Part shown: positions 1 through 64,000 of the stretch, in pieces
How positions within the stretch are numbered: position 1 is the first letter of the stretch
Layout of the letters: every line of letters begins with the position of its first letter
Origin: Cyanobacteria bacterium SIG28
GTDB lineage: Bacteria; Cyanobacteriota; Vampirovibrionia; Gastranaerophilales; Gastranaerophilaceae
Length of the DNA stretch: 64,000 nt
NCBI GenBank assembly: GCA_015152525.1
Contig: SUTU01000010.1
Coordinates: 30,447-94,446, forward strand
Direction: 5' to 3'
The notes under the pieces: generated by a model
What the model was told of the DNA's origin: nothing
Seen by the model: the letters and a program-made list of their open reading frames with translations, nothing else
The model's database searches: none
Translations under genes and position numbers: made by a program

Positions 1-230
1 TATTCTAAAACTGCACCCAAAAATTCTTTTTTATCATTTGATATCATTGATGCCGTATCAACAATAGAACTCAAAGTTGATGAAAAAATACTTACAAAAC
101 CCCAATCAGCAGAAAGAACATTTTGTATCCAATATACAACCAATAGCATAAAAAGAAATACTGAACATATTTTTAAAAAATAAATTAAATTTTTTAAATA
201 TGAAAACAATTCTAAAGCCAATTTATGCAT
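1..230 (-). CDS. Unknown membrane-associated protein (partial, N-terminal 76 residues)
   Basis: An open frame starts with ATG at 230 and stays open to the window edge; it is missing from the ORF track because it is cut. The ATG immediately follows the panC stop codon with no spacer, so the two genes are probably translationally coupled. The N-terminus is basic and hydrophobic, with a likely membrane segment at about residues 18-40 (FLKICSVFLFMLLVVYWIQ), followed by a Ser/Thr-rich stretch. I do not recognise the family. Transcription probably comes from the purine nucleoside phosphorylase/panC unit. Confidence 0.6.
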   Translation of the reverse strand, partial: MHKLALELFSYLKNLIYFLKICSVFLFMLLVVYWIQNVLSADWGFVSIFSSTLSSIVDTASMISNDKKEFLGAVLE

Positions 231-1118
231 CTAAAACCCTCCAAAGGTAATATTATCTATAAGTCTTACACCATCAACTTTACAAGCAATAAGTGCGATA
301 GAATTTTCATCTGCTTCTTTTTTCTCTTCCAGACTATCTTTGTCTAATATTTCAAGATAATCTAACTCGTGCTTGTTTGTTAAATATGTATAAGCAGTTT
401 CTTTTAAAGCTTCTACATTTGTAATACCTTTATTATAACACATTTTAATATTATTCAAAATCTGATTTAAAACTAAAGCATCTTTTTTACCTTCTTCTGA
501 TAAATATTTATTTCTGGAACTTAATGCCAGTCCGGATTTTTCCCTTACAATCGGGCATTGAATAATTTGAATAGGAATATTCAAATCTTTAACCATTTTT
601 TTAATAATAATAACTTGTTGTGCATCTTTTTGTCCAAAAAATGCTAAGTCCGGTTGAACAATATTAAATAATTTCATAACTACAGTGCAAACCCCGTCAA
701 AATGACCTACACGAGATTTTCCGCAAAGTTTGTTTACATAGAAAAAAGGAGGACAAACATAGGTTAAAATGTCGTTTGATAAACGTTCAAGTTTAGAATT
801 TTCATTCTCATTTGAATTTGTACCATACATTTCTGCCGGAGTTGGTGCAAAAACAATGTCCACACCTTCTGAGTCGCATAATTTTGTATCAGCATCTAAT
901 GTTCTTGGATATTTATCAAAATCTTCAGATGGACCAAATTGAATTGGGTTTACAAAAACAGAAACAACAACTTTATCGCATTCAGCTTTTGCTTTTTTTA
1001 TAAGGCTTAAATGACCTTCATGTAAAGCACCCATTGTTGGAACTAAACCAACTTTAAGCCCTTCGGTTTTCCATTTTTTTACTTCCGCTCTTACTTCGTC
1101 TATTCTATTTAATAACAT
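231..1118 (-). CDS. panC: Pantothenate synthetase
   Basis: Condenses pantoate and beta-alanine with ATP to pantothenate, the last step before coenzyme A synthesis; cytoplasmic. The HIGH-type nucleotide motif is in PTMGALHEGHLSL near residue 28. FVNPIQFGPSEDF, GHFDGVCTVV and FFGQKDAQQ are family signatures, and LALSSRNKYLS is the KMSKS-like loop. At 295 aa it is slightly longer than usual. The extra length lies around residues 97-130, where an Asn/Glu-rich stretch and CPPFFYVNKLCGKSR replace the usual short segment. An RBS-like AGAGGT precedes the ATG. It lies 46 bp after the phosphorylase gene, probably in one transcript. Confidence 0.95.
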   Translation of the reverse strand: MLLNRIDEVRAEVKKWKTEGLKVGLVPTMGALHEGHLSLIKKAKAECDKVVVSVFVNPIQFGPSEDFDKYPRTLDADTKLCDSEGVDIVFAPTPAEMYGTNSNENENSKLERLSNDILTYVCPPFFYVNKLCGKSRVGHFDGVCTVVMKLFNIVQPDLAFFGQKDAQQVIIIKKMVKDLNIPIQIIQCPIVREKSGLALSSRNKYLSEEGKKDALVLNQILNNIKMCYNKGITNVEALKETAYTYLTNKHELDYLEILDKDSLEEKKEADENSIALIACKVDGVRLIDNITFGGF

Positions 1119-1164
1119 TAATTACCTCTTCTGATATTGGTTAAAAACAATTCTAAAACATCTA

Positions 1165-1980
1165 TTACAAGTTTTTAACAACTTCTTTAACTAAAGTCTT
1201 AAATCTTTCTTTTGCAATATTAGCAGCATGAATAACATCGTTATGAGATAGTGCAACGGTACTAACACCTGCTGCAGAATTACAAATACAACTAATTCCA
1301 ATTACCTCCATGTCTGCCCACTTAGCAACAATCGCTTCCGGTACGGTGGACATTCCAACAGCATCAGCACCAACAATTCTTGCCATTTTTACTTCTGCAG
1401 GTGTTTCGTAAGAAGGTCCGGTTAATGCCATATAAACACCTTCCTGAGTGTCGATACCTAATTTTGAAGCTGTTTTCTTAACCATTTCTACTAATTTTGG
1501 TGAATAAACTTCACTCATATCAGGAAAACGATTTCCCATAGACTCGTCATTCGGTCCGATTAACGGATTTACATTCATATGGTTAATATGATCAGTAATT
1601 ATCATTAAATCGGAAGGATTGAAAGCAGGATTTACACCACCGGCAGCGTTGGTTAAAATTACGGTTTTAACACCCAATTTTTTCATAACTTTTATAGGGA
1701 AAACAACTTTTTGTATAGGATGCCCTTCATAATAGTGAAAACGACCTTGCATCATTACAACTTTTTTACCGTTAATTTCCGCAAAAACCAAACGGCTTTT
1801 GTGTCCGGAAACCTGTGAAGCTTCAAAGTTAGGGATTTCGCTATACGGAATTGATAATTGACAAAATTCGTCAGCTAATTCGCCTAAGCCGGAACCCAAT
1901 ACAATTCCCACTTCCGGTTCAAAATCACCCAATTCTTTTTGAATTATTTCACGCAAAAAATCAACAGTATTATTTAACAT
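1165..1980 (-). CDS. punA: Purine nucleoside phosphorylase (trimeric, PNP-I/II type)
   Basis: Phosphorolysis of purine (deoxy)nucleosides to base and pentose-1-phosphate in purine salvage. Phosphate-site and purine-site motifs of the trimeric family are visible: GIVLGSGLGELAD, SGHKSR, MQGRFHYYEGHP, LTNAAGGVNP, GPSYETPAEVKMAR and GADAVGMSTVPE. The length (271 aa) fits the trimeric class rather than the hexameric DeoD class. The gene reads toward panC and is probably co-transcribed with it. The symbol is the usual name for this class; substrate range (guanosine/inosine versus xanthosine) cannot be read from sequence. Confidence 0.9.
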   Translation of the reverse strand: MLNNTVDFLREIIQKELGDFEPEVGIVLGSGLGELADEFCQLSIPYSEIPNFEASQVSGHKSRLVFAEINGKKVVMMQGRFHYYEGHPIQKVVFPIKVMKKLGVKTVILTNAAGGVNPAFNPSDLMIITDHINHMNVNPLIGPNDESMGNRFPDMSEVYSPKLVEMVKKTASKLGIDTQEGVYMALTGPSYETPAEVKMARIVGADAVGMSTVPEAIVAKWADMEVIGISCICNSAAGVSTVALSHNDVIHAANIAKERFKTLVKEVVKNL

Positions 1981-2197
1981 ATTAATCTCCCGAAACCCAC
2001 TTAATTTTACCCCTTTTATAACATGCGGACAAGCTCGATTGTCAAACTGCCAAACCTTATTTGCCCCTTTGGGTTCTTTGTTAATTATATTATAAATAAA
2101 ATTAAAAATCTATTCTTGCAAAAAAATGTTGTCGTGTTTGATACCTGCTTTCAATACGACTTACAATTATGATTCATCAAATATATAAAATATCAAT

Positions 2198-3988
2198 TTA
2201 TATACTCTTGAATTTAACTAAATCTTGTTTACGCATTCTGATATTTTCAGGTGTAATTTCCACAAGTTCATCTTCTGCAATATATTCAAGACAATCTTCT
2301 AATGACAATTCTTTATGAGCTTGTAAAGTAACCATAACATCGGCTGTTGCACTTCTCATATTTGTCAATTTTTTTGTTTTACAAATATTTACCACAATAT
2401 CTTGAGGTCTGTTACCTTCGCCGATAATCATTCCTCTGTAAACTTTGGTTTTAGGTGTTACAAAGAAAACGCCTCTGTCCTCAAATTGCGCTAATGCGTA
2501 CGGAATTGCTTCACCTTGTTCGTGAGCAAGGATTGAACCGCTTCTTTGTTTAGGAATATCGCCGGCATAAGGTTTGTATTCATCAAAAGTATGATACATA
2601 ATACCTTCACCACGTGTCATACGAATAAACTCTGAACGGAACCCAATCAAACCACGAGCAGGTATAGAGAACTTCATGTTTGTTCTGCCGTTTGCGTTGT
2701 TCATTTCTTGCATTGTAGCTTTTCTGCCTGAAAGTCTGTCTATGCAAGAGCCCGCATATTCTTCAGGAACATCAATAAGCAAGTTTTCATAAGGTTCTTC
2801 AATATTTTCACCTTCACCTTTGAATATAACTTCCGGTTTTGAAACCTGAAACTCATATCCTTCTCGACGCATAGTTTCTATTAAAATCCCTAAGTGTAAT
2901 TCACCACGACCGCTAACTTTGAAACAATCAGTGGAGTCAGTATCTTCAACTCTTAAAGAAACATTTTTTTCTAATTCATCGTAAAGTCTTTTTCTTAACT
3001 GGCGTGATGTAACAAATTTACCTTCTTGTCCGGCAAAAGGACTGTCATTAACAGAAAAATTCATTTGCAAAGTCGGCTCATCAACTTTAATTAAAGGCAA
3101 TGCTTCAATGTTATTTGTATCACAAAGAGTTTCACCTATTTGAATATCAGAAAATCCCGCAATGCCTACAATATCACCAGCTTCTGCAGAGTCAATCTCA
3201 ACACGTCCTAAATCTTTAAATCCGAATAATTTGTTAATTTTACCTCTGCTTACGGCACCATCTGCGTTAATCCATGCAACTTGATCTTGTGATTTAACTG
3301 CCCCGTTAACAATACGTCCAATAACAATTCTTCCTACATATTCATTATAATCAAGTGTTGTTGCTCTGAATTGGAACGGTTTTTGAGAATCACCCGTCGG
3401 TTCTTGAATATTTTCTAAAATACAATCAAGAAGCGGAATCATATCTTTTCTTTCATCATCCAATTCTTTGATTGCAAAACCGTTCAAACTGCTTGCATAC
3501 ATATAAGGAAAATCTATTAAATCTTCTCTGTCAGTAAGTTCTGTAAATAAGTCAAAAACCTTATCTAATGTGCTATCAGGGTCAGCAGCAGGTTTATCAA
3601 TTTTATTTAATACAACAATAATTTTTATACCTAATTCTAAAGCTTTTGATAAAACAAATCTTGTTTGTGGCATAGGACCTTCGGCAGCATCAACGATAAG
3701 TAAAGCGCCGTCAACCATGCCTAATACACGTTCAACTTCGCCACCAAAATCAGCGTGTCCCGGTGTATCAACAACATTAATTTTTACACCTTTATAATCG
3801 ATTGAGATGTTTTTAGAAAGAATTGTAATTCCTCTTTCACGTTCCAAATCGTTACTATCAAGAACACGTTCTTGCATTTGTTGGTTTTCTCTAAAAGCAC
3901 CTGCTTGTTTAAGTAAACAGTCAACCATAGTCGTTTTACCGTGGTCAACGTGTGCTATAATTGCTATATTTCTGATATTTTTTGCCAT
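2198..3988 (-). CDS. typA: Ribosome-associated GTPase TypA/BipA
   Basis: Translational GTPase acting on the ribosome in stress and low-temperature assembly. All G motifs are present: AHVDHGKTT (G1), RGITI (G2), [11 protein letters not shown] (G3) and NKID (G4). EF-G-like domains III and V and a BipA C-terminal domain follow ([31 protein letters not shown]). The length of 596 aa is normal. It stands alone, with 217 bp of non-coding AT-rich sequence downstream and about 185 bp upstream that includes the terminator of the next gene. Confidence 0.96.
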
Positions 3989-4101
3989 AATATTTTCCGT
4001 TTCTCTAGTGTAAAGTTTACACTTTTATTTTATTGGCTAAAGCTTAGATTGCAAGAGGAAATTTAGTGGGAATTGGTATTATTTGAATTGTAAAAAATGA
4101 A

Positions 4102-4132
4102 GTAGGCTTATCATTTTAACAGACAAGCCTAC
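4102..4132 (-). terminator. Rho-independent terminator of the AAA+ ATPase gene
   Basis: An 8-bp stem GTAGGCTT/AAGCCTAC is followed on the minus strand by a T-rich tract. It lies about 40 bp beyond the stop of the AAA+ gene and upstream of typA. Confidence 0.7.
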
Positions 4133-4173
4133 CATTTTTAGTATAAGAGTGTGGTTGATAAATTTTATACTTA

Positions 4174-5427
4174 TTAAGCAGCATTCATTAAGTTATTTGT
4201 TTTACTTGCAGGTGAGCCTTTAAGTTTCTTCGCTTCTTCTAAGTATTTAACTTGGAATGCATATTTTTTCAAATCAGTATCACTAACTTTATTCTTTTCA
4301 ATAACTTCACCGAATATTTTTTGAGCTTCTTTACAAATCAATTCGATTTCACCATTTGCATAACCTTCTTTTTTAAGTGTTTCAGCAAATTTAATAACAT
4401 CTTTTGATTTGAAGAATTTATCCGGATCAATAGCACCAATGTCTTTTAAATACATTTTCATTAATGCAAGGTTTTGTTTTTCATCAGGTAATGGAACTTC
4501 AACGTGATTATTAAATCTTCTTAATGCAATAGGGTCAACAATACCGTTTTTAGGGTGATAGTTTGAAGTCGCAATAATTGTAACGTTTTTACATTCTTTT
4601 CTTACTTTATCAAGACCTGTTAACACAGCAGCTCTTGTTTTTGCAGCTTCTTCTGCACCGTTTGCAGCATTATCATTAACTTTTCTTAGTACAGCGTCTA
4701 TTTCATCAATACAAACAACGATATCTCTGTCTTTATGTTTAGCAGATTTTTCAACAATTTTGTCAAAGAAGTCTGTAATTTTCATACTTGCCGCATCTTT
4801 AAACGGTGAACCTAAATCAGGATATTTTATACAAGCAAATAATGCACCTTTTTCTTGAGCAAATTGTTCTGCCGCATAAGATTTACCTGTACCGCCATGA
4901 CCATATAAGTAAATAATTTCCGCACCATCTTTTACACCTGTCCAACTGCGTGCCTCATCAGACAATTTAGATTTAGAAATAATTTTATTTAATGAATCTT
5001 TTAATGCCGGTGAAGTTGTATCAGAATTAAGTGATGCTACAGCATCGGTGCCTTTTAAATCTTTCCATTTAAGTGCTGTAGTAGTCATATTTGATAAAGT
5101 TTTATCACCTTTACCTGTTAAACTTAAGATTAAGGTTGCAATAATTGCAAGTCCTGCACCAATAGATACGCCTAAACCGATTTTTTGCCAACGCTCTTGC
5201 TTTTTTTGTTTGGCTTTTTGTTCTTCCAACATTTTTTGCATTTGTATTTGAGGATCAAACATCGGCGGCTGAGTATAAACAGGCGGACGTCTGTTTTCTC
5301 GTCTTACAAATTGATCGTTTCTGTCAGCTTTAAAATTAACACTTCGCATATTGTTTTGTGGTAATTTTTTTACAATTTCCGGTTGAGGTGCTGAAATAGT
5401 TGTACCAACTGGCTGTAAATTGTTCAT
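4174..5427 (-). CDS. Membrane-anchored AAA+ ATPase with N-terminal FKA tag
   Basis: 417 aa. Residues 1-80 are polar and Pro/Gln-rich, with SVNFKADRN at about 30-38. One membrane segment lies at about 83-105 (GVSIGAGLAIIATLILSL). An AAA+ domain follows with Walker A GHGGTGKS (about 176-183), Walker B VVCIDEIDAV and a sensor/arginine-finger region ALRRFNNHVEVPLPDE. The ATPase resembles the FtsH/spastin/Cdc48-like clade, but no protease domain follows, so a remodelling role at the membrane is the most that can be inferred. The gene is divergent from a sigma-28-type gene, and the intergenic region holds tandem TTTGTAAA boxes that could serve both. Confidence 0.75.
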   Translation of the reverse strand: MNNLQPVGTTISAPQPEIVKKLPQNNMRSVNFKADRNDQFVRRENRRPPVYTQPPMFDPQIQMQKMLEEQKAKQKKQERWQKIGLGVSIGAGLAIIATLILSLTGKGDKTLSNMTTTALKWKDLKGTDAVASLNSDTTSPALKDSLNKIISKSKLSDEARSWTGVKDGAEIIYLYGHGGTGKSYAAEQFAQEKGALFACIKYPDLGSPFKDAASMKITDFFDKIVEKSAKHKDRDIVVCIDEIDAVLRKVNDNAANGAEEAAKTRAAVLTGLDKVRKECKNVTIIATSNYHPKNGIVDPIALRRFNNHVEVPLPDEKQNLALMKMYLKDIGAIDPDKFFKSKDVIKFAETLKKEGYANGEIELICKEAQKIFGEVIEKNKVSDTDLKKYAFQVKYLEEAKKLKGSPASKTNNLMNAA

Positions 5428-5500
5428 AATAACACATTCCTATACTTTAAATACACACTTCTATCATGTATAAAACAATTAGCTCTCTAAAATTGACTTT

Positions 5501-5562
5501 TTTGTAAAGATTTGTAAAATTTTTTTTAAAAAAACTAAAGATTTTCTAAAAAAAGCCGATAA
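5501..5562 (+). promoter_or_regulatory. Sigma-28-type promoter with two phased decamer boxes
   Basis: -35 TAAAGATT (5536-5543), 11-bp spacer, -10 GCCGATAA (5555-5562). Two tandem decamers, TTTGTAAAGA and TTTGTAAAAT, start 35 and 25 bp upstream of the -35. It serves the 324-aa gene downstream. Confidence 0.8.
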
Positions 5563-5596
5563 CAATAATATAAAGGAGCAAATAGGACTAGGAAAA

Positions 5597-6571
5597 ATGG
5601 GATTAGCAGCAGCACAAGTACATTTTCTTATGTTAACACAGCGCAAAGCCGACTGTGAACTTGATATTTCTCTGGCTAACAATCAAAAATTGTCGTTAGC
5701 GAGGGAGATGACGCAGCTTTCTCAAGAATATTCAAGCAGGCTTAATGCAAAAGAGCTTGCTTATTATAGTAAAGGTCAATATAAATCTATTAATTATAGC
5801 TATTTAATGGGGTATGGTAGTAATTCGGATGCTATTATTAATGGTTCAGCTCCTCTAAAACAAGAAAATTCAATGATTTTAACTGATTATAAAGGTCAGG
5901 CTGTTCTTAGCTCTGATTACGCTCGTGCAATTGAATCTGCAACAGGTGTATCTGCAGATGCTTATGGTCGTGGCGGCACATTTTCAACTGACAAAATTCC
6001 GGAAATACTTGCTTCTTTATTTATACAATTTAGTGCTGATCAGTTCCGTGAAGTTATTAACGGCGGTGATGCAACTAAAACTATTAACAGTGAAACAAAA
6101 AATACTATGACCGGTGAAACGACCGGTTCGAGTACTATGGAAGTTAGTTTTACTTCAGCTATACAAAAAATTATTGATTTTTATGTTCCTATTTTTTCTG
6201 CTGCTGCTACAAATGGTTGGACAACTGAATACAACGAACAAATAAAAAATAATGAAGATTACATTAGTGATGCAATTATATCCGGTTCGTTGCAACTAGC
6301 TACTGTTGGACCTAACGGTCAATATGAAGAAGATACTTCCTTAAGATTTTACACTCAAGCAGGTTATATTGAAACCATCACTGATGGTGAAGCTAACGAG
6401 GAATTAGCAGCTTGGTATAACGCAGAGAAAGCAAGAGTTAACGAAAAAGAAAACTTACTGGATATTCATATCAGCGAATTATCGACTGAACTTGAAGTTA
6501 TACAAACAGAAATGCAATCTGTTCAATCATTTATAGATGATGCAATCAGTAATATGAGTTGGGGCGCTTAA
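5597..6571 (+). CDS. Hypothetical coiled-coil protein of the sigma-28-type regulon
   Basis: 324 aa with no signal peptide and no membrane segment. It starts MGLAAAQVHFLML and continues into a long helical, Gln/Lys/Glu-rich region (about 15-60) likely to form a coiled coil. A Gly/Ser/Thr-rich middle follows, then a second helical region at about 265-315. The track ATG is kept; GGA lies close upstream, while a stronger AAAGGAG sits 18 nt away, so the exact RBS is uncertain. The sigma-28-type promoter lies directly upstream and a strong terminator downstream, so it is monocistronic. I do not recognise the family. The helical ends and central variable region are reminiscent of filament or secreted structural proteins; that is inference only. 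Confidence 0.7.
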   Translation: MGLAAAQVHFLMLTQRKADCELDISLANNQKLSLAREMTQLSQEYSSRLNAKELAYYSKGQYKSINYSYLMGYGSNSDAIINGSAPLKQENSMILTDYKGQAVLSSDYARAIESATGVSADAYGRGGTFSTDKIPEILASLFIQFSADQFREVINGGDATKTINSETKNTMTGETTGSSTMEVSFTSAIQKIIDFYVPIFSAAATNGWTTEYNEQIKNNEDYISDAIISGSLQLATVGPNGQYEEDTSLRFYTQAGYIETITDGEANEELAAWYNAEKARVNEKENLLDIHISELSTELEVIQTEMQSVQSFIDDAISNMSWGA

Positions 6572-6603
6572 GCCATTAGTTAAAAGTTTTACCAACTCAA
6601 ACT

Positions 6604-6632
6604 AAAAAGTCGGTTTGTAAAAACCGACTTTT
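6604..6632. terminator. Bidirectional rho-independent terminator
   Basis: Perfect stem AAAAAGTCGGTTT/AAACCGACTTTTT with loop GTAA, between the convergent 324-aa gene and aspS. A- and T-tracts on both sides let it work for both strands. Confidence 0.85.
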
Positions 6633-6649
6633 TAGTATTTAACCACTTT

Positions 6650-8428
6650 TTATATATTTTTGTTTACAGTGCTTTTGATGTGTAATTCTCTCAACTGTTG
6701 TAATGAAGCTTCACCCGGAGCATCTGACATTAAGCACTTAGCACTTGCGTTTTTAGGGAATGCAATTACATCACGAATTGATTCTGTTCTGCATAATAGT
6801 GCTACTAATCTGTCCAAACCGATTGCTAAACCGGCATGAGGTGGTGTACCGTATTGTAAAGCATTCACCATAAATCCGAATTTTTCAACAGCTTCTTCTT
6901 CAGTTAAGCCTAAAGCTTTGAAAATTTTCTTTTGAACTTCTGATGAGTGAATTCTAACAGAACCACCGCCTAATTCGGTGCCGTTGTAAACGATATCGTA
7001 AGCAATTGATTTGATATTGCCTAAATCACCACTATCCAATTTATCAACATCTTCCAAGTTTGGTGAAGTGAACGGATGGTGCATTGCCATATATCTACCT
7101 TCTTCTTCTGAATATTCAAACATAGGGAAGTCAACAACCCAAAGAAGATTGTGTTTATTTTCATCGATTAAGTTCAATGACTTACCGAAGTGTAATCTTA
7201 ATCTGCCCATAATGTCATAAACAGCTTTTGGTTTATCAGCTACAAAGAATATAATATCTCCGGCAACTGCTTGCGCTCTATCTTGAATAGCTTTTGCTTG
7301 TTCTTCAGTAACGAATTTAAGAACAGGAGATTTAGCTGTTCCGTCTTCGTTGTAGATAATGTTAGCCAAAGCTTTTGCGCCAAATGAAACGGCAAGTTTT
7401 GTAATATCATCAATATCTTTTCTGCTGTAACTTGCGCCACCAGGAATTCTGATACCACGTACAATACCACCGTTTTGAAGTGTTTTCTTAACAATTTCAA
7501 ATTCTGATTCTAAGATGATATCGCCTAAATCAAACAATTCTAAGCCAAATCTTGTATCAGGCTTATCTGAACCGTATCTGTCCATTGCTTCTTGCCAAGG
7601 CATTTGGATAAACGGTGGTTTGATTTCAACACCTGCAGCTTTGAATGCGTCTACAAGCAATCCTTCAACAGTTTCAATTACGTCTTGTTGTTCAACAAAA
7701 GATAATTCCATATCTATTTGTGTAAATTCAGGTTGTCTGTCAGCTCTTAAATCCTCATCTCTGAAACATTTTGCTATTTGATAATATCTTTCAATACCGC
7801 CAACCATCAACAATTGTTTGAAGATTTGTGGTGATTGAGGAAGTGCAAAGAATTTACCTTCTTGAACACGAGAAGGAACTAAATAATCTCTTGCACCTTC
7901 AGGAGTTGTTTTAATAAGAATTGGAGTTTCAACTTCCAAGAAACCTTGTCCGTTCAAATAATTTCTAACTGCTTGGCAAATATTATGTCTTGTAGTTAGG
8001 TTATGAAGCATTTTTTCGTTTCTGATATCAAGATAACGATATTTTAAACGAACATCTTCTGATACAGATTCGTCGCCTAAAACGAAAGGTAAAACTTTTG
8101 ATTCAGAAAGAATTTCTACAGAAGTTGGATACATTTCAACTTGTCCTGTTGGATATTTATCATTATAAGTTTCTTCAGGTCGTCTTGTAACTTTACCTTT
8201 TACGGTAATAACGTATTCTGAACGAACTTTTTCAACAGCTTTGTGAACCTCAGGGTTAACTTGAGGGTTAGCAACGATTTGGAAAAAACCGCTTCTATCA
8301 CGTAATTCTATAAACAAAATACCGCCCAAATCTCTAACAGTTGAAACCCAGCCGGATAGTGTAACTTCTTCATTTACATTGCTTAAATTTAATTCACCGC
8401 AATTGTGAGTTTTTAATCTAGTTTTCAA
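6650..8428 (-). CDS. aspS: Aspartyl-tRNA synthetase
   Basis: Charges tRNA-Asp (possibly also tRNA-Asn in non-discriminating forms). The order is bacterial type: OB-fold anticodon domain (WVSTVRDLGGILFIELRDRSG), class II motif 1 region (GFLEVETPIL), motif 2 (YYQIAKCFRDEDLRADRQPE), an inserted GAD domain in the middle, and motif 3 (GLAIGLDRLVALL). The length of 592 aa is normal. The start codon is TTG at 8428, supported by AAGGAG eight bases upstream. The gene is monocistronic, convergent with the upstream hypothetical. Confidence 0.96.
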   Translation of the reverse strand: MKTRLKTHNCGELNLSNVNEEVTLSGWVSTVRDLGGILFIELRDRSGFFQIVANPQVNPEVHKAVEKVRSEYVITVKGKVTRRPEETYNDKYPTGQVEMYPTSVEILSESKVLPFVLGDESVSEDVRLKYRYLDIRNEKMLHNLTTRHNICQAVRNYLNGQGFLEVETPILIKTTPEGARDYLVPSRVQEGKFFALPQSPQIFKQLLMVGGIERYYQIAKCFRDEDLRADRQPEFTQIDMELSFVEQQDVIETVEGLLVDAFKAAGVEIKPPFIQMPWQEAMDRYGSDKPDTRFGLELFDLGDIILESEFEIVKKTLQNGGIVRGIRIPGGASYSRKDIDDITKLAVSFGAKALANIIYNEDGTAKSPVLKFVTEEQAKAIQDRAQAVAGDIIFFVADKPKAVYDIMGRLRLHFGKSLNLIDENKHNLLWVVDFPMFEYSEEEGRYMAMHHPFTSPNLEDVDKLDSGDLGNIKSIAYDIVYNGTELGGGSVRIHSSEVQKKIFKALGLTEEEAVEKFGFMVNALQYGTPPHAGLAIGLDRLVALLCRTESIRDVIAFPKNASAKCLMSDAPGEASLQQLRELHIKSTVNKNI

Positions 8429-8613
8429 TTCTTAATCTCCTTGTAAAAACTTATGTTTCGCCTAAAAATCGTAACAAAAAAAGGGGAAAATGTAAAGTTA
8501 TTTTATAATATTTACTTAACATTTTATTATCAGAAAAATATTGTACAATTTAATAACTTTTATCTTTTTGTACTTGTCCTTTTTTTCTTCTTTATTTGCG
8601 AGCCAAAGAAGCG

Positions 8614-8676
8614 TAGGGTGGGAAATGTGAATAAATGTGGTATTTGAATATGATATAAAATTCATTCCCACCTCAA
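8614..8676 (+). repeat. REP/MITE-like element with GGTGGGAA(A)TG ends
   Basis: About 60 bp bounded by GGTGGGAAATG and CATTCCCACC, with an AT-rich middle containing TTTGAATATGATATAAAATT. A related copy in opposite orientation lies at 26541-26602, just after the RAYT remnant. The rest of the 467-bp gap between aspS and uvrB shows no convincing gene; the track ORF at 8453 has no RBS or family features. Confidence 0.55.
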
Positions 8677-8895
8677 AAGAAGAAAAGACGCAATTGTTTT
8701 CTACATCCTCACTTTGTTAGGCTGTTTTTCTTTTTGGATTTCATCCAATCTTTTATTCTTTTAACCAGCATAAATGACATACAAGTTCATCCCACATACC
8801 GAGCCTATTGTAGTGAGTATTTGCTGTTTTCGAAATTGGCGTTAAGAAATTTTACTGTTTGAGTGCGATAGCACGAGTTTAAAATATAATCTTAC

Positions 8896-10884
8896 TTAAT
8901 CATTCAGCATTTCTCGAAGTTTTTTTAGTTGATCACGAATTTCTGCAGCACGTTCAAAATCAAGAACTTTAGCGGCCTTATGCATGTCTTTTTCGAGTTT
9001 TGTAATAAGTTTTGGCAAATCTTTTTTGTCAATTCCGAGTTCAACCATTTCTTCTGCAACAATATCTTCAAAGTTTCTATAGCTTTCAACAAGTGATAGC
9101 AAATTATTTTCAATTGGTTTTTTAATCGTTTGAGGAATAATGCCGTATTTTTTATTATGCTCAAGTTGGATTTCTCGACGTCTGTTAGTTTCATCAATTG
9201 CTCTTTGCATAGAGTCGGTAATTTTATCAGCATACATAATAACTTCACCGCACGAATTACGTGCAGCACGACCGATAGTTTGAATTAAGCTCGTATCTGA
9301 GCGTAAAAAACCTTCTTTATCAGCATCCATAATTGCAACTAAAGAAACTTCAGGAATATCTAAACCTTCTCTTAATAAGTTAACCCCGATAAGAACGTCA
9401 AATTCACCCAGACGTAAATCCCTTAAGATTTCGACTCTCTCAATAGATTTTACACCGCTGTGTAAATACCGAACTTTTATTCCGTCTTGTAAGAAATAAT
9501 CCGTCAAATCTTCAGCCATTCTTTTTGTTAAAGTTGTTATTAAAACTCGTTCATTTTTTTCTGCACGCTTTGCAATTTCCACTTTTAAATCAGAAATTTG
9601 AGTTTCAATAGGTCTGATATGAATTTTAGGGTCAACCAAACCTGTCGGACGAATAATTTGTTCAACAAGTCTTTGAGAAGTCTTAAGTTCAAATTCTGCA
9701 GGAGTTGCTGAAATATAAATCTTTTGACCGACTTTATCAAAAAATTCTTTGCTTTTTAAAGGTCTGTTATCCTTAGCACAAGGCAATCTAAACCCATAAT
9801 CTATAAGTGTTTTTTTTCTCGATGCATCACCATGATACATTCCGTTTAGTTGTGGAATAGTTACGTGCGATTCATCAATAACAGTCAGAAATTCACCTTG
9901 AAAATAGTCTAATAAAGTTGCCGGCGGACTGCCTGCAGGACGACGTTCAATAATTCTTGAATAGTTTTCAATACCTGAACAGTAGCCCATTTCTTTAATC
10001 ATTTCAATATCATATTTTACACGTTGTTGAAGTCTTTGTGATTCAAGAATTTTATTATCGTTTTCAAGCTCCACTACTCGGTTTGCTAATTCTTGACGAA
10101 TCAAGGAAATAGTTTCTTCTTCATTTTCGTCATATGCAATATAGTGAACTGCCGGATAAATCATTACAGATTCGGGCACATCAATAATTTCGCCTGTCAA
10201 ATGATCAATTTTTACAATTTTTTCAATTTCATCTCCAAAGAAATAAATTCTTGTTATGATTTTTTCATAAGCCGGCATGATTTCTAATATGTCGCCACGT
10301 GCTCTAAAAGTAGAACGTTCTAATTCAACATCATTTCTTGTATATTGGGTCATAACGAGATGTTTAATTAGTTCGCCTCGTTCCAGTTCCATACCGACTT
10401 TTAGTTGGATTGTACCTTTAAAATAGCTTTCCGGTAACCCTAAACCGTAAATACAACTGACTGATGCAATGATTATTACATCATTTCTTTCGTATAAACT
10501 TCGTGTAGTATTATGTCTTAATCGGTCAATCTCTTCATTAATGCTTGCAGATTTTTCAATATATGTATCAGTGCGTGGAATGTATGCTTCCGGTTGGTAA
10601 TAGTCGTAATATGAAATAAAATATTCCACGGCATTGTTTGGGAAAAGTTCTTTAAACTCGTTATAAAGTTGCGCTGCAAGGGTTTTGTTATGCGCAATTA
10701 TCAATGTGGGCTTTTGAACCTGCTCAATTACGTTTGCAATCGTAAAAGTTTTACCCGAACCGGTAATTCCAAGTAGTGTTTGGGTATCTTCACCGGCATT
10801 AACACCGTCAACAAGCTCTTTTATAGCCTTTGGTTGATCGCCCGCCGGTTTATATTTTGATGAAATCTGAAATTTATTTCCCAT
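8896..10884 (-). CDS. uvrB: UvrABC excinuclease subunit B
   Basis: Damage verification and strand opening in nucleotide excision repair. Helicase motifs are clear: Walker A GITGSGKT, the beta-hairpin region [47 protein letters not shown], and QTIGRAARN. The C-terminal UVR motif, which contacts UvrA/UvrC, is about residues 620-660. The start is placed at ATG 10884 (MGNKF) rather than the track GTG at 10899, because that GTG overlaps a -10 box TATAAT (10896-10891). The A of the ATG lies seven bases beyond it with no Shine-Dalgarno, suggesting a leaderless message. About 662 aa, normal for the family. Confidence 0.95.
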
Positions 10885-10890
10885 AATACG

Positions 10891-10896
10891 ATTATA
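10891..10896 (-). promoter_or_regulatory. uvrB -10 box (predicted leaderless transcript)
   Basis: On the minus strand TATAAT ends 7 nt before the uvrB ATG, so the predicted transcription start coincides with the start codon. No purine-rich RBS lies between. Confidence 0.5.
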
Positions 10897-10941
10897 CACT
10901 ATTTAAGTTAACGAATAAAATTTGTAGAAGTTAAACAAGAA

Positions 10942-13584
10942 TTAGTTTTCTATAACTTCAACGCCATCATCTGAAACAAATTGAATGCCAAATTTTGCTC
11001 TAAAAATGTATTTAACCGTATTACTTTGAATTTCAGCCATCATTTTATTAAATAAATCGTAAGCCTCTTTTTTATATTCAATTAACGGGTCTTTTTGACC
11101 GTATGCACGAAGTCCTATACCTTCTTTAAGCATATCGATATTGTGTAAATGGTCAATCCATTGATTATCAACCACACGCAAAAGGATATCTCTTTCAAGA
11201 CTTCTCATAATGTTATCATCAGAGTATAATTCTTGAGTTTTTGAATCCGGATCGTATTGTTCCATAATTGAATTATAAAAATTAATAATTTCTTCTTCGT
11301 GGTCTTTATAAGCTTTTTGTGCAGCTTCTTTCAATGAATCAAAAATTCTTGAATATCTATAACTTTTAATATCATCTATTCCAATATAAGATAATTGAGG
11401 AATATTTGAATGTAATTCCTTAATAAGAGTTTCTAAATCTTGAATAATGTATTCTTCCGGATTCATTTCAGGAGTTATATAACTCTTAAGAAGTCTATCA
11501 ATTTCTTTATCAATCATGTATTTGATATCTTCATTCAAATTCTTACCTTCAAGAACTTTTTTACGTTGAGCGTAGAATTTTTCTCTCTGAATATTCATAA
11601 CATCATCGTATTGAAGAACGCTTTTACGAATATCAAAGTGGTAAGTTTCAACTTTTTTCTGAGCAGATTGGATTTGACGAGTGATAAGAGAAGATTCGAT
11701 AGCCATATCCTCTTCAACGTTCATCATAGTCATAAGAGCTGTAATTTTATCACCACCAAAAATTCTCATAAGATTATCTTCAAGTGATAAGAAAAACCTT
11801 GTAGAACCTGGGTCGCCTTGACGAGCAGCACGACCTCTGAGTTGGTTATCAATACGTCTTGACTCGTGGCGTTCTGTACCGATTACGTGAAGTCCGCCTA
11901 GTTCAACAACTTTAGCGTGTTCTTCTTCTGTTATTTTTCTGGCTCTTTCAAGCGCCTTACCTTTAAGTTCTTCGTAATTAGGATTTTCTACTGTAACCCT
12001 GTTGTTTTCTAATTCTTCTTTTGCAAGATATTCAGCATTACCGCCTAAAAGAATATCGGTACCACGACCTGCCATATTTGTAGCAATAGTAACTGCTCCG
12101 ACACGTCCTGCTTGAGCAATTATATAAGCCTCTCGTTCGTGTTGTTTTGCGTTTAATACGTTATGTTTTATACCCTTTTTCTTGAGAAGTGCAGAAATGT
12201 ATTCTGATTTTTCAATACTTACGGTACCAACCAAAACAGGTCTGCCAAGTTTGTTCTGTTCGATTATATCGTTAACAACAGCATCATATTTAGCACGCTC
12301 AGTTTTATAAATTACATCAGCGTTGTCTAATCTGATATCTGATTTATTAGTAGGAATTGCAGTAACTTCCAAATTATAAATCTTACCAAACTCCGCTTCT
12401 TCTGTCATTGCAGTACCTGTCATGCCGGATAGTTTCGGATATAATCTGAATAAGTTTTGGAATGTAATACTTGCTAAAGTTTGGGTTTCGTCTTGGATTT
12501 CCACGCCTTCTTTAGCTTCAATAGCTTGGTGGAGTCCGTCTGACCAACGTCTGCCCGGCATGAGTCGACCTGTAAATTCGTCGACAATAACAATTTCGCC
12601 GTCTTTAACAACATAATCCGTATCAAGTATAAATAATTCTTTTGCTTTTAAGGCATTCAATAAATCGTGTGCGTGTTGAGTGTTAATATCAAACAAGTCT
12701 TTGCATCCGATTATCTCTTGAGCCTTATCAATACCTTCTTCGGTTAAAATAACATTTTTATTCTTTTCATCAACTTCGTAATCTTTAAGTTTTTCGAGTT
12801 GTGGTGCAACTTTTGCCATCAAAGTATATGTATCAGCAGATTTTTCAACCCTACCGCTTATGATTAATGGTGTTCTGGCTTCATCAATCAAAATACTGTC
12901 AACTTCGTCAATAATTGCATAGTTGAACGGACGTTGTACTAATGCTTCTTTTGAAGATGCCATGTTATCTCTTAAGTAATCAAACCCAAATTCGTTATTA
13001 GTACCGTAAGTGATATCGCAAGCATATGCTGCACGTTTGCGGTTAAATTCATCTGCATCGTGCTGATTTGAAAGAATTACACCAACTGTTAATCCTAAAA
13101 ATTTGTATATTTGCCCCATCCATTCGCTATCACGTTTTGCAAGATAGTCGTTAACAGTTACAACATGAACACCTTTTCCTGTTAAAGCGTTTAAGTAAGC
13201 GGATAATGTTGCTACAAGAGTTTTACCTTCACCGGTTCTCATTTCTGCAATATGTCCGTTATGAAGAAAATACGCACCGATTAATTGAACATCAAAGTGG
13301 CGCATGTTAAGTACACGTTTACCTGCTTCACGAACAGTGGCAAAAGCTTCCGGTAAAATTTTATCAAGCGCTTCCTTTTCTAAAATTTTATCAGCTTTTG
13401 GGTTATCAGAAGTGGGACGTTTTGCTAGAATCTGTTTAAACTCATCTGTTTTTGCTCTTAATTGTTCGTCTGTAAGCTTTTCAAATTCAGGTTCTAAGGC
13501 ATTTATATGGTCTATGATTCCCATTATATTTTTAACTTTTTTTTCGTTTGGATCACCCATTAACTTTAATAAAAAACTAATCAT
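10942..13584 (-). CDS. secA: Preprotein translocase ATPase SecA
   Basis: ATP-driven motor of the Sec translocon at the inner membrane. Visible in order: NBD1 with Walker A MRTGEGKTLVATL, YGTNNEFGFDYLRDN, Walker B region IIDEVDSILIDEARTP, the preprotein cross-linking domain, GMTGTAMTE, NBD2 motifs ATNMAGRGTDI and QLRGRAARQGDPGS, then the helical scaffold (DNQWIDHLHNIDMLKEGIGLRAYGQKDP). At 880 aa it ends VSDDGVEVIEN and lacks the C-terminal Cys/His zinc tail seen in many SecA proteins. The RBS GGAGAGG precedes the ATG. secDF is elsewhere in the window (57.5-59.8 kb). Confidence 0.97.
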   Translation of the reverse strand: MISFLLKLMGDPNEKKVKNIMGIIDHINALEPEFEKLTDEQLRAKTDEFKQILAKRPTSDNPKADKILEKEALDKILPEAFATVREAGKRVLNMRHFDVQLIGAYFLHNGHIAEMRTGEGKTLVATLSAYLNALTGKGVHVVTVNDYLAKRDSEWMGQIYKFLGLTVGVILSNQHDADEFNRKRAAYACDITYGTNNEFGFDYLRDNMASSKEALVQRPFNYAIIDEVDSILIDEARTPLIISGRVEKSADTYTLMAKVAPQLEKLKDYEVDEKNKNVILTEEGIDKAQEIIGCKDLFDINTQHAHDLLNALKAKELFILDTDYVVKDGEIVIVDEFTGRLMPGRRWSDGLHQAIEAKEGVEIQDETQTLASITFQNLFRLYPKLSGMTGTAMTEEAEFGKIYNLEVTAIPTNKSDIRLDNADVIYKTERAKYDAVVNDIIEQNKLGRPVLVGTVSIEKSEYISALLKKKGIKHNVLNAKQHEREAYIIAQAGRVGAVTIATNMAGRGTDILLGGNAEYLAKEELENNRVTVENPNYEELKGKALERARKITEEEHAKVVELGGLHVIGTERHESRRIDNQLRGRAARQGDPGSTRFFLSLEDNLMRIFGGDKITALMTMMNVEEDMAIESSLITRQIQSAQKKVETYHFDIRKSVLQYDDVMNIQREKFYAQRKKVLEGKNLNEDIKYMIDKEIDRLLKSYITPEMNPEEYIIQDLETLIKELHSNIPQLSYIGIDDIKSYRYSRIFDSLKEAAQKAYKDHEEEIINFYNSIMEQYDPDSKTQELYSDDNIMRSLERDILLRVVDNQWIDHLHNIDMLKEGIGLRAYGQKDPLIEYKKEAYDLFNKMMAEIQSNTVKYIFRAKFGIQFVSDDGVEVIEN

Positions 13585-13708
13585 TACATATCCTCTCCAA
13601 TTGAAAACATAATAACACGAATAAATTTAGCGGTAAAGAATTTACAACAATATTACCCGATTGAGTATAATGTTTGTGTTAAAATTTATTCCAGAGAGGA
13701 ATAAAAAT

Positions 13709-15082
13709 ATGATTAAATTTGGAACAGACGGTTGGAGAGCTATTCTTGATGACGGTTTTACGGCAGAAAACGTTGAACGTGTTACTCTTGCTATCGGAAA
13801 ATATGTTTATGAAACATTTGGTTATCAAAAAGAAATTTTAGTAGGCTATGACCCAAGAAATAAAGCTGATGAATTTGCTCTAATGTGTGCTGAATTACTT
13901 TATCAAAAAGGATTTAGTGTAAAATTATCAGAAAAAGTTGTTCCGACGCCGATTTTAGCTTTTAACGCAAAGCATCTAAATGCTTGTGCAATTATGTTTA
14001 CCGCTTCTCATAATCCGCCTGAATATTTAGGCATGAAGTTTATTCCTGATTATGCCGGTCCTGCAACAAGCGAAATTACTGATAAAATTGTTGCAAACTT
14101 AGATTGCGAGTACCCTTTTGGAAAAGAAGGTAAATATGAAAAAATCAACTTCATGCCGGCTTATTATGAGCATCTTAAAACTTTAGTAGATTTTGATAAA
14201 ATAAAAGGCTTGAAATCAAATATAATTTTTGACGGTTTATATTCTGCTTCAATAGGCTATTTTGACAGAATTTTGGATGATAACGAAATAAAATACAATT
14301 CAATTCATATGGAACACGATACTAATTTTGGTGGTGGTATGCCTGATCCGAAACCAAAATACTTAAAAGAATTAATTGAAAAAGTTAAAGCAGAACCCAA
14401 TTCAATCGGGCTTGCTAATGACGGTGATGCAGATAGATTTGGTATTATTAATGAAAATGGCGAATATGTTTCACCAAATGAAATTATTGCGATTTTGCTT
14501 AAATATCTAAAAGAAAAAGGCTTTGAAGGTTCTGTGGTCAAAACTGTGGGTTCCAGCTTGTTAATAGATAATGTTGCAAAAAAACTTGGAGTAAATGTTA
14601 TTGAAACAGCCGTAGGTTTTAAGCATGTCGGTGAAGCCATGCGTTTAAATCAAGTTATTGTAGGTGGTGAAGAATCAGGTGGTTTAAGTATTTTGGGTCA
14701 TATTCCGGAAAAAGACGGTTTAATAGCTAACTTGCTTGTGCTCGAAGCAATGGCGAATTCTAATAAAAAATTATCAGAACTTCAAGATGAAATTTACGAA
14801 ATTGCAGGATGTAAATTCTATACAGACAGAATTGATATAAAAAAATCTGAGTCTGATGAGATTAGAGAAACTTTAAACTTGTTTAAAAACTTAAAAAATA
14901 TCGGAGATTTTTCGATAACCGATATGGATACAAAAGACGGTGTGAAATTAATGCTTGGTGAAAATACAAAAATCCTTGTTCGTCCGAGCGGTACAGAGCC
15001 TCTTTTGAGGATATATTTTGAAGCAGAGTCTATTGAAAAATTAGAGATTTTAAAAAAAGATATTGATAAAATTGTTATATAG
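13709..15082 (+). CDS. Phosphohexomutase (phosphoglucomutase/phosphomannomutase family)
   Basis: Interconverts hexose 1- and 6-phosphates for polysaccharide or glycogen metabolism. Family landmarks: N-terminal KFGTDGWRA, catalytic serine loop TASHNPPEYLGMKF, metal loop DGDADRFG, sugar-specificity loop GGEESGG, and C-terminal phosphate loop RPSGTEPLLRIY. The GGEESGG loop favours a glucose-type phosphoglucomutase, but the substrate is not certain. The start is set at ATG 13709 (MIKFGTDGW) because it follows AGAGG and matches the family N-terminus; the 16 extra residues in the track are unlikely. 457 aa. Confidence 0.9.
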   Translation: MIKFGTDGWRAILDDGFTAENVERVTLAIGKYVYETFGYQKEILVGYDPRNKADEFALMCAELLYQKGFSVKLSEKVVPTPILAFNAKHLNACAIMFTASHNPPEYLGMKFIPDYAGPATSEITDKIVANLDCEYPFGKEGKYEKINFMPAYYEHLKTLVDFDKIKGLKSNIIFDGLYSASIGYFDRILDDNEIKYNSIHMEHDTNFGGGMPDPKPKYLKELIEKVKAEPNSIGLANDGDADRFGIINENGEYVSPNEIIAILLKYLKEKGFEGSVVKTVGSSLLIDNVAKKLGVNVIETAVGFKHVGEAMRLNQVIVGGEESGGLSILGHIPEKDGLIANLLVLEAMANSNKKLSELQDEIYEIAGCKFYTDRIDIKKSESDEIRETLNLFKNLKNIGDFSITDMDTKDGVKLMLGENTKILVRPSGTEPLLRIYFEAESIEKLEILKKDIDKIVI

Positions 15083-15138
15083 CTGGACATAAAAGAAAAA
15101 ATAGTATAAAATTATATATTATTAAGAGAGGAAGATTA

Positions 15139-15483
15139 ATGCCAAACAAAGATATGATGCCTATTGAGGTAATAATTTTAACAGAAAATAGTGATATTAA
15201 AGGTACGGTTTATGTATCAAAAAATGTTTCTTCAAACAGACAAATAACCGAGTTGTTGAATAATAATGACAGACGTTTCTTGGCTGTTACAAACGTTGAG
15301 ATTTATGCTAAAAATTCAAATCAACCACCAAGAAGATATGAGTTTTTAGAAATTCATATGGATAGTATTTTAATGGTACATCCAACATCTCAAGCGTTGT
15401 TTAAAGAAAGTCCTAAAACTCAGGAAGATATTGCGAGATTTAGAGAACTTAGAGCAAAATTAAACCAAACAAAACCATTCTAA
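15139..15483 (+). CDS. Small conserved hypothetical protein
   Basis: 114 aa, soluble, no signal peptide. It begins MPNKDMMPIEVIILTEN and has alternating beta-like stretches (DIKGTVYV, RRFLAVTNVEIYA, EFLEIHMDSILMVHP), suggesting a small beta-barrel, with a helical polar tail. RBS GAGAGGAAG is well placed. It follows the phosphohexomutase by 56 bp and ends at a bidirectional terminator. I cannot name the family with confidence. Confidence 0.75.
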   Translation: MPNKDMMPIEVIILTENSDIKGTVYVSKNVSSNRQITELLNNNDRRFLAVTNVEIYAKNSNQPPRRYEFLEIHMDSILMVHPTSQALFKESPKTQEDIARFRELRAKLNQTKPF

Positions 15484-15498
15484 TAAAAATAAAAATTC

Positions 15499-15534
15499 AA
15501 AAAAGGCTATTCAAATTTATGAATAGCCTTTTTT
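15499..15534. terminator. Bidirectional rho-independent terminator
   Basis: 13-bp stem AAAAGGCTATTCA/TGAATAGCCTTTT between convergent genes, with A- and T-tracts on either side. Confidence 0.85.
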
Positions 15535-15546
15535 ATTTGTTATAAT

Positions 15547-16134
15547 TTAATCGTTTTTACTATTTTTTATTTTCTTTTCCGCTTCTGCTTTTCTTTGATT
15601 TGATTCTTCGAATTTGTTTTTGAAGAATGTTGCCATCGGTGTTGCTATAAGCGGAACGATAATCCTTTTTGTAATAACTTGCATACCAACAAGTGCGGAA
15701 ATGATACTTAAACCGTTTTTAGCAGCAGCCTTATTCTTTTCCATCATGCTGACAAAATCTTCATACTTAATCTTGTTTGAAAGTTGTTTGTAGGTTTCTT
15801 TATAAATTTTTTCATTGAAATATTTAGGACCTAATTTGTTATCAAAAACTTTGTTAACAACTTTTGTAATAGCGATACCTACAATTGATTGTAAGCTTAC
15901 ATTCAAAATACCGTTTGCTAAGTCTAAGCCTGCAACGAATTCTCTTTGATCATCAGGGATTCGTTTGTTATTTCTGGATTGAGTAACGTAATATGCACAG
16001 TTTACGCCGTCTTTTGTTAAGTTAGAAACGGTTGCAATTGCTACAGCGGTTCCGGCTGCAGCATTAGGGTTAGTAAGCCATTTACCTGCTGCTGAGTTTA
16101 AAAATTTGTTTGTAAAATCAGGAATCTTAGTCAT
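15547..16134 (-). CDS. Hypothetical membrane-associated protein, partner of the upstream 428-aa gene
   Basis: 195 aa with two or three moderately hydrophobic segments (NAAAGTAVAIATVSNLT, LNVSLQSIVGIAITKVVN, GLSIISALVGMQVI) and a highly charged C-terminus (AEAEKKIKNSKND). The start overlaps the end of the preceding gene by 8 bp, so the two are translationally coupled and probably work together. Family not recognised. Confidence 0.7.
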   Translation of the reverse strand: MTKIPDFTNKFLNSAAGKWLTNPNAAAGTAVAIATVSNLTKDGVNCAYYVTQSRNNKRIPDDQREFVAGLDLANGILNVSLQSIVGIAITKVVNKVFDNKLGPKYFNEKIYKETYKQLSNKIKYEDFVSMMEKNKAAAKNGLSIISALVGMQVITKRIIVPLIATPMATFFKNKFEESNQRKAEAEKKIKNSKND

Positions 16135-17413
16135 CGTCTAATCCTCCCAATTCTTCCATTAAATCTTCCAAATCATCTATATCATCAACCTCGGTTTTGT
16201 CGGAAACAGTTTGTTCAATAGGTTGAAGGATTGGTTTAGGGTCGTTTCTATGAATCCATTTTGTAATAGATGGCATAATTTTTTCCATAACTCTCGGATA
16301 TGCCCAGTTTAATAATCCGCAAGAGAATGGCAAAGTAGCTAACGATACCAAAATACCCAGCTCATTTTTATATGTCTTAAATACTTTTTGGGCGTTTGCA
16401 GTATTTACTCTCAATAATTTCTTAACTTTTACGTTATGAAGTATTTCATCGTATGTTTTTCCAAGGTTTTTAACAGAACTAAACGGTTTAAGATTTTCGG
16501 ATTCTTCATAAAGCTTCATTGTTTCTAATTTATCTAAAATACTTTTTTGAATCTCTTTCTCTTTATCATTGTTGATTGCTTTTGCTGAAATAAATTCAAT
16601 TGCCTCGTCTATATTTGTATATTTTTTAGCTAATTCTCTAATTTCAAATTTTGCTTTGCTCTCGACCTCTAAAGCATTTTCAATATTTTTTATCGCTCGA
16701 TTTCTAATCTCTTCAGGCTGGATTTTTTTCTTCAGAAGTTTTTCGACTTTACGTTCCTTCATTCCGACGAACTCAGCCTCATGTGTCGCTCGATATTCTT
16801 TGCCAAGTTGTTTTCTGGCATCATTTAAAGCATCAATGTCTACTAAACTGTCTATTGTAACATCTTTGCCTTTCATTTCGTTACGCAATTTTGCAAGCAT
16901 TCTTTTTTCAGCAATGATTTGACGAGTTTCAACTTCAGCTTTAATTTGCTCTTTATCAAATTCAGGGTGTTCAAGTTTAACAATGCGTTTTAAATAACCT
17001 TTATCAGGCATTGCACGTAAATCTGCTCTGTCAAATCCGCCGGTGCTGGCTTTTTTAGCTATCCAATTATTATAAGCCTTGTTTACACTAATTTGAGCGG
17101 CAACTGCAATAATTGCGGATATTGGTTGACGCATTGCAGAATACCATTTGGTTTCAGGTGTTTCTTTTGAGAACGGATTTCCTGCAATAAAAATTGGCGC
17201 AACAACCGCTGTTCCGCCTGCAGTAACTAAAGTATTCATAATTTCGCCGTCATTTTTGCCTAAATATATTAAAGCATTTGGAAGTTTTTTCATGTGTTTG
17301 GCAACTTCTTCATTAAGCTTATTCACATTAGGCTTAGCTTGAAACGCAGGCTTACTTCCGGTTTCCGCCGCAATCTGATTATTTGCTACATTTGTTGACA
17401 AATAAACTTTCAT
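16127..17413 (-). CDS. Hypothetical membrane-associated protein with N-terminal FQA tag
   Basis: 428 aa. The N-terminus is MKVYLSTNVANNQ with KPAFQAKPN at 21-29, a variant of the short tag seen in other proteins here. Weak membrane segments lie near 65-80 (GGTAVVAPIFIAGNP) and 93-110 (QPISAIIAVAAQISVNKA), with another at about 350-370 (LGILVSLATLPFSCGLLNW). The middle (about 130-330) is strongly helical and charged. It ends in an Asp/Glu cluster. No enzyme motif is visible. It is the first gene of a two-gene unit with the 195-aa gene. Confidence 0.7.
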   Translation of the reverse strand: MKVYLSTNVANNQIAAETGSKPAFQAKPNVNKLNEEVAKHMKKLPNALIYLGKNDGEIMNTLVTAGGTAVVAPIFIAGNPFSKETPETKWYSAMRQPISAIIAVAAQISVNKAYNNWIAKKASTGGFDRADLRAMPDKGYLKRIVKLEHPEFDKEQIKAEVETRQIIAEKRMLAKLRNEMKGKDVTIDSLVDIDALNDARKQLGKEYRATHEAEFVGMKERKVEKLLKKKIQPEEIRNRAIKNIENALEVESKAKFEIRELAKKYTNIDEAIEFISAKAINNDKEKEIQKSILDKLETMKLYEESENLKPFSSVKNLGKTYDEILHNVKVKKLLRVNTANAQKVFKTYKNELGILVSLATLPFSCGLLNWAYPRVMEKIMPSITKWIHRNDPKPILQPIEQTVSDKTEVDDIDDLEDLMEELGGLDDD

Positions 17414-17546
17414 AATACACCACTAATCTTTTATATATTTAAGGTTGACCTTCTATATATATAAACTGATTATCCTACAAAAATTTGCTAAAATCTAACA
17501 TTTTATTAAGAAATGTAAAGATTTAAAAATATGCTTATATCGAGTT

Positions 17547-17800
17547 TATAATACTTAATAAATTCCGCACCATGATTGACATTGAATCATGTTCATTCTA
17601 CTATTAGGTTACTCTAGTCGAAATTTCTGCCGGATTTGACGGCTCAGAGGGTGGGATAAAAGGTCCCAGCTGAAATAAGGACTACAAGTTTAAAGTTTTT
17701 ATGGAAGCAAAGACTTGTTTATCGCCACAAAAGCCGAAAGTTTGAAATTTGTTTAATAGTTTTAATCACTTGATTACTTAATTATTTAATCATTTTTTTA
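17547..17800 (+). ncRNA. Structured RNA or attenuator-type leader upstream of rpsL
   Basis: A -10 TATAAT (17547-17552) is followed by about 240 non-coding bases dense in pairing: CATGATT/AATCATG (from 17571), GCCG-loop-CGGC (about 17630-17644), TGGGA-loop-TCCCA inside TCAG/CTGA, ACAAGT/ACTTGT (17684-17730), and a long-range AAATTTC/GAAATTT pairing that would close the domain. A TGATTA/TAATCA hairpin with seven T (17771-17799) then precedes rpsL. It could be a stand-alone RNA of 6S-like size or a leader controlling rpsL-rpsG by attenuation. I cannot assign a known family. Confidence 0.45.
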
Positions 17801-17845
17801 AATTAGGCTGAAGTAGAACTATAAAATAGGTAAAAGGAGAAAAAC

Positions 17846-18229
17846 ATGCCTACAATTAACCAGTTAGTGCGTTCTGAACGTAAAAAACTAACAGACAAAA
17901 CCAAATCACCGGCTCTTATGGATTGTCCACAAAGACGCGGTGTTTGTACAAGGGTTTACACAACAACCCCTAAAAAACCAAACTCAGCATTAAGAAAAGT
18001 TGCCAGAGTTAGACTTACTAACGGATTTGAAGTAACTTCATACATCCCTGGTATCGGACACAACTTACAAGAACACAGTGTTGTTCTAATCAGAGGCGGA
18101 AGGGTAAAAGACCTTCCGGGTGTAAGATATCACATCGTTCGTGGTACTTTAGATACAGCAGGTGTTGCTAACAGAACACAAAGCCGTTCTAAATATGGTG
18201 CTAAGAGAGCTAAAGGAGGTAAGAAATAA
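17846..18229 (+). CDS. rpsL: 30S ribosomal protein S12
   Basis: Decoding-centre protein of the 30S subunit, 127 aa. Signature [20 protein letters not shown] with the conserved lysine of the streptomycin region unaltered, then [30 protein letters not shown]. Its stop overlaps the rpsG start (TAATG), giving tight coupling. Confidence 0.98.
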
Positions 18230-18699
18230 TGTCTAGAAGATCTAAACCGGAAAGAAGAATTCCTGTAGCTGACCCTATTTATAACAGTGTTGACGTATCT
18301 AAATTTATCAACCGTGTTATGAGACGTGGTAAAAAATCATTAGCAGAAAGAATTTTCTACGCTACAATTGAAAGAATTAAAGAAAGAACAAACGAAAATG
18401 GCTTGGAAATTTTCCAAAAAGCGTTAACAAATGCAACTCCATTATTGGAAGTAAAAGCTAGACGTATTGGTGGTTCAACTTACCAAGTGCCTATTGATGT
18501 TAAACCTGATAGAGGTTTTGCTCTTGCTTCTTCTTGGTTAATTGCAGCTGCTAAAAACAGAGGCGGAAAATCATTCGTTGAAAAACTTACTAACGAATTA
18601 ATCGATGCTTCAAACGGAACCGGTGCAGCATGTAAAAAACGTGAAGACACTCACAGAATGGCAGAAGCTAACAAAGCGTTTGCTCATTACAGATATTAA
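18229..18699 (+). CDS. rpsG: 30S ribosomal protein S7
   Basis: 156-aa primary 16S-rRNA-binding protein of the 30S head. Conserved stretches [43 protein letters not shown] and KKREDTHRMAEANKAFAHYRY. Translation is coupled to rpsL. A strong terminator follows directly, so fusA and tufA, the usual next genes of the str operon, are not part of this unit. Confidence 0.98.
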   Translation: MSRRSKPERRIPVADPIYNSVDVSKFINRVMRRGKKSLAERIFYATIERIKERTNENGLEIFQKALTNATPLLEVKARRIGGSTYQVPIDVKPDRGFALASSWLIAAAKNRGGKSFVEKLTNELIDASNGTGAACKKREDTHRMAEANKAFAHYRY

Positions 18700-18720
18700 T
18701 ATTTTAATTAATATAGTTTT

Positions 18721-18757
18721 AAACAGGTGGTTCAAGATATTGAACCACCTGTTTTTT
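18721..18757 (+). terminator. rpsL-rpsG terminator
   Basis: Stem AAACAGGTGGTTCA/TGAACCACCTGTTT with a T-run, 21 bp after the rpsG stop. Confidence 0.9.
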
Positions 18758-18761
18758 AATA

Positions 18762-18814
18762 TTTGTAACAATTTTGTAAAATTTATTAAAGTTATTACAC
18801 AAAACTGCCGTTAT
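18762..18814 (+). promoter_or_regulatory. Sigma-28-type promoter with decamer boxes
   Basis: TTTGTAACAA (18762-18771) then TTTTGTAAAA (18772-18781); -35 TAAAGTTA (18787-18794), 12-bp spacer, -10 GCCGTTAT (18807-18814). The first box starts 25 bp before the -35, as in the other five promoters of this type. Confidence 0.7.
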
Positions 18815-18832
18815 ATAAATTAAGGTGAAAAT

Positions 18833-20434
18833 ATGATTATTAACGGTAAGATAGTAGATTTTAGACAACTGGCTGAAGAACTTAATCTTGAAGATTTACA
18901 ACTTGGTAACGACAAAGAGTTACTAAGTATATTTTCACAGTTTGATGATGGTGATAAAAAATTAAATAAAAAAGAGTTGGAAAAAATATTTAATGTATTT
19001 CAAAGTCTTGATAATCAAGATGATGGCTATGAAGGTTTGTTAACAAGAGGAGAACTAGAAGTTGGTGCGACAAAACTTGGAACAAACAGAAATGTCTTAA
19101 TAAAATTTATTGAAAAAGTAACCGGTGCTAATACAAAATTTTTGGCAAGCTCGATTGTTAATCAAATAAAAGATGCTAGCTGGTTCCGCAATACAGAGAA
19201 AGTTTTATCTAAAATTAACAAAAATAATGTTATGGATATTATTGATGAATATGACAAGCAAACAAATGAATCTTTGGTTGACGGCATTGACCAAGAAGCT
19301 TTTCTTGATATTAATGATGTAAAAAAATATATTTGTAAACCTTTAGCTGATTGTGCTAAAGAATTTGGAATTGAGTTCGATTATGAGAATATTGATGATT
19401 TAAGCGCTTTAAAAAGTCTTATTAATAAAACAAAAGAGGATATAAAAACTAAGACTTCAAATGTTTGTCAAACAGTTGTAACAGAAGAAAACGGTTATAT
19501 TCATGAAAAAGAGATTATCAATTTTAATGGTAAAAGAACAGAAGCAGAGTTAATTAAAGATGAAAATGGCAAGTTATTAACTGACACTTTGACAAGTTAT
19601 ACAGAAAGTGAAAGCGGTGTTGTAACAGTTGCAACAAAAAAAATAAGTTATTTTAAAAACAATTATAAAGAATTAAATTTAAGTTATCAGTATTCCCAAA
19701 CAGGTATAGAAGATTATATTATAAAAAACTCATATGGTAATAAGTTTAAAAATATTCGTGCACTTAAATCGAAAGATCCTGCAAGTTGTACGCAAGAAGA
19801 ACAAAAATTAATTAAACAATTTGATGATTTGATTAAATATGTAATAGAAGTTGGTAATGAATACGGCGTTGACCCTAATTTTATTGTTGCTATTATTCAT
19901 CAAGAAACAACGTTTGACGGAATGAGTGAAAGAGTAACTGGCAACAGTGGTAAAGGTTATATGCAAGTAACAGGCGCACCTATCAGAAACTATTTGGGTT
20001 GCACAAAGGCTGATTATAAAAATAATATTTATGTTTACAAAGAAAAATATAAAGATCAAATTTATGGCCATGAAATGAAAGAGCTTTTAAAATCAAGAGG
20101 TTTTGACCCAGATAAAGCTACTAATGACAAAGAAAAAGAAAGATTGGCTAAAGATATTTTAAATTATTTAATTAAGAATAAAGATGCAGATTTTAATATT
20201 AGATTGGGAGCATTAATTTTAAGAGATTACCAAAATGATATAACTAATGATAATGGTAATATTAAGGAAACTGCATTTGATTATAACGGTAACCCTGTTT
20301 TGCAAGATAAGTATTCCAGAGAAGTTAGAGATTATTACAATACAATACGAAAAGATAGTATTCCTGAAGAAGAAAGAGTAGATACAACTTATAAACATAC
20401 GATCAATAAATATGACAAGATTCTTAAAGAATAG
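18833..20434 (+). CDS. Acidic EF-hand-like/lytic transglycosylase-type (SLT) protein
   Basis: 533 aa, no signal peptide. The N-terminal 100 residues contain acidic EF-hand-like loops (FDDGDKKLNKKELEKIF; LDNQDDGYEGLLTRGELE), though spacing is imperfect for canonical calcium loops. The middle (about 200-300) is beta-rich. Residues about 335-450 look like a lysozyme-fold transglycosylase: EYGVDPNFIVAIIHQETTFD supplies the catalytic Glu, followed by GNSGKGYMQVTG. Peptidoglycan cleavage is therefore likely, but export must be non-Sec or the enzyme needs a partner. RBS AAGGTG. Expression is predicted from the sigma-28-type promoter. Confidence 0.75.
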   Translation: MIINGKIVDFRQLAEELNLEDLQLGNDKELLSIFSQFDDGDKKLNKKELEKIFNVFQSLDNQDDGYEGLLTRGELEVGATKLGTNRNVLIKFIEKVTGANTKFLASSIVNQIKDASWFRNTEKVLSKINKNNVMDIIDEYDKQTNESLVDGIDQEAFLDINDVKKYICKPLADCAKEFGIEFDYENIDDLSALKSLINKTKEDIKTKTSNVCQTVVTEENGYIHEKEIINFNGKRTEAELIKDENGKLLTDTLTSYTESESGVVTVATKKISYFKNNYKELNLSYQYSQTGIEDYIIKNSYGNKFKNIRALKSKDPASCTQEEQKLIKQFDDLIKYVIEVGNEYGVDPNFIVAIIHQETTFDGMSERVTGNSGKGYMQVTGAPIRNYLGCTKADYKNNIYVYKEKYKDQIYGHEMKELLKSRGFDPDKATNDKEKERLAKDILNYLIKNKDADFNIRLGALILRDYQNDITNDNGNIKETAFDYNGNPVLQDKYSREVRDYYNTIRKDSIPEEERVDTTYKHTINKYDKILKE

Positions 20435-20440
20435 ATATGC

Positions 20441-20446
20441 TATAAT
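20441..20446 (+). promoter_or_regulatory. pflA extended -10 box with very short leader
   Basis: TGCTATAAT (extended -10) ends 12 bp before the pflA ATG, with no Shine-Dalgarno between, so the leader is at most about 5 nt. Confidence 0.45.
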
Positions 20447-20457
20447 AATTAGTATCT

Positions 20458-21201
20458 ATGTCAAATGTTTTAGGAAAGATACACTCTATAGAAACTTGCG
20501 GTACTGTTGACGGTCCCGGAATTCGTTTTGTAGTCTTTTTCCAAGGCTGTCCTATGCGATGTTTGTATTGTCATAATCCTGACAGTTGGAATTTGAGTTC
20601 TGAAAATCTATATTCTGTTGAAGAAATTTTAGAACAATATGAAGGCGTTAAGGAGTTTTGCAAAGGAGGAATTACCGTAACAGGTGGCGAACCTCTTGTG
20701 CAGATAGATTTTTTGACAGAACTTTTTAGACAAGCTAAGGGAAAAAATATTCATACTGCATTGGATACTTCAGGAATTTTATTTGACAAAAATAATACTA
20801 ATAAAATTGACGAACTTTTAAAATATACTGATTTAGTGCTTTTAGATATTAAACATATTGATAATGAAGAGCATATAAAGCTTACAAAGCATTCGAATAA
20901 AAATGTTTTAGAATTTGCTCAATATTTATCGGAAAATAATATCCCTGTTTGGATAAGGCATGTTGTTGTTCCTGAAATAACCTATAAAGAAGAATATTTA
21001 ACTCAATTAGGCGAATTTCTTGCTTGTTTGAAAAATATTAAAGCGTTGGATGTTCTTCCATATCACGATATGGCAAAGAGTAAATACAAAGAATTGGGAT
21101 TGGATTATCAACTGGAAAATATTCCTCAATTAACAAAAGATGAAGCCATAAATGCAAGAAACATTATTGTAAAAGCTATAAAACGAACAAAACAAGCCTA
21201 A
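20458..21201 (+). CDS. pflA: Pyruvate formate-lyase activating enzyme (radical SAM)
   Basis: Generates the glycyl radical on pyruvate formate-lyase using SAM and a 4Fe-4S cluster, pointing to fermentative metabolism. The N-terminus has SIETCGTVDGPGIRFVVFFQ and the cluster motif CPMRCLYCHNP (CxxxCxxC, near residue 31-38). GGITVTGGEPL is the SAM-binding GGE motif, and the C-terminal LPYHDMAKSKYKELG is typical of PflA. 247 aa. No pfl structural gene is adjacent. The ATG has no RBS and sits just after an extended -10 box. Confidence 0.93.
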   Translation: MSNVLGKIHSIETCGTVDGPGIRFVVFFQGCPMRCLYCHNPDSWNLSSENLYSVEEILEQYEGVKEFCKGGITVTGGEPLVQIDFLTELFRQAKGKNIHTALDTSGILFDKNNTNKIDELLKYTDLVLLDIKHIDNEEHIKLTKHSNKNVLEFAQYLSENNIPVWIRHVVVPEITYKEEYLTQLGEFLACLKNIKALDVLPYHDMAKSKYKELGLDYQLENIPQLTKDEAINARNIIVKAIKRTKQA

Positions 21202-21285
21202 GTAAAGAATATATAAAGGCTTGTAAAAAATATGCTAAACTAGAGATATACAGAATAGTGGTTAGTTTTATAGGAGAGGAAAAAT

Positions 21286-22407
21286 ATGATGATACCTATT
21301 TTAGATTCAAAAAGACAATACGCAAAAATTGGTGCAGAAGTTGAAAAAGCAGTTTGTGAAGTTCTTCGCTCAGGCTCTTATATTTTAGGACCAAATTGTA
21401 AAGCGTTAGAAACAGAACTTGCAAAATACATAGGTTGTAACTATACAGTAACACTAAACTCAGGTACTGACGCTCTACACCTAGCTCTTAGAGCTTTAGA
21501 TATAGGTGCTGGAGATGAAGTTATTACAACAGCATTTACTTTTGTAGCAACAACAGAAGCAATTGGTATCGTTGGCGCTCATCCTGTATTTGCAGATATT
21601 AATCCGGATACATTTAATATTGACCCGGCAAGTATTGAAGCAGCAATTACTCCTCGTACAAAAGCAATTATACCTGTTCATTTATATGGTCAACCTTGTG
21701 ATATGGATGCAATTATGGATATTGCAAAACGTCATAACTTATACGTTATTGAAGATTGTTGCCAAGCAATTGGTGCATTATATAAAGGTAAAATGGTTGG
21801 TACATTCGGTGATATCGGATGTTTCAGCTTCTATCCAACCAAAAACTTAGGTGGTATGGGTGATGGCGGTTTAATCTCCGTAAACTCAGAAAATCTTAAA
21901 AATAGAATTATTGCTTTAAGAAACCATGGTGGTGCAGTTAGATATTATCACGATGAAATCGGTGTAAACTCTCGCCTTGATGAAATTCAAGCAGCTATAT
22001 TGAGAATTAAATTAAACTATATTGACGAATGGAATTCTGCAAGACGTGATCATGCAAAAACTTATAACGAATTATTTGCAGGCTGTGCTGATGTTATTAC
22101 ACCATCAGAATTAGATGATACATATTGTGTTTATCACCAATATACTGTAAAAATTCCTAACAGAGATAATATTCACAAGATGTTGCAAGAAGCAGGAATT
22201 GGTGCAATGCTTTATTATCCTGTACCTTTACACTTGCAAAAAGTTCATTCACATCTTGGATTTACTAAAGGTATGTTACCTCATACTGAAAAGAATACTG
22301 AGCTTGTTATTTCGCTTCCAATGTTCCCTGAATTGACATTAGAAGAACAAAAAACAGTTGCATCAACATTGATTAGCTGTATTGAAAAATCAAAAGCATT
22401 AGTATAA
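21286..22407 (+). CDS. DegT/DnrJ/EryC1/StrS-type PLP sugar aminotransferase
   Basis: Transfers an amino group to keto-sugar nucleotides for surface polysaccharide or glycan precursors. Conserved: LNSGTDALHLALRAL, TAFTFVATTEAI, IPVHLYGQP, VIEDCCQAIGA, and FYPTKNLGGMGDGG carrying the PLP lysine near residue 187. NHGGAVRYYHDEIGVNSRLDEIQAAIL follows. 373 aa is standard. GGAGAGG precedes the ATG. It is monocistronic with its own terminator; no other sugar gene is adjacent, so the substrate is unknown. Confidence 0.9.
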   Translation: MMIPILDSKRQYAKIGAEVEKAVCEVLRSGSYILGPNCKALETELAKYIGCNYTVTLNSGTDALHLALRALDIGAGDEVITTAFTFVATTEAIGIVGAHPVFADINPDTFNIDPASIEAAITPRTKAIIPVHLYGQPCDMDAIMDIAKRHNLYVIEDCCQAIGALYKGKMVGTFGDIGCFSFYPTKNLGGMGDGGLISVNSENLKNRIIALRNHGGAVRYYHDEIGVNSRLDEIQAAILRIKLNYIDEWNSARRDHAKTYNELFAGCADVITPSELDDTYCVYHQYTVKIPNRDNIHKMLQEAGIGAMLYYPVPLHLQKVHSHLGFTKGMLPHTEKNTELVISLPMFPELTLEEQKTVASTLISCIEKSKALV

Positions 22408-22423
22408 TTTTAAATTTTCATGC

Positions 22424-22453
22424 AAAAAGCCGGTTTTTAAAAACCGGCTTTTT
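22424..22453 (+). terminator. Rho-independent terminator
   Basis: AAAAAGCCGGTTTTT/AAACCGGCTTTTT hairpin after the aminotransferase gene. Confidence 0.9.
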
Positions 22454-22477
22454 CTATTTATTATTAAATCATTAATA

Positions 22478-22529
22478 TTTGTAACAATCTTTCAAAATAG
22501 ATTAAAGTTTCAAGAAAATTTGCCGATAT
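22478..22529 (+). promoter_or_regulatory. Sigma-28-type promoter with decamer box
   Basis: TTTGTAACAA (22478-22487) lies 25 bp before -35 TAAAGTTT (22503-22510); 11-bp spacer; -10 GCCGATAT (22522-22529), a full match to the sigma-28 pattern. It overlaps the track's TTG start at 22520, which therefore cannot be used. Confidence 0.85.
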
Positions 22530-22561
22530 ATTTATTACCAAGACTAAAGGATGTGTGTGTC

Positions 22562-23068
22562 ATGACAGGTAATATTAATCCGGCGAGTAATCATTTTCGT
22601 ATAAGTATTGCGATTGATTATGAATACCAACAAATTATAAAAAGGCTTGAACAATATGGTATTAAACCCAGTGGAAATAAATACCATGACAAAATGGTTT
22701 TGCATAGAATTGAACTTCAAGAAGCTAAAAACGAAAACTGTGTAACTAATAAATTTTTAACTGTAACCCAACAAGAACAGCAAAGAATACAAGATAAGAA
22801 AAAAGAAAAAAAGAAGGAAATAAACCCTGAAATTGATTACGAGAGTGCTAAAGGTCAAAAAATACTAGGTGAACAAATTATGCTTGCAATTCAGATGAAG
22901 GAGGAAGAAAAAAAACGAATTGCCCAAAAAGATAAAGAAGAAAGAATTAAACAAGCAAAATTTGAAGAAAAATTAGAAGATGAAGAAAGGATTGCTCAAA
23001 AAGCGATTGAAGAGGCTGATAACGATTTGCATAAAAAAGTTCGTGATATAAATCCGTTTTTACAGTAA
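22562..23068 (+). CDS. Hypothetical charged coiled-coil protein of the sigma-28-type regulon
   Basis: The start is moved to ATG 22562 (MTGNINPASNHF), because the track start lies inside the -10 element; AAAGGAT sits nine bases upstream. 168 aa, no signal peptide. The N-terminus carries the Ser/Asn-then-Phe tag (Phe at 12). A compact region follows to about residue 65, then a long Lys/Glu helix (about 75-155) predicted as a single coiled coil (QDKKKEKKKE, KDKEERIKQAKFEEKLEDEE). No recognised domain. Confidence 0.7.
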   Translation: MTGNINPASNHFRISIAIDYEYQQIIKRLEQYGIKPSGNKYHDKMVLHRIELQEAKNENCVTNKFLTVTQQEQQRIQDKKKEKKKEINPEIDYESAKGQKILGEQIMLAIQMKEEEKKRIAQKDKEERIKQAKFEEKLEDEERIAQKAIEEADNDLHKKVRDINPFLQ

Positions 23069-23118
23069 ATAAAGAAAAGCAGATATTTTAAAAAGTGTTT
23101 TTATGCAATAATATTTGC

Positions 23119-23928
23119 ATGGTTAGAGAATTTGATTTTTATATTGTACCAACACCGATTGGAAATATTCAGGATATAACGCTTAGGGCAATAGAAATTC
23201 TTAAAAGCGTTGATTTGATTGCTTGTGAGGATACTCGTGTTACTCAAAAACTCTTAAATCATTATGAAATTAAGACAAAATGTATTTCTTATCATAAATA
23301 CAATGAGTGTGAACGAGTAGAATTTTTCTTGAAAGAATTATCAGAAGGCAAAAAAATAGCACTTGTTTCTGATGCCGGTACACCTTTGATCTGTGATCCC
23401 GGTGAGATTATTGTTTCGGCATTAATAGAAGCCGGTTATTCGATAACATCATTACCCGGAGCTTGTGCTGTAACAACATTTTTATCAGAAATCCCAAGAA
23501 ATGGCGAGCAGTTTACCTTTATCGGATTTATACCAAGAACAGAAAACCAGATAACAGAAGTTGCAAAGAAATATGCAGGAAGTGATTTTGTTTTCTATGA
23601 TTCACCCGAGCGAATTTTAAAAACATTAAAAATTATTCAAAAGGTTAGAGGTGAAGTTAAAATAGCACTTGGACGAGAATTATCAAAATTGTTTGAAGAA
23701 GTTGTTGTAAATAATATTTCAGAAGTTATAAAGCATTTTGAAACAGGTATAAAAGGCGAAATTGTTTGTATGGTTTATGCCGATAAAAAAACAGACGATT
23801 TTGAAATGGAATTTAGAATAAAAGAGCTTAAATCTAAAGGATATAAGGATAAGGATATCTCGATTATATTATCAACATTATTCAAATATAATAAAAATGA
23901 AGTTTATAAAAAAAGCCTAGAGGGGTAG
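23119..23928 (+). CDS. rsmI: 16S rRNA (cytidine-2'-O)-methyltransferase
   Basis: SAM-dependent 2'-O-methylation of C1402 in 16S rRNA. Tetrapyrrole-methylase fold: IVPTPIGNIQDITLRAIEIL, LIACEDTRVTQKLL, ALVSDAGTPLICDPG, and SLPGACAVTTFLSEIP, then FIGFIPR. The start is placed at ATG 23119 (MVREFDF), the family-like start. The track start adds eight unlikely residues and would read through a -10 sequence AATAAT (23107-23112) preceded by TGC. The ATG falls seven bases past it with no RBS, so the message may be leaderless. 269 aa. Confidence 0.93.
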   Translation: MVREFDFYIVPTPIGNIQDITLRAIEILKSVDLIACEDTRVTQKLLNHYEIKTKCISYHKYNECERVEFFLKELSEGKKIALVSDAGTPLICDPGEIIVSALIEAGYSITSLPGACAVTTFLSEIPRNGEQFTFIGFIPRTENQITEVAKKYAGSDFVFYDSPERILKTLKIIQKVRGEVKIALGRELSKLFEEVVVNNISEVIKHFETGIKGEIVCMVYADKKTDDFEMEFRIKELKSKGYKDKDISIILSTLFKYNKNEVYKKSLEG

Positions 23929-23934
23929 GGGTAG

Positions 23935-24199
23935 GGGTAAATGTAAGGGTTGGTTGGTGAAAACTACTAACTTCCGGTCATCTTTGAGGGCAAATGTAAG
24001 GGTTGGTTGGTGAAAACTACTAACTTCCAGTCATTATTGAGGGTAAATGTAAGGATTGGTTAGTGAAAACTACTAACTTCCGGTCATTATTGAGGGCAAA
24101 TGTAAGGGTTGGTTGGTGAAAACTACTAACTTCCGGTCATCTTTGAGGGTAAATGTAGGGGTTGGTTGGTGAAAACTACTAACTTTCAGTCATCTTTGA
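23935..24199. repeat. Five tandem copies of a 53-bp repeat
   Basis: Units at 23935, 23988, 24041, 24094 and 24147, each exactly 53 bp and over 90% alike, beginning GGG(T/C)AAATGTAAGG and containing CTACTAACTT. A decayed sixth unit begins at 24200. The unit length is not a multiple of three and there are no spacers, so it is neither coding nor CRISPR. Within each unit GTTGGT/ACTAAC can pair. A fragment of the same unit occurs near 40683-40730. Confidence 0.9.
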
Positions 24200-24268
24200 G
24201 GGCAAATAAAAAAGCTGGTCGGTAAGACTACAAGCCTAAATAGTACTGTTTTAAAATACTTCAGTATA

Positions 24269-24330
24269 CTTGTAACAGTTTGTAAACATTTGTTATAAAA
24301 TCCTAAAGTTTTTTCAAAAAATGCCGATAT
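24269..24330 (+). promoter_or_regulatory. Sigma-28-type promoter with three phased decamers
   Basis: CTTGTAACAG, TTTGTAAACA and TTTGTTATAA are head-to-tail decamers starting 35, 25 and 15 bp before -35 TAAAGTTT (24304-24311). 11-bp spacer; -10 GCCGATAT (24323-24330). The most complete example in the window. Confidence 0.85.
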
Positions 24331-24375
24331 ATATAATACGGCAGATAGATAGATTTTGGAAAGGACAGTCAGGAT

Positions 24376-24531
24376 ATGTTGAAGAAAATTTTAACCCCGT
24401 CGAGTAATACATTTAGCGGAGTTGAGTTTATATTAAGAGGAGCAAAGAAACGCCGAGCCATGGCGATTTCGAATGCTGTAGCCGTAAATGCCGAAACAGG
24501 CGTACAGGTGAAACTACAGGCTGTGAAGTAA
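24376..24531 (+). CDS. 51-aa small protein of the sigma-28-type regulon (absent from ORF track)
   Basis: An ATG at 24376 follows AAGGAC and opens a 51-codon frame ending TAA at 24529-24531. The protein begins MLKKILTPSSNTFSG, which fits the N-terminal tag (Phe at 13), then a basic patch (RGAKKRRAMA) and a polar valine-rich tail. The evidence for a gene is the unusually good sigma-28-type promoter 45 bp upstream and a strong terminator 40 bp downstream. Family unknown. Confidence 0.6.
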   Translation: MLKKILTPSSNTFSGVEFILRGAKKRRAMAISNAVAVNAETGVQVKLQAVK

Positions 24532-24570
24532 CGGGACTTGAACGTTAAGTAAGAATGGCTGAGAGTAATT

Positions 24571-24603
24571 AAAATAGCTGATATTTTATCAGCTATTTTT
24601 TTA
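24571..24603 (+). terminator. Rho-independent terminator of the 51-aa gene
   Basis: 13-bp stem AAAATAGCTGATA/TATCAGCTATTTT followed by T-run. Confidence 0.9.
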
Positions 24604-24661
24604 AGAATAAATAAAATTTTGAAAAATAATATATTTGTGTTATTATAAATAATGTCGCTAA

Positions 24662-24751
24662 GGAAACGTGGCCGAGTCGGCTTAAGGCGGCACCCTGCTA
24701 AGGTGTTGTGTGGGGTAACCTGCACCGAGAGTTCGAATCTCTCCGTTTCCG
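24662..24751 (+). tRNA. tRNA-Ser (GCU)
   Basis: Acceptor GGAAACG/CGTTTCC, class II with a long variable arm, anticodon loop CTGCTAA giving GCU (reads AGC/AGU), T-loop GTTCGAATC. No CCA is encoded. A terminator follows. Confidence 0.95.
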
Positions 24752-24757
24752 GATTTT

Positions 24758-24792
24758 AAAAGGATTTCAGAAAACTTCTGAAATCCTTTTTT
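24758..24792 (+). terminator. Terminator after tRNA-Ser
   Basis: AAAAGGATTTCAGAA/TTCTGAAATCCTTTT hairpin and T-run. Confidence 0.85.
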
Positions 24793-24869
24793 GTATTTTT
24801 TTGTGTATTTTGTTAATGCAATTAAACTTTCGGTTTGAGAAGAAAGAACAGTAAGTTTGAGAAATATTT

Positions 24870-24896
24870 TGGTGCAAAAAATTGCACCCTACCGGC
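24870..24896 (+). repeat. Palindromic element GGTGCAA..TTGCACCCTACC (left side of SIR2 remnant)
   Basis: A short hairpin-forming repeat. It is the inverted partner of the element at 25928-25953; both have their CCCTACC/GGTAGGG side facing the SIR2-like gene. Confidence 0.6.
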
Positions 24897-24942
24897 TAAA
24901 CCTAGGGGTAAATATATAAATAGTATTTTTATTTTTGAAATT

Positions 24943-25947
24943 TTACTGAGATATAACATATGTTTTAAATTCGTTGATACAATTTTCAAAAGCAATTTCT
25001 TTAAATATAATATTTTTACAAATTGATTTATATTTTCTTCTTTTGTTTCTATCAAATTTTTTATCAATAACTACAACATTTTTATTTTCCATATCAACTC
25101 TATTAAAGAGGGCTTTTATATTATAGTCTGCATCTGGGAAAGAATACCCGATAAAAATTATGTTTTTTGCACTTCTTAAATCATATAAAGCTTTAAAATA
25201 AAGTTCTTTTAGTATACTATTTTTAAAATTTTTATTATAAGTGGGTGGAACAATGAGTACATCGTATTTACAGTTGTCTAATGGACACTTTGCGACTTGT
25301 TTACTTAAACCGAAGAACTCTGGTTCTTTAAGAATTCCATTATCTAAATTATATTTAGCGTGAATAAAAGGTGTGTATAAAACTTTATTGCAATTACTGC
25401 AATATAGCCAATCGATACTTCCGTGTAATTTATATACATTTATGATTTGCGAATAATTTTCATTTTCGTTAGGTTTGTCCCAGCAATAGAATGGATTAAT
25501 TCTTTTTGAATAATCATCATAATAATTTGCAAAATCAATATTATAATCAAGTAAACAATTTTGAATGTATAAACTTTCAAAGGATTCAAAAAAACAAGAG
25601 TCATAGTTTGTTGTTATAATTGAAATTTTGTGGTTTAAATTAAATAATTCTTGCCAAAATTTATCATATATTTCAAAGGCTTTCTTATCATAGGTATCTA
25701 ACTCTATAACTCCAAAAATAAGTTGTGTCAAAATCTGCCATATATCCTTTAATTTGTTAATATGATATTTTGAATTTAAATTTTCACCTTGGCTTATAAA
25801 AAAATCTAGAAAAGAGTATATTTCTTCAATTGTAGGGAAGTTTTTACAATTCTCAGTGTAATTAAAATTGTCTTTTAAAAAATCAATAAAAATTTTACCA
25901 ATTTTACTCTCTTTAATTTCACTATTAGTTGGTAGGGTGCATTGCAA
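24943..25947 (-). pseudogene. SIR2-like domain protein, 5'-truncated
   Basis: 334 codons. The C-terminal part of a SIR2-type Rossmann domain is clear: ISIITTNYDSCF, YKLHGSIDWLYC, a zinc-ribbon pair (CSNC and CPLDNC), IIFIGYSFPDADYNIK and NVVVIDKK. The N-terminal glycine-rich GAGAS-type NAD motif is missing. The track start is a TTG inside the palindromic repeat at 25928-25953, so the first residues are repeat-encoded. Such SIR2 proteins are often NAD-depleting or anti-phage effectors; this copy is probably inactive. It is AT-rich and flanked by inverted repeats, consistent with horizontal acquisition. Confidence 0.7.
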
Positions 25948-25953
25948 TGCACC
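25928..25953. repeat. Palindromic element GGTAGGGTGCATTGCAATGCACC
   Basis: TGCATTGCAATGCA is a perfect palindrome. Together with 24870-24896 it brackets the SIR2 remnant in inverted orientation. The following bases to 26159 are non-coding, with low-complexity GC-rich runs and a decayed REP-like segment (CTGGATTGCTTCGG, CTCGCAATGACG). Confidence 0.6.
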
Positions 25954-26159
25954 TTTTTGATATCAAAATTCCCAAATAGGACTTTTTAGGGACATTGCTA
26001 AAACTCCCTCACCTTAGGGAGAGGGGTGGGGTGAGGGGGCGGTTTTAATAAATTCAAAGTCCATCAAAAGACCGTTTTGGTCCAGTTTGGATTGGTAAAC
26101 TTCCGACTGTTTAAAATCGGCAAGAACTGGATTGCTTCGGACTTACGCCCTCGCAATGA

Positions 26160-26537
26160 CGAAAAAGACTAGACCATTTACATATGATAATAAAAGTTGA
26201 TAGTATAAGTGATTATCCTAAAATTATCTATTCAATGAAGTATTATTTTTCAAAACACATTAAGGTAGAAAAAATAAGTTTATCAGAAAGTAAAATTAAA
26301 AAAGGCGAAAAATGTGTATGGCAAAGAAGGTATTGGGAACATACAATAAGGAATGAACAAGATTTTAATCGACATTTAGATTATATACATTACAATCCGA
26401 TTAAACATAATTTAGTTAAATCATCAAAAGATTATAAGTATACAACATTTCAAAAATTTGTTAAATTAGGTTTTTATGAAGAAAATTGGTGTAATTTTGA
26501 GGATAAAAACAAAATTGCAGATTTAGATTTTGAATAA
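26160..26537 (+). pseudogene. REP-associated tyrosine transposase (RAYT, Y1/HUH family), 5'-truncated
   Basis: The track ORF starts at ATG 26184, but the frame is open from 26160 and encodes HLH (HUH metal motif) immediately upstream: DHLHMIIKV. The C-terminal half is typical: WQRRYWEHTIR, HLDYIHYNPIKHNLV and YTTFQKFVKLGFYEENW, with the catalytic Tyr in the YIHYNP region. About 60 N-terminal residues expected for the family are missing and are preceded by a stop, so it is likely inactive. REP-like elements lie on both sides, as is usual for RAYTs. Confidence 0.75.
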
Positions 26538-26540
26538 TTT

Positions 26541-26602
26541 TGGTGGGAATGAATTTTAAATTATATCAAAGGTACAAGTTTATAGCATTTCCCACCCTAC
26601 CA
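26541..26602 (-). repeat. REP/MITE-like element next to RAYT remnant
   Basis: GGTGGGAATG ... CATTTCCCACCCTACC; inverted relative of 8614-8676, starting four bases after the transposase stop codon. Confidence 0.6.
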
Positions 26603-26648
26603 ACTCTACCAGCTTAGTTGATGGAAAATGTCATATAAGTTTAAAATT

Positions 26649-27356
26649 TTAGCGAAAAATTTTCCATAATATAGTCATTACACACATAAAAAGAATTAAT
26701 TCTACACCTACAACAAAAGAGATAATATTGTTGCTTGTTCCCATATTAAAAAGATAATTGCTTAAAGGTATTATAATAAAAAGATTAAGCATAAATAGAA
26801 TAAAAATGATTAAAGAAAATATAAACCCTTTGGGAGAGAACATGCTACCTAATAAACCGGATTTGTATAATTTTTTAATTTTTGTTTTTCGGGAAAAATT
26901 AGTTTCTAAGTCTTCTGACATAACGTAATTAATTTCAAAAAACTTTTCTAATTCTTTTATTTGGTTATGTTGAATAGGTATAGAAAATGATAAATCATTG
27001 TCAGTCCAAAATTTGATAGAGTCACTTTCGCTTCTACTTGTTGTAAGTTCAACATTTACATACTTTATTTGGCTAAAATGAATTATTTTATCTTTGTATT
27101 CTTGACCGTTATTTGAGGTAGCATTATAACTGACTATTCTTTTTTCCGTATCAATTTTTACATCTAAAACATCAAAAGAATTTTTATAAAAAGAAATAAA
27201 TGTCGCCATAAAGCCTGCAAATGTCATAAAAATAAAAAGCCAAAATAAGTATATTCGTTCGCTATAAAATGTAACTAAAGAGAGAGTCCCAAAAAATATT
27301 ATGCTCCCAATACAAGCTAATCTATTTGATTTTATAGAATTATATTTTATTATCAT
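26649..27356 (-). CDS. Hypothetical membrane protein
   Basis: 235 aa. Two membrane segments near the N-terminus (ACIGSIIFFGTLSLVTFY; FWLFIFMTFAGFMATFISF), a soluble mostly beta region at about 60-135 resembling a PH-like sensor or anchor (VLDVKIDTEKRIVSYNA, IHFSQIKYVNVELTTS), and two more membrane segments at the C-terminus. Very AT-rich. It lies in the accessory region with no operon partner; function unknown. Confidence 0.6.
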   Translation of the reverse strand: MIIKYNSIKSNRLACIGSIIFFGTLSLVTFYSERIYLFWLFIFMTFAGFMATFISFYKNSFDVLDVKIDTEKRIVSYNATSNNGQEYKDKIIHFSQIKYVNVELTTSRSESDSIKFWTDNDLSFSIPIQHNQIKELEKFFEINYVMSEDLETNFSRKTKIKKLYKSGLLGSMFSPKGFIFSLIIFILFMLNLFIIIPLSNYLFNMGTSNNIISFVVGVELILFMCVMTILWKIFR

Positions 27357-27400
27357 ATGGCGAATCTCTTATTTTCAGGTTGATTATAGCATAAAAAAAT

Positions 27401-27489
27401 GGATTCAAGAAGTAATCGCAACACAAACGCCTCAAATTTATTAAAATAGCTAAAGAAAGGAGCTAGCTATGTAGGATGCAATTTATTGC
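27401..27489 (+). repeat. Interspersed repeat copy 1 (ATTCAAGAAGTAATCGCAAC family)
   Basis: ATTCAAGAAGTAATCGCAAC, then AACGCCTCAA, an AAAGGAGCTAGCT block and a palindromic GATGCAATTTATTGCATC end. The same order occurs at 32553-32643. The remaining sequence to 27704 holds another palindrome GTAGGGTGCAATTTATTGCACC (27548-27569) and no credible gene. Confidence 0.7.
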
Positions 27490-27666
27490 ATCTAAATTAA
27501 TCAGGTTTACTATTCTTTATTCTCAAATTGAGTGTTAAATAACAGTAGGTAGGGTGCAATTTATTGCACCACAATAATTATCAAATCCCCTGTTCTTTCT
27601 TCTCAAACCGAGTGTCAAAATACAAAGACGATCCCCAGTCAAAGTTCATAGATGATTTAAACAACA

Positions 27667-27694
27667 AAAGACTTCCGTTATTGGAAGTCTTTTT
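27667..27694 (-). terminator. Terminator of the CAU tRNA gene
   Basis: AAAAGACTTCC/GGAAGTCTTTT hairpin just after the tRNA 3' end on the minus strand. Confidence 0.75.
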
Positions 27695-27704
27695 GTTTAA
27701 AATT

Positions 27705-27776
27705 TGGGCCCGGAGGGATTCGAACCCACGACCAAAGGATTATGAGTCCTCTGCGCTACCGCTGCGCCACAGGCCC
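27705..27776 (-). tRNA. tRNA with CAU anticodon (tRNA-Met or lysidine tRNA-Ile2)
   Basis: Acceptor GGGCCTG/CGGGCCC, D-arm GCGC..GCGC, anticodon loop CTCATAA, T-arm GTGGGTTCGAATCCC, 72 nt, no encoded CCA. The anticodon stem and following TTTGGTCG resemble tRNA-Ile2, but methionine elongator is possible; it is not the initiator type. Confidence 0.9.
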
Positions 27777-28118
27777 GTGGCGAAAAATATTAACTTGTCA
27801 TTTGCCTTGTGCCTGTGTCTTGCGCTAGCGGGGTGCTTCGCACCAGCGCTACCTTACCTCTCTGAAAATCCTCAACGGTTCGGATTTTCATCGGCAGAGT
27901 GCCACAGGCCCGTGGCATAAATATTAACTTGTCATTTGCTTTGTGCCTGTGTCTTGCGCTAGCGGGGTGCTTCGCACCAGCGCTACCTTTCCTCTCACAA
28001 AACCTGACATTTAGTCAGCTTTTTTCTAACAAGCGGAGTAGATCTATGTATTATATAAAACTCAATTTACCCCTGAGGCAGAGTGCCACAGGCCCGTGGC
28101 ATAAATATTAACTTGTCA
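27763..28118. repeat. Threefold duplicated tRNA 5' end plus flank
   Basis: GCCACAGGCCCGTGGC, the complement of the tRNA 5' end and its flank, occurs at 27765, 27901 and 28085. Each copy is followed by ATATTAACTTGTCA. A 75-bp flank with the hairpin GGTGCTTCGCACC is duplicated at 27787 and 27921 with two mismatches. The track ORFs here (27564..27920, 27899..28111) are translations of tRNA and repeat and are not genes. Confidence 0.85.
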
Positions 28119-28235
28119 AAACCCTACGAAATTGTCTTCGTACCAAACCATACTAGCAAGTAAATAGAAAAAAATCAAGACTTACACACAAAAAACTTTT
28201 CTCTATCTGAATGTCATAATAACTACTATTTGTGT

Positions 28236-28372
28236 TATTATGTAAATGTAATAGTTAGAGGGATCCGCCTCCGGTTGGGTAAACGTATTCAATATCAGTT
28301 GAATAGAAATGGAAGTAAATCGTTTTTATACCATTTTATTTGCCCCACCCCAAAGGATAGAAAGAGAAAAAA
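28236..28372 (+). promoter_or_regulatory. Structured thrS leader
   Basis: A likely -10 TATTAT (28236-28241) is followed by about 120 nt with a perfect TATTCAA/TTGAATA hairpin (28288-28307), enclosed by a GGGTAAA/TTTGCCC pairing (about 28278-28345). GCCCCACCCCAAAGGA then leads to the RBS. Such a long paired leader before a synthetase gene suggests control by the enzyme or by tRNA; no T-box consensus is present. Confidence 0.45.
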
Positions 28373-30145
28373 ATGGAAAAAGACAACGAAACTTTGAGCG
28401 TGCTTAGGCACTCTTGCTCACACATCATGGCACAAGCTGTACAAAAGCTATTCCCACAAGCAAAGTTAGCTATAGGACCGGCTACAGACAGCGGTTTTTA
28501 TTATGACTTCGATTTGACAGACGGTTATGCTTTTACTCAAGAAGATTTAGTGAAAATCGAAGATGAGATGAAAAACATCATTAAACAAAATCTTACTTTT
28601 GAAAAATATTTTGTTGAAGATGTTGATGCCAAAATTGCCGAATTTAAAGCTGACGGCGAAATCTACAAAGCGGAGCTTTTGGAAGAACACAGGAATGACA
28701 ATCCGACTCTTTATTTAACAAAGGATAAAGACGGAAATGTTTTATTCAACGACCTTTGTGCAGGGCCTCATATTCCAAATACTTCATACATTAAAGGTAA
28801 TGCAATTAAGCTTCTGAAAGTTGCAGGAGCTTACTGGCGTGGTAACGAAAAAAACAAAATGCTTCAAAGGATTTATGCTACTGCTTATTGGAATAAAGAA
28901 GATTTACAAGCATATCTAACTTTCTTGGAAGAAGCTGAAAAGCGTGATCATAGAAAGCTCGGAACTCAATTAGATTTATTCTCAACTCGTGAAGAAGTTG
29001 GTGGCGGTTTAGTTTTATGGCACCCAAATCTTGCTATTGTAAGAGAAGAAATCGAAAATTATTGGAGAAGTGAACATAGAAAACGTGGTTATGTTATTGT
29101 TAATACTCCACAAATTGCTAAATCTAAGTTATGGGAAATATCAGGACACATGGATCATTACAAAGACAATATGTTCTTTGTTCAGAAAGACGAAGATTCT
29201 GATGAACAATTCGTAATTAAACCGATGAACTGTCCATTCCATATCATGATTTATCAAGCAAACAGATATTCATACCGTTCATTACCTTTAAGAATGGCTG
29301 AATTAGGTACTGTTTACAGAAAAGAAAAATCAGGTGCTTTGGCAGGTTTAACTCGTGTTCAAGGTTTCACTCAAGACGATGCACACATTTTCTGTACACC
29401 TGAACAATTGGTTGATGAAATCAATGAAATTATTGATTTTGTTGCTGATACAATGGCAATATTTAAAATGGATTTTGAAGTTGAACTTTCTACTCGTCCT
29501 GAAAGCTATGTAGGTGAGCTTGAAAACTGGGATAAAGCAGAAGCCGGTTTAAAAGAAGCTATGAACAGACGTGGAATGGTTTACGAAATCAACGAAGGTG
29601 ATGGCGCATTCTATGGACCGAAAATCGATTTTAAAGTTAAAGACGCTTTAGGCAGAACTTGGCAGTGCGCTACAATCCAACTTGATTTCAACTTGCCTGC
29701 AAGATTTGATATCAAATACCAAGATAAAGACGGCTCGATGAAAACACCTATAATGCTTCACAGAGTTGTATTTGGTTCTATGGAAAGGTTCCACGGTATT
29801 TTAACAGAACATTATGCAGGTGCTTTCCCAACTTGGTTGGCACCGACTCAAGTTGCTATTGTACCGATTTCTAATGAAAAACATATTGATTTTGCAGAAG
29901 CTGTTTACAAAAAAATGCGTGCTGAAGGTATAAGAGTAAGACTTGATGACCGTTCGGAATCAATGAATTACAAAATTAGAGAATCTTTACAAGACAAGAA
30001 GATTCCTTATGTTTGTGTAATCGGTGATAAGGAAATCGAGGCAAATTCAGTAGCAGTTCGTAAACGTGGTGTTGGTCAAGTAGGAACAATTAACGTTGAT
30101 GAATTTGTTGAAAATATCTTGAAAGAAATTAAAGACAGAGCATAG
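28373..30145 (+). CDS. thrS: Threonyl-tRNA synthetase lacking the TGS domain
   Basis: Charges tRNA-Thr. The N-terminal editing domain begins almost at once (LRHSCSHIMAQAV, HxxxH), followed by the class II core: FVIKPMNCPFHIMIY with the zinc cysteine, LAELGTVYRKEKSGAL-type motif 2, TRVQGFTQDDAHIFC, and MLHRVVFGSMERF near motif 3. The anticodon domain follows (WLAPTQVAIVPIS). At 590 aa it is about 50 residues shorter than the usual form because the N-terminal TGS (N1) domain is absent. No upstream in-frame remnant is evident. Confidence 0.95.
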   Translation: MEKDNETLSVLRHSCSHIMAQAVQKLFPQAKLAIGPATDSGFYYDFDLTDGYAFTQEDLVKIEDEMKNIIKQNLTFEKYFVEDVDAKIAEFKADGEIYKAELLEEHRNDNPTLYLTKDKDGNVLFNDLCAGPHIPNTSYIKGNAIKLLKVAGAYWRGNEKNKMLQRIYATAYWNKEDLQAYLTFLEEAEKRDHRKLGTQLDLFSTREEVGGGLVLWHPNLAIVREEIENYWRSEHRKRGYVIVNTPQIAKSKLWEISGHMDHYKDNMFFVQKDEDSDEQFVIKPMNCPFHIMIYQANRYSYRSLPLRMAELGTVYRKEKSGALAGLTRVQGFTQDDAHIFCTPEQLVDEINEIIDFVADTMAIFKMDFEVELSTRPESYVGELENWDKAEAGLKEAMNRRGMVYEINEGDGAFYGPKIDFKVKDALGRTWQCATIQLDFNLPARFDIKYQDKDGSMKTPIMLHRVVFGSMERFHGILTEHYAGAFPTWLAPTQVAIVPISNEKHIDFAEAVYKKMRAEGIRVRLDDRSESMNYKIRESLQDKKIPYVCVIGDKEIEANSVAVRKRGVGQVGTINVDEFVENILKEIKDRA

Positions 30146-30175
30146 TTTATGTCTAATTAAAAATAAACTGAACAG

Positions 30176-30206
30176 AATAAGGTGCGTCTATTAGATGCAC
30201 CTTATT
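30176..30206 (+). terminator. thrS terminator
   Basis: AATAAGGTGC(G)TCTA/TTAGATGCACCTTATT imperfect hairpin 30 bp after the stop; the T-run is short. Confidence 0.65.
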
Positions 30207-30299
30207 AATATATTTTGGATTTCTTTTACATAAATTTACAAAAAGGCAATTTTATATTGTTATTTAACTTTATATATAAAAGAGTTAAAGGAGTATAAA

Positions 30300-30773
30300 A
30301 TGACTTGTAAATTTTGGTTAAATGCGATTTCTGTTAATAATATATCTTCGGAAGTTGATAAAAATTACTATCAATCTGATGTTAATTTTACAAACGCAAA
30401 AAAACAAACTTTTGCTAGTCCAGCTATTTTTGGCGAGGAAGTTTGTGTGAAAGTTTCTGATAAAGAAGCTTCGATTAAAGATTTGCAAGCCAGAGATATT
30501 TTAGCAAAATATATAAGCGGTGTTTCAGGATACAATAATATTCTTGGTTCACCAATGGAACTTGCTTTTATTAACTCTAATTCTGATGACTTTTTGGAAA
30601 AAGGTTTTGTTGAACGTGAAGGAAAGTCGTACAAGAATTATTTATTTGATACTAATAGGTCAGACGGCAATATCTCAATGCCAACACTTCAAAAACTTGA
30701 AAACGGCGACGAAGTTTATGTTATTGGCACTCAGATGTTTGACAAATACGGAAATATCTATAAACAACCATAA
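30300..30773 (+). CDS. Hypothetical protein
   Basis: 157 aa, soluble, no signal peptide. It begins MTCKFWLNAISVNN and has a polar region with KKQTFASPAIFGEEV, then two likely alpha/beta stretches. C-terminal ENGDEVYVIGTQMFDKYGN suggests a small beta domain. RBS AAAGGAG is good. It converges with the PHP gene with only 10 bp between. Family not recognised. Confidence 0.6.
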   Translation: MTCKFWLNAISVNNISSEVDKNYYQSDVNFTNAKKQTFASPAIFGEEVCVKVSDKEASIKDLQARDILAKYISGVSGYNNILGSPMELAFINSNSDDFLEKGFVEREGKSYKNYLFDTNRSDGNISMPTLQKLENGDEVYVIGTQMFDKYGNIYKQP

Positions 30774-30783
30774 ATTTTTATTA

Positions 30784-31629
30784 TTAACGTCCAAAAATTG
30801 TTGAAGAATGTGAATCTGTCCCACCGGTTTTAAGTATATCGAATTTTTCCATAAGAGGATCTAAAAGTTTTTTACCTTCATTCACATAATCCATATCCCA
30901 GTCGATATATTGGTAATTCCCTTCGACAGCTTCTATTTTATTTGTTTTAAGGAAATTAAAAAAATCTTCATTTAATTTATCAGGACAATAAATTGGATGT
31001 GCCCAAGATAAAATTCCGCCGGACGCAAGTATTGTTGGTATATCATCAATATTATTTTTTGAACTGAATCCGTGTGTCATTGGTTCAAGAGCTTTGTCAA
31101 AAGGGTTAAACCCTAAGCCGACAGCTTCAAATGCTGAATAAGGTTTCTTGTAGCCGTCAATTAGAAATTCACAACCTGCAACAAATCTAAAATTTTCATA
31201 TTCTTTTGGTTTTTGGCTTATTAAAGCTATGGTTTCTTTAACGCTTTTTATTTCATTGTGGTCTGTAATTGCAGCACTAAAAGGAGGGAGTTCATCTTTG
31301 GATTTTCCTTTATAAAACATTTTATCTGACCAAGCTTTACACATCTCTAAAAAGAGTTTTGGCGTCAATTTTCCGTCAGAAGCTCTGGTGTGTATATGAA
31401 AATTAGCTCTAAAATTATCACCTGGAACATATTGAGATGGGTTTAGTTTTGTAATTATTTCTCTTGTTTCAACCGGTCCGGCAATTGATTCTAAATCTTC
31501 TATTTTGCAACTCAAATTGAATGTATCTTTCAAACCTTTTTGGATAGATTTTTTATAAGCCAAATCTGTCGGATGAAGATTTCCTCTTTTAAAATTTTGT
31601 TGCGACGATGTAATAGATAGGATTTTCAT
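30784..31629 (-). CDS. PHP-domain phosphoesterase with N-terminal tag
   Basis: 281 aa. Metal-binding PHP signatures: NFHIHTRASDGKLTP, ITDHNEI, AGCEFLID, SWAHPIYCP, and the closing TGGTDSHSS. This predicts a di- or trinuclear metal phosphoesterase. The protein ends only a few residues after the last motif. Residues 1-15 (MKILSITSSQQNFKR) carry the Ser-rich/Phe-Lys tag and look like an add-on to the catalytic domain. Substrate unknown. Confidence 0.8.
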   Translation of the reverse strand: MKILSITSSQQNFKRGNLHPTDLAYKKSIQKGLKDTFNLSCKIEDLESIAGPVETREIITKLNPSQYVPGDNFRANFHIHTRASDGKLTPKLFLEMCKAWSDKMFYKGKSKDELPPFSAAITDHNEIKSVKETIALISQKPKEYENFRFVAGCEFLIDGYKKPYSAFEAVGLGFNPFDKALEPMTHGFSSKNNIDDIPTILASGGILSWAHPIYCPDKLNEDFFNFLKTNKIEAVEGNYQYIDWDMDYVNEGKKLLDPLMEKFDILKTGGTDSHSSTIFGR

Positions 31630-31716
31630 ACAAAAATTTTAGCATAAATTGTTATAGTGAGTAAATAAACAAAAATAAAAAAGAAAATACCTATGCTCTT
31701 TTATTTAGTATGAAGC

Positions 31717-31797
31717 TTGTAGCGTGTAATTTATTGCACGGAATAAATAAACAAAATAAAAGAGGATGATTTTAAATCATCCTCTTTTATTTACGCC
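31717..31797 (+). repeat. 81-bp direct repeat, copy A (left of higBA)
   Basis: Matches 32620-32700 at 80 of 81 positions: GCAATTTATTGCACGG-type palindrome, a linker, the AGAGGATGATTTTAAATCATCCTCT hairpin, and a final TTTACGCC that equals the tRNA-Arg 3' end. The two copies bracket the toxin-antitoxin pair. Confidence 0.9.
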
Positions 31798-31838
31798 AGA
31801 GTTGACGAGTTTCGAACTTGGTTAATTATGAATGTTAT

Positions 31839-32144
31839 TTAAGATACTTTTAAATCCAAGCTTAGTGTATACCCAAGTCCGTCTAAAATCTTCGAAATAG
31901 TTAGCAATGTTGGAGCTTTTGTTTTGCAGTGCAAAATATCAACAAGATTGGCTCTGTGCATTCCTATTTGTTCAGCAAATTGTTTAACAGTTGTTCTTGC
32001 TTTAATAACCTGTTCTAATGCTCTATAAAAAGCACTATAATCTCCGTCTTCAACATAAGCTAATATACTTTCTTTTAAATATAATTGCTGAAATTCAATA
32101 TCTTGTAGTCTTTGGTTAATATAGTCATCATGTTTTATATTCAT
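31839..32144 (-). CDS. higA: HigA-type antitoxin (XRE helix-turn-helix)
   Basis: 101 aa. HTH region TVKQFAEQIGMHRANLVDILHCKTKAPTLLTISKILDGLGY is a typical XRE fold. It overlaps the toxin stop by 4 bp (ATGA), toxin first, as in HigBA systems. It is expected to bind the toxin and repress the shared promoter; the palindrome at 32478-32497 is a candidate operator. Confidence 0.85.
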   Translation of the reverse strand: MNIKHDDYINQRLQDIEFQQLYLKESILAYVEDGDYSAFYRALEQVIKARTTVKQFAEQIGMHRANLVDILHCKTKAPTLLTISKILDGLGYTLSLDLKVS

Positions 32145-32470
32145 TCTTTGTTACTCCTATTTATATATTCTTCATAATATTTATTAGCTTTTTTAATTGT
32201 TTTTGTTTGGTCAGATTTATCGCTACCAGCAAGAATCAAAATTATTACATCCTCAAGTTCTTTAAAATAAATTCTATAACCACTACCGAAATGAAATCTA
32301 AGTTCTGATAATTGACTATTTTGAAGAGGCTTCCAATCACCCTTGTTTCCTTCAGCTAGTCTATCTAATCTTGTTAATATTTTAACTTGAAAAGTTGGAC
32401 TGAGTTTTTCTAACCAATCAACATAAGGGCATTTCCCATCTTCAGTTGTATAGTATTCAATTTGTTTCAT
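32141..32470 (-). CDS. higB: HigB/RelE-type (Gp49-like) toxin
   Basis: 109 aa from ATG 32470 (MKQIEYYTTEDGKCP), preferred to the track start because the promoter lies over the extra residues. The family hallmarks are YVDWLEKLSP, LRFHFGSGYRIYF and ILILAGSDKSDQTKTI, of the phage-derived Gp49-like/HigB toxin group. These act as ribosome-dependent mRNA endonucleases. The message appears leaderless: the -10 box ends six bases before the ATG and no RBS exists. Confidence 0.85.
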   Translation of the reverse strand: MKQIEYYTTEDGKCPYVDWLEKLSPTFQVKILTRLDRLAEGNKGDWKPLQNSQLSELRFHFGSGYRIYFKELEDVIILILAGSDKSDQTKTIKKANKYYEEYINRSNKE

Positions 32471-32476
32471 AATATT

Positions 32477-32505
32477 AGTGTAGCAAATTTGCCACACAAA
32501 GTCAA
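32477..32505 (-). promoter_or_regulatory. higBA promoter and operator palindrome
   Basis: -35 TTGACT, 17-bp spacer, -10 TACACT. A 20-bp near-perfect palindrome GTGTAGCAAATTTGCCACAC (32478-32497), with one mismatched pair, overlaps the spacer and -10, the expected place for autorepression. Confidence 0.75.
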
Positions 32506-32552
32506 TCGACTTTCTTATAAGGGGTAAATTAGTATTTTACAGTTATTTGTTT

Positions 32553-32700
32553 GGATTCAAGAAGTAATCGCAACACTAACGCCTCAAGTATAATAAAAAC
32601 AATACAGAAAGGAGTTAGTTTGTAGCGTGCAATTTATTGCACGGAATAAATAAACAAAATAAAAGAGGATGATTTTAAATCATCCTCTTTTATTTACGCC
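32553..32700 (+). repeat. Interspersed repeat copy 2 fused to 81-bp direct repeat copy B
   Basis: 32553-32643 matches the 27401 repeat. From 32620 it runs into the second 81-bp copy, ending TTTACGCC at 32700 and continuing with TGCCGGATTGTCTTG. Confidence 0.8.
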
Positions 32701-33193
32701 TGCCGGATTGTCTTGACCTGTTCGCATTAAACGTGTCTACGGATTTTTGCTTCTTACCACTGCGCCTCGCGCTAAACGGCACCGCTCATACTTGCAGAAA
32801 ATTCTGATTTATGCAAGTTGCTATGCAACTTATGCAAATCAAAATTTTCTGACGCGTATTTCGTCTCGCCTTCACTATGTTCAGTCGTGCCTCTGCTCGG
32901 CTTGTCGAACGCCAGCAGGGCTTTGCCCTGTGCGCACTAATCTAAACAAAGGCGTAAATAAAAAGAGGTCAAATTTATTGACCTCTTTTTATTTACGCCT
33001 GCCGCGATTGTCTTGCTCGTTCGCGTTTAACGGCAATTCCGCATTTTGCTTCAGTATTTTCAATACTTCGCAAAACTGCTCCAGCCTCAGCTCACTCGCG
33101 CTCGAACACGTAAGGACTTTGTCCTTGGCTATTTCTCGTCGCTGACACACAAAAATTAAATAGGATAGGAACTTTGTCCTATCCTATTTAATT
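32691..33193. repeat. Units carrying tRNA-Arg 3' ends with individual terminator hairpins
   Basis: TTTACGCCTGCCG(CG)ATT, the complement of the tRNA-Arg 3' end, recurs at about 32693 and 32992 besides the true tRNA. Each is preceded by a hairpin of different sequence. Between them are imperfect palindromes, notably 32795-32851 (about 57 bp), CAGGGCTTTGCCCTG (32916-32930) and AAGGACTTTGTCCTT (33112-33126). No gene is credible; the track ORF 32747..33145 is repeat. Confidence 0.75.
33158..33190 (-). terminator. tRNA-Arg terminator
   Basis: AAATAGGATAGGA/TCCTATCCTATTTA hairpin directly after the tRNA 3' end. Confidence 0.75.
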
Positions 33194-33267
33194 TACGCCT
33201 GCCGCGATTCGAACGCGGGACCCTCTGCTTAGAAGGCAGATGCTCTATCCAGCTGAGCTACAGACGC
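33194..33267 (-). tRNA. tRNA-Arg (UCU)
   Basis: Acceptor GCGTCTG/CAGGCGT, D-arm GCTC..GAGC, anticodon loop CTTCTAA giving UCU (reads AGA/AGG, likely the main arginine codons in this AT-rich genome), T-arm CCGCGTTCGAATCGCGG. 74 nt, no encoded CCA. Confidence 0.95.
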
Positions 33268-33337
33268 TCGTTTGGTGCTCGGTAGTTAACCTCACTTAAT
33301 TAAGATACCACATCAACTTTTTTTTGCAAGTATTCAG

Positions 33338-34129
33338 TTAATAATCAATATTAATTAAATCTTCAGTCGGTAATGATACTTGTAAATACTCTTTTCTTGA
33401 CATTTTTTGAGATAATTCTTTAAAACAATTTTGGATTTTGCTTTCAGTAATTATCATAGGTATAACTCTGTCATCCGGATCAATAATACTTGATAATACA
33501 TATTCCCTGCTGGTATTTGTTATTAACCGTGTTCTTTTTTTACCTAAAGTTTCAAAACCTAATGATTCATAAAAACTTTGTGCAACAGAAAGTTCCGGAA
33601 GTTCTGATTTTACAAAAACGTCTTTTAATCTATCTTGATTTAGGCTTCCGAAATATTCACCTACTAATGCCTTTCCGGTTCCTTTTATTTCTTCTTCACC
33701 TTTTGGTTTCCAAGTTGCCAACCAATCTATTTCACCTTCTTTTTTCGCACAGTTGTGTCGTGAAGAGTAATTAATTCCGCCGGTGCTTGCATCTTTTTTA
33801 GGAAGATTTCCGATTAATACTCCGCAAGGTTTTTTGTTATGCAAGGCAAAAAACATTTTTACCTTATCCAAAGCTTGCATGTCAGTAGATAAGGCAGCTT
33901 CTATTATTCCAAGTGCAGTTTCAACTATTGAATTTCTTGTACTATCCTTGCTTTCAGGATGAACTAACCAATTACATCTAAAATTATTAATAAACTCCGC
34001 ATCTCTTTTTTCTAATTGTGTAATTACAATATTTGCGGGTTTATTTTCTGTAGCAGAAACGCATCTCCATTGTGATATTGGGATTGCTTTAAACGACGTA
34101 CTATTACTATGGCTAGAAACTTTTAGCAT
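33338..34129 (-). CDS. GNAT-like acetyltransferase with N-terminal FKA tag
   Basis: 263 aa. MLKVSSHSNSTSFKAIP at the start is the clearest copy of the tag. The GNAT-like core shows EIDWLATWKPKG, a KGTGKALVGEYF acetyl-CoA-type loop and SVAQSFYESLGFETLGK near the C-terminal end of the fold. The substrate is unknown. It begins 15 bp after the stop of the REC/GGDEF-like gene and is probably the last gene of that minus-strand operon. Confidence 0.6.
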   Translation of the reverse strand: MLKVSSHSNSTSFKAIPISQWRCVSATENKPANIVITQLEKRDAEFINNFRCNWLVHPESKDSTRNSIVETALGIIEAALSTDMQALDKVKMFFALHNKKPCGVLIGNLPKKDASTGGINYSSRHNCAKKEGEIDWLATWKPKGEEEIKGTGKALVGEYFGSLNQDRLKDVFVKSELPELSVAQSFYESLGFETLGKKRTRLITNTSREYVLSSIIDPDDRVIPMIITESKIQNCFKELSQKMSRKEYLQVSLPTEDLINIDY

Positions 34130-34144
34130 AAAGAGATTTTACTA

Positions 34145-35416
34145 TTATCTTAAAAAATATTCAACCCATTTTATCAAATCAGCAATCTCGTATGGTTTTG
34201 GTAAATACAAATCAGCACCGGAATTCAGTACCTCTGATTTATTGTGAAAGGTTGTTGTTACTATAAATTTTGTGTTAGTAAAATTAGGTTGTTTTTTTAA
34301 TTCTTTTAATATTTCCAGCTCGGATAAATTTTCTTTACTATCAAAAATTATTATAGAAGGTTGCATACATTCATCTGTTCTCAATTCTTCTTGAACATCG
34401 TATCCGTGCAGTTCCAACGCTGTTCTAATCAAATATCTTAAAGAATCATCGTCTTCTTTTATGTACACATTTCTATTATTAAAATTTTCTATCACAGAAT
34501 TTTCGGTGGTTAATTGCGCACGTTCTATTATATAATTTGAACCTTTTGGTATTTTTGCCAAAGATTTTATTGCAAAAAGTTTTTCCAACAAAATATCAAC
34601 TGTCGGAATATGGTCAAAACCGTCAATAATACATCCTGCAAGTAGCGATACAAAATTAACTCTCATTCCTGCATATTTTTCACCTTTTAAAAGCATGTAA
34701 CCTCTTTTTGCATCTGTTGCAGAATAGAATTTTGGTGCAACGGTATCAAAGGCAAAAGTTAAAAAATTAGCCAGTTTTTCAGCATTATATTTATTTGTTA
34801 TAATTACAAATTTTGTATCGTCATATTGACCGATAAAATCTAATTCATTAAGTGCGGATTTTGCAATCGCAATGAATGTTTGAACAATTTTATCCGCTGC
34901 AAGTTCCGTATAAACTGCTTTATAATTTTCTAAATTTTCAATACTAAAAAACAGAACAGCTGAGTTATCGGAAGTTAGCGTTCTTTTTAGCGCACGTCTT
35001 ACCAATTTTAAGTTTGGCAAAAGGGTTTTGTTGTCAAGATTGGATTCCACATCTCGTCTTAAGTGAGCTTTTATTCTTGACTTAAATTCTTCTATATTAA
35101 CCGGTTCACTAATAAAATCATCCGCACCGTTTTCTAATACTTTAATTCTGTCATTAAAATCAGCTGATTTTGATAAAGCTATAATTACCGGTCTTATATT
35201 GTAAGTCAAAGCACGAATTTTTTGACAAAAATTTCCCAAACTTTCTTCAATACTATCAGAAACAATTATCATATCAGGCTCAAGATTTTGTAATAAAACC
35301 ATAGCGTCTTTAAGTGTTTTAGCTATGACAACTGAAATATCTTGACCGTCAAGACTTTTTTTGTATTTTGTAGAAAGTTCTTTTCTTTTATCAATAATCA
35401 AGATTGTTGAGAGCAT
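34145..35416 (-). CDS. REC - degenerate GGDEF - REC regulator
   Basis: 423 aa. First receiver at 1-115, with DMIIVSDS around the phospho-acceptor position and ALSKSADFNDRIKVLENGADDFISEPV. A middle GGDEF-like fold follows (LPNLKLVRRALKRTLT, VLFFSIENLENYK) where the signature is GQYDDTKF instead of GGDEF, so cyclic-di-GMP synthesis is unlikely. A second receiver lies at about 300-423 (IIIFDSKENLSELEIL, GADLYLPKPY). It overlaps the kinase gene upstream by 19 bp and presumably takes phosphate from it. Confidence 0.75.
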   Translation of the reverse strand: MLSTILIIDKRKELSTKYKKSLDGQDISVVIAKTLKDAMVLLQNLEPDMIIVSDSIEESLGNFCQKIRALTYNIRPVIIALSKSADFNDRIKVLENGADDFISEPVNIEEFKSRIKAHLRRDVESNLDNKTLLPNLKLVRRALKRTLTSDNSAVLFFSIENLENYKAVYTELAADKIVQTFIAIAKSALNELDFIGQYDDTKFVIITNKYNAEKLANFLTFAFDTVAPKFYSATDAKRGYMLLKGEKYAGMRVNFVSLLAGCIIDGFDHIPTVDILLEKLFAIKSLAKIPKGSNYIIERAQLTTENSVIENFNNRNVYIKEDDDSLRYLIRTALELHGYDVQEELRTDECMQPSIIIFDSKENLSELEILKELKKQPNFTNTKFIVTTTFHNKSEVLNSGADLYLPKPYEIADLIKWVEYFLR

Positions 35417-36114
35417 TTAAGTGCCTCCTCTTGAGTATAGAACGGAAAATTGAGTATAAATTCAGTCCATTTCCCTAAATCACTTTGGGCATTTATTTTA
35501 CCGTTCATTGATTCAACCAGATTTTTGGTAATATATAATCCTAAACCGTTTCCTTGAGTCTTACTGGTAAGATGATTTTCTAAGCGTACAAATTTGTCGA
35601 AAACTTTTGATAAATCTTCTTCTTTTATTCCAACGCCAAAATCTTTAATCTTAATTTCAACGTTTTCATTATTACCGAAAGAAGTTGAAACTATTACTTC
35701 ACCTTTAGAGTCGGAATATTTGCAGGCATTATCTATAAGGTTTGTGATAATTTGTTGAAACTTTTCTTCATCCAGTTTTGCCGGTGGTAAATTTTTATTA
35801 AAATTTGTTATTATTTTGCAATCTTTATATTTTAGAGTTAGCAATTGTTTAATTTTTTCTATTGAAGTATTAACATTAACAGCTTTATAAACAGGTTTGT
35901 CTGAATTAATCTTTGAAACTGTTAAAATATTTTCTACAAGATTAATTAGTCTATTAGACTGTTCTTCGATAATTTTTACGAATTTCTTTTTGTTGTCTTC
36001 ATCAATTTTATCCCAAGATGCCAACAAAGTTTGAGAGAACCCCCTGATACTTGTCAGCGGGGTTCTTAATTCGTGTGAAACTGTTGATATAAATTCTTCT
36101 TGAATATTATCCAT
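35398..36114 (-). CDS. Soluble histidine kinase (HisKA-HATPase only)
   Basis: 238 aa with no sensor or membrane segment. The phospho-accepting His is in STVSHELRTPLTSIRGF at about residue 14. The ATP domain shows N-box NLIDNACKYS, DFGVGIKEEDL, FVRLENHLTSKTQGNGLGLYI and G-box. It starts just 5 bp after the PC4-like gene and overlaps the REC-GGDEF-REC gene, so these form one unit. Input must come from a partner protein. Confidence 0.85.
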   Translation of the reverse strand: MDNIQEEFISTVSHELRTPLTSIRGFSQTLLASWDKIDEDNKKKFVKIIEEQSNRLINLVENILTVSKINSDKPVYKAVNVNTSIEKIKQLLTLKYKDCKIITNFNKNLPPAKLDEEKFQQIITNLIDNACKYSDSKGEVIVSTSFGNNENVEIKIKDFGVGIKEEDLSKVFDKFVRLENHLTSKTQGNGLGLYITKNLVESMNGKINAQSDLGKWTEFILNFPFYTQEEALKCSQQS

Positions 36115-36119
36115 TTTAA

Positions 36120-36359
36120 TTATTCTTCAGTTGCTTCTTCCATAAACAATGTTTTAGCTTCTTCTATTGCGTCTGCTAAAATATCAAGTTGATCAGGTGC
36201 AAATGTAACGCCTTTTTTAGTAGGTAGCCAAGTCGCACCGTCATCTGTTGTGTAAAAAATTCTTAAATTGAAGTAACTTTTACCTCTATATTCAGAAACT
36301 GAAATCTGTAACTGTTCTGTATCTGTTCTTTGAATACTTGCCAATAATTTTGCAGCCAT
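36120..36359 (-). CDS. PC4/p15-like ssDNA-binding coactivator domain protein
   Basis: 79 aa. The order LQISVSEYRGKSYFNLRIFY, WLPTKKGVTFAPDQLDILADAIEEA matches the bacterial PC4-like (YdbC-type) fold: four beta strands and a helix. Members bind single-stranded DNA. It is the first gene of the kinase unit; RBS AGGAGG is strong. A role in that signalling pathway is only inferred from position. Confidence 0.75.
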   Translation of the reverse strand: MAAKLLASIQRTDTEQLQISVSEYRGKSYFNLRIFYTTDDGATWLPTKKGVTFAPDQLDILADAIEEAKTLFMEEATEE

Positions 36360-36469
36360 TTTAACCTCCTATCTAATCCTAAAACATCTTGATTATATCA
36401 CATAAAAAATAAGTAGGTAAAAAAAGTTAACAATTTGTCTATTGGCAATATTTGGGTTAAGATTAAATT

Positions 36470-38026
36470 ATGAATACGGGGAAGATTGTTGTAGTCGATG
36501 ATGAAAAAATAGTAACTTCTGCATTTAGCACATTGTTAAAAGTTGAAGAATTTTCTGATGCACATTTTTTTAACAATCCTTTAGAAGCTTTAGAGTTTAT
36601 AAAAGAAAATACGCCGGATTTGGTCATATCTGATTTTTTAATGCCTGAAATGAATGGATTAGAATTTTTACTTGAAGTTAAAAAAATCCATCCTGAAGTT
36701 AGTAAAATTTTATTAACAGGTTATGCTGATAAAGAAAATGCAATTAGAGCAATCAATGAGATTGGTTTGTACAGGTATATTGAAAAACCTTGGAATAATG
36801 ACGATTTAATCATTAACATAAAAAACGGTATTGAAAGAAGTTATTTGTTATCTCAATTAAGACAAAAAATATCTGAGTTGGAAGTTGCTAAAAAAGAATT
36901 AGAGAAATATTCTCACAATCTTGAACAAATTGTTGAAGAACGAACAAATGATTTGAAACAAACTAATGCAAAATTGACAGGCATTGTTAACTATTGTGCT
37001 GACGGAATTGTAATTCTTGATCAAAATGGTGTTATAGAACAGGTTAATCCGGCATGTGAAAATTTGATAGGTCTGGTTAATGAAAAAATTGTTAAAACTT
37101 CTATTGATGAGTTTTTGTTTAGCAAAAAAAGTTTTATTTCAAAAGAGTTGTATCGTGTAGAAGAAAACGAACTTTTCTTGAGAGATTTTTATATAAAAAA
37201 TCCGTTGAGTAATAATATAACGCCGGTTGAGATTAGTTTTGCAAGAATTAATCCGGAAGATGATTTTAAAAGGTTTGTCGGAGTTATACGTGATGTTACA
37301 GAACAGAAAAAGGCTGATAGATTAAGAGATGATTTTATAGCAACATTAACTCATGATTTAAGAACGCCTTTATTAGCAGCAATTCAAACCCTTAAATTTT
37401 TCCTTGAAGGTGCGGTTGGTGAGCTTGATGACAAACAGAAACTTTTGCTTTCAACAATGCAGAAAAGTAATGAGGACTTGTTAGGTCTTGTTAATGCTTT
37501 GTTGGAAGTTTACAAATATGATGCTGAGAAGTTGACTCTTAATAAAACAGATTTTAATATCTATGAATTGACTAAACAAGTTTATGACGAGTTAAAACCG
37601 CTTGCTACCAATAAGAAAATTAATTTTGAAATCACTTGCGAAGACAAGAACGTCCAAATTAATGCAGATAGAAGTGAATTGCGTCGAGTAATTTGTAATT
37701 TATGCGGAAATGCAATTAATTATACACCTGAAGAAGGGAAAGTTGTAGTAACAATCAAAAATCAGACAAATGACTTGATATTCTCAGTTTCTGATACAGG
37801 TTGCGGAATTCCGCAAGAAGATATTCCGAATATGTTTCAAAGGTTTTCTCAAGGAACAAGTAAAAAACGTTCGGCAGGCACAGGCTTAGGTTTATATTTA
37901 TCAAGACAAATTGTAGAATCACATGGCGGAAAAATTTGGCTTGAAAGTAGTTTGAATAAAGGTAGCGAATTTTCATTTATATTAACGGATGTAGTTTCAG
38001 ATAAAGCGGTAGGAGCAAATATATGA
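36470..38026 (+). CDS. REC-PAS-histidine kinase hybrid
   Basis: 518 aa, soluble. A receiver at 1-120 (VVVDDEKIVTSAF, VISDFLMPEMNGLEFL with the Asp), a coiled coil at 122-165, PAS at about 168-280 (VNYCADGIVILDQNGVIEQVNPA), HisKA with ATLTHDLRTPLLAA at about residue 300, and HATPase to the end (CNLCGNAINYTPEEG, DTGCGIPQEDI, RSAGTGLGLYLSRQIV). A receiver at the front means another kinase can control it. It overlaps the LuxR-type regulator by 4 bp, so the two are very likely a cognate pair. Confidence 0.9.
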   Translation: MNTGKIVVVDDEKIVTSAFSTLLKVEEFSDAHFFNNPLEALEFIKENTPDLVISDFLMPEMNGLEFLLEVKKIHPEVSKILLTGYADKENAIRAINEIGLYRYIEKPWNNDDLIINIKNGIERSYLLSQLRQKISELEVAKKELEKYSHNLEQIVEERTNDLKQTNAKLTGIVNYCADGIVILDQNGVIEQVNPACENLIGLVNEKIVKTSIDEFLFSKKSFISKELYRVEENELFLRDFYIKNPLSNNITPVEISFARINPEDDFKRFVGVIRDVTEQKKADRLRDDFIATLTHDLRTPLLAAIQTLKFFLEGAVGELDDKQKLLLSTMQKSNEDLLGLVNALLEVYKYDAEKLTLNKTDFNIYELTKQVYDELKPLATNKKINFEITCEDKNVQINADRSELRRVICNLCGNAINYTPEEGKVVVTIKNQTNDLIFSVSDTGCGIPQEDIPNMFQRFSQGTSKKRSAGTGLGLYLSRQIVESHGGKIWLESSLNKGSEFSFILTDVVSDKAVGANI

Positions 38027-38685
38027 TAAATGTGCTTTTGGTTGAGGATCATGAATTATATAGAATGGGACTTTCTATGCTTTTAAGCAAAGCTGATGAG
38101 ATATGTCTTGTTGCGGAAGCTGCTGACGGTTTAGAGGGGATTAAAAAAGCAAGAGAATTTGCACCTAATGTAATCCTTATGGATATTGGTTTGCCTAATA
38201 TGGACGGAATAGAAGCCACTCAGAGGATTAAAGATTTTTTACCTGAAACCAAAATATTGATTTTTACTTCACGTGATAGTGAACACGATATATTTGAATC
38301 CTTTAAAGCCGGTGCTGATGGTTATATTATGAAGGGCGCTTCACCTGAACAAACTATTTCAGCAATAAAAGCTGTTAATGAAGGTGTTGGCTGGATTGAT
38401 CCGGCAATTGCTAAAATAGTATTTTCAAGTTTGAATAAACCTTCAGCTATGCTTGCGGTTTCAGATACTTTATCCAATAAGGATAAAAACTGTTATGGTT
38501 TAACTGACAGAGAATTAGACGTTTTATCTTTAATAGTGGAAGGTTTATCTAATCCTGAAATTGCTGATAAACTTGTTATTACACGTTCTACTGCAAAAGC
38601 ACATGTTCATAGTATTTTGCAAAAACTTTGTGCTTCGACAAGAACAGAGGCTACCGTTAAAGCTTTGAAAGAAGGTTTGGTATAA
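38023..38685 (+). CDS. NarL/LuxR-family response regulator
   Basis: 220 aa. Receiver MINVLLVEDHELYRMGL with phospho-Asp in VILMDIGLPNMDGIEA, linker, and C-terminal LuxR-type HTH (LTDRELDVLSLIVEGLSNPE, IADKLVITRSTAKAHVHSIL). It overlaps its kinase upstream and the next gene downstream (TAATG). Confidence 0.92.
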   Translation: MINVLLVEDHELYRMGLSMLLSKADEICLVAEAADGLEGIKKAREFAPNVILMDIGLPNMDGIEATQRIKDFLPETKILIFTSRDSEHDIFESFKAGADGYIMKGASPEQTISAIKAVNEGVGWIDPAIAKIVFSSLNKPSAMLAVSDTLSNKDKNCYGLTDRELDVLSLIVEGLSNPEIADKLVITRSTAKAHVHSILQKLCASTRTEATVKALKEGLV

Positions 38686-39869
38686 TGTTTGAAACTTTAG
38701 CCGGCGCTGTTATGGCTGCAAAAATTCATTTTGCTCAAATGAAATATCCTTTTGTTAAGAAAAAGGATAGGGTTGTGGCAGAAACAATTTATCAGAACGA
38801 AGTTTCAAAACTTGAAGAAACCGAAAAATACGAAAAAAGTAAGATGCCGGAATCGGGCTACATGACTGTTGAGGAATATGAGGCAAAATCAAGAGCTAAA
38901 ACCAAAAAAGATATTCAAGAAGAAGTTAAAGGTGTTGATATTCCAAAAGACTCTAATATGGTTTATGTTCCGCAAAAAACTTTTAAGCTGGTAAAATATA
39001 ATGACCCAATTGGTAGTCCTGAATTAAGTTTGCCAAGAAAACTGAATTTTGACAGGCAAATAAATGCTCAAGGTATAATTTCAGGTGATAAAACCATGTT
39101 AGTTTATCCTTCTGTGTATTACTATGCGCAATCAGATTGCACATCTTGTGATTTATTTTTAATCAAACTTGATCCAAGTTTAAATGATACAGATAAAGTT
39201 ATGAAGGCAAATATTATTCAAAAAGAACTTGAGCCTTTGATTTCAACTGAAAAAGATGTGGATACCCGTTTTATTTTTAGGACTTTAACACCAATAGATT
39301 TTTCTGTTGATAATAAAAAACTTATTGTCAAAGAAAAAGTTGGACATCGTCATGACGGGATTTGGAAAACAGATTTGTGGGTTTATGATTTTGAACAAAA
39401 AAAGGCAACAAAACTTCCTCAAATAAGAGAGGCGATTGTAAATTATTGGGCAGAAACCGAAGGTATTGATTTTGACGAAAATCGTTGGGATATTTATCCT
39501 ATGGGATTTGATGCAAATAATGATGATAGAGTTATAATTTGTGCCTATGCTTATACCGGTGAAGCACCAAAGTTTTTAGGAACTTGGAGTATTGATGTTG
39601 AAGGAAATAATTCGAAACTTGAAGATTTATCAGGTTCTGATGTTCCGATATCAGTTATCGGTTATAGATTGGCAGAAGACTCTGTTCGTGATGCTTCGGA
39701 AGTCGAGTTTGATGCTAAATTAGCAGAAAAACGAGAAAAAGCAAAGGAAAAGAGAACTAAAGACGAAGAAAAATTCGAAAAAGAATTAAAAAAACTTGAG
39801 TATAAACGCAAAATTCAACAAATGGATATGGAAACAATGTTCAAAATCCAACAGAGAATGAAGAAATAA
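38685..39869 (+). CDS. Hypothetical protein coupled to the LuxR-type regulator
   Basis: 394 aa, no clear signal peptide. Helical N-terminal 90 residues, then a beta-rich core at about 100-345 containing GDKTMLVYPSVYYYAQSDC, DLWVYDFEQKKATKLP and DRVIICAYAYTGEAP that resembles repeated propeller-like strands, then a strongly charged coiled-coil tail from about 345. Its start overlaps the regulator stop by one base, so it is the third gene of this operon and presumably an output or accessory component. Family not recognised. Confidence 0.65.
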   Translation: MFETLAGAVMAAKIHFAQMKYPFVKKKDRVVAETIYQNEVSKLEETEKYEKSKMPESGYMTVEEYEAKSRAKTKKDIQEEVKGVDIPKDSNMVYVPQKTFKLVKYNDPIGSPELSLPRKLNFDRQINAQGIISGDKTMLVYPSVYYYAQSDCTSCDLFLIKLDPSLNDTDKVMKANIIQKELEPLISTEKDVDTRFIFRTLTPIDFSVDNKKLIVKEKVGHRHDGIWKTDLWVYDFEQKKATKLPQIREAIVNYWAETEGIDFDENRWDIYPMGFDANNDDRVIICAYAYTGEAPKFLGTWSIDVEGNNSKLEDLSGSDVPISVIGYRLAEDSVRDASEVEFDAKLAEKREKAKEKRTKDEEKFEKELKKLEYKRKIQQMDMETMFKIQQRMKK

Positions 39870-39875
39870 ATATTA

Positions 39876-40397
39876 TTATTTCATCAGTTTTGTATATCTC
39901 TTAGCCATTATGCCCAACGCCCATTTACCAAAACCTTTTATTGTCGGAATAGTAACACCTTGTTGTGAAGAAACAGCGCCGGTTTCAATTACGGCAAGTC
40001 TTTTACCCCAACTTCTTGGATATAATTCTTTTAATTTTTCACGAAAAGCAGTAACGGAAGATTCTACCATACTATGTTTTTCAGCCTTTACCATGTTTTC
40101 TCCGGTTTTTACTCTTAGATGAAAATAGTTTTTTAAAGCGTTTTTTTCACCACTGTCGTATAAAGCTTTTGCTGCAGTTGAGTCAATTAAAGCCTGTTCT
40201 CTTTGAGCATCTTGTAGTATTAAAAGTGCCTGAGATGGTTGTTTAATACCTTCTTGATAAAAATCTTTTGCAGGATAAACTGTTTCGTAATTCCATTCAG
40301 GACTCCTTGCTTTGTCTAAAAAATTGACAGCATGTTCAGCTACTTTATCATAATTCATTTTTTCAATTACTTTATTACTATTTATTCCTGAAATCAT
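39876..40397 (-). CDS. Hypothetical soluble helical protein
   Basis: 173 aa, mostly helical and basic, beginning MISGINSNKVIEKMNYDKVA. It contains AKDFYQEGIKQPSQALLILQDAQRE and ends in a Gly/Lys-rich GFGKWALGIMAKRYTKLMK. It converges on the operon before it. Its upstream region has TTTGTAAACAATGTTATAAA, related to the decamer boxes, but no sigma-28-type -10. Family unknown. Confidence 0.6.
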   Translation of the reverse strand: MISGINSNKVIEKMNYDKVAEHAVNFLDKARSPEWNYETVYPAKDFYQEGIKQPSQALLILQDAQREQALIDSTAAKALYDSGEKNALKNYFHLRVKTGENMVKAEKHSMVESSVTAFREKLKELYPRSWGKRLAVIETGAVSSQQGVTIPTIKGFGKWALGIMAKRYTKLMK

Positions 40398-40743
40398 AGG
40401 ATTTTTCCTTTACATAATACTACACAACAAAGTCAAAACATATCAAGATAAATAATTGCTTAAATTTATAACATTGTTTACAAAACTTAATATGTTATCA
40501 GAAAGATTGTTATTTATTTTGTGCAATAAATTGCACGCTATCTGCTGTTATCTTCGGGGGTAAATGAGGTTTCTAGTCTTGACCGACCTAAAAACCTGTC
40601 ATTCTCAGCCGAAGGCTGGGAATCCAGCTAATGTTAAAATAGCAGGGATAGAAAACATAACTCAAATAATTATCCTACCAGCTGGATTGCTTCGGGGGTA
40701 AATGTAATTGGCTGGTTGGTTGGAACTACCGGTCTATTATTTT
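40398..40743. other. Non-coding interval with decayed repeats
   Basis: Holds a decamer-like TTTGTAAACA (minus strand, about 40483-40492), an inverted copy of the GTGCAATAAATTGCAC palindrome (40521-40536), REP-like CTGGATTGCTTCGG pieces and a fragment of the 53-bp repeat (from about 40683). No gene is seen. Confidence 0.6.
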
Positions 40744-41775
40744 TTATGGTTTTATCAAATATTTAATAGCTTTACCTGCAATATGTTGTTCCATTGCGTA
40801 TTGCACTTTATCTAAAGGTAATGTATCAGTGATAAGTTTTTCAACTTCAATTTTTCCGGAAGCTATCAAATCCAATGCTTGTCTAAAATATTTTGGCGTA
40901 TGGTGAAAAACACTCATTAATCTTATATCGCCATAATGCATTTTTGTAGTATCAAAACTTACTTTTGAACCGGATTTGCAACCACCAAAGAAATGAACAG
41001 TCCCCCCAGGTCTTACTGTTGAAAATACAAGTTCCCAAATCTCAGGAAGTCCGACACATTCAATAGCAACGTCCAATCCTTTACTTTCGTCGGAAAATTC
41101 TTTGAATATTTTTTCCGGATTAGAATATTTTTTCAAATCCACTATTTCATCAACGTGCGCAAATTCTTCTGCCAATCTTAGTTTTTCAGGATTTCTACCT
41201 GCAACAATAACTTTGGCACCTTTAAGTTTTGCGACACGTGCAAACATCAAACCTATAGGACCGATACCAATTACACCAACAGTTTGATTAGGTTTTATAT
41301 CGGTTCTTTCAACTCCATGAACAACATTTGCCAAAGGTTCACAAAAAGCTGCTTTTTCAAATGATAAATTATTCGGTATGATAAGTGTGTTTTTCTTAAC
41401 AATTCTAGCCGGTACCACAATATATTCTGCATAAGCACCGTTTAATAAATTTAAGTTTTCGCAAAGATTGTATTCTTCACGTTTGCAGTAAAAACATTCA
41501 CCACAAGGTGCAGAATTAGCACAAACAACTCTGTCGCCAACTTTAACGTTATCAACATCTTCTGAAACTTTTTCAACAATTCCTGCAAATTCGTGCCCAA
41601 ATCCTGACGGAATATCTTTTATTAGAACAGGATGACCACGTCTGAAAGTTTTTACATCAGTTCCGCAAGTCAATGCCGCCTCAATCTTAACAAGAATTTC
41701 ACCTTTATCTAAGGGTTTTATCATTGTATTTTCGTATCTTATATCTTGTGGTCCGTAAAATAATACAGCTTTCAT
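40744..41775 (-). CDS. Zinc-dependent medium-chain dehydrogenase
   Basis: 343 aa. Sorbitol/threonine dehydrogenase-like: catalytic-zinc ligands in AALTCGTDVK and GFGHEFAG, structural-zinc cysteines CGECFYCKREEYNLC, CEPLANVVHG, and NAD-binding GVIGIGPIGLMFARVAK. It oxidises a polyol, threonine or a related alcohol; the sequence does not decide which. The ATG lies 2 bp after the lgt stop, so both are in one transcript. Confidence 0.88.
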   Translation of the reverse strand: MKAVLFYGPQDIRYENTMIKPLDKGEILVKIEAALTCGTDVKTFRRGHPVLIKDIPSGFGHEFAGIVEKVSEDVDNVKVGDRVVCANSAPCGECFYCKREEYNLCENLNLLNGAYAEYIVVPARIVKKNTLIIPNNLSFEKAAFCEPLANVVHGVERTDIKPNQTVGVIGIGPIGLMFARVAKLKGAKVIVAGRNPEKLRLAEEFAHVDEIVDLKKYSNPEKIFKEFSDESKGLDVAIECVGLPEIWELVFSTVRPGGTVHFFGGCKSGSKVSFDTTKMHYGDIRLMSVFHHTPKYFRQALDLIASGKIEVEKLITDTLPLDKVQYAMEQHIAGKAIKYLIKP

Positions 41776-41777
41776 AT

Positions 41778-42566
41778 CTAAACTTCTTTTCTTGGTAAAT
41801 TTCTAATTATTAATATTGCCAGTGCAAGTATTATTATACATACAGATACTATTATTGCAATCGGAATACCGTGTATGTACATAACGCTATCAATACGTAA
41901 ATTTTCTACAATAATTCTTGCTAATGAATATAAAACTAAATACAAAAGCGCAATGTTTCCGTCTTTTTTTGATTTATTGAATTTTATAACTAAAAATAAA
42001 ACAATAAAAATCAATAAATTTAATACGCTTTCATATAAAAAAGTCGGATGAAAAAATTCATAGTCATTATACGGAATCGGTCTGTACTGAGGTGCTATAT
42101 ACAATTTCCAAGGCAAGTCAGTAGGTAAACCAAAGGCTTCTGAGTTGAAAAAATTTCCCCACCGTCCGATTGCTTGAGCCAAAACTAAGCCTATTGATGT
42201 TACATCACAGAGTCTTAGAATAGACAATTTATGACGTTTTGCATATATAATTAAACCTATAAAACCGCCAAGAATAGCACCATGAATAGAAATTCCGCCA
42301 TGACGAATTGCGAGAATTTCTGTCGGAAATCTCATATAAAAATCGTAATTTAATAAACAGTAATATAATCTTGCACCGATTATTCCAAAAACTACTAAAT
42401 ATGGTGCTAAATCAATTACGGTATCTTTTGGATACTTAAAAAAAGTGGCTGAAATATGCTCAGAAACAAATGTTCCTATGATTATTGCAATTGCAAGTAT
42501 AACTCCGTAAAAGTATATGTGCAAACCAAATATGGTACAAATAATTTGTGAGTGTGCTTGAAACAT
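41778..42566 (-). CDS. lgt: Prolipoprotein diacylglyceryl transferase
   Basis: Adds diacylglycerol from phosphatidylglycerol to the lipobox cysteine of prolipoproteins in the inner membrane. Several membrane helices; HGGISIHGAILGGFIG and the Lgt signature QAIGRWGNFFNSEAFG are present. The start is moved to ATG 42566 (MFQAHSQIICTIFGLHIYFYG), matching the family N-terminus and lying 1 nt after the TPR lipoprotein stop; the track's 16 extra residues overlap that gene. About 262 aa. Confidence 0.93.
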   Translation of the reverse strand: MFQAHSQIICTIFGLHIYFYGVILAIAIIIGTFVSEHISATFFKYPKDTVIDLAPYLVVFGIIGARLYYCLLNYDFYMRFPTEILAIRHGGISIHGAILGGFIGLIIYAKRHKLSILRLCDVTSIGLVLAQAIGRWGNFFNSEAFGLPTDLPWKLYIAPQYRPIPYNDYEFFHPTFLYESVLNLLIFIVLFLVIKFNKSKKDGNIALLYLVLYSLARIIVENLRIDSVMYIHGIPIAIIVSVCIIILALAILIIRNLPRKEV

Positions 42567-42567
42567 A

Positions 42568-43077
42568 TTACTTATCCGAATTTGATTCTGTACAGTCTTT
42601 AATAAGCTCTTCAACAGCTTCTTTGTCTTCAGCTTGAGGATTTAATTCTAAGTATTTTGCAAAATTTTCACTTGCTGATTTTTTCAAACTATCAGCTTTT
42701 TGTTGGTTTTCTTCCGTAACTTTTTTATCATCTTCTGTATCTGTTAATTCATCGGCGTATTCGTATTGAGCAACACCTAATGAGTAATAGAAGTTTGCAT
42801 AATCTGATTTAATCTGAATACCTTTTTGTAAAGCATCAATTGCTATATCGTATTTTTTTGCGTTAGTAGCTGCAATACCTAAATTGTAGTAAGTTTCATA
42901 AATTGACGAGTCTAAATCTATGCTTGCTTGCAAACGATTAACAGCGGATTCATAATCTCCTTTTTGCATGTATTCAGCTGCTTTGTTGTTAAGTTCTTGA
43001 ACTGCTATATTATTTATGCAAGCGGTTGAAATAACGGCTATAAACAAGACTGATGCAATTAGTAAAGCTTTTTTCAT
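42568..43077 (-). CDS. TPR-repeat lipoprotein
   Basis: 169 aa. N-terminal signal MKKALLIASVLFIAVISTAC with lipobox STAC, so it is a lipidated substrate made by the very next gene (lgt). About three TPR-like units follow (YMQKGDYESAVNRLQASIDL, YETYYNLGIAATNAKKYDIA, YANFYYSLGVAQYEYA), then an acidic tail. A scaffold role in an envelope complex is likely. Confidence 0.85.
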   Translation of the reverse strand: MKKALLIASVLFIAVISTACINNIAVQELNNKAAEYMQKGDYESAVNRLQASIDLDSSIYETYYNLGIAATNAKKYDIAIDALQKGIQIKSDYANFYYSLGVAQYEYADELTDTEDDKKVTEENQQKADSLKKSASENFAKYLELNPQAEDKEAVEELIKDCTESNSDK

Positions 43078-43277
43078 ATCTCTCAGATATCCTCAAATCT
43101 TTCAAATTACTGTAATTCTAATACAATTTAAAAATTAAAGCAAGTTTTGTAACATTAAAAGTTTTAAACAACTGTGCAATATGGATGATATTTCATTTAA
43201 ACTACTTGAAAGTTAGTGCTATTTTTTGTAGAATATACTTAGATAAATATATTTATTTAAGAAGAGGAATTATATTA

Positions 43278-45824
43278 ATGTTCGAACGTTTTACGGAAAA
43301 AGCAATCAAAGTTATTATGCTTGCTCAAGAAGAAGCTCGTCGTTTGGGACACAATTTTGTGGGAACTGAACAAGTTTTGCTTGGGCTAATCGGAGAAGGT
43401 ACCGGTATTGCTGCAAAAACTCTTAAATCTATGGGTGTTAATCTGAAAGATGCAAGAATTGAAGTAGAGAAAATAATCGGCAGAGGCTCCGGCTTTGTTG
43501 CTGTGGAAATCCCATTTACTCCACGTGCAAAAAGAGTTTTAGAATTGTCTTGGGATGAAGCAAGACAGTTAGGTCATAATTACATTGGCACAGAACACTT
43601 ACTTCTTGGTTTAATTCGAGAAGGCGAAGGTGTTGCTGCTCGTGTATTAGAAAATTTAGGTGTTGATTTAAACAAAATCAGAAGCAATGTTGTTAAGATG
43701 CTTGGTGATTCAAAACCTACAGCCGGTGCAGGTGCAGGTTCCGGTTCATCATCAGGCGGTTCATCTTCTTCTGCAAGCAAAGTTAAGACACCTAGTTTGG
43801 ATGAATTTGGTACAGATTTAACACTTGCGGCTTCTGAGTTAAGACTTGACCTTGTTGTTGGTCGTGAAAAAGAAATTGAGCGTGTTATTCAAATTCTTGC
43901 CAGAAGAACCAAAAACAATCCGGTTTTACTCGGTGAACCCGGGGTTGGTAAAACAGCTGTTGCAGAAGGCTTAGCAATAAGAATAGTTAACAGCGAAGTG
44001 CCTGATATTTTAGAAAACAAAAAAATCATTCAGCTTGATATGGGCTTATTGATTGCAGGTACTAAATATCGTGGTGAATTTGAAGAAAGACTTAAAAAGA
44101 TTATGGATGAAATTCGTCAAGCGGGTAATGTTATCCTTGTTATTGACGAAATGCACACTCTTATAGGCGCAGGTGCTGCAGAAGGCGCAATCGATGCTGC
44201 TAACATTTTAAAACCTGCATTATCAAGAGGTGAAATTCAAGTTATAGGTGCGACAACTTCTGACGAATACAGAAAATATATCGAAAAAGATTCTGCATTA
44301 GAAAGAAGATTTCAACCTGTAATTATTGAAGAACCTTCAATTGATGAAACCATTGAAATTATTAAAGGTTTAAAATCTAAGTATGAAGATCACCATAATT
44401 TAATAATTTCTGATGATGCAATTGTTGCGGCAACTAAATTATCAAGTAAATATGTTAATGACAGATTTTTACCGGATAAAGCGATTGACGTAATAGATGA
44501 AGCAAGTTCAAAAGTTCGTTTAAAATCTTGCACTCTATGTCCTGAAGGAAAAGAGCTTGATAGAGAACTTAAAGAAATCATCCGTGAAAAAGAAGAAGCT
44601 ATTAGAAATCAAGAGTTTGAAAGAGCTTCTGCTTTACGTGATGATGAAGCAAATATGAAGGAAAGAATTAGAGAAGTTTCAGAAGAATGGCGTCGTGAAA
44701 ATGATGCTAATAAACCAACTGTAACAGAAGAAGATGTAGCACAAGTTATAGCAATAATGACCGGTGTTCCTGTAACAAAACTTACAGAAGGTGAATCTGA
44801 AAGACTTCTAAAACTTGAGGATACTCTTCACAACAGAGTTATTGGTCAAAGTGAGGCTGTTGTTGCAATTTCAAAAGCAATCAGACGTGCAAGAGTTGGT
44901 TTAAAATCACCAAACAGACCAATTGGTAGCTTTATTTTCTCAGGTCCAACCGGTGTTGGTAAAACTGAATTGGCAAAAGCTTTGGCTGAAGCTATTTTCG
45001 GTAGTGAAGACAATATGATTCGTGTTGATATGTCAGAATTTATGGAAAAACATTCGACTGTGAAACTTATTGGTTCTCCTCCTGGTTATGTTGGTTATGA
45101 TGACGGCGGACACTTGTCTGAATTGGTTCGTAAAAAACCTTATTCAGTTATCTTGTTTGACGAAATTGAAAAAGCTCACCCTGATGTATTCAACATAATG
45201 TTACAAATACTTGATGACGGTCGTTTAACCGATGCTAAAGGCAGACATGTAAACTTCAAGAATACTGTTATCATTATGACATCTAACGTTGGTGCTAGTA
45301 TGATTACAACAGGAAGCAAGCTTGGTTTCTCTGCAAATGCTGATGATGCTAAGAAAGATAAATATGAAAAACTTAAAGATACAGTTAATGAAGAATTGAA
45401 AAAGGCATTCAGACCTGAGTTCTTGAACCGTATTGATGACATTATCGTATTCTCTCACTTGAGCAAAGAAGAAATAAGAGAAATCGTTGACTTGATGATG
45501 AAAGATTTGTTTAAACGTCTTTCTGAACGTGAACTTTCTATCGAAGTTACAGATGAAGTTAAAGATTATCTCGCAAAAGACGGATATAATGAAGCTTATG
45601 GTGCAAGACCTCTTCGTCGCTTGATTCAAAAGAAGATTGAGGATCAATTGGCGGAAGAAATCTTGACAAATGCTTACAATCCCGGTGATGTAATTCTTCT
45701 TAAACTTGATGAAAGTGAAGGCGAAGGTAAAGAAAAACTTGTTTTCGAACGCAAAGCCGGAGAAGAAAATCCCAGTGAAACTACAGATGAGTCTTCATCT
45801 GAAGAAATGCCTGTAGAAGGTTAG
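43278..45824 (+). CDS. clpC: ClpC AAA+ unfoldase
   Basis: Hsp100 unfoldase that feeds substrates to ClpP. Two Clp_N repeats ([35 protein letters not shown]), a Gly/Ser linker, D1 with [13 protein letters not shown] and [12 protein letters not shown], the UVR-type middle domain ([20 protein letters not shown]) that defines ClpC, D2 with [13 protein letters not shown], and a C-terminal D2-small domain. The start is ATG 43278 (MFERFTEKA) after AGAGGAAT; the 31 track residues before it are not family-like. 848 aa. Confidence 0.96.
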
Positions 45825-45835
45825 TTAGTAAAGAT

Positions 45836-45874
45836 AAAAAAAAGAGGTTGACATTGCAGTCAACCTTTTTTTTT
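45836..45874 (+). terminator. clpC terminator
   Basis: AAGAGGTTGAC/GTCAACCTTTT hairpin with a nine-T run. Confidence 0.9.
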
Positions 45875-45930
45875 ATTGCGTTAGCAAAAATATTTTTTTC
45901 GTGGTTTAGATTAGTTATAAGGAGAAAAAT

Positions 45931-46185
45931 ATGTTAAAAATAAATTCAGAGTCTACAACTTTTACTTCTAAAGTTACCAGCAAAAAACTTGCGGATCAAA
46001 AAATTGCAAGATTGTTGAAATACAAATTTGAACCTTGCGCAAATGTCGGTAAAGAATACTTTGAACCTTGCGGCACAAATGTAGGTAAAGAATACTATGG
46101 CAAGGTAGAACATCCAGTTGTATCATTGGGTGAAAAGGCCAATGAAGCAATTAATTTTTTAACTAAAAAGGCTACAAACAAATAG
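45931..46185 (+). CDS. Small hypothetical protein with internal repeat and N-terminal tag
   Basis: 84 aa. MLKINSESTTFTSKV at the start fits the tag (Phe at 11). A duplicated block FEPCANVGKEYF / FEPCGTNVGKEYY follows at about 28-53, giving two cysteines in equivalent positions. RBS AAGGAG is strong. Codons and composition resemble the neighbours. Function unknown; the paired Cys repeat could bind metal or form a disulphide. Confidence 0.7.
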   Translation: MLKINSESTTFTSKVTSKKLADQKIARLLKYKFEPCANVGKEYFEPCGTNVGKEYYGKVEHPVVSLGEKANEAINFLTKKATNK

Positions 46186-46186
46186 T

Positions 46187-47110
46187 TTATACTAATTGCA
46201 GGTTTGTAATTTTTCGTCCGACTTTTTGTATAAGTTTTACGTCTTCTGAAGGTGTAAAACCTGTTGTGGTTAAGTAGTTTCCGACAATTGTTGAATCAAC
46301 GCAATGGCTAAAAGCTTTTTCAATTGATTCCAATGAAAGTCTGGATTTTTTGCCACCCGCAAGCCTGATTGATGAATTTGGACAAGCAATTTTGAATACG
46401 GCAAGCGTTCTTAAAACATTTTCTTCGTCAATTTTATCAATATAACTTTCAAATGGCGTATTCGGAATTGGTGTCAAGATATTAACCGGAATACTTTCAG
46501 GGTTAATTTCAGCAAGTTCCATTGCCATTTCTATTCTCTGTTCAATGGTTTCACCCATTCCTATAATAACACCACAGCATAACTCTATACCGTATTTTTG
46601 AACAAGTTTTACAGTATTAATTCTATCTTCGTAAGTATGTGTAGTACAGATTTGTGGATGATAAGATTTGCAAGTATTTATATTATGATGAAATCTTACT
46701 AAACCGTTTTGTGCTAATAGTTTAGCCTGTTCTTCGTTTAAAATTCCGATACTTGCACAACTTTTAATCCCTTCGGCATTTAAAGCCTTTATCATTTCTA
46801 ACATTCTGTCAAAATCACTTTCATCAGGTGTTTTTCCGGATGTAACAATTGCAACTCTGTCTGCGGAATTTTTAACACTGTCTTTAGCTGCATCTACAAC
46901 AGTTTGAACTTCTAATAGCGGATGGGTTTCTATTTCAGTATTATAATGTGAGCTCTGTGCGCAATAACGACAATTTTGAGAACATTTTCCTGTTCTTGCG
47001 CTAATTATTGAACAAAATTCGAATTCGTTCTTTAAGTATTTTTGTGCCTCTTTTAATAGGCTATTTAGTTCCATATTATAAAATTTTAATAATTCGGCTT
47101 TTGTGTACAT
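46187..47110 (-). CDS. bioB: Biotin synthase
   Basis: Radical SAM sulphur insertion into dethiobiotin. Cluster motif CSQNCRYCAQSS (CxxxCxxC) near residue 42; NHNINTCKSYHP-like HHNINTCKSYHP, GVIIGMGET and ILTPIPNTPFE are family markers; IRLAGGK provides the conserved Arg for the second cluster. 307 aa. It lies 12 bp after the SDR gene in one transcript. Its product is the cofactor for the AccB biotin domain at 61.5 kb. Confidence 0.94.
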   Translation of the reverse strand: MYTKAELLKFYNMELNSLLKEAQKYLKNEFEFCSIISARTGKCSQNCRYCAQSSHYNTEIETHPLLEVQTVVDAAKDSVKNSADRVAIVTSGKTPDESDFDRMLEMIKALNAEGIKSCASIGILNEEQAKLLAQNGLVRFHHNINTCKSYHPQICTTHTYEDRINTVKLVQKYGIELCCGVIIGMGETIEQRIEMAMELAEINPESIPVNILTPIPNTPFESYIDKIDEENVLRTLAVFKIACPNSSIRLAGGKKSRLSLESIEKAFSHCVDSTIVGNYLTTTGFTPSEDVKLIQKVGRKITNLQLV

Positions 47111-47122
47111 AAATTATCTCCT

Positions 47123-47824
47123 CTAATATCCAACACTTAATCCTGCACATAGGTTTATAGATTGTCCGGTAACACCTTTTGCTTCCGGTGAAATTAAATA
47201 TTTTACCATTCCTGCAATTTCTGATGGTGAAACAAATCTTTTTTGCGGAATACAGTCTAAAATTTCTTCTTTTGAAAATTCACTTTCAATAATCGAAGAA
47301 TTACCTAAATCCGTATCTACCCAACCGGGATTTATTGTGTTAACAGTTATTCCGTATTCAGCTAATTCTAAGGCTAAAGCTTTTGTTGCACCTATTAAAC
47401 CTGCTTTTGTTGCTGAATATAAGCTTGCATTAGCCTCTCCCATTACGCCACTAATTGAACCTATGTTTATAATTCTGCCAAACCTGTTTGACTTCATGTG
47501 TGAAACAGCTTTCGAAATTAAATATAATGGCGCTTCTAGATTTAGTCTTGTTATATGTTCTATTTTTTCGGTATCAAAACCTTCCAAAATCGGTGCATAA
47601 ATATATTCTCCCGCATTATTTATTAAAACATCAATTTTGTTGTTTTCAATAAATTCACCTAAATTTACCATTCCGTCTATTGTTGCTAAATCCGCAACAA
47701 AATAATTTTGATACTGTTCTTTTAATAAATTTTCATTACGGGCAATAGCATAAATATTTCCTTCTAAAGATTCAGCAATAGCTTTGCCTATACCTTTTGT
47801 TGCTCCTGTTATAAGTATATTCAT
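47123..47824 (-). CDS. Short-chain dehydrogenase/reductase (FabG-like)
   Basis: 233 aa. NAD(P)-binding ITGATKGIGKAIAESL, INNAGEYIY, catalytic Ser in NIGSISGVMGE and YxxxK in YSATKAGLIGATKALALE, then INPGWVDTDL. Homologous to 3-oxoacyl-ACP reductase. Being first in a unit with bioB, it may act in pimeloyl/biotin precursor synthesis, but generic fatty-acid or other reductase roles are equally possible. Confidence 0.8.
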   Translation of the reverse strand: MNILITGATKGIGKAIAESLEGNIYAIARNENLLKEQYQNYFVADLATIDGMVNLGEFIENNKIDVLINNAGEYIYAPILEGFDTEKIEHITRLNLEAPLYLISKAVSHMKSNRFGRIINIGSISGVMGEANASLYSATKAGLIGATKALALELAEYGITVNTINPGWVDTDLGNSSIIESEFSKEEILDCIPQKRFVSPSEIAGMVKYLISPEAKGVTGQSINLCAGLSVGY

Positions 47825-47886
47825 AAAAAATATCTCCTTGTAGAATTATACCACAAGGAGATACTATTAAATATGTGTCTTGCATA

Positions 47887-48354
47887 TTACAAGAACTGTG
47901 CTTGGTAGACTTCAAAGGTAATAGGTGCTTGAGCGTTATTGGATTGATTAACTGAACCGAACACTCTTAATGCTTCACTTCTAAGTCCTGCAAAATATGC
48001 CATTGCTTGACCGTCAATAGCACTTTGGCTTAGTAATTTGATAGCATTGTTAAAAGCAGCATAATCTTTTTCGTAATCACCTGTTGCCTGAACGCCGATT
48101 TGTGCACACAAACCTGCCCAAGGTACAACTTTTTCTCCTTTCTGGTTTTCAATTTGGTTTTGTACCTGTTCAGAATACTCAGCATACATTGCCTTGTCTA
48201 ATTTTTTTAAATCATCTTTGCTTCCGGTTGGAGTAATGTTGAATTCATCAAAAGCTTCCTCTAGCTTGCGAGAGCTTGATGGAACTCTGCCAAGATAAGA
48301 GTAGATATTTGCACTGGTATAGGAATAAACTCCGTTAACTGTGAAATTCGACAT
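47887..48354 (-). CDS. Hypothetical protein of the sigma-28-type regulon
   Basis: 155 aa from ATG 48354 (MSNFTVNGVYSYTS). The track GTG at 48366 is rejected because AGGTG just before the ATG acts as its RBS. N-terminus is Ser/Tyr/Asn-rich with no signal peptide; the rest is helical, with RKLEEAFDEFNITPTGSK and AFNNAIKLLSQSAIDGQAMAYFAGLRSEALRVFG. The same leader (TGTGTCATG) occurs in front of the 168-aa gene at 22562. Family unknown. Confidence 0.7.
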   Translation of the reverse strand: MSNFTVNGVYSYTSANIYSYLGRVPSSSRKLEEAFDEFNITPTGSKDDLKKLDKAMYAEYSEQVQNQIENQKGEKVVPWAGLCAQIGVQATGDYEKDYAAFNNAIKLLSQSAIDGQAMAYFAGLRSEALRVFGSVNQSNNAQAPITFEVYQAQFL

Positions 48355-48382
48355 GACACACCTCACATAGTATATATAATGT

Positions 48383-48444
48383 ATATCGGCATAATTTCCA
48401 AAAACTTTAACAATTTGGGTAAAATTGTTACAATTCGTTACAAA
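48383..48444 (-). promoter_or_regulatory. Sigma-28-type promoter with phased decamers
   Basis: Minus strand: TTTGTAACGA (48444-48435), ATTGTAACAA (48434-48425), -35 TAAAGTTT (48409-48402), 11-bp spacer, -10 GCCGATAT (48390-48383). The boxes start 35 and 25 bp upstream of the -35. Confidence 0.85.
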
Positions 48445-48600
48445 TAAAAGGTGAAATGCCTGATTTTATTGACTTTTAAGTGATATACTTTGTGATATAT
48501 CAGTTTGTGCTTTTTATAAAAAATTTGTTCTCTTTTCTTGCAATTTTGAACATTTTTTGATAATATGTGCTTGTATACAGCGTAAAGAGGAGTTTTAATT

Positions 48601-49407
48601 ATGGGATTAATGTCCGGAAAAAAAGGTATAATATTTGGAGTTTCAAATACTCATGGTATAGCTTATGCTATTGCTCAACAATTACATGCAGAAGGTGCTG
48701 ATATAGCATTTACTTATGCCGGTGAAATAATGGAAAAACGTGTAAGACCTTTGGCGGAAGGTATGGATGCAAAGGTTATTATGAGTTGTGATGTTACAAA
48801 AGAAGACGAAGTTGCAGCTGTTTTTGCAGAATGTGAAAAAGTTTATGGCAAGTTGGATTTTGTAGTTCATGCAGTAGCTTATGCAACACGTGAAGACTTG
48901 ATGGGCAGATTTATTGATACATCAAAAGCAGGTTGGGATACAGCATTGGGCGTAAGTGCTTATTCTTTAGTTTCTATTTGTAAACATGCCGAGCCTATTT
49001 TGAATGAAGGTGCTTCAGTATTTGCTCTAACTTATTTGGGTTCTGAATATGTTGTTGCAAATTACAATGTTATGGGTGTTGCAAAAGCAGCTCTTGAAGC
49101 TTCAATGAGATATTTGGCAGCAGATTTAGGTAAAAAAGGTATCAGAGTTAACTGTATTTCTGCAGGTGCGGTTAAAACTCTTGCAGCAAGCGGTATTGCA
49201 GGATTTGGTAAAATGCTTAAAGCTGCAACAGCTAAAGCTCCTTTAGGCAGAAACGTTGCTTTAGAAGATGTAGGTAGAGCAGGTTTATATTTGGCATCAG
49301 ATTTATCATCCGGTACAACCGGTCAAATCTTGTATGTTGACTGTGGCTGTCATGCTGTTTATGCTTCATTGGATGAAATGGATCTAATTACAAAAAGCAT
49401 GGAATAA
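48601..49407 (+). CDS. fabI: Enoyl-ACP reductase
   Basis: Last reductive step of fatty-acid elongation. 268 aa SDR-type ENR: GVSNTHGIAYAIAQQL with the dispersed glycine motif, DFVVHAVAYA, and the catalytic YNVMGVAKAAL (Y-x6-K). AGGAG precedes ATG. Monocistronic, with a terminator at 49421-49454. The 234 bp upstream hold the divergent sigma-28-type promoter. Confidence 0.95.
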   Translation: MGLMSGKKGIIFGVSNTHGIAYAIAQQLHAEGADIAFTYAGEIMEKRVRPLAEGMDAKVIMSCDVTKEDEVAAVFAECEKVYGKLDFVVHAVAYATREDLMGRFIDTSKAGWDTALGVSAYSLVSICKHAEPILNEGASVFALTYLGSEYVVANYNVMGVAKAALEASMRYLAADLGKKGIRVNCISAGAVKTLAASGIAGFGKMLKAATAKAPLGRNVALEDVGRAGLYLASDLSSGTTGQILYVDCGCHAVYASLDEMDLITKSME

Positions 49408-49420
49408 TTCTTAGGTGTTT

Positions 49421-49454
49421 AACGGCGAATTTGCTTTGCAAATTCGCCGTTTTC
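49421..49454 (+). terminator. fabI terminator
   Basis: AACGGCGAATTTGC/GCAAATTCGCCGTT hairpin with short T-run. Confidence 0.85.
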
Positions 49455-49477
49455 ATTAAATTTTAGGAGTAAATTTT

Positions 49478-49867
49478 ATGAAAAAAATTTTTAGCTTAGT
49501 TTTTGTTTTGTTTTTAGCATTAGGGATTTGTACTAAATCTTCTGCTGCAACTTTTGAGGAAGCTTATGCTCAATCTACATCAAAACCGATGTTGACTCTA
49601 TTGTATGCAACTTGGGCTGATAATTATTCGGCCTATTTGACTGAATTTAGGAATTTACAGGCGGAATTTGGTGATAAATTTAATTATGTTGAATTAGATA
49701 TTGCATCACCTGACGCAAAGTTTTTTAATATGAAGTACCATATCTATCCGAACTTACCGTATGTTTTGATGTTCCGTGACGGTGGTAAAATTTCAAGATA
49801 TATACAAAAAGACTGTGCAGCAAGCGCTTCTTGCATGATTCCTAGAGTAAAATCTTTTATTCAATAG
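49478..49867 (+). CDS. Exported thioredoxin-fold protein without CXXC
   Basis: 129 aa with a signal peptide MKKIFSLVFVLFLALGICT ending near SSAA. Thioredoxin-like pattern: MLTLLYATWADNYSAYLTEF, FNYVELDIASPDAKFFNMKY, and YPNLPYVLMFRDGGK with the cis-Pro loop. The usual WCxxC is WADNY, so it cannot do classical thiol exchange; two C-terminal cysteines (KDCAASASCM) remain. It overlaps the convergent tcdA by 11 bp. Confidence 0.75.
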   Translation: MKKIFSLVFVLFLALGICTKSSAATFEEAYAQSTSKPMLTLLYATWADNYSAYLTEFRNLQAEFGDKFNYVELDIASPDAKFFNMKYHIYPNLPYVLMFRDGGKISRYIQKDCAASASCMIPRVKSFIQ

Positions 49868-50552
49868 TCGATTTTATTAAATCTCTTATTACTTCACCTG
49901 CAATAAGTAATCCTGCTATTGAAGGTGTAAAGGATATGCTTGCGGGTATCCTTTGTCCTTGTTGTTTTATTGGAAGTTCTTTTGAATAAAGAACTTTCAG
50001 ATTTTTGATGTTATGTTTTTTTAATTCTGTTCTCATCACCTTAGCAAGCGGACAAACTGAAGTTTTATAAATATCCGTAATCTCAAATAATTCCGGATGA
50101 AGTTTGTTACCGGTTCCCATAGATGCAATAATCGGTACTTGAGCGGATTTTGATTTTAAAACAAGTTCGATTTTTGCAGATACAGTATCAATAGCGTCAA
50201 TAACATAGTCATATTGAGTAAAATCGATTAGAGATGAGGTTTCCTTTGAGAAAAATAGTTTATGAGTTTTAACATTTGCGTTTGGATTTATGTCTAAAAC
50301 TCTTTTTTTAGCAACATCAACTTTTGCTTCATTAAGTGTCGAATGTAGTGCATATATTTGTCTGTTAATATTTGTAATATTAATATTATCATTATCAATA
50401 AGGTCGATATTTTCAATTCCTGCACGACAAAGAGCTTCTACAGTATAGCTTCCGACACCACCCAAGCCAAATATTGCGACACGAGCTTGTTTAAGTTGTT
50501 CTAGGGCTTTTTCACCGATAAGTTGTTCTGTTCTTGTAAATTGATTTTCCAT
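49857..50552 (-). CDS. tcdA: tRNA threonylcarbamoyladenosine dehydratase
   Basis: E1-like ThiF/TcdA protein that cyclises t6A37 in tRNA. ATP-binding VAIFGLGGVGSYTVEALCRAG, DNINITNINRQIYALHST, DYVIDAIDTVSAK, and MGTGNKLHP. The start is ATG 50552 (MENQFTRTEQLIG), with GAAGGT before it; the 61 track residues upstream overlap the divergent GH57 gene and its promoter. About 231 aa. Confidence 0.9.
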   Translation of the reverse strand: MENQFTRTEQLIGEKALEQLKQARVAIFGLGGVGSYTVEALCRAGIENIDLIDNDNINITNINRQIYALHSTLNEAKVDVAKKRVLDINPNANVKTHKLFFSKETSSLIDFTQYDYVIDAIDTVSAKIELVLKSKSAQVPIIASMGTGNKLHPELFEITDIYKTSVCPLAKVMRTELKKHNIKNLKVLYSKELPIKQQGQRIPASISFTPSIAGLLIAGEVIRDLIKSTIE

Positions 50553-50600
50553 ACCTTCATAGAATAACATGAAAAAATTAATTTCATTCAAAATATTATC

Positions 50601-50629
50601 TTGCGAAAAGTTAAAAAATCTTGTATACT
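50601..50629 (+). promoter_or_regulatory. GH57 gene promoter (housekeeping type)
   Basis: -35 TTGCGA (50601-50606), 17-bp spacer, -10 TATACT (50624-50629). It overlaps the track's TTG start at 50621, excluding that start. Confidence 0.6.
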
Positions 50630-50650
50630 CATGTAAAAGTGGAGTCAGGT

Positions 50651-52873
50651 GTGAAAAAGTTATCATTAGCGATTTATTGGCACATGCATCAACCGGTATA
50701 CGAGATTGAGGGCACTTATTTAATGCCTTGGGCAAGGCTCCATGCTATTAAAGATTATTTGGATATGGTTTTATTTTTGGAAAAATTTCCTAAATTAAAA
50801 CTGAATTTTAACGTGGTTCCGGCTTTAATGGACACGGTTATAGATTATGCAAACGGCGTGCACGATATTCATTCCGAGTTAACTTTGTGCGATGTTGAAA
50901 ATATGACTTTGGAAGAAAAATCTTTTGTCCTTAACAATTTCTTTTCGCCGAAGTTTGAGACAATGCTGTTTAAGAGTGAAAACTATAAGGCACTTTACCA
51001 AAAACGTTTTTCTCGTGATGTTTGTAATACAGAGGACTTTGATTCTCGTGAAATTTCTGATTTAATGGCATTATTTAATTTGGTTTGGATTGACCCGATG
51101 CATTATCAACGATATCCAAGACTTCAAGAGTTATGGGAAAAACAATATAATTATACTCAAGATGATAGAGTAGAGATTATTGAAATTCAGCGTGAAATAA
51201 TCCGAGAAATTATACCTGCATACAAAAAATATATTGCAGAAGGCAGAATTGAGATGACCACAAGTCCTTATTATCATCCGATTTTACCGATTTTGGTTGA
51301 TATAAAAAGTTCTGTAAAATCCGTAAATACTTCAGAAGGTTTACCGCAAAGTTTAGGCATGCTTGATGATGCAAGAATGCAGGTAAAATCTGCTTTAGAC
51401 AGAGTAGAAGAAATTATGGGTGTTCGTCCTAAGGGAATTTGGCCACCGGAACTTTGTGTTGGTCCTAAAACAATGGAGCTTTTAGTTAAAGAGGGTGTAG
51501 AGTGGACAATTTCAGATGAAGGTATCTTAGCTGATTCTATTGATTTTGATTTTGTTAGAGATTTTAAGGGGAATCTTAACGACCCTTATCATTTGTTGAA
51601 AGTTTATGAATATGAAACGAAAATAAAACCTATAAACGTTATTTTTAGAGATAGATCAATTCCGAATTTGATAAATTTTGAGTATGCGGGTATTGATTCT
51701 AAAATGGCAGCCGGTGATTTATACGATAAGATTAAAGTTATTCAAAGTAAACTTTTGGTATCACCGGATAATTCACACTTGTTAACTATAGCCCTTGATG
51801 GTGAAAACTGTTGGGAAAATTACCAAAATGACGGAAATGATTTCTTAAGTTATTTGTATTCTTCTCTTGAAAATGATGATACTTTAGAAACAGTTTTGAT
51901 ATCAGATTATATCCAAGAAGACAAGCATAAAAAAGAATTAACAAAAATTCTTTCAGGTTCTTGGATTGATAAAACATTCCAATACTGGATAGGTGAGTTT
52001 ACGAAAAACAAAGCTTGGCAATATTTAAAGGACGCTAAAGATGCTTTTGATAATTTTGTAAAAGAGAATAAAAATCATCCAAATATAAAAATCGCATATA
52101 GAGAATTGCTGATAGCACAAGGTAGTGATTGGTTTTGGTGGTATGGTGAACCGAATAATTCAGGGCAAGATTTTGTTTTTGATTACATGTTTCGTGAACG
52201 ATTAAAGAACATGTACTTGAATTTAGGTTTAGAACATCCGGAGTATTTGAATGAGTCATTAATAACGAAAGTTGAAATGCCTTTTAAACATCCTGCAAGA
52301 GCTATAACACCTAAAATGGACGGACTTGTTGAAAGCTATGACGATTGGTATTATGCAGGCAGTATCTCTTTACTTGACGGTCCGGTGTTTAGGGAAAATA
52401 AAAACGTTGATAAAATTTTATTTGGGTGTGATGATAAAAATATTTATTTTAGATTACATGTAAATAAAGGTTCCGGTGAAACAAGTTTTATAGACAGGAT
52501 TAATCAATTCTATTTGTATACTCGTAATGCTAGCGATATTAAAAATCGTGCGTATATCAGATTGATAAGTAAAACAGATAATCCATATCCTATTTTAAGA
52601 GAAAAATTTGACCACGAACTTACTTTGACTCTTATTAAGGATACTTTGTATCCGGCAAGATTAACTTGCTGTTTACATCCTAATATGTGGACATTGGCTA
52701 ATCCGGAAGAAATAAAAATGGTTTACAATGATGTTATAGATGTTACAATTCCTTTTGAACTTCTTGGAATAAATAAGGGTGAAGCATTGGAATTCTTTAT
52801 GGCAAATACGGATTCCGGTGTTAAGAATACTTATATTCCGCAAGAAATTTTACTTTCTCTTACAAGAGAATAA
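50651..52873 (+). CDS. Glycoside hydrolase family 57 amylase-type enzyme
   Basis: About 740 aa from GTG 50651, chosen because GGAG is six bases upstream and the track start is inside the promoter. N-terminal AIYWHMHQPVYEIEGTYLMPWARLHAIKDYL is the GH57 opening. The nucleophile Glu is in GIWPPELCVG (about 265), the acid Asp region in ALDGENCWENYQND (about 380). A C-terminal beta-domain (from about 560; LVESYDDWYYAGSISLLDG, ILFGCDDKNIYFRLHV) resembles that of GH57 amylopullulanases. Acts on alpha-glucans, probably intracellular glycogen since no signal peptide is seen. Confidence 0.88.
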   Translation: MKKLSLAIYWHMHQPVYEIEGTYLMPWARLHAIKDYLDMVLFLEKFPKLKLNFNVVPALMDTVIDYANGVHDIHSELTLCDVENMTLEEKSFVLNNFFSPKFETMLFKSENYKALYQKRFSRDVCNTEDFDSREISDLMALFNLVWIDPMHYQRYPRLQELWEKQYNYTQDDRVEIIEIQREIIREIIPAYKKYIAEGRIEMTTSPYYHPILPILVDIKSSVKSVNTSEGLPQSLGMLDDARMQVKSALDRVEEIMGVRPKGIWPPELCVGPKTMELLVKEGVEWTISDEGILADSIDFDFVRDFKGNLNDPYHLLKVYEYETKIKPINVIFRDRSIPNLINFEYAGIDSKMAAGDLYDKIKVIQSKLLVSPDNSHLLTIALDGENCWENYQNDGNDFLSYLYSSLENDDTLETVLISDYIQEDKHKKELTKILSGSWIDKTFQYWIGEFTKNKAWQYLKDAKDAFDNFVKENKNHPNIKIAYRELLIAQGSDWFWWYGEPNNSGQDFVFDYMFRERLKNMYLNLGLEHPEYLNESLITKVEMPFKHPARAITPKMDGLVESYDDWYYAGSISLLDGPVFRENKNVDKILFGCDDKNIYFRLHVNKGSGETSFIDRINQFYLYTRNASDIKNRAYIRLISKTDNPYPILREKFDHELTLTLIKDTLYPARLTCCLHPNMWTLANPEEIKMVYNDVIDVTIPFELLGINKGEALEFFMANTDSGVKNTYIPQEILLSLTRE

Positions 52874-52956
52874 AGGTATTTCATTTTCTTGCTAGTAAAA
52901 TTTTTACATGCTATAATTCAATGTAGGTAATATTTGCGCTGGAGAGTTAAAAAAAA

Positions 52957-54819
52957 ATGGCGCCTGAGGCTGAATTAAATAAAAAAAAGAAAGCTAAAAA
53001 AGGAATGACAGCTCAGTCAAGATTAATCCTTGCGGGTTTGGCTGTCAGTACTGCATTTATTTTTTGTACTGCAGGCTTTGCGTTATACAGTATTGATAAA
53101 AACATGAATAGTGCGTACAAAAATTTTGGTCAAGTTCTTTCTAAAACTTTGGCGATTGAGGGTGTTGAATTAACAAAAGAAATTCCTCAATTAGCTAAAT
53201 ATGATACATTGCGCTCAAATTCTGTTTCTATACTAAAAAGCAATGATGATATTGCATTTATTATTTTTAAAGATAATAATTCTAAAGTTATTTATTCAAG
53301 CAAAGACGATTATCCTGAACAAGCAGAAAAAGCAAGAATTACTGTAAGCTCACCAATGGTGGTAAAAAATTTATCAGAATCTACAAACGTTGGTTCCGTA
53401 ACAGTTGGTTTGAGCGGTACTATTATTGATAATATTTCTTTAACAACAAAATATTCTATCGGGCTTGTATTTTTACTTGCTTGGTTAGTTATTGTCGGAA
53501 TTATTTACATGAATTCTTCAATAATTACTTCTGAGCTTAGAAAATTGTATCAAGGTGTAAAAAAGATTTCATCAGGCGAGTTTGGATATCTTATTGATGA
53601 TAAAAATGTTGATAAAGAGGTTAAAGAATTGTATGGCGCATTTAATGACATGTCCGAAAAGCTAAGTCGTTATAATGAACAAACAATTGAGAGTTTAACT
53701 TTTGAACGTAATAAACTTGAATCAGTTTTAATGAGTATTGTTAACGGCGTTGTTGTTTGTGATAACCATGATAAAGTTATTATGGTTAATAACCACGCAA
53801 AGAAATTGCTCGAAGTATCAGAAGAAGATATTATTGGTACACAAATCCAACAGTTCTGTGATTCAAGCGGAGAATTTTGTTTCTCTGAAAAGATTGCATT
53901 ATTTAAAGATACACCATTGGAAGATGATACAAATCCACTTCCGTTTAACATTGAAATTGATAAGCGTATTATAAAATGCTTGATTTCACCAATGTTTACT
54001 CGTTCAAATTCTTATGTGGGTTACATAATTATTCTTATTGATGTAACTAAAGAAGTTGAGATGGATCAGTTGCGTTCTCATTTTATATCAAACGTATCAC
54101 ACGAACTAAGAACGCCTGTAACTGTTTTGAGAAGTTATATTGATACACTTTATAACTTTGGAAATGATTTTGATTTTAATACTCAAAGGGAATTTATTGG
54201 TGTTATGAATCAAGAAATCATCAGATTGAATAGAATGGTTAATGATATTCTTGATTTTTCACGTTATGAAGCTCAAAATGTTAGATTGGAAAAATCTAAA
54301 CAAAATATTATGGAAATTGTTGAAGATTGTGTTAACCAAGTTCAAGTTCTTGCAAAAGAACACGATATCACCATCTCCATTATGCGTGAGCCTGATTTAC
54401 CTGAAATTTATTTGAATATTGACAGTATTTCAAGAGCCTTGATGAATATTGTTTCAAACGCAATCAAATATTCACCTGATGGGAAACGTATAAAAATTCG
54501 TGCTGAGCGTTCTCGTGATGGCGAATACGTGGAAGTTAGTGTAGAAGATCAAGGTGCAGGTATTCCTGAAAAAGATTTGAAGAAAGTTTTTGACCGTTTC
54601 TATAGATGCGAAAATGCAACTCATACAGTTAAAGGTACTGGTTTGGGCTTGCATTTGGTTAAAGTAACAATCGAAAAACATCATCAAGGTCAAGTTTTTG
54701 TTCACTCTAAAGAAGGTGAAGGTTCAACATTCGGATTTAGATTACCTATCAATCTTCCGCAAGAAGAAATTGAGGAATATATTCCAAAAAATATGTTGCC
54801 GTCTGATAGTGAAGGATAG
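52957..54819 (+). CDS. Membrane histidine kinase (HAMP-PAS-HisKA-HATPase, NblS/PhoR-like)
   Basis: 620 aa. Membrane segments near 25-48 and 168-190 enclose an extracytoplasmic sensor domain. HAMP at about 190-240, PAS at about 255-365 (LMSIVNGVVVCDNHDKVIMVNN), HisKA with FISNVSHELRTPVTVL at about 385, and HATPase (NIVSNAIKYSPDG, DQGAGIPEKDL, GTGLGLHLVKVTIEKH). The layout matches the conserved cyanobacterial NblS/WalK type. No response regulator gene is adjacent. Confidence 0.88.
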   Translation: MAPEAELNKKKKAKKGMTAQSRLILAGLAVSTAFIFCTAGFALYSIDKNMNSAYKNFGQVLSKTLAIEGVELTKEIPQLAKYDTLRSNSVSILKSNDDIAFIIFKDNNSKVIYSSKDDYPEQAEKARITVSSPMVVKNLSESTNVGSVTVGLSGTIIDNISLTTKYSIGLVFLLAWLVIVGIIYMNSSIITSELRKLYQGVKKISSGEFGYLIDDKNVDKEVKELYGAFNDMSEKLSRYNEQTIESLTFERNKLESVLMSIVNGVVVCDNHDKVIMVNNHAKKLLEVSEEDIIGTQIQQFCDSSGEFCFSEKIALFKDTPLEDDTNPLPFNIEIDKRIIKCLISPMFTRSNSYVGYIIILIDVTKEVEMDQLRSHFISNVSHELRTPVTVLRSYIDTLYNFGNDFDFNTQREFIGVMNQEIIRLNRMVNDILDFSRYEAQNVRLEKSKQNIMEIVEDCVNQVQVLAKEHDITISIMREPDLPEIYLNIDSISRALMNIVSNAIKYSPDGKRIKIRAERSRDGEYVEVSVEDQGAGIPEKDLKKVFDRFYRCENATHTVKGTGLGLHLVKVTIEKHHQGQVFVHSKEGEGSTFGFRLPINLPQEEIEEYIPKNMLPSDSEG

Positions 54820-54850
54820 GATGTTTTAAAATCGATATTTCCTCAAAACT

Positions 54851-56662
54851 CTAGTCTTCAAGATAAAGAGTTTCGCCCCATCTGTAGATTTTTTCACCTG
54901 CCAAGAATGTATCGCTATCCAAAATTGCTGCATTAACGCATTCTTCTGTACTTAATATTTTAAAATCAGCATCTTCATTTTCAATTACTGTTACGGGTGC
55001 AGATTTAAGCCTATTCCAAAATTCTTCTTTAAATGACGGTATTTCTGAAGCTTCTTTTAGTTTATTTAATTCTTGTTTTAAATTTTCTATTTCAGCTAGG
55101 TATGGTTCAGGTTCAGATTCTTCTTCTGTAGCTATGTTGTCTTCAGTTTGAGTTTCATCTTCTTCTGAGCAATACATACCAACAAAATATTCTTCAGCAT
55201 CTGCCTCTATATCAGATTTAAATTCTTCTTCATCGCAATATAAGCCGATAAAACATTCTTCTGCAATTGTATCTTCTTCTTCTTTATCATCAAATTCTTC
55301 GATATCAGGCACTTTATATTCTTCTGTTTCTTTAAATGAAGAAAATTTTTCGTTTAATTTGTCTAAAATAGAGTCAACTGAATCTTCGTTTTCTTCTATG
55401 TTTTCAAAATCATTTTGAATATCTTCATTTTCTGCAAAATTGTCTGACAAATCAATGCTATTAATTTCTTCTTTTTCTTCGTCTTCTTCGCCTGAGATTA
55501 AAGTTTCATTTAACTCGGTATCTTCAGTAATTTTTTCCACAATTTCATCTTGTGTTTCTTGAATAGTATCAAAAACTTGAGTATTGTTTTCTTCAACTGT
55601 AGCAGAAACTTCATCTGTTTTAGCTTCCGAAATTGTATCTATATTTTCAGCCTGTTTTTCATTTATTTGCGAATTTACTTTTTCATTTGTACCTTCGTTA
55701 ACATCCTGATTTATTATCTCATTTTTTTCTTTGTTAACATCTTCATTTACCCCTTGATTTACCCCTTCGTTTACCCCTTGATTTACCCCTTCATTTACCC
55801 CCGCTTGGGTTTTGGTTTGATTAGATTCAAATTCCGGTTTTGTATTTTCTGCTGTGTTATTTTCTTTAAGATTTTGTTTTAATTCTTTTTCAGGAAGAAC
55901 TTCTTTTTCTGCAATTGTTTCATTACTGTTTTGAACTTTTGGTGCTTCAAGAGTTTTTACCTCTTTTTTTCCAGAAACAGAATTTTCAAATTTTTCACTG
56001 TTGTTTAGATTTTCTTCTTGAGGTTTATTTGTTAAAGTTTCTGTAACATTTTGTGGTTCATCAAAACTTACGTTATTTGCAATTTCTGAAACATTGTCTA
56101 ATTTGGAAGCTGTGTTATTTTCTATATTTTCAGAGTGAGTTTCTTCAATGGTGTTTTTGCTAACGTTTTCAGCAATATTTTCTTCAGCCAAATTTTTGCT
56201 TGTAGGTTCAAACTCCGATTTTTTGAAGCTTTTTACAATATTTTTTGTAGGTAAAGTTCTATAATTTTTTTCTTCTTTTTCATCGATTTTAATATATGAA
56301 TTAGCAGACGCCAAATTTGCTTTTACAACCATTTGCTCGAATATTTCTGCTTCGATGTTAAAAGGAGTTACTTTGTAAGTAGCTGTTTTTAAGCTTAATT
56401 CATTATCAATAATCTCAAAAGTTAAAAAAGCCTTACCGTTGATTTTTTTACTGCTAAACTCAATAAGTATTGTATCTTTATCCGAAAAATCAAAATTTTG
56501 GATTGTAAATAAATCTCGACCATAACAAAGTTTATTTATAATTTTAGTAAATTCAAGCATAATAACAGGTGAAATAAAACATATAGTTCTGAACAAATCG
56601 TTTAAAACTACTCTGTTACCTAACCATTCACCATTTATTATTATACCGTTTCGTTTTGTCAT
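54851..56662 (-). CDS. Acidic low-complexity protein of the sigma-28-type regulon
   Basis: 603 aa. A folded N-terminal domain (1-125; GEWLGNRVVLNDLFRTICFI), then a very long Glu/Asn/Ser/Thr-rich disordered region (130-490) containing a tandem (GVNQGVNE)n run near 290-310 encoded by a 12/24-bp DNA repeat. Two diverged copies of EECFIGLYCDEEE / EEYFVGMYCSEED (about 450-490) follow, then a small C-terminal domain (EFWNRLKSAPVTVIE). No signal peptide. RBS GAAGGA. No family recognised; the repeated FxGxYC motif may be an interaction site. Confidence 0.75.
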   Translation of the reverse strand: MTKRNGIIINGEWLGNRVVLNDLFRTICFISPVIMLEFTKIINKLCYGRDLFTIQNFDFSDKDTILIEFSSKKINGKAFLTFEIIDNELSLKTATYKVTPFNIEAEIFEQMVVKANLASANSYIKIDEKEEKNYRTLPTKNIVKSFKKSEFEPTSKNLAEENIAENVSKNTIEETHSENIENNTASKLDNVSEIANNVSFDEPQNVTETLTNKPQEENLNNSEKFENSVSGKKEVKTLEAPKVQNSNETIAEKEVLPEKELKQNLKENNTAENTKPEFESNQTKTQAGVNEGVNQGVNEGVNQGVNEDVNKEKNEIINQDVNEGTNEKVNSQINEKQAENIDTISEAKTDEVSATVEENNTQVFDTIQETQDEIVEKITEDTELNETLISGEEDEEKEEINSIDLSDNFAENEDIQNDFENIEENEDSVDSILDKLNEKFSSFKETEEYKVPDIEEFDDKEEEDTIAEECFIGLYCDEEEFKSDIEADAEEYFVGMYCSEEDETQTEDNIATEEESEPEPYLAEIENLKQELNKLKEASEIPSFKEEFWNRLKSAPVTVIENEDADFKILSTEECVNAAILDSDTFLAGEKIYRWGETLYLED

Positions 56663-56686
56663 AATAATCCTTCTCTTTTGTTATAT

Positions 56687-56748
56687 GTAACGGCATTTTT
56701 TTTAATAACTTTAGTAATTTTATGAATTTTGTAACAAATGTTTACAAA
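56687..56748 (-). promoter_or_regulatory. Sigma-28-type promoter with phased decamers
   Basis: Minus strand: TTTGTAAACA (56748-56739), TTTGTTACAA (56738-56729), -35 TAAAGTTA (56713-56706), 11-bp spacer, -10 GCCGTTAC (56694-56687). Box spacing 35 and 25 as at the other sites. Confidence 0.8.
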
Positions 56749-56782
56749 ATGAGGATACGGAAAAAGTTGAAAAATTTTATAT

Positions 56783-56822
56783 AAATAAAGGCGGTTAATT
56801 GAATTCAATTAACCGCCTTTAT
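56783..56822 (-). terminator. Terminator of the secDF unit
   Basis: Perfect 15-bp stem AAAGGCGGTTAATTG/CAATTAACCGCCTTT with loop AATT, just after the 230-aa membrane gene. Confidence 0.85.
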
Positions 56823-56839
56823 GATATTGTATTTTTTTC

Positions 56840-57532
56840 TTAATTTTCTTTGTTTTTTAGTGCATTTCTATATTGTAAGAAAGCTATTGCTATTAATAGT
56901 GGTAATAAAGACTCGCCGCCTTCTTCTAAAATTTTCATAGCAAATCTTATAGGTTCTGCCAGTTCTACACCGGTTGCTTTACAATATTCTGCCGGAAATC
57001 TGTCAACAATTTGTGTGATTATCATCCAGATGAACATAGTAACCGAAGTCCAAGAAACCGGTTCAAAATTTATAATCCCTTTAGTTAACGTTTTAATATT
57101 TTTGATTAAAACATACAGAAATACTAAAACTATAAATAGCATTATCGCACCGGCAATAATTTTTTCATATAAAGGATTTGTAGGGCTTGTAAAAAATCTT
57201 ATTTTAGTAACTACAGTATCGTGAGTAGTAAGCCAGCCTTGCGCTCCCATATCACGGAAAATCATTATTATGTATAAAAATACTATTGCTGAATATGTTT
57301 TGATTTTTGACTCATCAGACATATAGTCTTTTGCGCAACAGAAAATTATACCACCACCAAATCCATAGAATAAATAAGTTAGAATTTCGGTTGCACCAAC
57401 GTGCTCAATATCAAATACGCCAAATATAGCTCTGGCAATGTAACTTAATACAAAATACAATGCCATGGCTACTAAAATAAACTGCACACCAAATACAGGT
57501 GTATTAAATCTTTTTCTTTCCATAAATCTCAT
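56840..57532 (-). CDS. Hypothetical polytopic membrane protein downstream of secDF
   Basis: 230 aa with about five or six membrane segments (VQFILVAMALYFVLSYIARA, YSAIVFLYIIMIF, IIAGAIMLFIVLVFLYVLI, TSVTMFIWMIITQIV). GGAG precedes ATG 57532. It starts about 25 bp after secF and ends at a strong terminator, so it is the last gene of the secD-secF unit. No family recognised; a link to protein export is by position only. Confidence 0.65.
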   Translation of the reverse strand: MRFMERKRFNTPVFGVQFILVAMALYFVLSYIARAIFGVFDIEHVGATEILTYLFYGFGGGIIFCCAKDYMSDESKIKTYSAIVFLYIIMIFRDMGAQGWLTTHDTVVTKIRFFTSPTNPLYEKIIAGAIMLFIVLVFLYVLIKNIKTLTKGIINFEPVSWTSVTMFIWMIITQIVDRFPAEYCKATGVELAEPIRFAMKILEEGGESLLPLLIAIAFLQYRNALKNKEN

Positions 57533-57556
57533 CTTTTCTCCAACTAACTATCTATC

Positions 57557-58489
57557 TTAAATTTTCTTGTCTTCCCAAATTTCAATAAGTGAAGAACAGA
57601 AGAAAATACTTGAATAAGTACCGATTGCAATACCCAAAATCATTGCCAGTACAAAATCTTTTGTTGTTACGCCACCAAAGAAATATAAAGCAGCAAGTGT
57701 TATTAAAGTTGTTACGGAAGTATTGATACTTCTGGTTAAAGTTTGATTAACACTGGCATTCATAATTTCTCCAAATGTCATTTTTTTAGAATAATATTTT
57801 AAATTTTCACGTACACGGTCAAATGTAACGATTGTATCGTGAACAGAAAAACCGATAACAGTAAGTAGTGCCGTTACAAACAATGCGTCGATTTGTACAC
57901 CGTAGAATAAGCCTAAAATAGAAAATACACCAACAACAAAAATCGTATCGTGTACCAAACCTAAAATAGCTGCCAATGCATAATCAAATTGAAATCTGAA
58001 TGTTAAATAAGCAACAATGCCTAAAAGAGCTAAAGATAAAGCAATCATTGAGTTTTTGAATAATTCTTTACCTAAAGTCGGACCAACAGAAGTTACTTGA
58101 ACTAATTCCGGTTGTTGAAATACACTATTCATAACGTTTGTAGTTTTATCTAAATCAGCAGATTCTTCATCAATAAATTTAGTTCTTATTGATAAAATTG
58201 CTTTTAAGTCGGTTGTATCTTTTGAGTTCACGTTAATTATTTGGAGAATAGGTTTTTCTATTCCTGCTTCTTCTAAATTTGAACGAACTTCCGTTAATTT
58301 ATTATTAGTAATTTCTTCTTTTATTCCGTATTGCAATGTTGTACCGCCTGTGTAGTCAATACCGACTTTAACAGGTGTATGTGTATCGTATGTAAACATC
58401 GAATAAATCATCGCTATGATTCCCGGTAATAATAGTATTGCGGAAATCGCTAAATATATAAATTTATGTTTTACTATATTAAGTTTCAT
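57557..58489 (-). CDS. secF: Protein-export membrane protein SecF
   Basis: Accessory Sec translocon subunit using the proton gradient to finish export. Start placed at ATG 58489 (MKLNIVKHKFIYLAIS), after GAAGGT; the track's 15 additional residues overlap secD. Family marks: KVGIDYTGGTTLQYGI, a periplasmic P1-like domain, VHDTIFVVGVFSILG and VGF-type SVHDTIVTFDRVREN. Six membrane segments, about 310 aa. Confidence 0.94.
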   Translation of the reverse strand: MKLNIVKHKFIYLAISAILLLPGIIAMIYSMFTYDTHTPVKVGIDYTGGTTLQYGIKEEITNNKLTEVRSNLEEAGIEKPILQIINVNSKDTTDLKAILSIRTKFIDEESADLDKTTNVMNSVFQQPELVQVTSVGPTLGKELFKNSMIALSLALLGIVAYLTFRFQFDYALAAILGLVHDTIFVVGVFSILGLFYGVQIDALFVTALLTVIGFSVHDTIVTFDRVRENLKYYSKKMTFGEIMNASVNQTLTRSINTSVTTLITLAALYFFGGVTTKDFVLAMILGIAIGTYSSIFFCSSLIEIWEDKKI

Positions 58490-58502
58490 TATTACCTTCT
58501 TT

Positions 58503-59810
58503 CTAATCCAATATACCGAATTTAGCTTTTTCACGTTTTGTTTCTACAACATTGTAACCTTCGCCGATTTCTTCCGGTCTTAAGCCAAACAATGCAGGAT
58601 TTTTTAAATTACCTGTACCAAATATTAAGTGCATAAAGTTTTTAGTAACATTTATTGCAGTAAACATTGAAACCATAACCCCAATAGCCAAAGTTAAAGC
58701 AAAACCTTTAACAATACTTGTACCTAAGCAATATAAAATTGCACAAGTAATAATTGTGGTCATATTTGAGTCAAAAATACTTGTCCAAGCTCTGTCAAAA
58801 CCTGAGTTTATTGCTGTAAATAGTGTTCTTCCTGCTTTTAGCTCTTCTTTTGTTCTTTCAAAAATAAGAATATTTGCATCAACAGCCATACCAACTGAAA
58901 GTATAAATCCGGCTATACCCGCTAATGTAAGTGTTACAGGAATTGCTTTGAACAATGCAAAAAGGATTAAACCATATATCATAAGTGCAATGTTTGCAAT
59001 TATACCCGGTACTCTGTAATAAACAATCATAAATATCATTACAAATCCTAAACCTAATGCACCTGCAATTTTAGATTTTGCAATACTATCAGCACCAAGT
59101 GTAGGACCTACTGTATTTTCTTCAATGATTTTTGCAGGTACAGGTAAAGCGCCTGCATTTAACAAATCAACCATTGTTTTTGCTTCTTCATAAACAAAAC
59201 CGTTTTCTCCACCGGAGATTTGAGCTCTTCCACCGGTAATAGGTTCCCTGATAACAGGTGCTGATTGCAATTCGCCGTTAAAGAAGATTGCCATTTGTTG
59301 ACCAACCATATTTCTTGTTAATTCAGCAAATTTCTTTGTGCCTTCAGCATTAAATTCTAAATCTACAACCCACTGTCCGTTTTGAGAGTTGGTGCTTAAA
59401 TTAGCTTTTGTCAAATCTTTACCTGTTAAACCTGTTGTAACCCAAGCTTCCATATTGTTTGGTAACATTACAGGTTTTCTGAAATCTAATTCTGCAGTTT
59501 CACCAAGATAGGCTTTAGCTTGGTTTAAATCAGAAATATTAGGAATTTCTACAACCAATCTTTTTTCGCCTGAACGCTGAACAACAGTTTCAGAAACCCC
59601 AAGTTTATTTACACGGTTTTCAATTGCAAATTGTAGACTGGACATCATATCCGGTGTAACTTGTGCGTTGTTTAATGGCTGAGCTTCTAAAACTAATCTT
59701 GAACCACCAACTAAATCAAGCCCAAGTTTTGTAGGCTTAACAAATATTGTTACTATTGAAGCAATAACAATAAGTACAATAGCCCAAAACGTGATTAATT
59801 TGTTTTTCAT
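58503..59810 (-). CDS. secD: Protein-export membrane protein SecD
   Basis: 435 aa. One N-terminal membrane segment, GLDLVGGSRLVLEAQ, the large periplasmic region with VEIPNISDLNQAKAYLG, ISGGENGF, then five membrane segments with ALTLAGIAGFILSVGMAVDA and NILIFERTKEELKAGRT. RBS AAGGAGT; a TATAAT lies just before. First gene of secD-secF-hypothetical. The secD stop lies 13 bp before the secF ATG on the minus strand. Confidence 0.95.
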   Translation of the reverse strand: MKNKLITFWAIVLIVIASIVTIFVKPTKLGLDLVGGSRLVLEAQPLNNAQVTPDMMSSLQFAIENRVNKLGVSETVVQRSGEKRLVVEIPNISDLNQAKAYLGETAELDFRKPVMLPNNMEAWVTTGLTGKDLTKANLSTNSQNGQWVVDLEFNAEGTKKFAELTRNMVGQQMAIFFNGELQSAPVIREPITGGRAQISGGENGFVYEEAKTMVDLLNAGALPVPAKIIEENTVGPTLGADSIAKSKIAGALGLGFVMIFMIVYYRVPGIIANIALMIYGLILFALFKAIPVTLTLAGIAGFILSVGMAVDANILIFERTKEELKAGRTLFTAINSGFDRAWTSIFDSNMTTIITCAILYCLGTSIVKGFALTLAIGVMVSMFTAINVTKNFMHLIFGTGNLKNPALFGLRPEEIGEGYNVVETKREKAKFGILD

Positions 59811-59887
59811 TGTCTTTTATACTCCTTATTATAGTTTTAATTATAACTTAAAAAGATAATATTGGAATAAGTCAGTAAGTGAATGCA

Positions 59888-60634
59888 CTAATCATATGTA
59901 TTTAAAAGCATGGCTTCTACTTGTTTGTGAGGTAAAATCAGGTTTTCCATAGAATGCACTAACTGTGCATTTGTGTTAGCTTCAATAAATTTACCGCTTG
60001 TAACATCTGCAACACATTTTAATTGGTCCAAATCCTCTGAGTCTTGTACGTCAAAAGCTATTACATCAATATTAATATCACGTCGCTCTTTCATTAATTC
60101 TATAGCGTAATCGCAAGGGCTTTCGTCGCAATTTTCGCCGCCGTCGGTTAACAAAATAATATGTTTATTTCCTTTCGAGTTTACCAAATCATTTTTTACG
60201 GCTTGCTTTAGCGAATAAGTAATCGGCGTCATGCCTCGTGGGCGCAATTTCGAAATAGAATTAATTATATTACCCGAATTATTTTTGTTTAAAGGTACTA
60301 AAAGTTCCGAACTTCTGCAAGCGTTGAAGGCAAATATATTACAAGTGTGTCCGTATACTCTTATTCCAACATTTGTATCGATAGAAATTTGCGGAAGAAT
60401 TTTATCCAACACTGATTTAACCTGACTAACTTTAGTCTTATGTTCTAAAAATTCACCCATACTGTTTGAAAAATCTACAACAAAAAGCAGGTTACGAGCT
60501 TCCGAATTAAATGAATAATTATCGTAAGTGCTAACTTTATATCTGCTGTTTTCTCTGCCGTCAACGACTTCTGCAATAAACATTAAAAACAAAATAGCAA
60601 GAATTATTAATAAAAGATAATAAATTTTTTTCAT
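59888..60634 (-). CDS. Exported or membrane-anchored von Willebrand A-domain protein
   Basis: 248 aa. An N-terminal hydrophobic segment (IYYLLLIILAILFLMFIAEV) anchors or exports it. The VWA fold follows with MIDAS motif VDFSNSMGE (DxSxS), Thr in MTPITYSL and ILLTDGGENCD. Likely metal-dependent adhesion or complex assembly in the envelope. It is oriented like secDF but separated by 77 bp. Partner unknown. Confidence 0.82.
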   Translation of the reverse strand: MKKIYYLLLIILAILFLMFIAEVVDGRENSRYKVSTYDNYSFNSEARNLLFVVDFSNSMGEFLEHKTKVSQVKSVLDKILPQISIDTNVGIRVYGHTCNIFAFNACRSSELLVPLNKNNSGNIINSISKLRPRGMTPITYSLKQAVKNDLVNSKGNKHIILLTDGGENCDESPCDYAIELMKERRDINIDVIAFDVQDSEDLDQLKCVADVTSGKFIEANTNAQLVHSMENLILPHKQVEAMLLNTYD

Positions 60635-60824
60635 AATAATAAAAATTAGTCTTTTTCTTTGAATAATAACATTCCTCAGTTGTCTAAAATTTAAGGACTA
60701 AAAATGGTGCTAAATCGGCAAAAAGCCTTATAACACTGTGGTTTACAAGGGATTGCCCTATAAAAATTTTTGTGGTAATATCATAGTTAAATCAGATAGT
60801 ATATACAATTAACAAGGAGTATTT

Positions 60825-61382
60825 ATGATTTCAGTAAACGATTTAAAAAACGGATTAACACTTGAATTGGATAACGGACTTTGGTCTGTAGTAGAATTTT
60901 TGCACGTAAAACCCGGTAAAGGTGCAGCTTTTGTTAGAACAAAACTTAAAAACGTTGAAACAGGTAACGTTTTAGAAAAAACTTTCAGAGCTGGTGAAAA
61001 AGTTGCAAAAGCTATGCTTAACCGTAAAGAAATGCAATTCTTATATAAAGCCGGTGAAGAATTCGTTATGATGGATATGGAATCTTATGAACAATTACAA
61101 CTTACAAAAGATCAAGTTGGCGAAGGTGTAAAATATTTAAAAGAAGATATGGTTGTTCAAGTATTAATGCATGATACAAAAATTATCGGTGTTGATATTC
61201 CTGCTCACGTTGAGCTAAAAGTTGTTGATACGCCACCGGCAGAAAAGGGTAATACTGCTCAAGGCGGTACGAAACCTGCTACATTGGAAACTGGTGCTGT
61301 TGTTAACGTACCGTTCTTTGTATCTAATGATGATGTTATCAGAGTTGATACCAGAACTAATGAATACTTAGATAGAGTATAG
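60825..61382 (+). CDS. efp: Translation elongation factor P
   Basis: Relieves ribosome stalling at polyproline. 185 aa. MISVNDLKNGLTLELDNGLWSVVEFLHVKPGKGAAFVR with the tip lysine in PGKGA (the site modified in species with EpmA/EpmB or other systems); OB domains II and III follow, but with VVDTPPAEKGNTAQGGTKPATLETG as usual. RBS AAGGAG. The order efp-accB-accC is commonly conserved in bacteria. Confidence 0.96.
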   Translation: MISVNDLKNGLTLELDNGLWSVVEFLHVKPGKGAAFVRTKLKNVETGNVLEKTFRAGEKVAKAMLNRKEMQFLYKAGEEFVMMDMESYEQLQLTKDQVGEGVKYLKEDMVVQVLMHDTKIIGVDIPAHVELKVVDTPPAEKGNTAQGGTKPATLETGAVVNVPFFVSNDDVIRVDTRTNEYLDRV

Positions 61383-61499
61383 GTAAGTGAGTATAGTAAG
61401 TATAGTGAGTGCTGTGAGTAAAGTTAATTTAAAATTTAATACACTTTACTCGCTGTATTAGCTTTATTCACTTTACTTGCTTTTATAGGAGATATACAA
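61383..61499 (+). repeat. Low-complexity spacer between efp and accB
   Basis: Diverged direct repeats of about ten bases (AGTGAGTATAGTAAGTATAG) that then pair as GTGAGTAAAG/CTTTACTCGC. It may act as a processing or attenuating hairpin. Confidence 0.5.
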
Positions 61500-61952
61500 A
61501 TGAAATTTGAAACAGATTATATAGAAAAATTAGCTAAAATTATTGCTGATAACGGTTTGACAGAAATTTCTTTAGAAGACGGTGAACAGGCAATCACTAT
61601 AAGAAAAGATTTGCCGGAATTTGTTTCTGCACCTGCTGTAGCAGCACCTGCACCTGTTGTTTGTTCAACAACAGTAACACCGGTTCATACTGTAGAAGTT
61701 GAAAAAGAAGCACCAAAAGGAAAAGCTATTACTTCTCCAATGGTAGGTACTTTCTATGCTGCACCTTCTCCTGAAGCTGCACCGTTTGTTGAAATTGGTA
61801 AAACAATTTCTGAAGGCGATGTTGTTTGTATCGTAGAAGCAATGAAATTAATGAACGAAATCAAGGCTGAACATTCAGGAAAAGTAACACAAATTTGTGT
61901 TAAAAACGGTGATCCTGTAGAATTTGGTCAAGTATTGATGTATGTAGAATAA
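61500..61952 (+). CDS. accB: Biotin carboxyl carrier protein of acetyl-CoA carboxylase
   Basis: 150 aa. N-terminal helix, an Ala/Pro-rich linker (FVSAPAVAAPAPVV) and the biotinyl domain with VEAMKLMNEI carrying the biotinylated Lys (near residue 117). Works with AccC and the carboxyltransferase to make malonyl-CoA, feeding the FabI pathway. RBS AGGAGAT. Confidence 0.97.
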   Translation: MKFETDYIEKLAKIIADNGLTEISLEDGEQAITIRKDLPEFVSAPAVAAPAPVVCSTTVTPVHTVEVEKEAPKGKAITSPMVGTFYAAPSPEAAPFVEIGKTISEGDVVCIVEAMKLMNEIKAEHSGKVTQICVKNGDPVEFGQVLMYVE

Positions 61953-62044
61953 AAGACGTTAAGACGTTGGGGCATTAAGACGTTAGGTTTTTTATGTTAA
62001 TAAACTTAACACCTTAAAGCTTTAACGACTCTTGAGGGGAAATT
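61953..62044 (+). repeat. Low-complexity spacer between accB and accC
   Basis: The 7-9-bp unit (TTAA)GACGTT appears three times at 61955-61985, with further decayed copies (TTAACACC, TTTAACGACTC). Non-coding. Confidence 0.5.
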
Positions 62045-63403
62045 ATGTTTAAAAAGGTTTTAATAGCCAATAGAGGTGAAATAGCAGTTAGAGTTATAAG
62101 AGCATGTAGAGAATTGGGAATTCCTACAGTTGCGGTTTATTCGCAAGCAGATGCAAAGTCTTTGCATGTCAGACTTGCAACAGACGCATTTTGTATAGGA
62201 CCGGCTCAGAGTTCAGAAAGTTACTTAAATATTCCTGCTATTATAACAACAGCAATAATGACCGGTTGTGATGCAATTCACCCAGGTTATGGCTTTATGT
62301 CAGAAAGAGCTGATTTTGTAGATATTTGTGAACAACATAATATTAAATTTATAGGTCCTTCAGCTGAGTCTATGAGAAAAATGGGTGATAAGGCAACTGC
62401 AAGAAGAACTATGATTGAAAATAATGTACCTGTAACACCCGGCACAGGTATTTTGAAAACAGTTCAAGAAGCCAGAGAATTTGCACATAAAGCAGGTTAT
62501 CCAATTATTCTTAAAGCTACTGCAGGTGGCGGTGGTAAAGGTATGAGAATAGTTAGAAATGATGACGAATTGGAAACAAATATGACACTTTGTCAGCAAG
62601 AAGCACAAAAATTCTTCGGTAATCCGGGAGTTTATGCAGAAAAATTCTTGGAAAACCCTCGTCATATTGAAGTTCAAATTATAGGTGATTCATTTGGTAA
62701 TGTTATTCACTTAGGTGAAAGAGATTGTTCTATTCAAAGACGTCATCAAAAACTTTTAGAAGAAGCACCATCGCCTGCAATTGATGAAAAAACAAGGCAA
62801 GAAATGGGTGCTGCAGCTGTTAGAGCAGCAAAAGCCATTAAATATGAAGGTGCGGGAACTTGCGAATTTCTACTTGACCATGACGGAAAATGGTATTTTA
62901 TGGAAATGAATACCCGTGTTCAAGTTGAACATTGTGTAACAGAAATGATTTCTCAAGTTGACATTGTGCGTGAACAAATTCGTGTAGCTGCAGGTAAAGA
63001 GCTTGGTTATAAGCAAGAAGATATAAAACTAAGAGGTCATGCTATTGAATGTCGTATCAATGCTGAAGATTCTGAAAACGGTTTTATGCCTTGTCCTGGA
63101 ACAATTGATGCATATGTTGCACCGGGTGGTTTTGGCGTAAGAGTTGATTCCCACTCTTACCCTGGATATAAAATCCCGCCTTATTATGATTCTATGATAG
63201 GAAAATTAATTTGTTGGGGTGAAACAAGAAACCAAGCAAGACGCAGAATGTATCAAGCATTAAAAGAATATGTAATTCTTGGTGTTAAAACTACAATTCC
63301 TTTCCATCAACAGATTGTTGAGGATGAAGTATTTATAAGCGGTAAATTTAATACAGGATTTATCGAAGATTATTATAAAAGAATAGGAAAAGAATTTAAG
63401 TAA
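62045..63403 (+). CDS. accC: Biotin carboxylase subunit of acetyl-CoA carboxylase
   Basis: 452 aa ATP-grasp enzyme that carboxylates AccB-biotin. KVLIANRGEIAVRVIRACRE, HPGYGFMSERADF, ATP loop KATAGGGGKGMR, and EMNTRVQVEHCVTEMI. RBS GAGGGG. Complete and standard in length. Confidence 0.97.
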   Translation: MFKKVLIANRGEIAVRVIRACRELGIPTVAVYSQADAKSLHVRLATDAFCIGPAQSSESYLNIPAIITTAIMTGCDAIHPGYGFMSERADFVDICEQHNIKFIGPSAESMRKMGDKATARRTMIENNVPVTPGTGILKTVQEAREFAHKAGYPIILKATAGGGGKGMRIVRNDDELETNMTLCQQEAQKFFGNPGVYAEKFLENPRHIEVQIIGDSFGNVIHLGERDCSIQRRHQKLLEEAPSPAIDEKTRQEMGAAAVRAAKAIKYEGAGTCEFLLDHDGKWYFMEMNTRVQVEHCVTEMISQVDIVREQIRVAAGKELGYKQEDIKLRGHAIECRINAEDSENGFMPCPGTIDAYVAPGGFGVRVDSHSYPGYKIPPYYDSMIGKLICWGETRNQARRRMYQALKEYVILGVKTTIPFHQQIVEDEVFISGKFNTGFIEDYYKRIGKEFK

Positions 63404-63417
63404 GGCGAGGTAAGTCT

Positions 63418-63837
63418 ATGAAAAAAATTCTGTTATCGTTAGTTCTGGTACTACCTTTAACATCTTTTGCTTCAGATTATGGTGTTACCGTTCCTGAATG
63501 GGAAGATTTTGCACCGCCACCTTTTGTGGATGTAAAAGAACCTAAAAGAATCGGTAAACTTAATATTGTCGCAAGTTATTGGTATAAACGCAAGGTTGAA
63601 TTTGAAGAAGCTCTTGACAGATGCAAGTCTTTAGAAGCTAATGATGAAAGATTTGCTTGCTATGAAGAGTTAAAAGTTGATCAGTTTAAACAAAATACCG
63701 ATTATAACGCAAGAATAGAAGCAAGACAAAATGCGGCAGCCGGTATTCCTGAGATGACAGACAGAACTGACACTATGCTTCCTATTAATAATTATATAAA
63801 TAATTACACAAGGCTTATGCCAAATGAATTGAGATAA
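63418..63837 (+). CDS. Exported hypothetical protein
   Basis: 139 aa with signal peptide MKKILLSLVLVLPLTSFAS (cleavage near FAS-D). The mature part is acidic and Pro-rich at first (VPEWEDFAPPPFVDVKEPKR), then helical and charged, with a C-terminal Asn-rich NNYINNYTRLMPNE. It starts 14 bp after accC and shares its transcript. Two Cys (RCKSLEANDERFACYEEL) are spaced to form a disulphide. Unknown function. Confidence 0.75.
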   Translation: MKKILLSLVLVLPLTSFASDYGVTVPEWEDFAPPPFVDVKEPKRIGKLNIVASYWYKRKVEFEEALDRCKSLEANDERFACYEELKVDQFKQNTDYNARIEARQNAAAGIPEMTDRTDTMLPINNYINNYTRLMPNELR

Positions 63838-63873
63838 ATATTTAATAAAAAAATAAATAAAAAAAGGCTCATT

Positions 63874-64000
63874 TGAACTGAAACCCTAAAACTAGACAAA
63901 GTAAAAAAAAGTCGGTTTTAGGGTTTTAAATATATAAGGAGGCAAAATGAAACGAAAACCTTATACAGTTCAAGAAAAAGAAATACTTCTTCAATCAGAA
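63874..64000 (+). mobile_element. Left end of an IS3-like (IS150-group type) insertion sequence
   Basis: TGAACTGAAACCCTAAAACT at 63874 has the TG...-CCC-AAA-TAGACA form of IS3/IS150-group terminal inverted repeats. It is followed by a transposase-like start. A perfect 12-bp inverted repeat AAACCCTAAAAC (63881-63892)/GTTTTAGGGTTT (63915-63926) forms a hairpin before the RBS. The right end lies outside the window. Confidence 0.6.
63947..64000 (+). CDS. Transposase OrfA-like protein (partial, first 18 residues)
   Basis: ATG 63947 follows AAGGAGG. The frame reads MKRKPYTVQEKEILLQSE and runs off the window. The opening resembles helix-turn-helix OrfA proteins of IS3-type elements, and it lies inside the predicted IS end; identity is tentative. 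Confidence 0.5.
   Translation, partial: MKRKPYTVQEKEILLQSE

Follow-up and report, generated by a model that had tools for sequence, protein, structure and literature searches.

Organisation of the locus

The locus occupies positions 24269-24603 of the window, by which we mean the whole stretch of 64,000 nucleotides that was analysed. Phased TGTAA boxes, a sigma-28 (FliA) promoter, a ribosome-binding site, a frame of 51 codons and a terminator are all contained within it, on the forward strand. The decamers CTTGTAACAG, TTTGTAAACA and TTTGTTATAA (24269-24298) form tandem, HLR1-like TGTAA(A/C) boxes with a period of 10 bp (24271-24296), namely TGTAAC at 24271-24276, TGTAAA at 24281-24286 and a degenerate third box, TGTTAT, at 24291-24296. 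A pattern scan, backed by the orthologous loci, places the FliA promoter TAAAGTTT-N11-GCCGATA at 24304-24329. The ribosome-binding site GGAAAGGA (24358-24365), which is kept in the genus-level alignment, is followed by the gene for the 51-aa protein (MLKKILTPSSNTFSGVEFILRGAKKRRAMAISNAVAVNAETGVQVKLQAVK; 24376-24531, ATG start, stop codon included). Inside the frame, codons 15-21 (24418-24438) are constrained at the nucleotide level, and a GAGAGT element (24561-24566) sits in the 3′ UTR directly before an intrinsic terminator (24571-24602). The stem of the latter, AAAATAGCTGATA/TATCAGCTATTTT, comprises 13 pairs around a TTT loop (24571-24599) and is succeeded by a T tail; it is visible in the fold, though it was not flagged by a consensus terminator scan. 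The decamers, ribosome-binding site, frame and 13-bp stem listed in a preliminary description of this DNA can all be read directly in the sequence, and the promoter that it called perfect is indeed exact. Between rsmI and the gene lies an intergenic tandem repeat (23935-24210) of approximately five copies of a 53-bp unit.

The 51-codon frame is a conserved protein gene

Orthologues of the frame were found by tblastn in 50 of 57 relatives. A profile search recovered it from 190 of the 289 Vampirovibrionia genomes sampled (Gastranaerophilales), spanning 41 of 89 genera and almost always in single copy. The matching records are mostly labelled Candidatus Gastranaerophilales or Melainabacteria, or are unlabelled gut metagenome genomes, with a few matches in records that look mislabelled. 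From these matches the window is assigned to a genome of the Gastranaerophilales (Melainabacteria, class Vampirovibrionia), gut relatives of cyanobacteria. Synonymous differences between members are saturated (median pS 0.71, against a pN of 0.21), and less diverged pairs give a dN/dS of approximately 0.11-0.13, values which indicate strong purifying selection on the frame. The preliminary description had proposed an unannotated short protein gene in the FliA regulon, and had named as the contrary outcome a small RNA whose promoter and terminator persist while the frame is lost. In relatives the promoter and terminator persist and the reading frame persists with them, and both the tblastn and the Ka/Ks comparisons that it had suggested come out in favour of a protein. 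That the frame encodes a protein is as firm as sequence permits.

Identity between members ranges from 51 to 94%, with a near-invariant core, VEFILRGAKKRR. Across 29 divergent members M1, N11, V16-F18, L20, G22-R27 and A30 are invariant, K24 being replaced by R or Q in a few further sequences. The strongly basic middle noted at the outset is borne out by R21, K24, K25, R26 and R27, which fall in the most conserved part of the protein, while conservation is among the lowest at residues 5-15. AlphaFold predicts a single helix over residues 14-41 with a confident core (pTM 0.42) and an N-terminus of low confidence. The N-terminal tag (F-x-G) that had been described as shared with other proteins is confined to one group, other lineages reading NVCDSV, NTSSCV or NINEGV at this position. 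Many proteins of the genome have at their start a brief variable segment that closes with (N/S)Fx(G/A) (30784-31629 and 16127-17413, both on the reverse strand, and several G000 loci), and these are possibly the tag that was meant.

No match to the protein was found among Pfam or NCBIfam families, PDB sequences and solved structures, or phages and plasmids; with the searches empty, a phage or plasmid origin and membership of a known family were dropped. Weak matches to bL27, DIM1 and uS7m (E 0.6-2.7) were taken as chance. No operon or neighbour is conserved around the gene across loci: many loci of the close group have rsmI upstream (40 in the cluster) but no distant locus does, and a conserved gene neighbourhood was therefore rejected. 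A programmed frameshift at the AAAAAA run was considered and set aside, since the downstream 0-frame stays conserved up to the stop codon.

A FliA promoter with upstream HLR1-like boxes

Exact copies of TAAAGTTT-N11-GCCGATA number nine in the 1.89-Mb genome, so that the promoter of the 51-aa gene, singled out earlier as the best of the regulon, ties with eight others. A genome scan allowing up to two mismatches returned 39 sites, whereas the reversed control gave 12; within the window, 10 occurrences were counted at up to three mismatches, 3.7 being expected. The window contains four more FliA-type promoters, at 5536-5561 and 22503-22528 and, on the reverse strand, 48384-48409 and 56688-56713; each has at least one TGTAAM box, and they precede uncharacterised proteins of 324, 168, 155 and 603 aa, respectively.

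The promoter was scored in orthologous loci as TAAAG/CCGATA (11 bases). At least nine of these bases are present upstream of the 51-aa gene in 89/89 distinct loci and at least 10 in 85/89, a score reached by 0.45% of shuffles. It also precedes the gene in the flagellin-less genomes G059, G077, G094, G108, G112 and G157. The gap from TAAAG to CCGATA is 15 nt in 60/60 close loci and 16 nt in 13/14 flagellin-less loci, and the longer spacer (12 rather than 11 nt) recurs at 24 of 29 FliA-type sites of flagellin-less genomes (L179-L208). Membership of the FliA regulon is, like the coding status, as firm as can be had from sequence. The promoter is the same as that of the class-3 genes flgM and fliC in enterobacteria, and FliA is encoded here too (TIGR02479, above cut-off). 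Unlike flgM and fliC, however, the 51-aa gene is kept in flagellin-less genomes, where the spacer is usually 12 rather than 11 nt, and its product is unrelated to FlgM.

The decamers are tandem TGTAAM boxes that resemble the HLR1 consensus and recur, by pattern counts, across the FliA regulon. At 18 FliA-type sites of the window genome there are 29 such boxes (shuffle mean 1.2, maximum 7), mostly at -33/-23 from the start of the -35 element, and a pair with 10-bp spacing is present at 10 of the 18 sites against none in shuffles. Flagellin-less genomes have slightly relaxed boxes at these positions too (27 versus 3.8, maximum 11); upstream of the 51-aa gene itself, a box is kept in just 7/14 flagellin-less loci. 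HLR1 is the RpaB site of cyanobacteria and consists of two direct repeats (PMC9241938, PMC11633204). In photosynthetic cyanobacteria it reads as tandem (G/T)TTACA(T/A)(T/A) with 2-nt separation, of which WWTGTAAM-NN-WWTGTAAM is the reverse complement. Measured against this pattern, the repeat TTTGTAAA is exact and CTTGTAAC has one mismatch, in an outer W. As in RpaB-activated cyanobacterial genes, the boxes lie upstream of the core promoter. In contrast to the photosynthetic systems, the hosts here are non-photosynthetic, the boxes are paired with a FliA promoter and many sites are imperfect. RpaA, RpaB and NblS have been reported as retained in Melainabacteria, with no function assigned to them (PMC3787301, PMC5877343). 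We infer that RpaB may bind these boxes.

The gene is retained irrespective of flagellin and CsrA

The 190 carriers comprise 68 genomes with flagellin and 122 without, and 27 flagellated genomes lack the gene; gene and flagellin show no association (Fisher p = 0.15). CsrA tracks flagellin closely and is missing from 123 of the 190 carriers. The 51-aa gene is thus kept across the Gastranaerophilales regardless of flagellin or CsrA. This distribution contradicts the readings as an ordinary flagellar gene and as one linked to CsrA/FliW, and the idea that GGA motifs in the leader act as a CsrA sponge was dropped because of the 123 carriers without CsrA. FliA (TIGR02479) scored above cut-off in 44 of 45 panel genomes, including every carrier tested. 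All 20 flagellin-less carriers tested are among them, and each also encodes a full-length FHIPEP (FlhA-type export protein). The one exception, G056, has no FHIPEP, no FliA above cut-off and no 51-aa gene. Genus g33 has flagellin and FliA, yet yields weak or no matches to the protein.

A flagellar gene set without a filament

A closer inspection of one flagellin-less genome (G077) revealed a FHIPEP gene after those for FliE, FliF, an unassigned 340-aa protein and FliH, with two FlgF/G-type rod genes near fliA. Panel genomes bearing FHIPEP nearly always also carry a relative confined to its C-terminal part. This protein of approximately 490 aa, the cytoplasmic half alone (L212 8500-9975, L210 8724-10202), was present in almost every Gastranaerophilales genome tested. 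Flagellated members of the order encode a second FHIPEP of full length; its gene in the window genome is part of a fliPQR-flhB-flhA-type operon (fliPQR and flhB being named by sequence inspection).

Between 2 and 13 FliA promoters were found per flagellin-less genome scanned, against 0-1 in the control. They precede proteins starting MGxxASQARLL and several small proteins, and some proteins of the regulon, axial-like ones included, are common to these genomes and the window genome. A 42-49-aa member with the motif WPGxYSF is likewise shared by flagellated and flagellin-less genomes (L185, L200, L047). The MGxxASQARLL proteins are predicted to have long helices at both termini, modelled with confidence, and a middle part that is unreliable; with an overall pLDDT of 43 the model is too poor for a fold search, the terminal helices alone being usable. 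Their arrangement is that of flagellar axial proteins, a resemblance in predicted structure only. These proteins share 19-27% identity, against the 51-94% of the 51-aa protein.

Filament-less gene sets of Melainabacteria have been described as losses (Di Rienzi 2013, PMC3787301; Soo 2014, PMC4040986). The partial set of MEL.A1, in which filament and flagellin are absent and other flagellar genes kept, is matched here. Earlier work attributed such sets to genome reduction or loss. Here, FliA and its promoters are kept in many genera together with a conserved gene for a small protein, which suggests a maintained function.

Signals at the RNA level

In the genus-level set codons 15-21 are nearly fixed at the nucleotide level (ATA in 52/52, AGA in 51/52, GTT in 50/52, TTA in 49/52). 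Here 6-codon windows show a synonymous-constraint excess of 0.37-0.46, while no window of rsmI, taken from the same genomes as a control, exceeds 0.26; the remaining codons look like ordinary coding sequence. GAGAGT lies within 120 nt of the stop codon in 74/89 distinct loci (shuffle mean 3.2, maximum 9) and in 14/14 flagellin-less loci. The folding z-score in the window is -3.05. RNAalifold detected no conserved paired structure over the transcript and Rfam gave no match. An overlapping RNA signal is our leading guess for the constraint on codons 15-21, and the mRNA may also act as an RNA.

Discussion

More than 100 genomes keep the 51-aa gene without a flagellar filament gene, and it therefore probably serves a leftover, flagellum-like export machine. 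Service to a flagellum-derived, filament-less apparatus is the best-supported reading of these sequences, held here with slightly more confidence than doubt. FliA would have been kept to run this apparatus, of export or basal-body type, and an RpaB-type regulator would gate it at the HLR1-like boxes. Small, basic and helical, the 51-aa protein would be a core cytoplasmic accessory or regulator of the FliA programme. We propose that the one helix of this protein, which carries the near-invariant basic patch AKKRR, binds a conserved acidic partner or nucleic acid; candidates are FliA/RNA polymerase, a component of the export machinery, or an RNA, its own transcript among them.

Other readings differ in what the gene makes. 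A spurious frame over a non-coding small RNA would suit a short, isolated transcription unit, but is contradicted by amino acids conserved across families while synonymous sites are saturated and by a dN/dS of approximately 0.11-0.13, and its probability is negligible. It seems unlikely, though not strikingly so, that the protein is one of two products of a dual-function transcript, regulating as RNA through the codon 15-21 block and GAGAGT. An independent short unit with its own terminator, the folding z-score, a constraint well above that of rsmI and the recurrence of GAGAGT (74/89 loci, 3.2 expected) all point that way, whereas the lack of conserved pairing by RNAalifold and of an Rfam match, and the ordinary coding behaviour of the remaining frame, argue against it.

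As to what the protein does, an ordinary structural or motility role in the flagellum would agree with the FliA promoter and with flagellated genus g1, but it is contradicted by the distribution (122/190 carriers without a flagellin gene, Fisher p = 0.15) and is very improbable. A FlgM-like anti-sigma factor feeding back on FliA would likewise be FliA-dependent, small and mostly helical, and the gene is always under a FliA promoter, with FliA present in the tested genomes. However, an hhalign probability of 0.1 against E. coli FlgM, the absence of a Pfam FlgM match, the basic helix and a length half that of FlgM leave this distinctly doubtful. The same low probability attaches to a small axial or secreted substrate with residues 1-13 as its export signal. 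Class-3-type expression, co-regulation with axial-like proteins and, in the model, an N-terminus of low confidence before one helix are in keeping with export; against it, conservation of residues 5-15 is among the lowest in the protein and the helix is strongly basic. Moreover, conservation is too high for a surface or secreted protein when set beside the co-regulated MGxxASQARLL proteins, so an intracellular, partner-binding role fits better than export.

A more inclusive form of the filament-less apparatus reading is put forward tentatively, with the chances somewhat against it. In Gastranaerophilales the flagellum-derived, filament-less export machine would be an organelle that is conserved widely and regulated separately, with the ancestral cyanobacterial RpaB/HLR1 system and FliA switching it together; the 51-aa gene would be a core member whose mRNA bears an overlapping RNA signal. 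Two questions are made testable, namely why flagellar genes persist in so many gut Melainabacteria that have no filament and what RpaB-type regulators do in non-photosynthetic bacteria; the 51-aa gene, short, conserved and equipped with a clean promoter, offers a convenient handle on both. The gene also adds an uncharacterised family of small proteins, found in bacteria that inhabit the guts of ruminants, horses and other hosts. If the reading of an organelle under RpaB/HLR1 and FliA is true, RpaB would gain a role outside photosynthesis.

Follow-up and report, generated by a model that had tools for sequence, protein, structure and literature searches.

We consider it probable that non-coding, non-autonomous integrative cassettes of ~180-200 bp, longer where they carry cargo, insert at the T-loops of tRNA genes (TTCGA^R) in the bacterial order Gastranaerophilales. 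In such a cassette, the replacement tRNA 3' end is followed by a terminator, an inverted T-arm remnant (GAY-GA-GAAC...), a small hairpin, the 5' strand of a T-arm and, last, a conserved hairpin module of about 95 nt (GCG...CAAGAC), hereafter EL. On insertion, the 5' part of the host gene and the 3' end supplied by the cassette would form a tRNA gene that is intact and self-terminating; the host's former 3' end would be displaced downstream, behind EL. A recombinase acting in trans would move the cassettes. Folded together, EL and the inverted T-arm would make up a DNA site from which EL protrudes where the crossover takes place, comparable to a folded attC or to the attP hairpin of the CTX phage. 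Tandem units and cargo would be gained or lost later, by homologous recombination between tails and terminators.

Cassettes and cargo behind tRNA-Arg(TCT)

The window, meaning the whole stretch of 64,000 nucleotides analysed (G000:C19:30447-94446, from a draft genome of 1.89 Mb), contains an intact tRNA-Arg(TCT) gene at 33194..33267 on the minus strand, which is also the strand of all cassette and cargo features located below. The original prediction described cassette-like units ending in copies of the 3' tail of this tRNA, and its layout is borne out. The tail AATCGCGGCAGGCGT is exact within the tRNA at 33195-33209 and again at 32995-33009; a third copy, AATCCGGCAGGCGT, is one base shorter (32696-32709), and near 31790 only GGCGTAAA and a hairpin are present. 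Each copy is accompanied by a perfect hairpin, as had been noted; the hairpins differ in sequence, except that the last two are identical, and the segments sized at about 0.2, 0.3 and 0.9 kb correspond to spacings of 200, 299 and 903 bp. Since the 15-base tail is rare genome-wide (in 1.9 Mb, with up to two mismatches, two exact sites, both here, and one two-mismatch site elsewhere), and since the covariance model of EL matches the window at 33004-33106 (E=1.4e-22) and at 32704-32775 (E=8.5e-07), the recurrence of the tail at this locus is not due to chance.

The 200- and 299-bp segments are cassettes. In each, a terminator hairpin follows the replacement tRNA 3' end, an inverted T-arm remnant comes next, and EL lies exactly within the T-loop of the following tRNA-end copy. 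By analogy with the empty and filled pair described below, we read the 3' end of the intact tRNA, from the T-loop on, as the contribution of cassette 1. Next come its terminator hairpin (AATTAAATAGGATAGG...CCTATCCTATTTAATTT, 33153..33193), a left arm that is a decayed inverted copy of the T-arm (..CGACGAGAA.., with the GAYGAGAAC motif, 33127..33146), the small hairpin AAGGACAAAGTCCTT (33112..33126), the copy ACGTGTTCGA of the T-arm 5' strand (33102..33111) and, at 33010..33101, a type A EL, the structured hairpin GCG...AAGAC that gives the stronger of the two matches. The specificity of left arms for the host tRNA is seen over 73 units and is weak in this cassette alone. The exact second copy of the tRNA 3' end lies at 32995..33009. 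In cassette 2, the terminator (32950..32994) has a stem that is prolonged by the tRNA end in inverted form (AGGCGT...ACGCCT). A T-arm strand copy (CTGGCGTTCGA, 32905..32915) is followed there by a long EL-like module of ~195 nt (32710..32904) whose conserved EL 3' part gives the weaker match. Behind it stand the shortened third tRNA 3' end (32696..32709) and terminator hairpin 3 (32657..32695), the latter within an 84-bp direct repeat.

The original prediction grouped all three segments as cassette-like units, which holds for the first two and not for the third. The largest segment is not an EL cassette: it is of different make, because it has no EL and is bounded by the 84-bp repeat (31714-31797 and 32617-32700, 98% identical). 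The repeat carries a REP and includes the fourth tail copy, so that its second occurrence (31714..31797) consists of the GGCGTAAA remnant, a hairpin and the REP. Between the two repeats lies higBA, as first read from the sequence; Pfam assigns the gene at 31839..32144 to a HigA-type antitoxin (PF21716) and the gene at 32141..32464 to a HigB-type toxin (Gp49/DUF891, PF05973). The cargo end AACCAAGTTCGAAACTCGTCAACTC (31799..31823) resembles an end found in another genome (L044), where it too adjoins this tRNA tail. The segment may have arrived via recombination between the 84-bp repeats. A dispersed REP-like repeat, GTAG-CGTGCAATTTATTGCACG, occurs in the window at 31717-31741 and 32620-32644, and also in L018, L019 and L015.

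A structured module coupled to tRNA genes

The conserved hairpin module in the T-loop, its order-wide presence and the same arrangement at other tRNA loci had gone unnoticed in the original prediction, which proposed searching the genome for further sites with the same tail and hairpin. The exact 15-base tail is confined to the tRNA-Arg locus; the arrangement itself is found at seven tRNA loci of this genome, namely Leu(CAA), Gln(TTG), Gly(GCC), Leu(GAG), Gly(TCC), Ile(GAT) and Arg(TCT). In the sense of the tRNA, the unit runs from the tRNA through a terminator hairpin, left arm, small hairpin and 5' T-arm strand (TTCGA) to EL, and 3' of EL comes the 3' end of the same tRNA, from the T-loop on, often with another terminator. 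The insertion point, read from the sequences, is TTCGA^R, apparently with a one-base repeat.

Covariance model R1, run on 241 genomes of the order Gastranaerophilales, detects EL in 194 genomes and in 38 of 50 genera, with up to 32 copies per genome (G005; 30 in G232). In a sample of the phylum, 148 of 386 genomes contain EL; among the matches listed, all come from the family of the genome studied here or from another family of this order, and none from outside it. The relatives carrying EL are mostly metagenome-assembled genomes of uncultured bacteria. Some of these, titled uncultured Acinetobacter (L208, L214, L234, L235, L239), are probably mislabelled Gastranaerophilales. Plasmids gave no match, and among viral contigs a single one had one exact pattern match, a second pattern being absent from all.

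Association with tRNA genes is both frequent and oriented. For 91 of the 146 distinct ELs, a tRNA gene in the same sense stands less than 700 nt upstream, 26 tRNA kinds being involved; two ELs lie near a tRNA gene of opposite sense, and most first ELs lie 59-103 nt from the tRNA end. Judged by reading, a tRNA-like tail also terminates many of the remaining ELs, and a contig end is often nearby. In 67 of 73 units, the tail behind EL is most similar to its own tRNA. Left arms resemble the antisense of their own tRNA more than that of permuted partners (z=13; 0/5000 permutations), and the own tRNA is the best of 25 kinds in 22 of the 73 units, where about three are expected. Within these arms, the antisense T-loop GAYTCGAAC commonly reads GAYGAGAAC, a motif that recurs at many tRNAs and that would swap two pairs for a GA/GA tandem beside the exit point of EL.

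EL, a candidate recombination site, conserves its fold while its sequence varies. In an alignment of 40 copies, the GAGC.GAG and GCGA blocks are nearly invariant, and both RNAalifold and a structure made by hand give an outer stem, inner stems and a variable tip. In the outer stem, a tandem GA/GA mismatch alternates with two Watson-Crick pairs (13-15 of 33 copies). Over 108 distinct copies, 90% of cells pair, there are 502 double changes where shuffles give 134, and sliding the register makes the pairing collapse in every case; this alignment was fitted to the structure and is biased accordingly, and an unfitted alignment gives changes on both sides at 13 of 19 pairs. Rfam scans returned no match to EL above the gathering score. 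At 23 firm pairs, G.T makes up 1.2%, versus 7.1% in the acceptor stems and 9.6% in the T stems of tRNAs at the same loci (p=2e-11 against acceptor stems). EL is reversed in tRNA-Pro copies, so that both orientations occur. The scarcity of G.T pairs and the reversed copies together favour a constraint at the level of DNA rather than an RNA function; the low G.T count could also be explained by exchange of whole modules.

EL also occurs without a tRNA: in tandem after terminators of protein genes, in partial antisense copies of 5S rRNA, in a structured locus and as inverted pairs in G232. It may therefore move on its own, as a mobile module that the tRNA cassettes use. Several of these settings deserve description. 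Protein genes in L054, L056, L316, L317 and L320 have EL arrays directly behind the T-run of their intrinsic terminators. Partial antisense 5S copies near a 5S gene, with ELs in their loops, are found in L214 (480-960), L218 and L230; L214 has three, the middle one being a longer EL-like module. Another setting is a structured locus (GCGTTTTAAGACTTCACAGGTTCGGGTCC ... GGCAGTTTTAAGAG), one loop of which holds EL; this locus has no Rfam match at the gathering score and recurs in L205 (3270-3480), L194, L209, L219 and L248. A second family of small hairpins, CTCTGCCGA...TGAGAGG, nests inside EL and vice versa (L248, L190, L251, L233, L214, L048), and G232 (L305, L306, L310) has large repeated palindromes with two inverted ELs, which are REPIN-like.

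Empty and filled sites and the manner of insertion

The clearest comparison comes from tRNA-Gly(GCC), which in most congeners has an encoded CCA, often with TCCATTTAAA directly after the tRNA. In the filled locus L325, the tRNA is followed by TAATAAAAAAGAGTCC..., a left arm, EL and a second tail, the end of which lies 192 bp from the tRNA end. The flank after this second tail is, from base 1, 90% identical over 172 bp to the flank that directly follows the tRNA in the empty locus L330. Given this match and this distance, it is the distal tail that the site had originally; the proximal tail came with the cassette, as did the terminator. L352 and L353 point in the same direction less closely, with 73% identity and a match that begins 28 bases in.

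The original prediction also called for a comparison of the locus across strains. At tRNA-Arg, 20 congeners hold none, one or two units, as well as integrase-bearing inserts and Fic or ParE-like genes (the integrases were read from sequence, with a PF00589 match at G004:C49, and the ParE label was given by eye). Cassette occupancy varies between species, and mobility is well supported. Repeated insertion of small elements, the first of the two explanations originally offered, is upheld by the empty and filled sites and by the differences between species, with the exact site moved from the tRNA 3' end to the T-loop. Tandem duplication, the other, does occur, as unit repeats of 179 and 213 bp attest, but is secondary; in L055 a GIY-YIG gene is repeated along with the unit. 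In L327, L335 and L347, cassettes are truncated by a repeat that these loci share, ACCTTTTAACAGGACATTTGGTCGGAAG. A non-autonomous cassette is the simplest account, since it explains the empty and filled pair, the intact tRNA, the matched tails and the tandem arrays.

Foremost among the alternatives, if unlikely, is that EL is an independent palindromic mini-element, similar to REP or RPE sequences, with a preference for hairpin loops; tRNA-end copies would then stem from separate local duplication, and landing in a T-loop would be harmless. The AAGAC|GCG junctions of EL arrays after terminators, the loops of partial 5S copies, the inverted pairs of G232 and the nesting with a second hairpin family are what such an element would leave. 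It would also leave tail copies free of any T-loop insert, and these are almost absent. In 88 of 98 cases, in a sample mostly of loci chosen by EL and hence biased, the first tail copy directly follows the end of EL; inspected by eye, the other ten are mostly shifted EL ends or reversed ELs, two have other inserts, and an intact T-loop is found in one of the 98 (tRNA-Met, L153). At loci chosen by tRNA alone (tRNA-Gly(GCC) and tRNA-Arg), an EL-type module likewise precedes the second tails seen. Two further observations speak against independence: the proximal trailer of L325 is of a cassette type common to several species and does not duplicate the native flank, and the left arm with its GAYGAGAAC motif recurs at many tRNAs.

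Trailers also bear on a target-primed insertion of a bacterial SINE-like kind, with a nick at the T-loop and a target duplication of variable length. The proximal trailer begins like the native flank in L342, L352, L032, L038 and L042, which implies a copied end of variable length, and in L032, L038 and L352 the duplicated tail continues into a native-looking trailer, as a fixed cassette end does not predict. The 3' end of EL is indeed fixed at the T-loop, and tail duplications range from ~16 to ~80 nt (L032, L038, L042, L352). This process is nevertheless improbable: tRNA-Gly is followed by cassette-type trailers shared among species and not by native ones, and the low G.T content and double orientation of EL point to DNA. 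A selected RNA, such as a tRNA-end decoy or a trailer-derived regulatory RNA, is more improbable still. It would suit the strong conservation and covariation and the nearly constant sense near tRNA genes, but the share of G.T pairs in EL is six to eight times below that in tRNA stems, EL may be reversed, occupancy changes between species and the unit comes after a terminator. Ordinary decayed tandem tRNA duplicates with exchange of terminators, which tandem units with near-identical terminators in L009, L037 and L055 might recall, are scarcely credible and were rejected, because the copies examined begin at the T arm and have no D or anticodon arms, the very features by which the original prediction would have recognised such duplicates, and because an insertion of ~192 bp separates the filled from the empty site.

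Under the integrative cassette account, the enzyme would have to act from elsewhere: in agreement with what was first noted, no integrase-type ORF lies within the units. The tyrosine recombinase in trans that the original prediction suggested seeking has a candidate in a solo enzyme of 179 aa (PF00589, L132; G000:C2:9095-9631), with relatives in 166 of the 241 genomes and up to 11 per genome. Its link to EL is weak (140/194 genomes with EL versus 26/47 without, p=0.03, the latter tallied by hand and the statistic ignoring shared descent), and the EL-rich genome G067 has no relative of it. Y1 transposases occur in 79 of 241 genomes, 69/194 with EL and 10/47 without (p=0.08, with the same hand tally and disregard of descent), and G005, with its 32 ELs, has none. 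With associations so weak and non-exclusive, neither the solo recombinase nor the Y1 transposase was retained as sole mover. The PF00589 proteins also include two longer ones, at C8 and C25, which by length and match strength are probably XerC and XerD and are still candidates. At G000:C6:8745 and downstream of tRNA-Ile, ELs have RAYT-like (Y1) genes in their vicinity.

In predicted folds of single-stranded DNA, the left arm pairs with the T-arm strand in 61 of the 73 units; it pairs with the tail in only about half (36 of 73), which speaks against the account. For the unit in the window, the fold is well below that of its shuffles (z=-6.1), although it has no full three-way junction. From these folds, an attC-like reading of the site is plausible, and not more. 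Going further, and only tentatively, one may imagine an integron counterpart built on tRNAs, in which one trans recombinase would use any tRNA T-loop as attachment site and insert cassettes from a folded single strand, the T-arm being rebuilt as a duplex with EL protruding, order-wide and without an integron integrase; we regard this extended scheme as rather unlikely.

Relation to known mobile systems

No description of the EL cassette system was found in the titles and abstracts of the literature searched. With REP and REPIN sequences and their RAYT enzymes, EL shares the hairpin form, the inverted pairs of G232 and the RAYT-like genes of some genomes. EL ends, however, lack the GTAG/GGAG foot, the GTAG-CGTGCAATTTATTGCACG repeats of the same genome are a separate family, and the EL-rich G005 has no Y1 transposase. 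Rickettsia palindromic elements are palindromic modules of ~100 bp tolerated inside other genes; EL differs from them in its coupling to duplicated tRNA ends and to a cassette.

The attP hairpin of the CTX phage is recombined by the host XerC/XerD. A folded single strand and an enzyme provided in trans are ideas that the mechanism proposed for EL shares with it, whereas the CTX target is dif and the target here is the tRNA T-loop. Integron cassettes with their attC sites are likewise small and arranged in tandem, with a palindromic structure (in EL, a candidate site) that varies in sequence and keeps its fold, and with occasional cargo, represented in the EL system by higBA in the window and the GIY-YIG gene in L055. 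The differences are that the integron integrase (TIGR02249) scores above the cut-off in 0 of 241 genomes, that the candidate EL site is built on the T-arm of a host tRNA and that most units have no gene. A system whose empty and filled sites are known raises the questions of how an enzyme in trans lands on the universal T-loop, and whether recombination of folded single-stranded DNA exists beyond integrons and CTX-like phages.

Insertions in tRNA genes usually involve larger elements, each with its own integrase for a given tRNA. The integrative elements of tRNA 3' ends (prophages, ICEs, islands and tycheposons) likewise insert at a tRNA, supply a replacement 3' end and generate a direct repeat on their distal side, and integrase-bearing elements use the same tRNAs here, their integrases at some sites being unannotated and read from sequence. 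EL cassettes resemble them in that sites occur both empty and filled and the tRNA 3' end is directly repeated, as seen in L330/L325 and, with a poorer match, in L352/L353; they differ in having no integrase gene of their own, a size of ~190 bp and, in most cases, no genes. EL cassettes are best read as a variant of the integrative elements at tRNA genes, in which one module and one gene-less cassette type serve 26 kinds of tRNA within an order of gut bacteria, adjoin cargo such as toxin-antitoxin genes and leave the tRNA gene intact.
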